From the IMG/VR virus record IMGVR_UViG_3300047453_000235, positions 1 to 35,436 of that record: a DNA stretch of 35,436 nucleotides. One strand, written 5' to 3'. The notes under the pieces are model-generated. The model did no database searches. It was given only the letters and a program-made list of their open reading frames with translations, and was not told where the DNA came from. Each line of letters starts with the position of its first letter. Within the stretch, counting starts at the first letter, position 1. The position numbers and the translations under genes are program-made. This document shows positions 1 to 35,436 of the stretch, piece after piece. Source of the stretch: a virus.

Positions 1-3000
1 ATTACCTCTTTCAAGATTTGTATAACCGTGTTGTAAACTGTATTCACCACTGCCTGTTTTATTATAGATAAAGTATGCACCTTCATTACTGTATGAACTT
101 GCAACACCGTCTTTAGGGTCAATTGGTAAATTAAATATTTGTGTATATTCTTTGTTTAACGGACTTGGAATATTTGCTGTACGTGCCGCGCCTGTTACAG
201 AGCGGTTTGTATAAAACTGGAATTCAATTTCATTTTTAAATGACGGTGTTACAACTTGCAACAACGTACTATCGTTATTTCTAACAACAATATACTTACC
301 TGAGAAATCAGTTGTTAAGTCTGTAGATTCAATACGTCCTGTTAATCTATTAAATCCTTGGCCTTGCCAGTTACTAATATGTAAGTCGCCAGTTGCACCA
401 TGTGTGTTACCATATGCAAATACTCCTGCACTTGTGTTTAAGTTTTTAACAAATACTCTTGCACCAAGTAATCCTTCTTGTACATACGCTACTTCTGCAT
501 AAGCACCTGTAAATAATTGTGTTACAATATCTCCTTCAACAGGAACATATGGTACTTGGTTTGGTGGTGGTGTAAAGTTAGTAAATGTAATATCAATATA
601 ACCGTCCCACAAGTCATGTACTGTGTGAGGTGAATTTATATAGTTAAAAGACAATCCTAATGCTGACGGATCATAAAGTGTATTCAAGCTATCTCTAACT
701 TGGTTCATTGACATTGTAAAATTATCTGTAGGACTTAATGTATCCGTAATTGCTTTTGGTGCTCTAACAAACCAATACGGCTCTGTTACTGGAAGTCCTT
801 GTTTATCGTAATAACTTAGTATTCCAATCTTACCGCCCTTAGTTGGGTTACCAATGTCGTTGTTAAACGCATTTACATCGTCCATTGTATTTGCCGCAAC
901 TTCTGGTGTTCTACTTTCTGTTTCAAGTATAAAGTCACCTATTACAAGGTTTGGAACTGTAATTGTTTTTTCTGTAGTTGTAAAGCTATTAATACCATCA
1001 ATTCTCCACCAACCGCCATACGTTGTATTTGGATTAGCAAATTCAACAGCTTCATATGTACCCATATCAACGCCGTTAGTTATTAATGAACCTGTAGACT
1101 CAAACTCACCATTAACATCTGTCATGTACAACATTGCTGAGTTAACATTATCAATAATGATATCTTGTACTGTACCAATTGCTGTTGGTGTAGATACAAT
1201 GTCGCCTACTGCTGGTGTTCTTAAAATATTATCAACATATAAGATAGCATCAATCTTTCCAGCAATAACTTTAGTGCCTTCAAATGACGCAGTACCTGGA
1301 CCATTAACACCAAACGGTAAAATACCATTTGGATAGTTTTGTGAATATTGATTCCATTGTAAACTAATTTTATCGTTAACGCTTGAACCTTCGTAAGGAT
1401 CTTTTGGAGCTCTAACTAATATATGATCTGTTGCTCCATCAAAACTGTAACGTCCTCTAATTGCATATACTGTTTCTGGATATGCTCCGTCGGCATAACT
1501 TGCAACTGCAACATCATGTGATGCTTGGTAGCTGTTAAATGTAAACGACCCTGATGCCGCTGTAATACCATAATTTGCTTTCCATAGATTCTGTTTATAT
1601 GATACAATATCGTTTGTTGCATAGTTTGAAGAATCTGAAAACTCACCTTTGTATAATGTTTTAACATTACTTGCTTGTGGTGCACCTATTGCTAAAAATT
1701 CTCCATCTTCTGCAATAGCAACTGACTTACCAAAGTTTCCGTTACCGGAGTAATAAGTTGAACCTGGATCTTCAATTGTTTGAAGGTGTGTAAAATCTGT
1801 TGTGTCTGTAGTTCTGCCAAACAAGTATACTTCACTGTTGCCTGGCGCACTAATTGCAAGTGTTGTGTTTCTTTGGTCTGCCGCAATTACTTTACCAAAC
1901 TCTACACTTGAATCACTAGTTTTAATATTTGATAAAACCTGTTGCTCAGAGTGTACAGGCTCATTTTTTAATACTAGCCAGTTGTCTGTAATATCTTTAT
2001 CAATCCAAATAGTTTCTCCAACTTTTAGATCGTTGTTATAATCTGATAGCAATAAGTTTGCACTATCAAAACTAGTTGTTCTATTAGAATTAAACTTAGT
2101 AACAAAACCATTAACAAGTTCAGCATCTTCAACTGTACCGTTAGGATAACAAATTAATGTATCAAGTTCGTTACGTTTAACTTTGAAAAACTTCTCAGCA
2201 CCTTCAACGTCAACTATACCAATAATTTCATCAACTTCGTATTTTGATTGTTTACCAAGTGTAATTACAAATTCTTCTACACCAGTAATTGATGTTGTTT
2301 GAATAGCAAGTACTCTATCATTAGATCTAATATACTTTAGAACGTCCCATTCAATACCCTTTTTACCAATCCAAACATAATCACCAACGTTAAGTGCTGA
2401 CGGTGATTCTGCTAATAAATCCTCATAGGTTGGTACTGATAATTTTACATCTTGCGGATTTACATATCCTGCTGTCGGTAAAACATTTTTTTGAACATCG
2501 TTAGTTGGAAACGGTTTATGATTATATCCTTGAGGTTTTAGATATGTTTCAAAAGGACGTATTCTATAAATTAAATCTGTTTCTTCACCTGTAACTGTGT
2601 CAACTAATTCAACAGGCTGTGGACTTAGTCTAAAGTTTGCTTCGTCAAGTGTATATTCAACTTCATCAAACGCTGTTGATGATCCATATTGACCTAATCT
2701 AAATCCCCATTCTTCATAAAAGTCTAAACTGTCTGCATCTGTGTTAGACAATGCATCAAACAATTTAGTTAAACTGTTTTTTGTACCTTTATCTTGAATA
2801 AATCCTTGATAGAATTTATACTGACTTACATCATCATTAATAATGTTTTCTAAGTACTTACGCTTTTGATATCCAATTAAATGCTGTGCTAGTCTTTGCT
2901 GATCATTATCAAAGTTGTCTGTATCAAGATCATAAAAATCTCCAAACTGTTTTGCTTTATAATCTAAGTTTGCTTTCAATCCTGCTTCAGGACGAACTTC

Positions 3001-6000
3001 TAACTTTTCCCAGTCTGCATTATTAAATATATTTGTTCCAGGTATCTTTACCTTTGCAACATAATAAAATTCTTTATATTTAACTGTGTCGCCAACTGCA
3101 TAATCTTTCCATTGCTCCCAAACAGTAGTAGTAGCACTATCGTAAATAAATCCTGGAATATTAAATCCACCTGTCCAAGCATCAGTTCTATATCCCATGA
3201 CTTTAAGTCTTGCTTGACGATAGCCTGGAGCTTGGTCGTAAATTACATCTTTGAATACTGTTGTATTATCAAGTATTACTACATGTTCTTTTTGTACTAA
3301 AGGAATATTAACATTGTAAATACCATCAGCAGTATTTCTAGTTGATACTGTAAATTCATTATCATTATCTCTACCAACTCTTACATATTCTGGTATTAAT
3401 TTCTTACCGTCTGCTTTTAATAAACTGTAGTCGTAAAATGTATCAAAAATATTGTCTGCTACATTTTTCTCTTTGTAAAACTTTAATTGGTTTGCACCCG
3501 GACTTAGTGTAATAACACTATTTTCTGCCCAACCTTGTGTTGTCCAGAATAAAAATTCTTTAGCACTTACTCTCCAGTTTTCTACATCTAAAATCTTATC
3601 ACTAAAGTTATTAAATGAAAATCCTTCACTTTCTAAATACTTGCTATAACCTAATAAAAAGTCAACCACTTGCTGTACTGTTCTAAACATTGTACCATAT
3701 GCAAGTTCTGCTGGCTCTTTAATTAGTTCAGTATTAAACTCACGTCTAAAGAATGCACTACGGCCGCCTTTCATAGGAAGTTCAGGTAACTTTTGATATA
3801 ATGACTGGTCAAAGTCTGATTCAGCTACGTGTTGAGCTTTAGCAACATAATATTCATTGCCAAATTGAATAATAGAACCTTCAGCGTATGTTTTATTCTC
3901 AGTCCATTTTACAAAATCTTCACTAATACCGCCTACTGTAACAATTGGATCATCTGCTTTTGGTGTTGGTGTAAAATACTTAAAGTACGGATTAACTTTA
4001 TCGTATCCTCTAATAATAAATCCTTCAGCTTTCTTTTCAATAATTACACCACTGTACGAAACTAGTTCTGTAACAGAACTTGTGTTTAAGAAAATTTGAT
4101 AATTTTCTTCTGGTACAAAAACATTGCCTTCATTGTAAGGAGTTCTTGAATCAAGTATTAATTTAAATTTACTCTTTTCAGTAAATCCACCAAGTTTAAT
4201 TCCTAACTTGTTGTCAACAGCTTTTATATTTGTTCTGTACTTTGTATAAACATCAGTATCTTTACTGTTTAAATAGTTTGCAATTACGTTTATTAATCCA
4301 CAAGTGTTTACTCTTGTTTCATCTGTTGAAGTATTTGGAAATACTAAATCTTCTAATCTTAAACGCTTGCCTGTTGGACTATAAACAATAGTGCCTGCAC
4401 TATCTCTAACAATTCTACTTCTATCCCAACCAAGACCACATACTCTACTTGGCTGATTTAACATTAAGGAAATTAATAATGCAAATGGATATTCGCTACT
4501 TCTTCTCCAAGCAGTTTCTGTTGGTCCTTCGTCACCAAAGTTAAATGGATTTTTAGTACTACCTAATACAAATTCTTTTGCATAGTTAGCATCAACAGGA
4601 CTTAATAAATTACCTGCATCATCAACCGGTATCCAATTAGTAAGACCTGGACGTTTGTAATGTTCTAAGTATTCTGCCGGAGCACCTGGCTTTCTGCATA
4701 TACCATCTTCAAGGTCTTGCCATAGCAACATGTTTTCACTTGTGTATGGTGCTTTACCATATTCTGTTTCCCACCATGTAGGCTTAACACTTAGTCCTAA
4801 CATTTCCCATGGATGTGTATGTGGACGATCAGTATCAAATGCTTGTTTGTAAACTGCTCTCCAGTATCCTGGATTAGTAGTATTGTTTGCTCCTAGTGTT
4901 GAAGAATAGTTATACGTAAATGTATCTGATGCTTCATAGAAATCATAGTTTGTATAATCTGGATTTCCTACAATTGATAGCCAATCAATAAATTCTGTAA
5001 TCATTCCTTTATCAATAGCCCATTTAGGAATGCCTGTTTCTCTATTTGAGCCGCCAACAAAATCGTGTATATCAAATAGTGATGTGTTGTATGGAACTTT
5101 TAAGTTGTTATAAATTCTTTTTTCTAATTCAAGTAATAACTCATCTCTAAAGTCATTGTATGCTACAAAGGTAGATCCGTCATGTCCTCTAATAACAGTT
5201 TGGTCAACTCCGTAAGTGTTGTCAATAAACTTTTCAGGAACATATGCAGGATATAAACCTAACTTGGTAGGTGTTTCTGGAATATACGATCCGTCTGTGT
5301 TTTCGTATTCATATATTGTAATAACATCGTTAATAGCATTTGGAGTTAAAAACTTTACAAAGCCTTCAAACCCTACTTCAAATTCATAATCTTGTCCGTG
5401 GCAAAGTAACTCTCCGTTACGGTAAACACTTATTGCTTGGTTTGATAATGAACGCAAACTAAACTCTGCTGTTAAGCTATAGTATTCTTGCGATGCACTA
5501 AAAACTGTATGAACAATTTCATTACTAATACCATGACCGATCATATCACTAAAGTAAAACGGCATGTCATTTGTTTTGTTTAAATTTAGTTCAGTTATTA
5601 CTTTATCAAAATGGATTCTTGATGATCCATCATAACCTAAGTTTTCAGCTATTTGTAAAAACTTTCTTCTAAACTTACCATACTCTGCTCTTGAAAATTT
5701 TAATGCGTTAACAATGTTTGCAGTTTTATCTGTTATATGATATACTGCAAGGTTAGCTAATCCACTATGCTGTGTAAATCTACTTCCGTATGGTGATAAG
5801 TTTCCTAAATCTCTTAGGTTACTTGTTCCAGGAAAAGATCCTGTCCAATCATTTCTAAATTCAGTAATACTTTCAACATGGTCATTAACTTCGCCTAGTG
5901 TAAACGATTCAATATTTTCGTTCTTAGGATTACGCTCATAGTTAATTGGAAATTCGTAAACACCGTTAGCATTTTTCTTTGTAGCACTATCAGTTTTAAT

Positions 6001-8211
6001 TACTAAAATATCGTCTTTTACAAGATCTTTTGTAAACGTAACATATGCTACACCATTGATTCTGTTTATAGCATAGTCTGTATTTTCTAATTTACGTTTA
6101 TCGTTAACATAAACTCTAACCCAAAGGTCGTTTAAGTCTCCACTGCGATCATATACGTCAATAGCAAAATCATTAAACTGTGTTGCTACAACATATTGCC
6201 TGTTGACTAATTGTTTACTTTCTGTATTACCTTTTATCCAACCACTTACATATGTAAATGTTTCTCTGTCGCTATACTGTCTTAGTACACCGTTATCAGA
6301 CTTTGCAGTAATAACTGCATTATTTTGTTGGTATGTATGTGTTGTGTTTAACAAGTTAAAGTCAAACTCAATATCACCTGTATTTTCTAATGCTCTATAA
6401 CTTAAAGGAAATCCTAATTCAACATCATTAGTTCCTGTACCTTGCTTGTAACTAAACAGTTTATTACCAATGAACGTTGTGCTAGGATATGTTGTTGTAT
6501 TAGAAAAACTAACACCATTAGTATCAAACAAGTCAAACATTGGTGTTTGATTAGTTGCTGTTTTTTCTTGTGCTACACACCATTTAGTTCCGTTGTAATA
6601 CCACATTTTACCTTTGTTAGTATTACCAGCTTCAACTAGTACTACTTCATTTAACAATGGTGCTGTATCAGTTTCTTCAATTAAACTAATTTGTCTAATA
6701 TTGTTATGAGTAATAAAGTTTACTTTGTAAATTTTACCGTTAACTCTTGTATCAGGATCACCTGTAAACAAGATACGCATACCGTCTGCAATATCAACTC
6801 CGTCAATATTATAACCTAATGAACCTTCAATAGTACTAAACACATCAGATGTAAATGTATCAATTAAGTCTACATTATCTTTTGCTGAAGTTCCAAACTC
6901 ATGTAATTTAATATTTTCGTTAAATTCAACGATTGGACGTTTGGCTCTGTTTGCTTGATCTATTTCTGGAACAATTCCATTAATAGTTGCTGTAGTTTCG
7001 ATAACAGATTTGTGTGTCCATCTGTTATATCTTGACCATGGATTTAAATCATTACTTGATCTGTTCATACAAACATAATCTTTTGTACCTGCAAAACTAT
7101 TTGCATTACTAAACGGTACTCTGTCAAATGCTTCTGAATCAAACGGTACTGGTTTGTCTGTAGAATATGTTCCAGGTATTTGTACGTTTGCTTCGGATAC
7201 TAATTTAATTTTATCTCCTACACCTTCAACATACCATTCGCCTTCGGCATATTTTGCAGGAGTTACATCACCTTGGAAATATACTTTCATTCCATTTGAT
7301 AACGCATACCCGTTTGACATTGTATAACTTTGTTTGCCAAGTATTTCTGCTTCAACATCAATTTTACTGTTTTCTACAATATCATAAATTTTAATTAATC
7401 CACTTGTATTAATATCATTACCATTAATATAATATAATGTATCTGGTGCATTAATATCAACTTCAAATGTAATTGTACCAACATCAGTTGTTTGTGTACT
7501 ATCGTCAACGCCAGTTGTATATAATACTTCAGCATCTAAACTTCTAGCAGTTCTAAATGTTAAAGGCATACCTGGAGTATTAAGAACAAACGTATATGTT
7601 TGTCCTCTATATAATTTTAATGATGGGTTTTGTGTTTTGCCATCTGGGGAAAATACATATGCAGTATTATCAAGATTGTCTTGACTAGTAACAGTAAATG
7701 TACTGTCAATATCTTTGGCTTGTCCTGCAACACCAATACCTATTGGACCGTTTGGTAACCAATAATATTCTCTGTAGTTAGTAAACTTATCCCAATTAAT
7801 ATGTGGGTTCCAAGAATAGTATTCTTGTTTGTTTAGTACGCTATCGTTATTAACTGTACCATTGAATGCTTTAATTTGATTTTTAAAATCGTTATAATCT
7901 TTGTAGAATGTAACGTTGTTTAATTCATCTTGAACTATTGTAGCAGGTTCAAACTGATAGTTTTCTCTATCAGCATTAGTATCTGAAATATAATTATCAG
8001 ATGCAACTCTAGCTTTTGCAATACGTCTTCCGTAGTATGCTGATATCTTTTCAGCAACTCCTGGATTTAAAAGTTGATCGAGTGTAGCACTAAGAAACTT
8101 TTTATTCGACTCCGTTCTAAAATACTTAGGTAGGTGATCTGCACTAGTTCTTTTAGATTGATTTGCTCCAACTGGAAGAGCAGTATCGGATTGATTATCG
8201 TTAAAAGCCAT
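1..8211 (-). CDS. Giant virion structural protein, baseplate wedge region (3' end outside window)
   Basis: An open frame runs from an ATG at 8211 to the left edge, giving at least 2737 codons. It begins MAFNDNQSDTALPVGANQS and contains tryptophan/tyrosine-rich stretches such as NWDKFTNYREYYWLPNGP near residue 140. At about residues 2100-2185 there are two FG-GAP-type repeats (FGKVIAADQRNTTLAISAPG and FGKSVAIAEDGEFLAIGAP), the kind that builds beta-propellers. It lies 13 bases downstream of gp6 in the same operon, with a purine-rich AAGGGGAT ribosome site. In T4 this place is taken by gp7, gp8 and gp10, so a wedge or fibre-attachment role is likely by position. I see no direct homology to gp7 by eye. 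Similar very large proteins are usually called 'structural protein' in marine T4-like phages. The C-terminus is not in the window, so full size is unknown. Confidence 0.8.
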   Translation of the reverse strand, partial: MAFNDNQSDTALPVGANQSKRTSADHLPKYFRTESNKKFLSATLDQLLNPGVAEKISAYYGRRIAKARVASDNYISDTNADRENYQFEPATIVQDELNNVTFYKDYNDFKNQIKAFNGTVNNDSVLNKQEYYSWNPHINWDKFTNYREYYWLPNGPIGIGVAGQAKDIDSTFTVTSQDNLDNTAYVFSPDGKTQNPSLKLYRGQTYTFVLNTPGMPLTFRTARSLDAEVLYTTGVDDSTQTTDVGTITFEVDINAPDTLYYINGNDINTSGLIKIYDIVENSKIDVEAEILGKQSYTMSNGYALSNGMKVYFQGDVTPAKYAEGEWYVEGVGDKIKLVSEANVQIPGTYSTDKPVPFDSEAFDRVPFSNANSFAGTKDYVCMNRSSNDLNPWSRYNRWTHKSVIETTATINGIVPEIDQANRAKRPIVEFNENIKLHEFGTSAKDNVDLIDTFTSDVFSTIEGSLGYNIDGVDIADGMRILFTGDPDTRVNGKIYKVNFITHNNIRQISLIEETDTAPLLNEVVLVEAGNTNKGKMWYYNGTKWCVAQEKTATNQTPMFDLFDTNGVSFSNTTTYPSTTFIGNKLFSYKQGTGTNDVELGFPLSYRALENTGDIEFDFNLLNTTHTYQQNNAVITAKSDNGVLRQYSDRETFTYVSGWIKGNTESKQLVNRQYVVATQFNDFAIDVYDRSGDLNDLWVRVYVNDKRKLENTDYAINRINGVAYVTFTKDLVKDDILVIKTDSATKKNANGVYEFPINYERNPKNENIESFTLGEVNDHVESITEFRNDWTGSFPGTSNLRDLGNLSPYGSRFTQHSGLANLAVYHITDKTANIVNALKFSRAEYGKFRRKFLQIAENLGYDGSSRIHFDKVITELNLNKTNDMPFYFSDMIGHGISNEIVHTVFSASQEYYSLTAEFSLRSLSNQAISVYRNGELLCHGQDYEFEVGFEGFVKFLTPNAINDVITIYEYENTDGSYIPETPTKLGLYPAYVPEKFIDNTYGVDQTVIRGHDGSTFVAYNDFRDELLLELEKRIYNNLKVPYNTSLFDIHDFVGGSNRETGIPKWAIDKGMITEFIDWLSIVGNPDYTNYDFYEASDTFTYNYSSTLGANNTTNPGYWRAVYKQAFDTDRPHTHPWEMLGLSVKPTWWETEYGKAPYTSENMLLWQDLEDGICRKPGAPAEYLEHYKRPGLTNWIPVDDAGNLLSPVDANYAKEFVLGSTKNPFNFGDEGPTETAWRRSSEYPFALLISLMLNQPSRVCGLGWDRSRIVRDSAGTIVYSPTGKRLRLEDLVFPNTSTDETRVNTCGLINVIANYLNSKDTDVYTKYRTNIKAVDNKLGIKLGGFTEKSKFKLILDSRTPYNEGNVFVPEENYQIFLNTSSVTELVSYSGVIIEKKAEGFIIRGYDKVNPYFKYFTPTPKADDPIVTVGGISEDFVKWTENKTYAEGSIIQFGNEYYVAKAQHVAESDFDQSLYQKLPELPMKGGRSAFFRREFNTELIKEPAELAYGTMFRTVQQVVDFLLGYSKYLESEGFSFNNFSDKILDVENWRVSAKEFLFWTTQGWAENSVITLSPGANQLKFYKEKNVADNIFDTFYDYSLLKADGKKLIPEYVRVGRDNDNEFTVSTRNTADGIYNVNIPLVQKEHVVILDNTTVFKDVIYDQAPGYRQARLKVMGYRTDAWTGGFNIPGFIYDSATTTVWEQWKDYAVGDTVKYKEFYYVAKVKIPGTNIFNNADWEKLEVRPEAGLKANLDYKAKQFGDFYDLDTDNFDNDQQRLAQHLIGYQKRKYLENIINDDVSQYKFYQGFIQDKGTKNSLTKLFDALSNTDADSLDFYEEWGFRLGQYGSSTAFDEVEYTLDEANFRLSPQPVELVDTVTGEETDLIYRIRPFETYLKPQGYNHKPFPTNDVQKNVLPTAGYVNPQDVKLSVPTYEDLLAESPSALNVGDYVWIGKKGIEWDVLKYIRSNDRVLAIQTTSITGVEEFVITLGKQSKYEVDEIIGIVDVEGAEKFFKVKRNELDTLICYPNGTVEDAELVNGFVTKFNSNRTTSFDSANLLLSDYNNDLKVGETIWIDKDITDNWLVLKNEPVHSEQQVLSNIKTSDSSVEFGKVIAADQRNTTLAISAPGNSEVYLFGRTTDTTDFTHLQTIEDPGSTYYSGNGNFGKSVAIAEDGEFLAIGAPQASNVKTLYKGEFSDSSNYATNDIVSYKQNLWKANYGITAASGSFTFNSYQASHDVAVASYADGAYPETVYAIRGRYSFDGATDHILVRAPKDPYEGSSVNDKISLQWNQYSQNYPNGILPFGVNGPGTASFEGTKVIAGKIDAILYVDNILRTPAVGDIVSTPTAIGTVQDIIIDNVNSAMLYMTDVNGEFESTGSLITNGVDMGTYEAVEFANPNTTYGGWWRIDGINSFTTTEKTITVPNLVIGDFILETESRTPEVAANTMDDVNAFNNDIGNPTKGGKIGILSYYDKQGLPVTEPYWFVRAPKAITDTLSPTDNFTMSMNQVRDSLNTLYDPSALGLSFNYINSPHTVHDLWDGYIDITFTNFTPPPNQVPYVPVEGDIVTQLFTGAYAEVAYVQEGLLGARVFVKNLNTSAGVFAYGNTHGATGDLHISNWQGQGFNRLTGRIESTDLTTDFSGKYIVVRNNDSTLLQVVTPSFKNEIEFQFYTNRSVTGAARTANIPSPLNKEYTQIFNLPIDPKDGVASSYSNEGAYFIYNKTGSGEYSLQHGYTNLERGN

Positions 8212-8224
8212 TTAGCTTATCCCC

Positions 8225-11200
8225 TTAATAAGATGAACTACTGTAAGTAGTGCCACTTGTAATTCCGCTGTTTGTTGACGTACTTGACGCTGTTACAACA
8301 TTTCCTGTTGCTTGTATTCTACTTGCCGTAATTGCATCAATAACTTGAACATCATCAACTGTCGCACCACTGATAAAAATTTCATCTGATTCGCTACGTA
8401 TTTCAAACAAACTACCAAATGCTTGTCCTGTTTGTTTTGGAACAATAATCAAACTTACTAAGTCCGGGTTAACTGCGTTCATTACGTATGTGCTTAATTC
8501 TGTAAAGTAAAAAGTATCACCAAAGTCCCAGTTCTCTAATGCAAAGAATTGGTTGATTGCATTAATAACTTTTGATTTAATATCATTATCATTAACAACT
8601 TGTTCTGGGTTTTTTACAATTTTAAATGTTGCCTGCATATTAGTTTCTGCTTTATCTCCGAACAGTACTTTATACTTAACTGGATGATAAATTAGCTCAT
8701 CACTAATTGACTTAATTTTATTAATTTCAGCACCATAACTATTAAACAAGTTATCACTACTTGGAGGCAATGGTAAACTTGATGTTACACCACTTAAATA
8801 TTGTCTAAAGTTTGTATCGTATGTTTTTGTTAACAAGTAACAATCATTAATATTAGAACTACTTGGATCAATACGAGCATCATCATCTGCTGTATGCACA
8901 TAATGGAATTTTAATTTATCTCTACCTGTGAATGCTTTGTAGTCTGTTGTTTGTGTTAGTAACAATGTAGTTGCATCATACTTTTTAAATACATCTGTTT
9001 TTACAACATAAAATACTTTTCCTGTTGGCATGCCTGAAGTTTGAATAAAACTATCATTAGTAACAACTGTAATTTTTTCAATATCATTGTCAACATATTT
9101 AAAATCTTCAATATTATCTGATGTTATGTATTTCTTTAAGAAAACAAATTTATCATTAACATTAGTTTCAGGTGCAATTAATACGTTAAATGTATCTGGA
9201 TCATCAACAACTGAATCATCGTCTGTATCAAAGAACCCAACTTCAACTTTTTTGCTATCAATATATCCTTCAGGATCTCTATACTCTTTTGTAATTTGCC
9301 AAGGATAATCAATAGTAAATGGTGTAATAGCATCTGGAACTGTATTAATAGATAGTACTTCAATTTTATCTTTAACAATTTGTCCTGTTTTATTATCGTA
9401 AATTTTTTGTTCGCTATCGTAAAAGAATTTAATTTCTTGATTACTTTCAAACACATATCGTAACCCTCTGTAACTTACAGTATACTGAGCTCCGTCTGTT
9501 TCAAATAGTAACAACCAACTTGCATCTAATTGCTGGTTAGTAATATCACCTGTTTTACCTGTACTAAAGTTACTTGTGATATCTAAATTGTTTTCTGTAA
9601 TTAAACGCCATTGTCTTAAATTCGTATCGTATCTTAATCCAAATGTTTTGTATGCAAAAATTTGATCAATAATTTGTGTTTTAACATCAGTAACAAGTGC
9701 TTTACTAAACTTTGGTCTAATCTCTGAAAGTACTGCACCTGTTGGTATTACATCGTTAAATGCAATTGGTCCACTACCGTCAGTATTATCAGTTCTGCCA
9801 TCGCCTACTACAGAAATAACTTTAGTCCAAGAATATGTTTTTGTTCCTGCTGGTAAAATATTTCCAGTTGCAAGTGTACCATCTTTAGCAAAATACTGTC
9901 CTGCTGGTGCAACAAATTTAATTAAACTTCCTGGTTCAATAAAACGTAATCCACTACCTGTAAATGTTCCAACTTGGTATGTAGAACTAACTGAATCTAA
10001 AAACTTACCTGTACTGTAATTTGTACTTGTTGACGACTGTGACCAACTTGCTTGTAAATCAGAAACTAAAACTTTTGGAAACTTATCTAAGTAATAATTA
10101 ATAACTGATGTTTTTGACAGTATTGGAGTAATTGTATTTTCAATAGTACCTTCAACATCTGTTCTAGTACTAAAAGTAAACGACTCTTTACTGTCTGTTA
10201 ATTCTTTGTATAGCAAACCGTCTGTACCAAACAAACTAGTATTTGAATACTTTCCTGTTGCATCAAGTAAATCGTAATATCTACTAATACCACTTGCTGT
10301 TCTATTAACAGTTTTTACTTTAATAATTTCTTGGCTAACACCTAATGGTGCAACTTGGTAATCTTCACCAGTTACCATTCTATTTTGTGTGTAGTACGTT
10401 GCAGGAGCATTTGCTTTAATACTTGCGTTTGATTCACTTAAACTTGCATTGTCAACTGTATACTTTAAAGAAAATACTAAGTTTAATACTTCAGCGTTTC
10501 CTGCTTTAGATGTATAAGGAACTGTTACAGAAATATTTGTTAAGTCTTTAGGAACAACATTAAATGTATCATTTGCACTAGTTCTAAAAAATGCTTTAAA
10601 TTGTCCTTTAGGAAGATTACCAAATGTTCCATCACTAAAGATCATATCAATTGAATCTTGTGCTTTTGTTAATACAGCATAAATGTTTCTTTGATTTTTT
10701 CTTGTACTATTATAAACAATGTTGTTTCCTTCAACTGCATCAACCTTTGTCCATAACTGATCCTCAGCGCCAACTGAGTTTAGTTTGTAAAGCCAAACAT
10801 CGTCATTGTTAACGTTAGTTGCATCAATGCTTACTGTTTGGTTAGTGCTTGGTGTATCAACATTAAATACTCCGCTGTCAAGAGTACCTTGACGGAAGTG
10901 TGCAAAAAATCCTGAGTTTGACGAACCTGGTCCTCTGCCATCATCTCTATAAAGAAATCCTAAACTGTTTCCTGGAAGTGGTGCTTCTTCTGATATAACA
11001 CCATCAACGACATCAGTACTAACAAGTTGAAACTGTAAACTTCTACCGTCAACATTTTTACTAAAAGTGTAAACTGGAACATCAGTGTTTGATCCGTTAA
11101 ATCTATACTGGTCTGTTGGAACACCTTCTACTTTATCTTTTTTAATTGGTTTTCCGTATTGCGAATTAAGTGGCAATGCGGCATTAAGTACTCTTTCAAA

Positions 11201-11665
11201 TTGCTCTCTCCAATTAGAATTACTAGGATCGTTCCAAATAACTCCTTGGTTAGCAAGATTTGTACCATTACTATCTAATATATCTTCTGACGTTGAAGCA
11301 CTTTCCATTTTAAGCAATCCGTTAGCTGGTTTATTACGCTTTGGATTGTAAGAAAGCAAACGTGCTAAACGTAGAACACTTTCTCTACGTGATGCAAGTT
11401 CTAAAAAGTTTTCTCTAGCATTTAAATCAACACGGAAAGCAACGTTTTGTCCTAGGAAAGCAATAAGGTCAATTAGTGCCAAGTATTCACTTGATTCAAT
11501 GTAATCGTTAAAATCTTCTGGATAGTTTTGACGCAGATAGTTAATCATTGTTCTACGTAAGTTGTCAAAATCGTAAGATTTAAATTCAGCATTACGGAAA
11601 GATTGGTATACTTTAGCCCAATCTTCTGCTATTAATAATCTATTCTGTCTATCTGTTGCCGCCAT
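8225..11665 (-). CDS. 6: Baseplate wedge subunit gp6-like
   Basis: This 1146-residue protein matches T4 gp6, the wedge subunit that forms the inner ring of the baseplate and switches conformation on contraction. The N-terminal region is the recognisable part: DWAKVYQSFRNAEFKSYDF near residue 15, then NYPEDFNDYIESSEYLALID and FLGQNVAFRVDLNARENFLE to about residue 90. The C-terminal third (KYKVLFGDKAETNMQATF, then LENWDFGDTFYFTELSTYV) resembles the baseplate J-like end of gp6. T4 gp6 has about 660 residues, so this copy carries several hundred extra residues in the middle, as in other marine T4-like phages. The start has AAGGAAAG a few bases upstream. A late-promoter-like CTAAATAG lies 25 bases upstream of the ATG, so gp6 and the giant gene can be transcribed separately from gp25. 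Confidence 0.9.
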   Translation of the reverse strand: MAATDRQNRLLIAEDWAKVYQSFRNAEFKSYDFDNLRRTMINYLRQNYPEDFNDYIESSEYLALIDLIAFLGQNVAFRVDLNARENFLELASRRESVLRLARLLSYNPKRNKPANGLLKMESASTSEDILDSNGTNLANQGVIWNDPSNSNWREQFERVLNAALPLNSQYGKPIKKDKVEGVPTDQYRFNGSNTDVPVYTFSKNVDGRSLQFQLVSTDVVDGVISEEAPLPGNSLGFLYRDDGRGPGSSNSGFFAHFRQGTLDSGVFNVDTPSTNQTVSIDATNVNNDDVWLYKLNSVGAEDQLWTKVDAVEGNNIVYNSTRKNQRNIYAVLTKAQDSIDMIFSDGTFGNLPKGQFKAFFRTSANDTFNVVPKDLTNISVTVPYTSKAGNAEVLNLVFSLKYTVDNASLSESNASIKANAPATYYTQNRMVTGEDYQVAPLGVSQEIIKVKTVNRTASGISRYYDLLDATGKYSNTSLFGTDGLLYKELTDSKESFTFSTRTDVEGTIENTITPILSKTSVINYYLDKFPKVLVSDLQASWSQSSTSTNYSTGKFLDSVSSTYQVGTFTGSGLRFIEPGSLIKFVAPAGQYFAKDGTLATGNILPAGTKTYSWTKVISVVGDGRTDNTDGSGPIAFNDVIPTGAVLSEIRPKFSKALVTDVKTQIIDQIFAYKTFGLRYDTNLRQWRLITENNLDITSNFSTGKTGDITNQQLDASWLLLFETDGAQYTVSYRGLRYVFESNQEIKFFYDSEQKIYDNKTGQIVKDKIEVLSINTVPDAITPFTIDYPWQITKEYRDPEGYIDSKKVEVGFFDTDDDSVVDDPDTFNVLIAPETNVNDKFVFLKKYITSDNIEDFKYVDNDIEKITVVTNDSFIQTSGMPTGKVFYVVKTDVFKKYDATTLLLTQTTDYKAFTGRDKLKFHYVHTADDDARIDPSSSNINDCYLLTKTYDTNFRQYLSGVTSSLPLPPSSDNLFNSYGAEINKIKSISDELIYHPVKYKVLFGDKAETNMQATFKIVKNPEQVVNDNDIKSKVINAINQFFALENWDFGDTFYFTELSTYVMNAVNPDLVSLIIVPKQTGQAFGSLFEIRSESDEIFISGATVDDVQVIDAITASRIQATGNVVTASSTSTNSGITSGTTYSSSSY

Positions 11666-11689
11666 TTGTTTGCTTTCCTTAGTATAATA

Positions 11690-11697
11690 CTATTTAG
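11690..11697 (-). promoter_or_regulatory. Candidate late promoter of gp6
   Basis: On the minus strand the sequence is CTAAATAG, sharing the TAAATA core of the T4 late promoter TATAAATA. It sits in the 53-base gap between gp25 and gp6, 24 bases before the gp6 ATG, leaving room for a start site about 6 bases downstream and for the ribosome site. The first base departs from the T4 consensus, but the same CTAAATA core occurs before the first gene of this operon (17316-17323). Confidence 0.5.
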
Positions 11698-11718
11698 TGT
11701 AATCTGTTAAGTGTGTAG

Positions 11719-12156
11719 TTAATTCATTCCCGAGTTTTCATCAAACGTTAAACGCATTTTTTCGCTGATATTATACGGCAAATATGTTAAATCACAATCT
11801 ATAATGATACCACTTTCGTATGTGTCAATAATAACTGAATTTGCAGTAACTCTTGGGTCTGAATTTACAATTCTTTTAACATTTTCTGCTATTGCTTCTT
11901 CCATTGACGGCGTCATTGGCTCAAATATTGCGTCCCAAATAATTGTTCCAAACTCAGGATTCATTAATTTTTCACCTTGTCTAATATGAAAGTGATTAAG
12001 CAAGTCTTGTTTAATTAACCCAATGTCGTACAATGTTTTACTAACATTTTCCGGATTAACTGTACTAAGACCTTTGTAAGCACGATTAGTTGTCGTTGGA
12101 TTAGGTGGTGCTAAATCGCTGTTAACTTTAATGTTTTTGTATAGTTCGCTTGCCAT
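11719..12156 (-). CDS. 25: Baseplate wedge subunit gp25
   Basis: This 145-residue protein belongs to the gp25 family (GPW/gp25 domain), which in T4 joins the wedge core with gp6 and gp53 and seeds sheath assembly; the same fold occurs in TssE of type VI secretion. The family signature RQGEKLMNPEFGTIIWD is at about residues 58-74, followed by IFEPMTPSMEEAIAENV and the C-terminal strand LTYLPYNISEKMRLTFDEN. Its length is close to the T4 protein (132 residues). It is 20 bases downstream of gp5 and has TAAGG as ribosome site. Confidence 0.93.
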   Translation of the reverse strand: MASELYKNIKVNSDLAPPNPTTTNRAYKGLSTVNPENVSKTLYDIGLIKQDLLNHFHIRQGEKLMNPEFGTIIWDAIFEPMTPSMEEAIAENVKRIVNSDPRVTANSVIIDTYESGIIIDCDLTYLPYNISEKMRLTFDENSGMN

Positions 12157-12176
12157 ATCAATATTTACCTTACTGG

Positions 12177-13754
12177 TTATTCATTAGCTTTACTAGTTTT
12201 CTTAAATGTATCAGGAATACTAGGTGTTGGTTCATCGTTTTTAGTTGTAAAATTATTATCCCTATCAGTAGCAACTGGTTTAAATGCTTGAGGATTTAAA
12301 TTTTCATGCCATGGCCACGGTTCATGCTGTGGCATACGCTGAGTTAACCATCCTAATGCTGATGGTCCTGGGTTAATATGTGTGTTCAACGGACTAACTT
12401 GTTCAGCTGTTGCGGCTGTTGGGCCGTTCATATCAATCTTAGGTGCTGTTTCTGTATGGTTTCCTCCGCTGAGTATATCAGTAGTTGTACCTGCTGTAAA
12501 CTTGTTTGCAGAACCTGTGTTTAGATCAAAGTTAGTTGATGTTGTAATCTTACCGTTAGCACCAATTAAAATATTTGTATCAGCGGCAGATTCTATTTGT
12601 ATTTTACCGCCTTTCTTTGAACTAGCATTGTGATTGTCACTTGCTTTTAAGTATAAATTTGCACCAGCTTCAATAGTAACATTACGATTTGCTGTAAAAT
12701 TAAAATCATTACCACTATACATACTAATACTATCTTCTGCATAAATGTCAATTTTACCATCACTTGTCATTTCAAGCCAAGCAGTTCCTCTAGCATTAGC
12801 TATGTAGATTAGATCTTCTGTATTATGTAAAAGTATTTGGTGTCCTGTTCTAGTACGCACACGGAATAATTCGTTGTGTGGTAATTCCCTTTTACCATCT
12901 GTTTCATTTTGCATTACATCAGCATACTCTGGTGGACCTTTGTCTGCTGTTGTTTTTCTTAAAAATTTATCATCTCCGTCATCTGCTACAAGAGAAGTTC
13001 CGCCAAGTCTTGATTTATAAACGTCAACAAATTCTTCGTTAGTACCTATTCTTGATTTAGGAGCACCAGGACGTTTATCAATAGGTCCAGGAGTATTAAA
13101 TCCAAAGACTGCACTTGGTACTTCACGTCTTGCACTTGAAGTTGTAATTCCTCTTGTTTCGTCAAATATTAATCCTGAGTCAACTAAGCCATTTACAAAT
13201 TCTTTTTGGTGTGGCTTTTCAAACTTTGTAGGATCTTGTGCAAGTCCTGTTTCAGTTACTTTGTTGTATTCACTAACCGGCAATTTAGCAGGTTTCATTT
13301 TTTCGTCAATTAGATCATTCCCATCAGCATCAACTTTTTTAGTAAATGACGTTGCGGCATTTCCCGGTACAGAAAAATTCATATACCTATCTTGAACACA
13401 GCCTAACCAGTAACACATATTTGGGTTACCTTCTGCAAAAATTATAAGAACCTGTGTTCCAATGTCAGGTGGAATCATCCACATACCATATGCTTGTTGA
13501 CTATCTCTATAACCGTCGTTTGCTGTTACTCCGTTTCTTGGAGTTTGTCCTGTAAACGGTGACAAGTATTTTGCTTGGTACATTGATCCGCCAGCAAAGT
13601 TTGGGTTACCTGTTGTGGTAGTTTTTAATAACTGTACTTGTAAAGTACCCATGTACTCAGAATCAATAAAGCTCACTACCTTAGCAAGGTATGGCCCTGG
13701 CATCATTATTGGAGTTTTATCTTTTGAAACTTTATCTAGTAATGGATTCATCAT
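12177..13754 (-). CDS. 5: Baseplate hub / central spike protein gp5-like, no lysozyme domain seen
   Basis: The protein (525 residues) has the gp5/VgrG plan. An N-terminal OB-fold segment (GPYLAKVVSFIDSEYMGTLQ, about residues 20-40) continues to a conserved WMIPPDIGTQVLIIFAEG at about residues 91-108. A central linker follows, then RTRTGHQILLHNTEDLIYIA at about 295-315, which in VgrG-type proteins leads into the triple-stranded beta-helix needle. The needle is visible as short repeats (NDFNFTANRNVTIEAGANLY, then SADTNILIGANGKITTS). T4 gp5 has a lysozyme domain between OB fold and needle; I see no such catalytic domain in residues 130-290. The start codon overlaps the stop of the preceding hub gene (ATGA), implying translational coupling. 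An alternative start is the adjacent ATG at 13751. Confidence 0.87.
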   Translation of the reverse strand: MMNPLLDKVSKDKTPIMMPGPYLAKVVSFIDSEYMGTLQVQLLKTTTTGNPNFAGGSMYQAKYLSPFTGQTPRNGVTANDGYRDSQQAYGMWMIPPDIGTQVLIIFAEGNPNMCYWLGCVQDRYMNFSVPGNAATSFTKKVDADGNDLIDEKMKPAKLPVSEYNKVTETGLAQDPTKFEKPHQKEFVNGLVDSGLIFDETRGITTSSARREVPSAVFGFNTPGPIDKRPGAPKSRIGTNEEFVDVYKSRLGGTSLVADDGDDKFLRKTTADKGPPEYADVMQNETDGKRELPHNELFRVRTRTGHQILLHNTEDLIYIANARGTAWLEMTSDGKIDIYAEDSISMYSGNDFNFTANRNVTIEAGANLYLKASDNHNASSKKGGKIQIESAADTNILIGANGKITTSTNFDLNTGSANKFTAGTTTDILSGGNHTETAPKIDMNGPTAATAEQVSPLNTHINPGPSALGWLTQRMPQHEPWPWHENLNPQAFKPVATDRDNNFTTKNDEPTPSIPDTFKKTSKANE

Positions 13755-16105
13755 GCGTGGTGTCCTCCGCCATAGCCATAACCAGGTTGATGATTTTTTG
13801 CTATAGTGCCTTCTTCGGCTGGTCCTTGATCTTCTTCAGGTCCTTTTTGTTTTTTGTAATCTAATTCTGTTTGTGTATTCATTCTTAACAATGATAGTGT
13901 TTGTATAAACTTACCTTGATTAAATTCAGACTTAACATAAGTTACTTTATATAATCCACTAAATTGTCTAACTTTAACTCCACCGGCTTCATCGTTAGTT
14001 ACAGGAAATTCTACTGTACTTGATGATGCACTATAATCATAAGGTGTTTTAAAATTTAATTCAATAAACTGTTGACTACGTACATGATCAATATGTCCGT
14101 TTTCGTCTGCAAACCAAGTTGATCCTTGTGCTGACATATAATTTCCTGTACCACTATCACTAATGTAATAAGGATCTCCCATTATTTGCAATTCAACTCT
14201 TACTAAATCTACCATACTATAGACCAATGCTTTATGGAAAGTACGTGCAATTACTTCTTTAGCATCTGATGGTACAGCTCTCATACCTGATGTAATAATT
14301 TCAATATCAGATTCAATAATTGATTTTAAAGGATCTAATGACGGTGTAGGGTCGCCTTCTTTTTGTGCTATTATATTTGATTTGTCTTCACTATTAGCTG
14401 TAGCACTTGCTCCATCATTCTGTGCAGTTTCTGTATCTGCACTACCATCTCTTGGAACAGGTGTTAGATATCTGTTATTAAATGTTAGATCAAATTCTAA
14501 TACATTTTTGTTTTTACCTGTGTACAAATAATTGTATTCTTTTGCAATATGATCTATTGGTGTTGCCGGTGCAACATCTCCAGGACCCATCCAAGTACTA
14601 GCATGTACTTCATACGGTATTACTTTAAAAATATAGATAAACGGTGGACGGCCTTTACTTGCTTCTATATCCTTTACCGGAACTTGAAACACCATTGGCA
14701 ATATACTAAACCAAGGACGGAAGCCGTCAACTAATTTTTGATCTAATAAACTTTTACCATATTCACTTGATAAAACCATTTCCTCAATAATGCTGTTAAT
14801 CTTTGTACCCTTTTCAAACTTAAAAGCACGTTTGCCTTCTGGTATATAATTTGCTTTTTGTTCATAAACATCTTTTTGTTCATCATAAACTTTATCGGCT
14901 CCAGCACTTTGAATACTACCATTTTGCAATTTATCAGTAACTAGTTTTGATGTTCCGATAGGATTTATATTTCCGGTTGCTAAACTTTGTGATACAATAG
15001 CTTCGCCAAGGTCTGACCTTTTTACTGAAACACCTGCAATTTTTTCTAAAAATGCTTCGTAGTCAATTATTTGTGTACTTTGAGATTTACCTGTTAATGA
15101 CTCAACTTTTTCTTGAGCAGTTATATCGTTAACTGTAGCATCATCTTCTTTCTTAGTAGCTAGTTTTCTACTTTCTAAAGCATCACCAGGTGGAAATAAT
15201 ATAATGAATTGATCAGCAAATTTCTTTTTATTACCTTCTTCACGTTTTAACAAATTAGTATTAAGCACAGTAGTTAAACTTTGTATTCCACTTTGTAATG
15301 CTTCTTGGAGATCGCCTCCAACAATTTGAATGTCTGATGGAATTTTTTGTACTGAATCACTGTTAGCACTAGAATTTGCAGAAATAAATGTTGTTTCGTA
15401 AACTGTACCAGAAGAACTAACAGACATTGTTGAATCTGTTATCTTAATTGGTATTTGTCGTTTTGCAATACGCTTCATTTGATTGTCATCTGTATATCCT
15501 ACAAATTCAATTGTTAATAAAAATGTTGCAAACGTATAAGTTAAGTGTCCAGCCATAACAGCCGCAACTTGTAAAGTTTCAAGAAACTGTCCCATGCTGT
15601 AAGGTTCTGTTACTGAAAATCCACCCTTGTGCATTTGCATTGCACGAGTTTCACTATTATATCCTATTACAGATTCAATAGTAACATCATCCATAAAGTA
15701 TTCAACTCTACCTCCGGCTTTTTCTAACATAGTTTGAGCTTTACGTTCGCCCATAGCTCTAGTTCCGCCGCCACTTTTAATAATAACTACTTCTGGTTCG
15801 CCTTGGGCACCCATATATGTATTGTCAGGGTCTAATATTTCGTCTGTGGATAAACAGTATAATCCAAACATATGATTTACTGAGGTAAATTGTTCTAGTT
15901 CATTATCTATTGTGTTTCTTTGAATCTTATTAACACGCTGACTTCTTGCTAAATCTTGCTTAACTTTAGATAAAGATTGTTTTGCCGCTTTAATATCTTC
16001 TTCAGACATAAAGCTATGAGGATTTCCGCCAAGCTCGTTTTTGACTAAGTTTTCAAGTCTTATTTTTTCGTTTTTAAGTTTGTTTATTTCACCTAGGAGA
16101 GACAT
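13751..16105 (-). CDS. Large baseplate hub structural protein (gp27 position)
   Basis: This 784-residue protein starts with a coiled-coil-like segment (residues 1-70, rich in K, E, L and R) and then has two mixed alpha/beta parts. Landmarks are GQFLETLQVAAVMAGHLTYT at about residues 172-192 and PFIYIFKVIPYEVHASTWMG at about residues 510-530, with NVLEFDLTFNNRYLTPVP close behind. The C-terminus ends in a Gly/Tyr/His tail (GYGYGGGHHA). It is co-transcribed directly upstream of gp5, overlapping it by 4 bases, and 2 bases after gp53. The equivalent hub protein that carries gp5 in T4 is gp27 (391 residues); this one is twice as long and I cannot confirm homology by eye. The assignment to hub is therefore mainly from position and from its resemblance to the large structural proteins found there in marine T4-like phages. 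Confidence 0.65.
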   Translation of the reverse strand: MSLLGEINKLKNEKIRLENLVKNELGGNPHSFMSEEDIKAAKQSLSKVKQDLARSQRVNKIQRNTIDNELEQFTSVNHMFGLYCLSTDEILDPDNTYMGAQGEPEVVIIKSGGGTRAMGERKAQTMLEKAGGRVEYFMDDVTIESVIGYNSETRAMQMHKGGFSVTEPYSMGQFLETLQVAAVMAGHLTYTFATFLLTIEFVGYTDDNQMKRIAKRQIPIKITDSTMSVSSSGTVYETTFISANSSANSDSVQKIPSDIQIVGGDLQEALQSGIQSLTTVLNTNLLKREEGNKKKFADQFIILFPPGDALESRKLATKKEDDATVNDITAQEKVESLTGKSQSTQIIDYEAFLEKIAGVSVKRSDLGEAIVSQSLATGNINPIGTSKLVTDKLQNGSIQSAGADKVYDEQKDVYEQKANYIPEGKRAFKFEKGTKINSIIEEMVLSSEYGKSLLDQKLVDGFRPWFSILPMVFQVPVKDIEASKGRPPFIYIFKVIPYEVHASTWMGPGDVAPATPIDHIAKEYNYLYTGKNKNVLEFDLTFNNRYLTPVPRDGSADTETAQNDGASATANSEDKSNIIAQKEGDPTPSLDPLKSIIESDIEIITSGMRAVPSDAKEVIARTFHKALVYSMVDLVRVELQIMGDPYYISDSGTGNYMSAQGSTWFADENGHIDHVRSQQFIELNFKTPYDYSASSSTVEFPVTNDEAGGVKVRQFSGLYKVTYVKSEFNQGKFIQTLSLLRMNTQTELDYKKQKGPEEDQGPAEEGTIAKNHQPGYGYGGGHHA

Positions 16106-16107
16106 AT

Positions 16108-16413
16108 TTAAACTCCCAGTCTAGACTTGATATCCGATGCCTTTGGAAGATAAATTTTAGTTCCCACTTTTAAATCATAAATAGGATCTTTAATAGTATC
16201 CATATTGCGTTGTGCAAATACCCACCACAGTTTTGGTGAACCGTAAAGGTCATATGCTAATAAATCTGGACGATGATTGTATTGAGGTTCAACTTCATAT
16301 AACGCATCGTCTGACGAAGCCGGTACTGTTCGAATCCTCAATAGATCCATATGTTCGCCACTTTCGTTTTCAGGCGTATTGTGCCACGGGCTTGATTGGC
16401 TGTAAACTGCCAT
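16108..16413 (-). CDS. 53: Baseplate wedge subunit gp53 (LysM-like)
   Basis: This 101-residue protein has the conserved core RPDLLAYDLYGSPKLWWVFA (about residues 48-67) followed by IKDPIYDLKVGTKIYLP, which is the short LysM-like fold typical of gp53. In T4, gp53 joins the gp6/gp7/gp25 wedge and allows neighbouring wedges to associate around the hub. T4 gp53 is 196 residues, so this is a compact version holding mainly the conserved part. Its ATG shares a base with the stop of the upstream tail-tube-junction gene, and the next gene begins 2 bases after its stop, so it is embedded in the operon. Confidence 0.85.
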   Translation of the reverse strand: MAVYSQSSPWHNTPENESGEHMDLLRIRTVPASSDDALYEVEPQYNHRPDLLAYDLYGSPKLWWVFAQRNMDTIKDPIYDLKVGTKIYLPKASDIKSRLGV

Positions 16414-17297
16414 TAAATAAATCCTCCGCCATTTTTAATATATTCACCGTTAACATAATTCTGTAAACTAAATTTTTCAATTTCACGTCTACTGTAAAGC
16501 GGTTGTACTGTAACTGTTATTAAACTTTGTGTTGGTGCCCAACTTACGCTATCTCGTTTTTCTTTTATCGTTTGCCCAGCGGCTCCTGATACACTTTTTT
16601 CTGTTGACATCGCTTTACCAAGTCCTGTTGCAATATAGTCAACATCTTGTGGTAAGTCAACTGTAAAGTTTGTTACTACAACTGGCACATTATTAAAAAT
16701 AAAATCTCCGTATCCATTAAGTTTAACAACTGGTGGCGGTGCACCTAATGTTTCAGCTTCTCCACCATAAAACATTTTAGTTGCTGAACGTAGATAATGC
16801 AAAGCCGCTACCCAATACTCTGCTTCAACGCCATTTTGTACAAAAAAGTCACCTGTAATAACAAGTTGATCCACTTGTGAGTTCTGGTAAGCAAAATACG
16901 GATAATTAGTATGTGTAGGGGTAATTGCTTGATAGTTTGCTGAGTGTGCTACAATAATTGTAGGGGTAAACGGAAAAACTAATCCATTGGTTTGTTTTAA
17001 TGGACTTAATAACGGAGATGCTTTGAAACTTGCCACATTAGGAATACTTAATCTAACACGCCAGTCTCGGTTAACTGGCTTCTTAAACCCAACCGTTTCA
17101 GTTGCAGTACCACCAAGTTTCGCTAGAGAACCGTCTGGCAAATTTTTAGATCGAATATCTTTAGCAAACCCATCTACATTTACAAAATCAGACACAGCAT
17201 TGGCCGCATCTTCTACTGCACCTGTCAGGTTGCTTGTAAAATCACTCACCCCGTTTTTAATACTGTTTCCTAGTTTTGCAAAATCAAATGATGACAT
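16413..17297 (-). CDS. Baseplate tail-tube junction protein (gp54/gp48-like)
   Basis: This 294-residue protein is the first gene of the baseplate operon. The N-terminus is amphipathic (residues 1-60). The body contains PVNRDWRVRLSIPNVASF, TPTIIVAHSANYQAITPTHT, then QVDQLVITGDFFVQNGVEAE and AALHYLRSATKMFYGG. This pattern of beta strands around a PxHxxxY-type turn resembles tail-tube-like proteins that cap the hub, as gp48 and gp54 do in T4. I cannot decide between gp48 and gp54, and a general structural protein remains possible. The start is supported by AAAGGAG about 10 bases upstream, and a CTAAATAA late-promoter-like box lies 19 bases before the ATG. Confidence 0.6.
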   Translation of the reverse strand: MSSFDFAKLGNSIKNGVSDFTSNLTGAVEDAANAVSDFVNVDGFAKDIRSKNLPDGSLAKLGGTATETVGFKKPVNRDWRVRLSIPNVASFKASPLLSPLKQTNGLVFPFTPTIIVAHSANYQAITPTHTNYPYFAYQNSQVDQLVITGDFFVQNGVEAEYWVAALHYLRSATKMFYGGEAETLGAPPPVVKLNGYGDFIFNNVPVVVTNFTVDLPQDVDYIATGLGKAMSTEKSVSGAAGQTIKEKRDSVSWAPTQSLITVTVQPLYSRREIEKFSLQNYVNGEYIKNGGGFI

Positions 17298-17315
17298 TTG
17301 GCGATCTCCTTTACA

Positions 17316-17323
17316 TTATTTAG
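17316..17323 (-). promoter_or_regulatory. Candidate late promoter of the baseplate operon
   Basis: The minus strand reads CTAAATAA, with the TAAATA core of T4 late promoters, 19 bases upstream of the first baseplate gene. It directly abuts the -35 box (17324-17329) of the divergent promoter that serves gp55. The leader would be about 12 bases and would contain the AAAGGAG ribosome site. Confidence 0.55.
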
Positions 17324-17352
17324 TTGACTTTATTATCTACGTAGTTTATAAT
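17324..17352 (+). promoter_or_regulatory. Sigma70-type promoter of gp55
   Basis: TTGACT at 17324-17329 and TATAAT at 17347-17352 are separated by exactly 17 bases, near-consensus for the bacterial housekeeping sigma factor. Transcription would start near 17359. This favours the downstream ATG at 17379 for gp55, since a GGAG ribosome site lies at 17367-17370. A host-type promoter suits early or middle expression of the late sigma factor. Confidence 0.8.
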
Positions 17353-17378
17353 AGAACTTTAATATGGAGAATTCTTAC

Positions 17379-18230
17379 ATGAGAAAAGTAAATTACTTAA
17401 ACAACAGAGATCTGCTTTCTGAAATACATAAGTCAAAGAGTACATACAGTAGTTTTACAGACGACAGTTATGCCCAATATGATATTATTTTACCTGATGT
17501 GTCAAAAATTAACATCAGAACTATAGCAGAAGCAAAAAGAAACCAGGCGAAACGCATTGGTTACGCTGAATATGAGCGAAGGAAGAAGGCTGGAGAGAAG
17601 GTAAAGCAGGCAGATACAGAAATAGACTACCGAAAAATAGCTAAAACAGACTTAATTTTCCGTGTTATGACGTATGATCACATTCCAGAAGAAAAAGGTA
17701 GGAAGAAAAATCCTAAAACGATAGCAGATACCAAGGTAAAATTAAACTTTCCCCCATTTGTACACTACAGGTTCAATGACAATGATGAATTAGAGCTTGT
17801 AGGTAAAAGTCATTGGGAAGGCGGAATGGAGAATGGACACTTTAGTTTAAGAGGCGGACAAGCAACTAATAAACTTGCTTTGATGTGGATGAAATTGTGT
17901 GAACGATATGCTACACGTGGTAACGTAAGAGGTTATACTTATAATGACGAAATGCGTGGCCAAGCAATTTTACAGTTAACACAAATAGGATTACAATTTG
18001 ACGAGTCAAAATCAAATAATCCATTTGCATATTATACTGCCGCTGTTACAAATAGTTTTGTTAGAATTATTAACATTGAAAAGCGTAATCAAAACATTCG
18101 TGATGATATCTTAGAAATGAATAATATGAATCCTTCCTTTACTAGACAGAATCAAGGACAATGGGAAGCTCAACTAGAAGAACACAATCGAAAGAATGCA
18201 GTAGCTAAAACCGCTCCTGTTAAAAAATAG
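17379..18230 (+). CDS. 55: Late-transcription sigma factor gp55
   Basis: The protein matches T4 gp55, the small sigma factor that directs host RNA polymerase to late promoters with the sliding clamp. Recognisable parts are the N-terminal NYLNNRDLLSEIHKSKSTY, the helical segment ATNKLALMWMKLCERYATRG, and the sigma region-2-like FAYYTAAVTNSFVRIINIEK followed by RNQNIRDDILEMNNMNPS. Two in-frame starts exist. ATG 17364 would be almost leaderless, about 5 bases after the predicted transcript start; ATG 17379 has GGAG 8 bases upstream and gives 283 residues, so I prefer 17379. At 283 residues it is longer than T4 gp55 (185), with extra sequence before the core (about residues 60-130). It is divergent from the baseplate operon that it presumably activates. 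Confidence 0.92.
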   Translation: MRKVNYLNNRDLLSEIHKSKSTYSSFTDDSYAQYDIILPDVSKINIRTIAEAKRNQAKRIGYAEYERRKKAGEKVKQADTEIDYRKIAKTDLIFRVMTYDHIPEEKGRKKNPKTIADTKVKLNFPPFVHYRFNDNDELELVGKSHWEGGMENGHFSLRGGQATNKLALMWMKLCERYATRGNVRGYTYNDEMRGQAILQLTQIGLQFDESKSNNPFAYYTAAVTNSFVRIINIEKRNQNIRDDILEMNNMNPSFTRQNQGQWEAQLEEHNRKNAVAKTAPVKK

Positions 18231-18231
18231 G

Positions 18232-18260
18232 TTGACAGTAAAATCTATATGTTGTACAAT
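18232..18260 (+). promoter_or_regulatory. Sigma70-type promoter of gp47-gp46
   Basis: TTGACA (18232-18237) and TACAAT (18255-18260) are separated by 17 bases, a near-perfect housekeeping promoter starting two bases after the gp55 stop. The start site would be near 18267, giving a leader of about 19 bases that contains GTGAGG before the TTG start of gp47. Confidence 0.82.
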
Positions 18261-18285
18261 AAAGTATAAATCGTGAGGTATAATT

Positions 18286-19302
18286 TTGTTTAAAAAGGCG
18301 GCTGTCTTTACAGACATACACTTTGGACTCAAGTCCAATTCTAAAACACACAATGACGACTGCGAAGAATTCGTAGATTGGTATATTGAACAAGCTCAAG
18401 CTAACGGCTGTGAGACTGGTATCTTTATGGGCGACTGGCATCATAATAGAAACAGTTTGAACATCACTACACTTGATGCTACGCTTCGAGCATTGGAAAA
18501 ACTTGGTAAGGCATTTGAAAAGTTTTATTTCTTTCCTGGCAACCATGATTTATATTATAAAGATAAAAGAGATTTGAATTCAGTTGCTTTTGGTAAGCAC
18601 ATTGAAGGCATTACAATGGTTAATGAAATAATGACCATTGGTGATAGTACACTAGTCCCATGGCTAGTTGGTGATGAATGGAAAAAGATTAGTAAATTAA
18701 AAAGCAAATACGTGTTTGGACACTTTGAACTACCTAGCTTCTACATGAACGCTATGGTGCAGATGCCAGATCACGGAGAACTAAAAGCAGAACATTTTAA
18801 AAATCAAGAATATGTGTTTAGTGGACACTTTCACAAAAGACAAGTAAAAGGTCCTGTACATTATATTGGTAATGCACTACCACACAACTATGCAGATGCA
18901 TGGGATGACGAACGTGGTATGATGATTTTAGAACACGGTGGGGAACCACAGTACATTAACTGGTGGAACTGTCCTAAGTATCGCACAGTTAAACTTAGTC
19001 AACTACTAGATGAGAAAGATACACTTATTAAACCTAAGATGTATTTGAGAGTTACACTAGACTTACCTATTAGTTACGAAGAAGCAAGTTTTATTAAAGA
19101 AACATTTATTAAAGAATATGAATGTAGAGAAATTACATTAATTCCTAGTACCAAAGATGACGAGATTAATAGTGAGATTGATATTGCACAGTTTGAAAGT
19201 GTTGATGAAATTGTAGCTAAAGAGATTGAAGCAATCGATTCAGACAACTTTGATAGGAAAAAACTGTTAGACATATATAGGGATCTAGGTAGAGATGATT
19301 AA
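18286..19302 (+). CDS. 47: Recombination endonuclease subunit gp47 (Mre11/SbcD-like)
   Basis: This 338-residue protein is the nuclease partner of gp46; together they resect DNA ends for recombination-dependent replication and degrade host DNA. All metallophosphoesterase motifs are present: TDIHFG (D10, H12), MGDWHHNR (D50), PGNHD (N86, H87), GHFE (H146) and SGHFHKRQ (H181, H183). The length matches T4 gp47 (339). The start codon is TTG, chosen because the first motif lies only 9 residues in and GTGAGG precedes it at suitable spacing; no ATG fits. It overlaps the gp46 start by 8 bases, which suggests translational coupling and equal amounts of the two subunits. Confidence 0.95.
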   Translation: MFKKAAVFTDIHFGLKSNSKTHNDDCEEFVDWYIEQAQANGCETGIFMGDWHHNRNSLNITTLDATLRALEKLGKAFEKFYFFPGNHDLYYKDKRDLNSVAFGKHIEGITMVNEIMTIGDSTLVPWLVGDEWKKISKLKSKYVFGHFELPSFYMNAMVQMPDHGELKAEHFKNQEYVFSGHFHKRQVKGPVHYIGNALPHNYADAWDDERGMMILEHGGEPQYINWWNCPKYRTVKLSQLLDEKDTLIKPKMYLRVTLDLPISYEEASFIKETFIKEYECREITLIPSTKDDEINSEIDIAQFESVDEIVAKEIEAIDSDNFDRKKLLDIYRDLGRDD

Positions 19303-21064
19303 AATTAAAGAATTAACAGTTAAGAATTTTATGAGTGTAGGTAATGCTACACAAGGAGTTGATTTCGATAGAGAACAACTAACGTTAGTGCTTGGTGAAA
19401 ACTTAGATCAAGGAGGTGACGATTCAGGTTCCCGTAACGGTACAGGTAAAACTACGATAATTAACGCATTATCCTACGCCCTGTACGGCCAAGCACTAAC
19501 TAACATTCGCAAAGACAATTTAGTTAACAAAACTAATAACAAAGCAATGTTAGTAACCCTCACGTTTGAAAAAGATGGTAGAAATTATCATATTGAGCGT
19601 GGACGTAAACCTAATTTGTTAAAATTTAGCATTGATGGTACTGATCAAGAGATTACAGACGAAAGTCAAGGCGATAGTCGTAAGACACAAGAGGATATCA
19701 ACACGCTTCTTGGTATGAGTCATGATATGTTTAAGCATATTCTTGCACTTAACACATATACAGAGCCGTTTTTGTCATTAAAGAGCAACGATCAACGTGC
19801 AATCATTGAGCAACTGTTAGGTATTACTATATTAAGTGAGAAAGCTGACAAACTTAGAGAACAAACTAAGATTGTTAAAGACCAACTCACAGATGAAACT
19901 GCTAGACTTACGGCAGTAACAGCAAGTAATGAAAAAATTACAGAAAATATTGATAGGTTACATACAAGACGTAAAGCATGGATCTCTCAAAACAAACAAG
20001 ACTGTGATAAACTTGACAAAGCAATTAAAGACTTAGAAAAACTAGACATTGACGCTGAACTAGAAGCACACGAGTTACTAAGTTCGTGGGCAGACAAAAC
20101 AAATAAGCATAATAACTTGATCAAAGAAAGATCAACAGTTGAACGTGCATTAGAACAAGCTGACAAGAACATGAAAAAGTCTGGTAAAGAATTAGATGAC
20201 TTAGAACATGCAAAGTGTTATGCTTGTGGACAAGACTTACACGATGAAAAGTTAGAAGAACTTAAAGAAAAGCTACAAACTGATTACGGTGATGCACACA
20301 CATACCTAATTGAAATTGCTAGTAAGTTTGATAAGGTAATTAAAAAGATTGAAGACTTAGGCGACATTGAAAGTAAGCCTAACACATTTTATGAAAATGC
20401 TAAAGAAGCATATGAGCATCAACACAATGTTGAGAACTTAAAGATTGCTTTACAGGCAAAGAAGGATGAAGTTGATCCTTACCAAGAACAAATTGACGAT
20501 TTAAAAGAAACTGCTATTCAAGAACTTAACTGGGAAACAGTAAATGAACTGACTAGTACTAAAGAACATCAAGACTTTTTGTATAAGTTGCTAACAAACA
20601 AAGATAGTTTTATTCGTAAGAAGATTATTGAACAAAACTTAGCATACTTAAACAACAGACTTACATATTACTTAGACAAAATAGGTTTACCACATACTGT
20701 AGTGTTTAAAAATGACCTAACAGTTGAAATACAACAACTAGGACAGGACTTAGACTTTGATAACTTGAGTAGAGGTGAACGTAATAGACTTATACTTGGT
20801 ATGAGTTGGAGTTTCCGTGATGTATGGGAAAGTTTATATCAAAATATTAACTTACTATTCATTGATGAGCTTATTGATAGTGGTATGGACACAGCAGGTG
20901 TTGAAAGTTCTATTAGTATTCTTAAGAAAATGGCTAGAGAACGTGGTAAGAACGTATATCTAATTTCACACAAAGACGAACTAATGGGTAGAGTTACAAA
21001 TGTACTTAAAGTTATAAAAGAAAACGGCTTTACTAGTTATGATAACGATATAGAAATACAATAA
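19295..21064 (+). CDS. 46: Recombination endonuclease subunit gp46 (Rad50/SbcC-like)
   Basis: This 589-residue SMC-type ATPase is slightly longer than T4 gp46 (560). The Walker A motif GSRNGTGKTT is at residues 45-54. Long coiled-coil arms (about 180-300 and 315-450) flank a zinc hook CYAC at residues 308-311. The ABC signature LSRGERNRL begins at 491, and Walker B LLFIDE is at 520-525, followed by the D-loop-like LIDSGMD. The paired gp47 gene directly precedes it. The set of motifs is complete, so the protein should be active in DNA end processing. Its stop overlaps the start of the next small gene by one base (TAATG). Confidence 0.96.
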   Translation: MIKIKELTVKNFMSVGNATQGVDFDREQLTLVLGENLDQGGDDSGSRNGTGKTTIINALSYALYGQALTNIRKDNLVNKTNNKAMLVTLTFEKDGRNYHIERGRKPNLLKFSIDGTDQEITDESQGDSRKTQEDINTLLGMSHDMFKHILALNTYTEPFLSLKSNDQRAIIEQLLGITILSEKADKLREQTKIVKDQLTDETARLTAVTASNEKITENIDRLHTRRKAWISQNKQDCDKLDKAIKDLEKLDIDAELEAHELLSSWADKTNKHNNLIKERSTVERALEQADKNMKKSGKELDDLEHAKCYACGQDLHDEKLEELKEKLQTDYGDAHTYLIEIASKFDKVIKKIEDLGDIESKPNTFYENAKEAYEHQHNVENLKIALQAKKDEVDPYQEQIDDLKETAIQELNWETVNELTSTKEHQDFLYKLLTNKDSFIRKKIIEQNLAYLNNRLTYYLDKIGLPHTVVFKNDLTVEIQQLGQDLDFDNLSRGERNRLILGMSWSFRDVWESLYQNINLLFIDELIDSGMDTAGVESSISILKKMARERGKNVYLISHKDELMGRVTNVLKVIKENGFTSYDNDIEIQ

Positions 21065-21276
21065 TGACAGACGATACGCATGATCTACTTACAAAGGCTT
21101 ATATGCAATACTATAAAGCCAATGAAGCGTTTGAAATTCGCAAAAGCGAACGTACTAAACGTGAAGCACGTAGGTGGTTAAGCGAAATTCGTCGTTTGTG
21201 TTCTACACGCAGAGTAGAAATCATGGACGACTTCACATCTAACAAGAAGAACCAGAATCAAGAGCAAGACACATAG
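21064..21276 (+). CDS. Small charged protein of unknown function
   Basis: This is a 70-residue, highly charged protein, helical by composition (KANEAFEIRKSERTKREA, then RRWLSEIRRLC). It is coupled to gp46 through a TAATG overlap and so belongs to the recombination operon. Basic residues dominate the middle and acidic/polar residues the end, which could fit nucleic-acid or protein binding. I do not recognise a family. The coupling and the lack of any competing frame support it as a real gene. Confidence 0.7.
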   Translation: MTDDTHDLLTKAYMQYYKANEAFEIRKSERTKREARRWLSEIRRLCSTRRVEIMDDFTSNKKNQNQEQDT

Positions 21277-21295
21277 GCTTAATGTAAGTAAGTTC

Positions 21296-21718
21296 ATGCA
21301 GTGGACTTATAAAGGTAAGAAAATAGACGAACTTCCGGAAGATTGCGAAGCATTTGTTTATCTAATCACTAACATCACTGATAATCGCAAGTACGTAGGC
21401 AAAAAACTAGCTAAATTTAAGACAACTAAGCCACCACTCAAAGGCAGAAAAAACAAAAGACGCGGAACTAAAGAATCAGATTGGAGAGACTATTGGGGCT
21501 CCAGTGATAACTTATTAAGAGACGTTGAAGAATTAGGCACTGATAAATTCACCAGAGAAATATTACATTACTGTAAAAGCAGAGGCTTAGCAAGTTACTT
21601 AGAGGCTAAAGAACAGTTTGACCGTAGAGTACTAGAAACAGACGAGTATTATAACGGAATTATTAATGTACGGGTCGGCGGTTCTAAAATTCTAAAAGAA
21701 GAATTACGTAAATTATAG
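21296..21718 (+). CDS. GIY-YIG-like putative endonuclease
   Basis: This 140-residue protein has a GIY-YIG-like layout. VYLITN at residues 21-26 stands for the first strand motif, KYVGKK at 32-37 for the second, a basic stretch (KGRKNKRRG) follows, and an acidic residue in SYLEAKEQF (E103) and an asparagine in NGIINVRVGG occupy the places of the catalytic Glu and Asn. The first motif departs from strict GIY. It is the last gene of the gp47-gp46 operon, 19 bases after the preceding gene, with no strong ribosome site. A DNA-processing nuclease fits the context; a homing-type enzyme is an alternative, but no intron or intein is seen beside it. Confidence 0.7.
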   Translation: MQWTYKGKKIDELPEDCEAFVYLITNITDNRKYVGKKLAKFKTTKPPLKGRKNKRRGTKESDWRDYWGSSDNLLRDVEELGTDKFTREILHYCKSRGLASYLEAKEQFDRRVLETDEYYNGIINVRVGGSKILKEELRKL

Positions 21719-21798
21719 GCAAACATAGCAACATTGTTTGGTCGAGGTAGCTCGACTCGCTATGAACTTGTGGGAAATCCACCGGTGGATCTAGTGTG

Positions 21799-21828
21799 TT
21801 GCAAGGACAATACTAACTTAGGTATAAA
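21799..21828 (+). promoter_or_regulatory. Possible sigma70-like promoter inside the non-coding region
   Basis: TTGCAA (21799-21804) and TATAAA (21823-21828) are 18 bases apart. A transcript would begin near 21834 and could run to the T8 tract at 22015-22022, about 190 bases. The boxes match consensus only in part, and the region is AT-rich, so this may be chance. Confidence 0.35.
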
Positions 21829-21833
21829 AGATT

Positions 21834-22022
21834 GTGGCTCTGAGAAAAAGCAACCACAGAGTAAGTGATTTCGACTATTAGGGATTAACTGCTTTCCGCG
21901 TATTATGCGAATGCTGAAGTAGGGGGTATGCGGTACGCCGCCTCCGTGTAATTATATTACAATCTTCTTTAATAGATTGTGGCGATGCTCACTCAGATAA
22001 TGTAGGAGTAGTCATTTTTTTT
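21834..22022 (+). ncRNA. Candidate structured small RNA (about 190 nt)
   Basis: From the possible promoter to the T8 tract, the sequence can fold into several local hairpins (21896-21908, 21922-21942, 21947-21961 or 21959-21980). They are enclosed by a longer pairing of GACTATT (about 21872-21878) with AGTAGTC (about 22007-22013), immediately before the T8 run. That closing stem plus T-run would also look like an intrinsic terminator with a large branched loop. The 5' part holds CTCTG and CAGAG flanking an A-rich loop (21838-21861). I cannot match it to a known RNA family by eye; it may equally be a long structured 3' untranslated region of the gp46 operon. Confidence 0.4.
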
Positions 22023-22046
22023 AATTCGTCCGGCAACGGGCGAATT
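22015..22046 (+). repeat. T8 tract followed by a GNRA-capped 10-bp hairpin
   Basis: Eight T residues (22015-22022) are followed by AATTCGTCCG, a GCAA loop and CGGGCGAATT, a perfect 10-bp stem with one G-T pair. A GNRA tetraloop is a typical stable RNA cap. The T-run lies 5' of this hairpin, so the pair does not make an ordinary terminator on either strand; the hairpin may protect a 3' end or act as a docking element. Confidence 0.6.
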
Positions 22047-22072
22047 GTGGCTCAACTATCTAGATAATGCTA

Positions 22073-22087
22073 AAGTGCTTCGCACTT
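22073..22087 (+). repeat. Hairpin with CTTCG loop
   Basis: AAGTG, loop CTTCG, CACTT. The loop is the exact reverse complement of the CGAAG loop of the hairpin at 22152-22172, so the two could form a kissing contact. Confidence 0.5.
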
Positions 22088-22151
22088 ATTATTCATACAT
22101 TATTCCTTTATAACATTAAAAGATATAAGTGTTTGAGCGACAGCGAAAAAC

Positions 22152-22172
22152 AACAAGTACGAAGTACTTGTT
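22152..22172 (+). repeat. 9-bp perfect hairpin with GAA loop
   Basis: AACAAGTAC, loop GAA, GTACTTGTT: a perfect 9-bp stem. It is enclosed by a long-range pairing AAGTGTTTG (22127-22135) with CAAACACTT (22209-22217). Confidence 0.55.
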
Positions 22173-22238
22173 CTAAACAATTCACAACTATCGAACAACG
22201 AATCCACACAAACACTTGGAACAATTCAGATCGTGACT

Positions 22239-22421
22239 CTAATGTAAATCAGGATCACGTCCAAATCCAGGTTTGACACTACTAATTTCGACTATCTCTA
22301 TTTCGAAATCACTGTGTGGGGACTGAATACGGAACATCTCTACGGCTTGGGTCGCTTCTTCCATACTATTGAGTCTAGCAACTTCATTACCGTCAGACAT
22401 TATATTATAATGTGTAACCAT
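22239..22421 (-). CDS. Small protein of unknown function
   Basis: This 60-residue protein opens with MVTHYNIMSDGNEVARLNSM and continues EEATQAVEMFRIQSP and DFEIEIVEI, ending in a charged tail. The alternation of a short beta hairpin, a helix (residues 20-33) and a strand (38-47) is a credible small fold, and such small proteins are common in T4-like marine phages. It lies alone on the minus strand between the structured region and the divergent late unit. No strong ribosome site is seen. A TAAATA box lies only 7 bases before the ATG, too close for a normal leader. The opposite-strand frame here is less protein-like and was not chosen. Confidence 0.6.
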   Translation of the reverse strand: MVTHYNIMSDGNEVARLNSMEEATQAVEMFRIQSPHSDFEIEIVEISSVKPGFGRDPDLH

Positions 22422-22456
22422 ATCAAATATTTAATGATAGTTTGCGACTAATTAAG

Positions 22457-22464
22457 TATAAATA
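22457..22464 (+). promoter_or_regulatory. Consensus T4-type late promoter
   Basis: TATAAATA is an exact match to the T4 late promoter -10 box, 21 bases upstream of the ATG at 22486. The ribosome site AAAGGAG (22473-22479) lies between. It should drive the three genes from 22486 to 25323 under gp55 control. Confidence 0.8.
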
Positions 22465-22485
22465 TATTATACAAAGGAGTTTACT

Positions 22486-23001
22486 ATGAAAATTAATCAA
22501 ATAGTTACAGAAACAGCAGTATCTGAGGCTCCTGGCGGAAGTGCCCTAGGTAACCTAGCAAGAAAAGCTGGCGCAAAAGTAGCAGGCGCCGTTGGCGCTA
22601 AAGGCACAGCGGCTGGCATGACGGGTAAAGTAGACCAAAACGCCAGAGCAAAAGAAATATTCACACAATATAGAGGCTATATGGGTCAAACTGGTGGTAA
22701 TCCAAAACAACCAACAGCAGATCAAGTTATGGACTTTTTACAAAAACAAAAACTTCCAACAAAGCGTATGCAGGGTGTACAAGGACAAATGACTCCTAAA
22801 CAAGTAGACGATTTGTTACAAGGAATTGCACAAGATTCGTTTAAAGGTGCGGCAGGACAAGCGGCAACTGCAAGTAGTCCAGCTAGTTTAGGTGATAAGT
22901 TTGGTTCAGCAAGTGCTCAAGGCGGTATACCGGCTGATTTACAAAAAGAAATTGACGCACTAAGTCCTCAAGACAAAGCAGAATTAGCAAAGTTACTATA
23001 A
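22486..23001 (+). CDS. Putative internal virion protein with capsid-targeting-like leader
   Basis: This 171-residue protein is not recognised by family. It starts MKINQIVTETAVSEAPGG, which resembles the T4 internal-protein targeting leader MKTYQEFIAE followed by A or V. That leader sends T4 internal head proteins into the prohead and is removed by gp21 after (L/I)-x-E. Here VTE (residues 7-9) or VSE (12-14) could be cut. The rest is Gly/Ala/Gln-rich with a helical segment (PTADQVMDFLQKQKLP, then MTPKQVDDLLQGIAQ) and a C-terminal helix (PQDKAELAKLL). A consensus late promoter and a strong AAAGGAG site precede it, so it is made late and in quantity. The next gene starts 10 bases on and shares the MK-N leader. 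The role as a packaged protein is an inference. Confidence 0.65.
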   Translation: MKINQIVTETAVSEAPGGSALGNLARKAGAKVAGAVGAKGTAAGMTGKVDQNARAKEIFTQYRGYMGQTGGNPKQPTADQVMDFLQKQKLPTKRMQGVQGQMTPKQVDDLLQGIAQDSFKGAAGQAATASSPASLGDKFGSASAQGGIPADLQKEIDALSPQDKAELAKLL

Positions 23002-23011
23002 GGACTGAATA

Positions 23012-25171
23012 ATGAAACTCAACGAAGTACTCACAAGCAAGACTCAAACTATATTAAATGAAGGCTGGCAAGATCTTAATGAAGCACAGCAAAATTATTT
23101 AACAAGGTTTGAATTAGAGCTTTGGCCACTGGTTGAGCAGTATTCAATACTAGCAGAAGCAGAACTTACACCAGATCAAATACAATCAATCTTCAAAGGT
23201 GCTGAAGAAACAGCAATGGCCAGTGGAGATAATAAAACTGCACTAGGTAAAGTTGGAGCGGCGGCTAAGTTACCCGTTGATCTAGCTAAAAAAGTTGATG
23301 CAAAGATTAATGAGCTAGGCAGACTAGCACAAAACGCAGGCCCAGTTAAAAATGCTGATGCAAAGTTTGAAGAACTTAAAAAGAAAATTGGTTCAAGCGA
23401 CAGTAAAATTGTTGCAGGCGTTAATAAAATTAGTGATTGGGCAAAAGCTAATCCAGGTAAGGCAACACTAGCAGTAGGTATACTAACAACCATTGCGGCA
23501 TTTGCAGGAGGACCACTAGGTGGTGCGGCCGCAGGTCTAGTACTACGTGGTACTAAAGATTTATTACAAGGTGAAAAACTTTCAACAGCAGTTGGTAAGT
23601 CAGTTAAAACAGCGGCATATGGTGCTCTTGTTGGAGCAGGCTTTAGATACTTGTCAGATAACATTATGGCCAACATGGCACTTGCAGATGAAGCTCAAGC
23701 AGATGCTATGATGAAAGGGTTTGAAGATGCAAACTTTGAAAAGGCAGTTGACGGTGCTATTGCTGATGCAGGATTTGATAAAGGTGTACTTGACGGTGCA
23801 ATGCTTCATAAATCATCAGGTAACATTAACGGATTCTTTTACAACTACCACACAGTTTTTAAACCAGACGAACTTGCACAATATAAAGATTTAGTAGCGG
23901 CAACACAGTCAGTAAAAGTATTTTCGCCAGAGTATTATAAAGCGGCAGGACAACTGCACGAATTTCTTTCTGCAACACAAACAGCAAACTCAGATCTTAC
24001 AACACTAGCACTTGCTATTAAAGACATTCCAAAAGATGCGTTAACAAGTGATCAGATAGATGCTGTAATTGCTGTACTTGATGATGGCGACAAAGCAATA
24101 GCGGCAGTTAACGATGCAGGCGGAGCAATAGCGGCGGCGGCACAAGGTGCGGCGGCAACAGTTGATGATGCTAAAAAAGAAATGCACAAAGTTAAACCTG
24201 TTGCACCAGAAGAAATGAAACAACTGGAACTTGATCTTAAAGGCGGAAGTGATGCAACACCTGTAGATAAAAACTTTGACAAGAGTCAAAAACTTTCAGA
24301 CTTTGGAGCAGTAGGAGATAAAGCAGAATCAATTGATTATGAAGATGCATTTAACGAATACTTACAAGAAGCAGATCCAGCACAACAAGAACTACCATTA
24401 GACAATCCTAATTCACTAGGTGCTAAACTAAAACGTGGTGCAGGTAAAGTTGCAAGTAAAGCCGCAGGAGCAGTTAAGCAAGGTGCGGGAGCAGTTGCTA
24501 AAGGTGCCAAAGGAGCAGTTGGTGCAGTTAAGCAAGGTGCTAAAGATGTAGGTAACAAAGTTACTGCTAACAAACTTAATAAAGATTGGAAGAAGATGGG
24601 TGAACCAACTGATTCCGGTAGCATTGTAAATATTTTATCAGGTGCAGGATTAACTAACGATCAGATAAGCAGTATTGCAGGATCAACACAAGCACCAATT
24701 AGTCCAGACGAAGTAACTAAAGCTGATGCACAAACACCTACAGATGGTGCCGCAGACGCAACACAAGCGTCAACAGCAAGTGATAATACAAAAGACACAC
24801 AAACACCAGCTAAACCAACTAAAGCACCAGCAGAACCTGCTCAAGCTGAGCCTACAAACACAGGTGCAAAGAACTTAGACAGTACAAATACTAAAGGCGC
24901 TCCAACTAAACCAGGCAAACAAGAACCATCTAGTAAACCAACAACGCCTAAAAAACCGGGTAGCAACACAGCTACACCTACACAAAGCAATGTTAAAGCA
25001 CTAGCACAAAAAATTAAACAGTCTGGTGCAAATACAGACAGTATCAAACAAGACCTAGTAGGTGGTAGTACTACATCGCAAGGTAGCACAGTTGATTTGC
25101 CAGACTTAGCAACAAGAATTGCTAAAGCAGGTGTGCAGAAACAAGTACGACAGATGTTAATTGCAAAATGA
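23012..25171 (+). CDS. Large putative internal/ejected virion protein
   Basis: This 719-residue protein, family not recognised, begins MKLNEVLTSKTQTILNEGWQ. LNE at residues 15-17 (and again at 22-24) is an (L/I)-x-E site like that used by gp21, and the same LNE occurs at the predicted gp23 cleavage site. Residues about 150-180 form a hydrophobic Gly/Ala segment (GKATLAVGILTTIAAFAGG), with a second at about 200-215. Residues 475-515 are Gly/Ala/Lys repeats (GAGAVAKGAKGAVGAVKQG) of amphipathic type. Residues 570-660 are a Pro/Thr/Ala linker, followed by a short C-terminal domain (DLPDLATRIAKAGVQKQVRQ). It is in the late unit with the 171-residue protein. A protein packaged in the head and ejected through the host envelope would fit these features, but a lysis or tail role is not excluded. 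Confidence 0.65.
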   Translation: MKLNEVLTSKTQTILNEGWQDLNEAQQNYLTRFELELWPLVEQYSILAEAELTPDQIQSIFKGAEETAMASGDNKTALGKVGAAAKLPVDLAKKVDAKINELGRLAQNAGPVKNADAKFEELKKKIGSSDSKIVAGVNKISDWAKANPGKATLAVGILTTIAAFAGGPLGGAAAGLVLRGTKDLLQGEKLSTAVGKSVKTAAYGALVGAGFRYLSDNIMANMALADEAQADAMMKGFEDANFEKAVDGAIADAGFDKGVLDGAMLHKSSGNINGFFYNYHTVFKPDELAQYKDLVAATQSVKVFSPEYYKAAGQLHEFLSATQTANSDLTTLALAIKDIPKDALTSDQIDAVIAVLDDGDKAIAAVNDAGGAIAAAAQGAAATVDDAKKEMHKVKPVAPEEMKQLELDLKGGSDATPVDKNFDKSQKLSDFGAVGDKAESIDYEDAFNEYLQEADPAQQELPLDNPNSLGAKLKRGAGKVASKAAGAVKQGAGAVAKGAKGAVGAVKQGAKDVGNKVTANKLNKDWKKMGEPTDSGSIVNILSGAGLTNDQISSIAGSTQAPISPDEVTKADAQTPTDGAADATQASTASDNTKDTQTPAKPTKAPAEPAQAEPTNTGAKNLDSTNTKGAPTKPGKQEPSSKPTTPKKPGSNTATPTQSNVKALAQKIKQSGANTDSIKQDLVGGSTTSQGSTVDLPDLATRIAKAGVQKQVRQMLIAK

Positions 25172-25323
25172 AACAGTATTTAAAAAATCTAATTAACTGG
25201 CACGAACAACATATACATGATTTCCAAAAATGCACAAAGCTATCCGACTATCAAATGATGTGGACAGCCTTTGCTAAAGGAGCATTATTTTCGTGGGTTA
25301 TATTTTATTTGATTTTCTGCTAA
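25168..25323 (+). CDS. 51-residue single-pass membrane peptide
   Basis: A short gene starts at the ATG that overlaps the stop of the 719-residue gene (ATGA, 4-base overlap). It encodes MKQYLKNLINWHEQHIHDFQ, then KCTKLSDYQMMWTAF and a C-terminal hydrophobic stretch ALFSWVIFYLIFC that could span a membrane. The coupling overlap, balanced amphipathic N-terminus and clear hydrophobic end support a real gene too short for ordinary gene callers. It ends 3 bases before the convergent minus-strand reading frame. Function unknown; a membrane partner of the upstream virion protein is one possibility. Confidence 0.65.
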   Translation: MKQYLKNLINWHEQHIHDFQKCTKLSDYQMMWTAFAKGALFSWVIFYLIFC

Positions 25324-25326
25324 ATC

Positions 25327-25557
25327 CTACCAGAACGGTTGCCCAGTCTTTTTAGCAGTCTCTAAGTTTTCTTTAATTAGTTTAGCGAATATTTCTCTAT
25401 CTTCAGGACCCACTTGATACATTTCTTCAAGACTAATTGCACCACGCATGTACCAACACAGGCGTGCAAGTTCCATCTTGATGTTTTTTGTCTCGTTTTC
25501 TAGGTTGTCGACCAGTCTTAGGATATCCTCTAGAGACTTAGAAGCTATCCTTATACG
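25327..25557 (-). CDS. -1 frame extension of gp26 (probable frameshift product)
   Basis: A 76-codon reading frame in the -1 phase relative to gp26 runs from within its last codons to a TAG at 25327-25329. It has no ATG, GTG or TTG near its beginning; the upstream boundary is a TGA inside the gp26 frame about 18 bases before the slippery run. The first ATG is internal (25476), lacks a ribosome site and would leave 49 residues (MELARLCWYMRGAISLEEMY, then PEDREIFAKLIKENLETA, ending KKTGQPFW). The region from ELARLCW onward looks like a conserved compact helical domain. With a -1 shift at T TTT TTC the product would be a 362-residue gp26 fusion. The position matches T4 gene 51, which lies beside gene 26. 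Independent start at 25476 is the main alternative. Confidence 0.7.
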   Translation of the reverse strand, partial: RIRIASKSLEDILRLVDNLENETKNIKMELARLCWYMRGAISLEEMYQVGPEDREIFAKLIKENLETAKKTGQPFW

Positions 25558-26414
25558 AAAAAATTTGATTGATCAAACGAAACAGGCATTTCCCATTGCT
25601 TAGGTGCGCCTTCTTTGATTTCTTCTTCTGTTGCGTCAACTGTGATTGGCTCTAACGTAAACTTTTTCTTTTGTGATTCCATACTTTCAACAACAGAAGA
25701 ATAAAACTTCTTGTCTGCATTTTGTATAAACTGTTGAATGTGTAATTTGTCAGTTACAACATCTTCACCTGTTTGGATCGATACAATTCCTTGCATGACC
25801 ATATCAACTGTAATACTTGTTAAGCGTTGGAATGCTTGATTAAAGATTTCTAGTTTTTGTTCTTCTGTCATATCATCTTCTTGTATGACTGAAGCAATAC
25901 GCTGTTCTTCAAAAGTCTTAGTTGCAACTTTTGTAAACTCACGATACGTTTGCGGCCTTACTGTAAGGGTAAGCTCGTCTATTGTAAGAGTATCATCAAA
26001 CGCAACATTTTGAAACTTGTCAAGTACTACTCTTAAGTCTAGGTCAAATTTACGTTCTAGTTTTGTATTTGGGATTTTAGAAGTTAATTCTAATTTCTCC
26101 CCGTATGTGGCAATTCTAATAGCAACCAATAGTGTATCAATATCAAGTGTTGGTATGTCCCAACCGTTTTTAATATTAGGTACACAACTTTGGATAACAT
26201 CAACTGTAGATTGACCGTTAAGTAATGCATCAGGAGTTTTAAACATAAGTTCATCTCTTGCCGTCATTGCATAAACAGGGAATTCCATATTGTCTGTTAC
26301 TTCTAAACTTCCATTAGGATACCATCTGCCGTTGCTTGGCAACTTAATGTAAATTTTTGGTTGCCTAAAATACTTCTGTAACGGATTGGCTCCGCTTCTC
26401 TCTATTTCTGGCAT
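25551..26414 (-). CDS. 26: Baseplate hub assembly protein gp26-like
   Basis: This 287-residue protein belongs to the T4 gp26-type baseplate family. The signature is IKLPSNGRWYPNGSLEV (about residues 23-39), then MTARDELMFKTPDALLNG and VIQSCVPNIKNGWDIPTLDI with IRIATYGEKLEL. In T4, gp26 takes part in hub assembly along with gp51, gp28 and gp29. T4 gp26 has 208 residues; the extra length is mainly a charged C-terminal part (residues 190-287). The start has CCGGAGAA just upstream and a late-type CATAAATA box 38 bases before the ATG. The gene is divergent from the tape-measure-like gene. The last codons hold a frameshift signal (see the -1 extension), so it may serve as a tail assembly chaperone. 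Confidence 0.85.
   Translation of the reverse strand: MPEIERSGANPLQKYFRQPKIYIKLPSNGRWYPNGSLEVTDNMEFPVYAMTARDELMFKTPDALLNGQSTVDVIQSCVPNIKNGWDIPTLDIDTLLVAIRIATYGEKLELTSKIPNTKLERKFDLDLRVVLDKFQNVAFDDTLTIDELTLTVRPQTYREFTKVATKTFEEQRIASVIQEDDMTEEQKLEIFNQAFQRLTSITVDMVMQGIVSIQTGEDVVTDKLHIQQFIQNADKKFYSSVVESMESQKKKFTLEPITVDATEEEIKEGAPKQWEMPVSFDQSNFFV
25557..25566 (-). promoter_or_regulatory. -1 ribosomal frameshift slippery site
   Basis: In the gp26 frame the end reads TCA AAT TTT TTC GTA TAA. This contains the slippery heptamer T TTT TTC (25563-25557) and also A AAT TTT (25566-25560). The zero-frame stop is one codon further. Five bases past the heptamer, AGGATA (25551-25546) can pair with TATCCT (25525-25520) to make a 6-bp stem at the usual distance of a stimulating structure, though it is weak. 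Confidence 0.65.
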
Positions 26415-26426
26415 GGTTTTTCTCCG

Positions 26427-26434
26427 GATAAATA
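26427..26434 (+). promoter_or_regulatory. Candidate late promoter of the tape-measure/head operon
   Basis: GATAAATA on the plus strand, 7 of 8 matches to TATAAATA, 53 bases before the ATG at 26488. It points towards the minus-strand late box at 26453-26460, so the predicted transcripts overlap by about 8 bases. Confidence 0.5.
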
Positions 26435-26452
26435 ATAAGTGTTCATATAGTA

Positions 26453-26460
26453 TATTTATG
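26453..26460 (-). promoter_or_regulatory. Candidate late promoter of gp26
   Basis: CATAAATA on the minus strand, 7 of 8 matches to TATAAATA, 38 bases before the gp26 ATG. The predicted start near 26447 leaves a leader with the CCGGAGAA ribosome site. Confidence 0.5.
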
Positions 26461-26487
26461 AATCTGAGTTATATAGGTACTTAATAA

Positions 26488-29121
26488 ATGGTTGATGTCA
26501 CATACAGAGGCGGTGGAATGGATGGAGTTACTAGCAATGCGGCTAGTGAAGCTACTCTCCAACGTCTAGTTGCACTAATGGAAAAAGGCTCCAAGGGCGG
26601 TGGTGCGGCCACTGAAAAAATGGCAAATGACGTCAAAACCAAAGGCGTTGCTATATCTAAAGAAGATAACAAGGCTACAGCAGAAGGTACTGAAGCTAAG
26701 AAAGACGCAACCAAAGCACAGAAGAAACTTTCAGAACGAGTTAGAAATACTGCAAAAGCATTTGATAGATACTCATTAGGACTATTCAGCGGAATAGGTA
26801 ATACTATCCAAACATTTGGTGGTCTTGGTAAAGAACTAATTGCTGGCGGTAATCGAATAAGTGACTTTGGACAGCATGTTACAGGACTAATATCAAAATT
26901 TCCTATTGTAGGCGGCGTGATTGGTCAGTTTGGCCAAACAATGCTGAATGTACTTGATAATCAAATTGACATGTACAGATCATTGTCTGGAGCAGGTATT
27001 GACTTTGGTTCTAGTATGTTTGAAATGCAAAGACGTGCCGCTGAAGCAGGATTAAACATGGCTACCTTAGCAGGTACAATACAAGAAAATTCACAGATGT
27101 TAGCAGTAGCATTTGGCGGCGCAACTACAGGTGCTGATAGATTTTCTAAAATTTCAAAATATGTACAGCAATCACAAACAGATTTTTCTAAACTAGGTAT
27201 GACAATGGAAGATGTAACTGAGTTTACAGCTGACTATATTGACTTACAAAGAATTCAAGGTAGATTGAAAGATCGTTCTGATAGAAGTCTTGCTAAAGGC
27301 ACACAGAATTATATTATGCAACTTGATGCACTTGCTAAAATTACAGGTATGTCTAGAAAGCAAGCCGCAGAAGAATTAAAAGCTCAAAGTACTGATAAGA
27401 GATTACAAGCATTGTTCATGAACATGGATTCTAGCGTTCAAGAACAAATGAATGCTAGTTTAGCATTGATCAAAGGCGGAAGTCCAGAAATGGAAGACGC
27501 AATAAAAGAATTGATTGCAACTAACGGTGCTCCATTAAGTGACTTTGGAAAGAGTTTGCTACGAACTAATCCAGAGTTTGCAACAATGGCACAAGGATTG
27601 AGAGATGGTTCTTTATCAGCAGATGATTTTGCAGAGATGACTAACTTGCAAGTAGAAGAAGCAAAAAGGTTTGTTAAGGAAAATGCGGCAGTAATTGCAC
27701 AATCACAAGCACTAGGTGATACTACATATGATGCTGTATTAGCACTAGCAAAAATGGGTGAAGTTGGTGGAAAACTTAGTGATGCAGAACAAAAACAATT
27801 AGATGCTATTGCGGCTAAAGATAAAACACTTACTGACTTTGATAGTATGATTGAAAAGATACGTAGTACTATCTTAGTTAAATTGCTTGACTCAGGTATA
27901 TTTGACAAACTGCAAAAAGTGATGTCAGACCTTACAGCATGGTTCAACAAAGACGAAACACAAACATCTATTCAGGGATTTGTTGATAGACTAGGAACAT
28001 TGTTTGACAACCTTGGTACAATGGTTGAAGACTTTAAAAAAGATTGGGGCAAGTTAAGCATTGGTGAACTAGTAACCAAGTATCTTATTAATCCTATCAA
28101 AACATTATTTGGTGCTGACACAGGTCCGCCACCAGGACATCCGGAGCATAATAAAAATGCAGGTTCGAAATCAAGTGGACTAATGGGAGGATTGTTTGAA
28201 TCATTAGGTCCAATAATTGAAAAATTTGAATCGTGGGGTAAAGCATTAATGTGGGGCGGTATTGGTGCCGCGGCTGTATTAATTGGATTCACAGCGGCTG
28301 TTGCGGCTATGGCGGCTCCGTTAGCATTAGCAACGCCAGGCGTTTTGGCAATTGGAGTAGCATTTGCCGGAGTAGGTGTAGCAGGATTTGGAATTGCGGC
28401 GTTGATAGATTCGATCACCACATCTGTTGACAATGTTGCAGTTGGATTGAAAAAGTTTGAAGACCTTGATTCAAAAAAATTAGGTGACGTTGGTGGGGCC
28501 TTAAAACCACTTACAGATAATATTATGGGTCTTGCTAAAGGCGGTGTTGTTGCATCGTTTATGAGTGAAGGCGTATTAGAAAAAATTGCCGCAGGCGTTA
28601 AATCGTTTGAAGGTATTGATTCTAAATCAATGAAGGATATGGGTCCTGCATTAACTAGTTTACAAACAGGTATTGCGGCATTTACCGGTGACGGTATTAT
28701 GGATAGCTTTAGTAAATTCATTGGCGGATTGTTTGGCAATGATGGTGGAATGAAAGATATGGCTGACGACCTTGAGGCGTTTGCTGATATTGATTCCGCT
28801 GGAATTAAAGCTATTGGAGATGGGTTACAAGGCATTGCGGCATATATTGAAACTATGGATGGTGCAAACCTTAAACAAGTAACCAAAAACTTAAAAGAAT
28901 TAATTAAACAAATTGGACAATACAACGAAGAATACAAAAATATGGATGCTGAAACCAAAGCATCGTTTACTAAAGTATTAAATGTCAATAATGAGAGTCA
29001 AGATAAGTCGAGTAGCTTACTGAATCAGTTAAATAGTACTAACACACTTATATTAGATGAACTTAAAAAACAAACTAAAGGTGGAAAAGCTATGACAAAC
29101 GCAATATCAGGAGCGGCATAA
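26488..29121 (+). CDS. Tape-measure-like tail protein (gp29 role)
   Basis: This 877-residue protein is Gly/Ala/Lys-rich, largely helical, and has a long hydrophobic stretch at about residues 585-645 (GIGAAAVLIGFTAAVAAMA and GVLAIGVAFAGVGVAGFG), as is usual in tail tape-measure proteins that line the tube and enter the host envelope. The N-terminal 90 residues are charged and helical. The C-terminal 250 residues contain three loosely repeated units built around KFEDLDSKKLGDVGGAL, SFEGIDSKSMKDMGPAL and AFADIDSAGIKAIGDGL. T4 gp29 (590 residues) plays this role; I cannot show homology by eye, so the call rests on composition, size and its place beside gp26. A late box lies upstream, and its stop overlaps the portal start (TAATG). 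Confidence 0.65.
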   Translation: MVDVTYRGGGMDGVTSNAASEATLQRLVALMEKGSKGGGAATEKMANDVKTKGVAISKEDNKATAEGTEAKKDATKAQKKLSERVRNTAKAFDRYSLGLFSGIGNTIQTFGGLGKELIAGGNRISDFGQHVTGLISKFPIVGGVIGQFGQTMLNVLDNQIDMYRSLSGAGIDFGSSMFEMQRRAAEAGLNMATLAGTIQENSQMLAVAFGGATTGADRFSKISKYVQQSQTDFSKLGMTMEDVTEFTADYIDLQRIQGRLKDRSDRSLAKGTQNYIMQLDALAKITGMSRKQAAEELKAQSTDKRLQALFMNMDSSVQEQMNASLALIKGGSPEMEDAIKELIATNGAPLSDFGKSLLRTNPEFATMAQGLRDGSLSADDFAEMTNLQVEEAKRFVKENAAVIAQSQALGDTTYDAVLALAKMGEVGGKLSDAEQKQLDAIAAKDKTLTDFDSMIEKIRSTILVKLLDSGIFDKLQKVMSDLTAWFNKDETQTSIQGFVDRLGTLFDNLGTMVEDFKKDWGKLSIGELVTKYLINPIKTLFGADTGPPPGHPEHNKNAGSKSSGLMGGLFESLGPIIEKFESWGKALMWGGIGAAAVLIGFTAAVAAMAAPLALATPGVLAIGVAFAGVGVAGFGIAALIDSITTSVDNVAVGLKKFEDLDSKKLGDVGGALKPLTDNIMGLAKGGVVASFMSEGVLEKIAAGVKSFEGIDSKSMKDMGPALTSLQTGIAAFTGDGIMDSFSKFIGGLFGNDGGMKDMADDLEAFADIDSAGIKAIGDGLQGIAAYIETMDGANLKQVTKNLKELIKQIGQYNEEYKNMDAETKASFTKVLNVNNESQDKSSSLLNQLNSTNTLILDELKKQTKGGKAMTNAISGAA
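28444..28854 (+). repeat. Imperfect protein-level repeat in the tape-measure-like protein
   Basis: Three related units occur, each of the form (K/S/A)FE/AD-(L/I)-D-S-K/A-x-(L/M/I)-K/G, followed by about 40 residues with a predicted hydrophobic patch: LKKFEDLDSKKLGDVGGAL, VKSFEGIDSKSMKDMGPAL and LEAFADIDSAGIKAIGDGL. Repetition of this kind is consistent with a rod-like structure. The DNA copies have diverged, so the repeat is old. Confidence 0.6.
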
Positions 29122-30857
29122 TGAGTTGGAAACGTTATTTTACGCCAGTTCCAACAGGTTCTGCCCAAGACGGCAGTTATAGCCCACTTGGCGGAAGTAC
29201 TAACCAAGGTATGGGTCCTGCCCAAGCAAACTATTCAAGTTACTTGCCAGATGTATATGTAGGTTCTCCAAATCGTGTTGAAAGATACGGACAATATAAC
29301 ACTATGGACAACGATAGTGAAGTAAATGCCGCATTAGATATTTTAGCAGAATTTACAACCCAAAAAAATACTTCAAACAGAAGTCCGTTTGTTATGGATT
29401 TCAAATCTGATGCAACTAATACAGAAGTACAAACACTTAAACTATACTTACAACAGTGGTGTAAAATACAAAACTTTGAAACAAAAATGTTTCGTATTTT
29501 ACGTAATGTATTCAAGTATGGTGATGCATTTTTTATTAGAGATCCAGAAACTAAAAAATGGCATTACATTGATCCTGCAAACGTTACAAAGATTATTGTT
29601 AACGAATCAGAAGGTAAAAAACCTGAACAGTATGTTATTAAAAATGTAAACTTAAACTTTGTTTCAAACGTAGCAACTACTCCATTACAAACAAACGGTA
29701 ATGTTACAGGCGGTGGCGAAGGTTACATGACTGGTGGCTCACGTGGAATGACAGGTGCACCTAACCAAGCATTACAAGGTGGACGTTTTGCAAAAGGCGA
29801 ATCAGAGTTTGCAGTTGATGCAGAACATATTGTACACCTAAGTTTATCAGAAGGGTTAGACAACAACTTCCCATTTGGTAACAGTTTGTTAGAAAGTATA
29901 TTTAAAGTATACAAACAAAAAGAATTATTAGAAGATGCTATTATTATTTACAGAGTGCAAAGAGCACCTGAACGTAGAGTATTTTACGTTGACGTAGGTA
30001 ATATGCCATCACACTTGGCAATGCAATTTGTTGAACGTGTAAAAACAGATATACACCAAAGACGTATTCCAAGTAGTACAGGTGGAGGAAATAATGTTAT
30101 TGACTCTAGCTATAACCCATTAAGCATTAACGAAGATTACTTCTTTCCGCAAACAGCAGAAGGACGTGGATCTAAAGTTGAAACACTACCAGGTGGTACA
30201 AACTTAGGAGAGATTGATGATCTTAGATATTTTACTAATAAGTTGGTACGCGGTTTGCGTATTCCTAGTTCTTATCTTCCTACAGGGCCTGACGATGGTG
30301 CTAGTGCATTCCAAGATGGGCGAGTGGGTACTGCGTACATTCAAGAGTTACGCTTTAACACCTATTGCGAAAGACTACAAGGACTTTTAACAGAACAATT
30401 TAATCAAGACTTTAAACGCTACCTATTAGAAAAAGGTATTAACATTGACACAGCAATGTTTGACCTAAGGATGCAACCACCACAAAACTTTGCAAGTTAC
30501 AGACAATCAGAACTTGACAATGCAAGAGTTGGAACATTTACTCAAATGGCGGCTATACCTTATGTGTCAAATAGATTTGCACTTAAACGTTTCTTAGGAC
30601 TAAGTGCAGAAGAAGTTGCAGAGAACGAAAAGTTCTGGCGTGAAGAAAATGACGAAAACTTAACTCCAGTTCCAACAGACGCCGCAGGCGAAATGCGTGG
30701 AGCAGGTGTTAGTGCCGCAGGCATGAGTGCAGACCTTGGCGGAATGGAAGATGAAGCAGTTGATCCAGACGCACCGGCACCAGAAGATGGCGGAGCAGGC
30801 ACACCACCAGAAACAGTAACAGGCGATGATGCCCCAGTACCAGGCGCTGAAGGATAA
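29121..30857 (+). CDS. 20: Portal vertex protein gp20
   Basis: This 578-residue protein is the dodecameric portal through which DNA is packaged and ejected, and the start point of prohead assembly. Familiar stretches include NDSEVNAALDILAEFTTQKN (about residues 60-80), FKYGDAFFIRDPETKKWHY, EDAIIIYRVQRAPERRVFYV, QRRIPSSTGGGNNVIDSSYN and LRYFTNKLVRGLRIPSSYLP. The last two are the parts used for marine gp20 surveys. T4 gp20 has 524 residues. The C-terminal 60 residues are Gly/Ala/Pro/Asp-rich and disordered by composition. The gene is translationally coupled to the tape-measure-like gene by a one-base overlap. Confidence 0.97.
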   Translation: MSWKRYFTPVPTGSAQDGSYSPLGGSTNQGMGPAQANYSSYLPDVYVGSPNRVERYGQYNTMDNDSEVNAALDILAEFTTQKNTSNRSPFVMDFKSDATNTEVQTLKLYLQQWCKIQNFETKMFRILRNVFKYGDAFFIRDPETKKWHYIDPANVTKIIVNESEGKKPEQYVIKNVNLNFVSNVATTPLQTNGNVTGGGEGYMTGGSRGMTGAPNQALQGGRFAKGESEFAVDAEHIVHLSLSEGLDNNFPFGNSLLESIFKVYKQKELLEDAIIIYRVQRAPERRVFYVDVGNMPSHLAMQFVERVKTDIHQRRIPSSTGGGNNVIDSSYNPLSINEDYFFPQTAEGRGSKVETLPGGTNLGEIDDLRYFTNKLVRGLRIPSSYLPTGPDDGASAFQDGRVGTAYIQELRFNTYCERLQGLLTEQFNQDFKRYLLEKGINIDTAMFDLRMQPPQNFASYRQSELDNARVGTFTQMAAIPYVSNRFALKRFLGLSAEEVAENEKFWREENDENLTPVPTDAAGEMRGAGVSAAGMSADLGGMEDEAVDPDAPAPEDGGAGTPPETVTGDDAPVPGAEG

Positions 30858-30865
30858 ATATTAAC

Positions 30866-31111
30866 ATGATACTACGTGAACTATTTTATTTTGATAAAGA
30901 AACTTTGGAGCCAGTTGAAAACAACGCTTACGATCCCAAGTCTGATGATTCAATTATGAAAAAAGACGACACACGTAAGACACGTTTAACATTACGTCAG
31001 ATAAACAAAATGCGTAAAGCATCTGATTTGCACAAAGAGGAGCAGGACAAGGAATTACATTTCGTAAGACAAATGTATGGACTTGCCGCGAATGCAGAAC
31101 AGGCTGTTTAA
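30866..31111 (+). CDS. Small conserved protein between portal and core genes (gp67/68 region)
   Basis: This 81-residue charged, helical protein begins MILRELFYFDKETLEPVENN and ends LHFVRQMYGLAANAEQAV, with a basic middle (DDTRKTRLTLRQINKMRKAS). It sits 8 bases after gp20, where T4 has the prohead core genes 67 and 68, and similar short proteins follow gp20 in other marine T4-like phages. A core or portal-associated role is possible, but I see no direct similarity to T4 gp67. The start at 30866 has AAGGAT about 10 bases upstream. Confidence 0.65.
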   Translation: MILRELFYFDKETLEPVENNAYDPKSDDSIMKKDDTRKTRLTLRQINKMRKASDLHKEEQDKELHFVRQMYGLAANAEQAV

Positions 31112-31113
31112 AA

Positions 31114-31716
31114 ATGTCAATAGCATTTGTTATTGGTAACGGCACGTCAAGAAAACCTATACCCTTAGAACCACTTAAAGCACACGGAACATTATATGCC
31201 TGTAACGCTGTTTACAGATCAGGATTAAGACCTGACTATCTTGTTGCTGTAGATACTAAGATGGTTACTGAAATTAACAATTCAAAGTATCAACACGAAA
31301 ACAAAGTTTGGACTAATCCAAACAAACTATACGAAAAATTTCATTGCTTTAACTACTTTGCTGATCCTTTAGGTTGGTCAAGTGGACCTACAGCATTATG
31401 GTTAGCATCTTATGGTGCAGATCATCAACACAGCGAAATATACATACTAGGCTTTGACTACGAAGGAATAGAAGGCAAAATTAATAATTTGTATGCAAAT
31501 ACAAAAAACTACAAAAGAAGCGAAGAAGTAGCAACATATCATGGCAATTGGAGCAGGCAAACAGGAATAGTAATTCAAAAAAATGTTGGAAAGAGATATA
31601 TACGTGTAGTAGAGAATAAGGATGATTACTGCCCAGACAATTTAAGACCCTTAGGTAACCTATCCCATATTACAGTAGCTGAATTCACTGAAAAATTCGT
31701 GAATTTACAATCTTAA
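31114..31716 (+). CDS. Rossmann-like protein of unknown function in the head cluster
   Basis: This 200-residue protein begins with a nucleotide-binding-like strand-loop (MSIAFVIGNGTSRKPI). After TLYACNAVYRSGLRPDYLVA comes VDTKMVTEI, a pattern like the DUF115/MAF-type Rossmann folds found in sugar or nucleotide enzymes. Further strands are IYILGFDYEGIEGKINNLYA and HITVAEFTEKFVNL. It lies two bases after the preceding gene and before the core protein gene. T4 has no counterpart here. A glycan- or nucleotide-related activity is only a suggestion from fold appearance; it could modify virion or host surface molecules or be a transported gene. Confidence 0.6.
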   Translation: MSIAFVIGNGTSRKPIPLEPLKAHGTLYACNAVYRSGLRPDYLVAVDTKMVTEINNSKYQHENKVWTNPNKLYEKFHCFNYFADPLGWSSGPTALWLASYGADHQHSEIYILGFDYEGIEGKINNLYANTKNYKRSEEVATYHGNWSRQTGIVIQKNVGKRYIRVVENKDDYCPDNLRPLGNLSHITVAEFTEKFVNLQS

Positions 31717-31766
31717 TGTAAAATCGGCTCGTTTTGACCGGTTTAACCACCCTTTTAATCATTTTC

Positions 31767-31774
31767 CATAAATA
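31767..31774 (+). promoter_or_regulatory. Candidate late promoter of the core/capsid block
   Basis: CATAAATA, 7 of 8 matches to TATAAATA, in the 102-base gap before the acidic core gene. The ATG is 44 bases further with a strong AGGAGGA ribosome site at 31804-31810. It would boost the core protein, gp21, gp22 and gp23. Confidence 0.6.
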
Positions 31775-31818
31775 CAACTGACAGCTTATCGTATCTAAAC
31801 AACAGGAGGAGATAAAAA

Positions 31819-32793
31819 ATGGCTAATCAAAATAAATTTGAAGCAATGCTTGAAAAGCTAATTGCTGAAGACAAAGCGGGAGCAGAAGAATTGTTCCACG
31901 AAATCGTAGTTGAGAAATCACGCGATATCTATGAAAACTTATTAAAAGATGACGTAGAAGAAGTTGAAGTAGACGAAGCAACTGATGAAGAAGTAGATGA
32001 AACTACTGACGAAGAAGTTGATGAGTCAAGCAACGACGAAGAAACTAACGAAGCAACTGACGAAGAAGTTGACGAAGCTACTGACGAAGAAGTAGACGAA
32101 GCAACTGATGAAGAAGTAGACGAAGCTTCAGACGAAGAAGTTGACGAAAACTTTGTAGACGAAATTACACCAGAAGCTGAAGATGACATGGGTGGCGATG
32201 CCGCTGATGACATGATGGCAGATATTGCCGCAGACAGCGAAGAAGGTGACAAAGAAGATGACGAAGACATTGAAGACAGAGTCACTGATTTGGAAGATAC
32301 ATTCGATGACCTAAAAGCTGAATTTGACGCTATGATGGCTGATAAAGACGGTGACGAAGACGAAGGCGATGCAGAACCAGAAATGGATATGGACGCTGGA
32401 GACGACGAAGGTGATGACGATGAGGCAGAAGAAGCTATTGCTCCTGAAGCCGATCTTGAAGTAGCACCAGCATTTGAAGGCAAAAAAGATGCCAACACTG
32501 AAATGCGTGAGTATGTTGAAAAAGTAACAGCTAATATGGGCGACAACGGTGATAACACTAAGTCTCCAGTAGCTGGCGCTAACGACATGGGTGGAACTGC
32601 TGGAAACATTGCACAAGGTGGCGATGAAAAAGGTGGGAAAGCTGACTCGGCTAAAGAAGATAACGCAGGGAACGTTAACGTACCAGGCGGAAAAGCTTCA
32701 AAGTCAATGAGTGCTAACTCAAAAGGCCACGGCGCTGAGAAAAAAGGCGCAGGCGAAAGTGGAACTGATAGTAAAAGTACTATCGGATCTTAA
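31819..32793 (+). CDS. Acidic prohead core protein (gp67/68-like role)
   Basis: This 324-residue protein starts with a helical region (NKFEAMLEKLIAEDKAGAEE, then ELFHEIVVEKSRDIYENLL). An extremely acidic stretch follows, with seven roughly 8-residue repeats of VDEATDEE form (residues 51-110), more Asp/Glu-rich sequence with a coiled-coil-like DRVTDLEDTFDDLKAEFDAM (about 150-170), and a Gly/Lys/Ser tail. The place directly before gp21 and gp22, and the first 45 residues, resemble marine-phage prohead core proteins. Such proteins fill the scaffold core and are degraded by gp21. A strong AGGAGGA ribosome site and an upstream late box suggest high expression. T4 gp67 is also acidic but far shorter (80 residues). 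Confidence 0.7.
   Translation: MANQNKFEAMLEKLIAEDKAGAEELFHEIVVEKSRDIYENLLKDDVEEVEVDEATDEEVDETTDEEVDESSNDEETNEATDEEVDEATDEEVDEATDEEVDEASDEEVDENFVDEITPEAEDDMGGDAADDMMADIAADSEEGDKEDDEDIEDRVTDLEDTFDDLKAEFDAMMADKDGDEDEGDAEPEMDMDAGDDEGDDDEAEEAIAPEADLEVAPAFEGKKDANTEMREYVEKVTANMGDNGDNTKSPVAGANDMGGTAGNIAQGGDEKGGKADSAKEDNAGNVNVPGGKASKSMSANSKGHGAEKKGAGESGTDSKSTIGS
31969..32148 (+). repeat. Tandem 24-base / 8-residue acidic repeat
   Basis: About seven copies of VDEATDEE with one 9-residue unit (VDESSNDEE) and one TNEATDEE unit. The DNA copies differ at many third positions (GCA/GCT, GAT/GAC, GTA/GTT), so the protein repeat has been kept while the DNA diverged. Copy number might vary among relatives. Confidence 0.85.
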
Positions 32794-32811
32794 TAGTTAA
32801 GGAACTTATAG

Positions 32812-33444
32812 GTGTTTAATTTAACTGAGACATTGACATTCGACCAAGCAGGTATGGTTGTCGAGACTACTGAAAACAAGAATGGAGGCAAAGATCTTTA
32901 TCTTAAAGGTATTTGTATCCAGGGCGGTGTAAAAAACGCAAACCAGCGAGTTTACCCTGTTACTGAGATAGGTAGAGCTGTCAAAACTCTCAACGATCAA
33001 ATCACAGGAGGATATAGTGTTCTTGGAGAAGTTGATCACCCAGAAGGACTTAACATTAACTTAGACCGTGTAAGCCATATGATCACAGATATGTGGATGG
33101 ATGGACCAAACGGTTATGGCAAGTTAAAAGTATTACCGACGCCAATGGGACAACTAGTTCAAACAATGCTGGAAAGCGGAGTTAAACTAGGTGTTTCATC
33201 GCGTGGGTCAGGCAACGTAAGTGAAGACGGTGCCGGCGAAGTAAGTGACTACGAGATTATTACAGTTGATGTTGTAGCACAGCCAAGTGCTCCGGGTGCA
33301 TACCCAACCCCAATATATGAGCATTTAATAAACGCCCGTGGGGGGTACAAGGCATTAGAATTAGCAAGAGAAGTCCAAGGCGACGCGAAGGCACAAAAAT
33401 ATTTAAAAGAATCTTTGGTGAATATCATCAAGGGTCTAAGGTAA
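32812..33444 (+). CDS. 21: Prohead core protease gp21
   Basis: This 210-residue serine protease matches T4 gp21, which digests the scaffold core and trims gp23 and internal proteins. The catalytic histidine is in GEVDHPEGL (H76) and the serine in GVSSRGSG (S129 or S130), followed by DYEIITVDVVAQPSAPGAYP, the usual family block. T4 gp21 has 212 residues. The start is GTG at 32812, with AAGGA 8 bases upstream; no ATG upstream is in frame. The gene follows the acidic core gene by 18 bases and precedes gp22 by 12. Confidence 0.95.
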   Translation: MFNLTETLTFDQAGMVVETTENKNGGKDLYLKGICIQGGVKNANQRVYPVTEIGRAVKTLNDQITGGYSVLGEVDHPEGLNINLDRVSHMITDMWMDGPNGYGKLKVLPTPMGQLVQTMLESGVKLGVSSRGSGNVSEDGAGEVSDYEIITVDVVAQPSAPGAYPTPIYEHLINARGGYKALELAREVQGDAKAQKYLKESLVNIIKGLR

Positions 33445-33456
33445 TAGGAGACCATA

Positions 33457-34560
33457 ATGTTGGAAGCACTAAAATCACTTTTTGAAAACAATGTTCTTTC
33501 TGAAGAGATTAAAGCTGACATCCAAGAAGCGTGGGACAAACAAGTTAATGAAAATAAACTTGCTGTCACAGCTGAACTTCGCGAAGAGTTTGCTTCAAAG
33601 TATGAGCATGATAAGGCTCAAATGGTAGAAGCAGTTGATGCATTAGTCAACGATAAACTAAGTGAAGAAATTTCCGAATTTGCTGAAGATAGAAAAGCAT
33701 TAGCAGAAGCAAGAGCAAAATACGCTGTTGCAATGCGTGAAAACGCAGGTATGCTAAAAGGCTTTGTATTTGATCAGCTTAAGAAGGAAGTTGGAGAACT
33801 ACATGAAGATCAGAAAGTTGTATCAGAGAAATTTGGTGCTCTTGAAGAATTTGTAGTAGAAGCTTTGTCAAAAGAAATTGCAGAGTTCCATCAAGATAAG
33901 AAAGACTTAGCAGAAACGAAAGTACGTTTAGTACGTGAAGCTAAAGATCACTTAGCAAAAGTTAAAGCTAACTTTGTTAAGAGAAGTGCAGAACTAGTAA
34001 CTGAAACAGTAAGTAAAGGCCTTAAAAAGGAAATTACTGCACTGAAAGAAGATATTGATTCAGCACGTAAAAACGATTTTGGTCGCAAGATTTTCGAAAC
34101 ATTTGCGGGTGAGTATACTAACTCATACTTAAATGAAAAATCAGAAACATCTAAGCTAATGAAAGTTGTTGAGTTGAAAGACAAAACAGTTGAAGAAGCT
34201 AAAGCAGATGTTGCTGAGAAGTCGAAGATTATTGAATCTAAAGAAGCAGAGATTGCTAAATTAGTTGAAGCGACTAAGAGAAAAGAAGTAATGCACGAAT
34301 TAACTGGTCCTTTGAGCAAGGATCAACGTGAGATTATGAATGACTTACTGGAAAGTGTACAAACGGACAAACTGAAAGGTGCGTTTGACAAGTACATTAC
34401 TGCCGTTATTGACGGGAAGACTCCGGAAAAGAAGAAGGCGAAATTGACAGAGTCAGAGGCAAAAGAAATCACAGGCAATAGAAAAACTAACGTTAGTAGT
34501 GTAAGCGTCGAATCAACAAATAATATTGTTGACATTAGACGACTTGCAGGATTGAAATAA
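33457..34560 (+). CDS. 22: Prohead core scaffold protein gp22
   Basis: This 367-residue protein is almost entirely charged helix and coiled coil (residues 20-300; for example EELREEFASKYEHDKAQ-like Lys/Glu heptads). It has the conserved MLEALKSLFENNVLSEEIKA N-terminus and the C-terminal VESTNNIVDIRRLAGLK tail seen in gp22. It is the main scaffold around which gp23 assembles and is then digested by gp21. T4 gp22 has 269 residues, so this one has a longer coiled-coil. TAGGAGA precedes the ATG at 33457, and gp23 follows after 10 bases. Confidence 0.93.
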   Translation: MLEALKSLFENNVLSEEIKADIQEAWDKQVNENKLAVTAELREEFASKYEHDKAQMVEAVDALVNDKLSEEISEFAEDRKALAEARAKYAVAMRENAGMLKGFVFDQLKKEVGELHEDQKVVSEKFGALEEFVVEALSKEIAEFHQDKKDLAETKVRLVREAKDHLAKVKANFVKRSAELVTETVSKGLKKEITALKEDIDSARKNDFGRKIFETFAGEYTNSYLNEKSETSKLMKVVELKDKTVEEAKADVAEKSKIIESKEAEIAKLVEATKRKEVMHELTGPLSKDQREIMNDLLESVQTDKLKGAFDKYITAVIDGKTPEKKKAKLTESEAKEITGNRKTNVSSVSVESTNNIVDIRRLAGLK

Positions 34561-34570
34561 GGAGAAAATA

Positions 34571-35436
34571 ATGTCAGAACTACTAGAAAGTCGCTGGCAG
34601 GATACCAAAGTTGCACTTTTAGAAGGCCTTCAAGGCAATAAGAAAGCAACAATGGCAAGCACTCTTGAAAACACACGCAAGTGGTTGAATGAGACTGCTA
34701 CAGCTGGTTCTACAAGCGCCGGTAATGTTGCAACTCTAAATAGAGTTATCCTACCAGTAATCAGACGTGTCATGCCAACTGTAATCGCCAACGAATTAGT
34801 CGGTGTACAGCCTATGACAGGTCCAGTGGGTCAAATCCACACATTAAGAGTACGTTACTCAGATTCATCTGATGGTAACGAAGTAGGTGAAGAAGCACTT
34901 TCACCATTTAAGATCGCATCAGCTTACTCAGGTAACGCTACAGATGCAACACCAAAAGGATCTGCAACAGCGGCTCTTGAAGGTGCGGCTGGTAAGAGAT
35001 TATCAATCCAGATCTTAAAGCAAACTGTCGAAGCAAAAACCAGAAAGCTATCAGCTAGATGGACTTTTGAAGCGGCTCAAGATGCTCAAGCACAGCAAGG
35101 TATCGATATTGAAGCAGAAATTATGGCGGCATTAGCCCAAGAAATTACTGCTGAGATTGATCAAGAAGTATTAGCTTCTTTACGTGCTTTAGCAGGATCT
35201 ACAAACCAACAAGCATACGACCAGACTGCTGTAAGTGGTACTGCAACATTCGTAGGTGACGAACATGCGGCATTAGCTGTAATGATCAACCGTGTTGCAA
35301 ACACTATCGCTCAGCGTACTAGACGTGGTGCTGGTAACTACGCAGTGGTATCGCCACATGCATTAACTGTACTTCAGTCAGCAACAACTTCAGCGTTCGC
35401 AAGAACAACTGAAGGTTCTTTCGAAGCTCCAACTAA
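34571..35436 (+). CDS. 23: Major capsid protein gp23 (3' end outside window)
   Basis: The first 288 codons of the T4-type capsid protein are present. After MSELLESRWQDTKVALLEG come NRVILPVIRRVMPTVIANEL, VGVQPMTGPVGQIHTLRVRY and IDIEAEIMAALAQEITAEID, then the RGAGNYAVVSPHAL block used in gp23 surveys. The likely gp21 cleavage is after LNE at residue 41 (WLNE before TATAG), corresponding to E65 in T4. AAGGAGA precedes the ATG at suitable spacing. The gene continues past the right edge. Confidence 0.97.
   Translation, partial: MSELLESRWQDTKVALLEGLQGNKKATMASTLENTRKWLNETATAGSTSAGNVATLNRVILPVIRRVMPTVIANELVGVQPMTGPVGQIHTLRVRYSDSSDGNEVGEEALSPFKIASAYSGNATDATPKGSATAALEGAAGKRLSIQILKQTVEAKTRKLSARWTFEAAQDAQAQQGIDIEAEIMAALAQEITAEIDQEVLASLRALAGSTNQQAYDQTAVSGTATFVGDEHAALAVMINRVANTIAQRTRRGAGNYAVVSPHALTVLQSATTSAFARTTEGSFEAPT

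Follow-up and report, generated by a model that had tools for sequence, protein, structure and literature searches.

A short and a long tail-assembly chaperone produced from one gene by a conserved G-T frameshift are well described in phages such as lambda, and T4 was still excepted from this rule in a 2016 review (PMC5009743). T4 gp26 and gp51 appear in the literature as chaperones of hub assembly; assembly requires gp51, which is absent from the particle, and in 2010 it was essential and of unknown function (PMC3004832). Cyanophage gp51 was described as missing its first ~200 residues, a truncation that was left unexplained, and Aeh1 was said to be without gp51 (Sullivan et al. 2010, PMC3037559). 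An earlier note on the DNA studied here knew of no described frameshift at this locus in T4-like phages and suggested a missing chaperone of the marine group; it was preceded by Vladimirov, Gautam and Davidson (2022, Virology 566:9-15), who, as cited in PMC12846349, identified chaperone genes in these phages. We analysed a gp26-type locus in the window, meaning the whole stretch of 35,436 nucleotides. With a probability of about 0.93, we consider that the gp26 gene would give two tail-assembly chaperones, a short form and a -1 frameshifted long form. The sequence evidence consists of the slippery site, its phase, the coding of the extension, the RNA structure and the homology to T4 gp26 and gp51; that ribosomes shift in vivo, how often they do so and that the products act as chaperones are inferred. 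The features of the locus are the following.

25551..26414, minus strand: short form of the gp26-type protein (287 aa), TAC-N-like; PF12322 T4_baseplate / phrog_150.
25563-25557, minus strand: T TTT TTC, the -1 slippery heptamer; its zero-frame register is X XXY YYZ and the gp26 stop follows one codon later.
25566-25560, minus strand: second heptamer, A AAT TTT, read from the sequence.
25551..25553, minus strand: gp26 zero-frame stop TAA, read from the sequence.
25327..25557, minus strand: -1 extension, a C-terminal, all-helical domain, by translation, homologous extension in relatives, purifying selection and AlphaFold.
25520..25551, minus strand: RNA hairpin, putative shift stimulator, beginning 5 nt past the heptamer; window fold -13.1 kcal/mol.
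26488..29121, plus strand: putative tape-measure protein, 877 aa; match to a Phosso protein in the same place (E 2e-11); phrog_14121.

The gp26 product of the window belongs to PF12322 by Pfam comparison (E 2.4e-9, 37.6 bits, above the curated cut-off of 24.5) and matched phrog_150 of PHROG (E 1.1e-13), and the sequence upstream of its ATG holds a ribosome-site-like GGAG. On the minus strand its reading frame ends with TCA AAT TTT TTC GTA TAA, in which T TTT TTC lies in a register fit for tandem slippage. From the heptamer onwards the -1 frame has no stop before a TAG at 25329-25327, which leaves 76 codons after the slip (25557-25330), and the predicted fusion of gp26 residues 1-286 with this extension would have about 362 aa. 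The earliest ATG of the -1 frame is at 25476, 29 codons past the slip, and no Shine-Dalgarno-like site was found ahead of it in the window sequence. The gp26 3' end, both heptamers, the open -1 frame and its early ATG without a ribosome site had been described in the earlier note and hold in the sequence. On the plus strand, a 51-residue ORF with a hydrophobic C-terminus (25168-25323) is convergent with the frameshift gene; 3 bases separate its stop from the -1-frame TAG.

To compare this locus with its relatives, gp26 (PF12322) loci were sampled from IMG/VR contigs and annotated phage records. After identical copies had been dropped, the sample comprised 219 loci besides T4, in 72 clusters at 70% identity; S13, Yut2 and Aeh1, which also show the frameshift layout, are not part of it. 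Every one of the 219 distinct loci showed an in-frame X XXY YYZ heptamer at most 30 codons from the stop and an open -1 frame that carries the C-terminal domain, which is the pattern of a conserved -1 slippery site near the 3' end by which a chaperone pair is recognised. The zero-frame stop lies 1 to 11 codons past the slip site. The heptamer is T TTT TTC at 214 loci, T TTT TTT at three, T TTT TTG at one and A AAT TTT at one. In one lineage (L233:4316-4552), A AAT TTT replaces the T6 run at the same position. T TTT TTC occurs at none of 110 other xFF sites of the same genes, compared with 214 of 219 at the slip site, and a slippery run by chance was rejected on this count. Elsewhere in the gp26 genes, in-frame T TTT TTN has a frequency of 1.8e-4 per codon. 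The Phe codon of these genes is TTT in about three quarters of cases, and the second codon at the slip site is TTC in 67 of the 72 clusters.

The frameshift layout was found in 80 of 80 Kyanoviridae and in giant phages, among them CBB, GAP32, 121Q, RaK2, Munch, XaC1, BF, PA5oct, SCTP-2, Atu_ph07, Phosso and XacN1. Enterobacteria, pseudomonads and rhizobia are among the hosts of the giant phages that have it. It is also present in Straboviridae outside the T4 group and their relatives (65, Ci1 and D479). Restriction to the marine T4-like group, as it had been suggested at first, is contradicted by these giant phages and by the Straboviridae Aeh1 and 65.

On the one hand, the downstream frame could be a separate small gene, the annotated gp51 of cyanophages, expressed from its own start or by re-initiation at the gp26 stop. 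It is annotated as a separate gene in many cyanophages, where its ATG is mostly at codon 5 or 8, and an ATG overlaps a TGA stop (ATGA) in about 11 of the 72 representatives. On the other hand, the position of such a start is not conserved, the first ATG of the -1 frame lying between codon 3 and codon 50 depending on the lineage, and a Shine-Dalgarno sequence is almost never present: it precedes a start within 30 codons in 6 of 72 representatives, compared with 61 of 72 for the gp26 starts. Between the slip site and the first ATG, purifying selection acts in the -1 frame only. For codons 3-24 after the slip, which are ahead of most ATGs, the cyanophage group had a -1-frame pN/pS of 0.18 and the window group one of 0.38; in the other two frames the ratio was 1.2-2.4. 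The FFR residues at the junction are nearly invariant, and FFRxRIL, right after the slip site and ahead of any start, is conserved. A separate gene also leaves the invariant T TTT TTC and the full-length-fusion T4 gp51 unexplained. When relatives were aligned, as the earlier note had proposed, the slippery run and the -1 phase were kept everywhere and neither start nor ribosome site was conserved, and an independent start of the downstream frame was rejected accordingly. We consider a separate gene very improbable.

The window-type extension and the cyanophage/T4-type extension match weakly in sequence, and a direct profile comparison of the window-type extension with T4 gp51 gave no significant match; position and context argue for their homology, which is weak by sequence. 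The C-terminal domain is unannotated in S-PRM1, ACG-2014d, S-WAM1 and Aeh1 (L107, L280, L281 and L279).

The RNA 3' of the slip site folds far more stably than coding needs. The small stem that had been noticed 5 bases past the heptamer corresponds to the hairpin at 25551-25520, whose z against shuffles was only -1.4 for the window by itself. Compared with dinucleotide shuffles, the 60 nt behind the site gave a mean z of -1.23 (other positions, -0.10 to -0.66). Compared with synonymous-codon versions, the same RNA gave a mean z of -2.02 (p 1.6e-21), and the control positions gave -0.04 to -0.31, except for -0.83 at the position 60 nt further downstream. An 8-pair helix is paired at 86% in 63 window-group sequences, versus 38-54% when slid, and 18 of its cells show double changes, versus a shuffled mean of 6. 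RNAalifold found no single consensus hairpin for the window group, whose lineages, by eye, seem to use different 3' arms, and no stable hairpin was found behind the slip site in some lineages outside this group, for example Aeromonas 65, Vibrio D479 and Rhizobium I1_9. Therefore, many of these phages have such a hairpin as an aid, but not all of them. Transcriptional slippage, in which RNA polymerase would slip on the T6 run and mixed mRNAs would give both proteins, is hardly credible: the six-T run is present, but polymerases need longer runs to slip efficiently, the X XXY YYZ register with its terminal C is preserved in 67 of 72 clusters without lengthening of the run, and the RNA structure behind it is selected at ribosome spacing. 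The programmed -1 frameshift of a tail-chaperone-like gene, as first proposed in the earlier note, is the best-supported reading, given the 219 of 219 loci, the selection in the -1 frame and the RNA signal.

The 2022 study by Vladimirov and colleagues reportedly describes frameshifting for several groups of T4-like phages and, for T4, genes 26 and 51 as separate ones. That T4 has these two separate genes had also been pointed out in the earlier note, and it agrees with our comparison: T4 gp26 and T4 gp51 both match PF12322, and gp51 runs through the junction. Aligned to an HMM of the fusion made in silico, T4 gp26 reaches the FF junction and goes no further; gp51 of T4, IME13 and phiP4-3 continues past it into the extension, as does the RB43 long gene. 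In a search of 12 sequences, an extension-only HMM matched all four long genes, with E from 8e-15 to 9e-10, and no short gene. These alignments indicate that T4 encodes gp51 as a long form of its own, in frame throughout. A tree places the four short and the four long genes in a single group (97/96), next to the frameshift forms of other Straboviridae, which fits one duplication that replaced the shift. This tree has long branches and midpoint rooting, and in its rows for Cr30 and probably phiM7 the extension is cut, with the slip site set at T7; the other rows are unaffected. We think it probable that frameshifting by -1, together with a selected hairpin on the 3' side, is ancestral across the T4-like assemblage, including the giant and uncultivated marine phages, and that it was lost once, in the group to which T4, RB43, IME13 and phiP4-3 belong, through a single duplication into gp26 and gp51. 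In RB43 (L274:2501-3794), two PF12322-type genes stand in tandem on the same strand, the long one before the short one, whereas the T4 pair is divergent.

The annotations of gp51 can be explained in the same way. The ~200 residues missing from cyanophage gp51 are accounted for, because the missing part is gp26. In Aeh1, as predicted, the C-terminal domain was found in the -1 frame after GAT TTT TTC GAC TGA, and the apparent absence of gp51 is explained because the domain sits in that frame.

AlphaFold gave confident models of both parts, with pLDDT of 87 for gp26 and 90 for the extension. The earlier note had proposed structure prediction against the gpG/gpT chaperones; when the gp26 and extension models were compared with the PDB, no match at E <= 0.001 and no fold like that of HK97 gp13 or lambda gpG was found. 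This does not exclude a chaperone role, since such chaperones are very diverse. In BFVD, the gp26 model matched A0A191ZCG4, J7KJQ2, A0A0K2QR08, A0A7R8R5F3 and A0A514TUY8. These are uncharacterised and about 500-690 residues long, and they come from the giant phages Erwinia Special G and phiEaH2, Ralstonia RSF1, Klebsiella Eowyn and Aeromonas PS1. Judged from the model, these proteins may be the chaperones of those giant phages.

The divergent neighbour at 26488-29121 had been called tape-measure-like. Its size, its hydrophobic middle and its match to the correspondingly placed gene of Phosso are consistent with this, and the sole family match, phrog_14121, carries the less specific annotation 'virion structural protein'; we regard it as a putative tape-measure protein. 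The gene in this position is annotated as tape measure in Cr30, and the cyanophage neighbour gene has weak tape-measure family matches. Other genes of the window include a 719-residue Ala/Lys-rich protein without a confident family match in the Pfam/PHROG comparison (23012-25171, +), an acidic protein, encoded downstream of the portal gene, in which a 'DEATDEEVDE' repeat recurs many times almost unchanged (31819-32793, +) and a SegE-like GIY-YIG homing endonuclease that adjoins gp46 (21296-21718, +).

Under the frameshift reading, the majority of ribosomes would end at the TAA and give the short form, and a fraction would slip by -1 on T TTT TTC, aided by the hairpin 5 nt downstream. The slipped ribosomes would make the long form, which gains a helical domain of 76 residues that is annotated in cyanophages as 'short gp51'. 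As with lambda gpG/gpGT, the tape-measure protein would be coated by the short form, the long form would recruit the tail-tube protein, and both would depart before the virion is complete. In the T4 group, gene duplication would have taken over from the shift, with gp26 as the short form and gp51 as the in-frame long form. If so, in hundreds of marine T4-like phages what is annotated as 'gp26' and as 'short gp51' would be one gene with two products, and clear mutants would become available for testing gp51 function.

In comparison with known systems, the locus shares with lambda gpG/gpGT a short and a long form from one gene, a -1 shift near the 3' end and a putative tape-measure gene nearby; the chaperones of lambda and other long-tailed phages are reviewed in PMC5009743. 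However, no sequence or fold match to solved structures was found for the proteins of the window, and the parallel would be one of gene logic, without demonstrated fold likeness. The slip site T TTT TTC also differs from that of lambda, G GGA AAG, and the tape-measure-like neighbour is divergent here. The chaperone locus of Vandenendeviridae and Andersonviridae (PMC12846349) likewise combines a poly-T motif, conserved close to the 3' end, with a -1 frame that stays open from genome to genome; its motif is GTTTTT, it belongs to other phage families, and the likeness is one of motif and frame. The cyanophage 'gp51' (PMC3037559) is the C-terminal extension described here, and the frameshift supplies its absent part. 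The closest system is that of the T4-like chaperones gp26/gp51 of Vladimirov et al. (2022), which, as far as their citation in PMC12846349 goes, belong to the same gene family, PF12322; T4 itself differs in having two genes in place of a shift. On the same footing, the main idea was already published in 2022, and the gain of this study is in breadth, the RNA signal and corrected annotation. Possibly new are the hairpin behind the slip site, the single-duplication tree and the wider range, which takes in giant phages and uncultivated marine ones.
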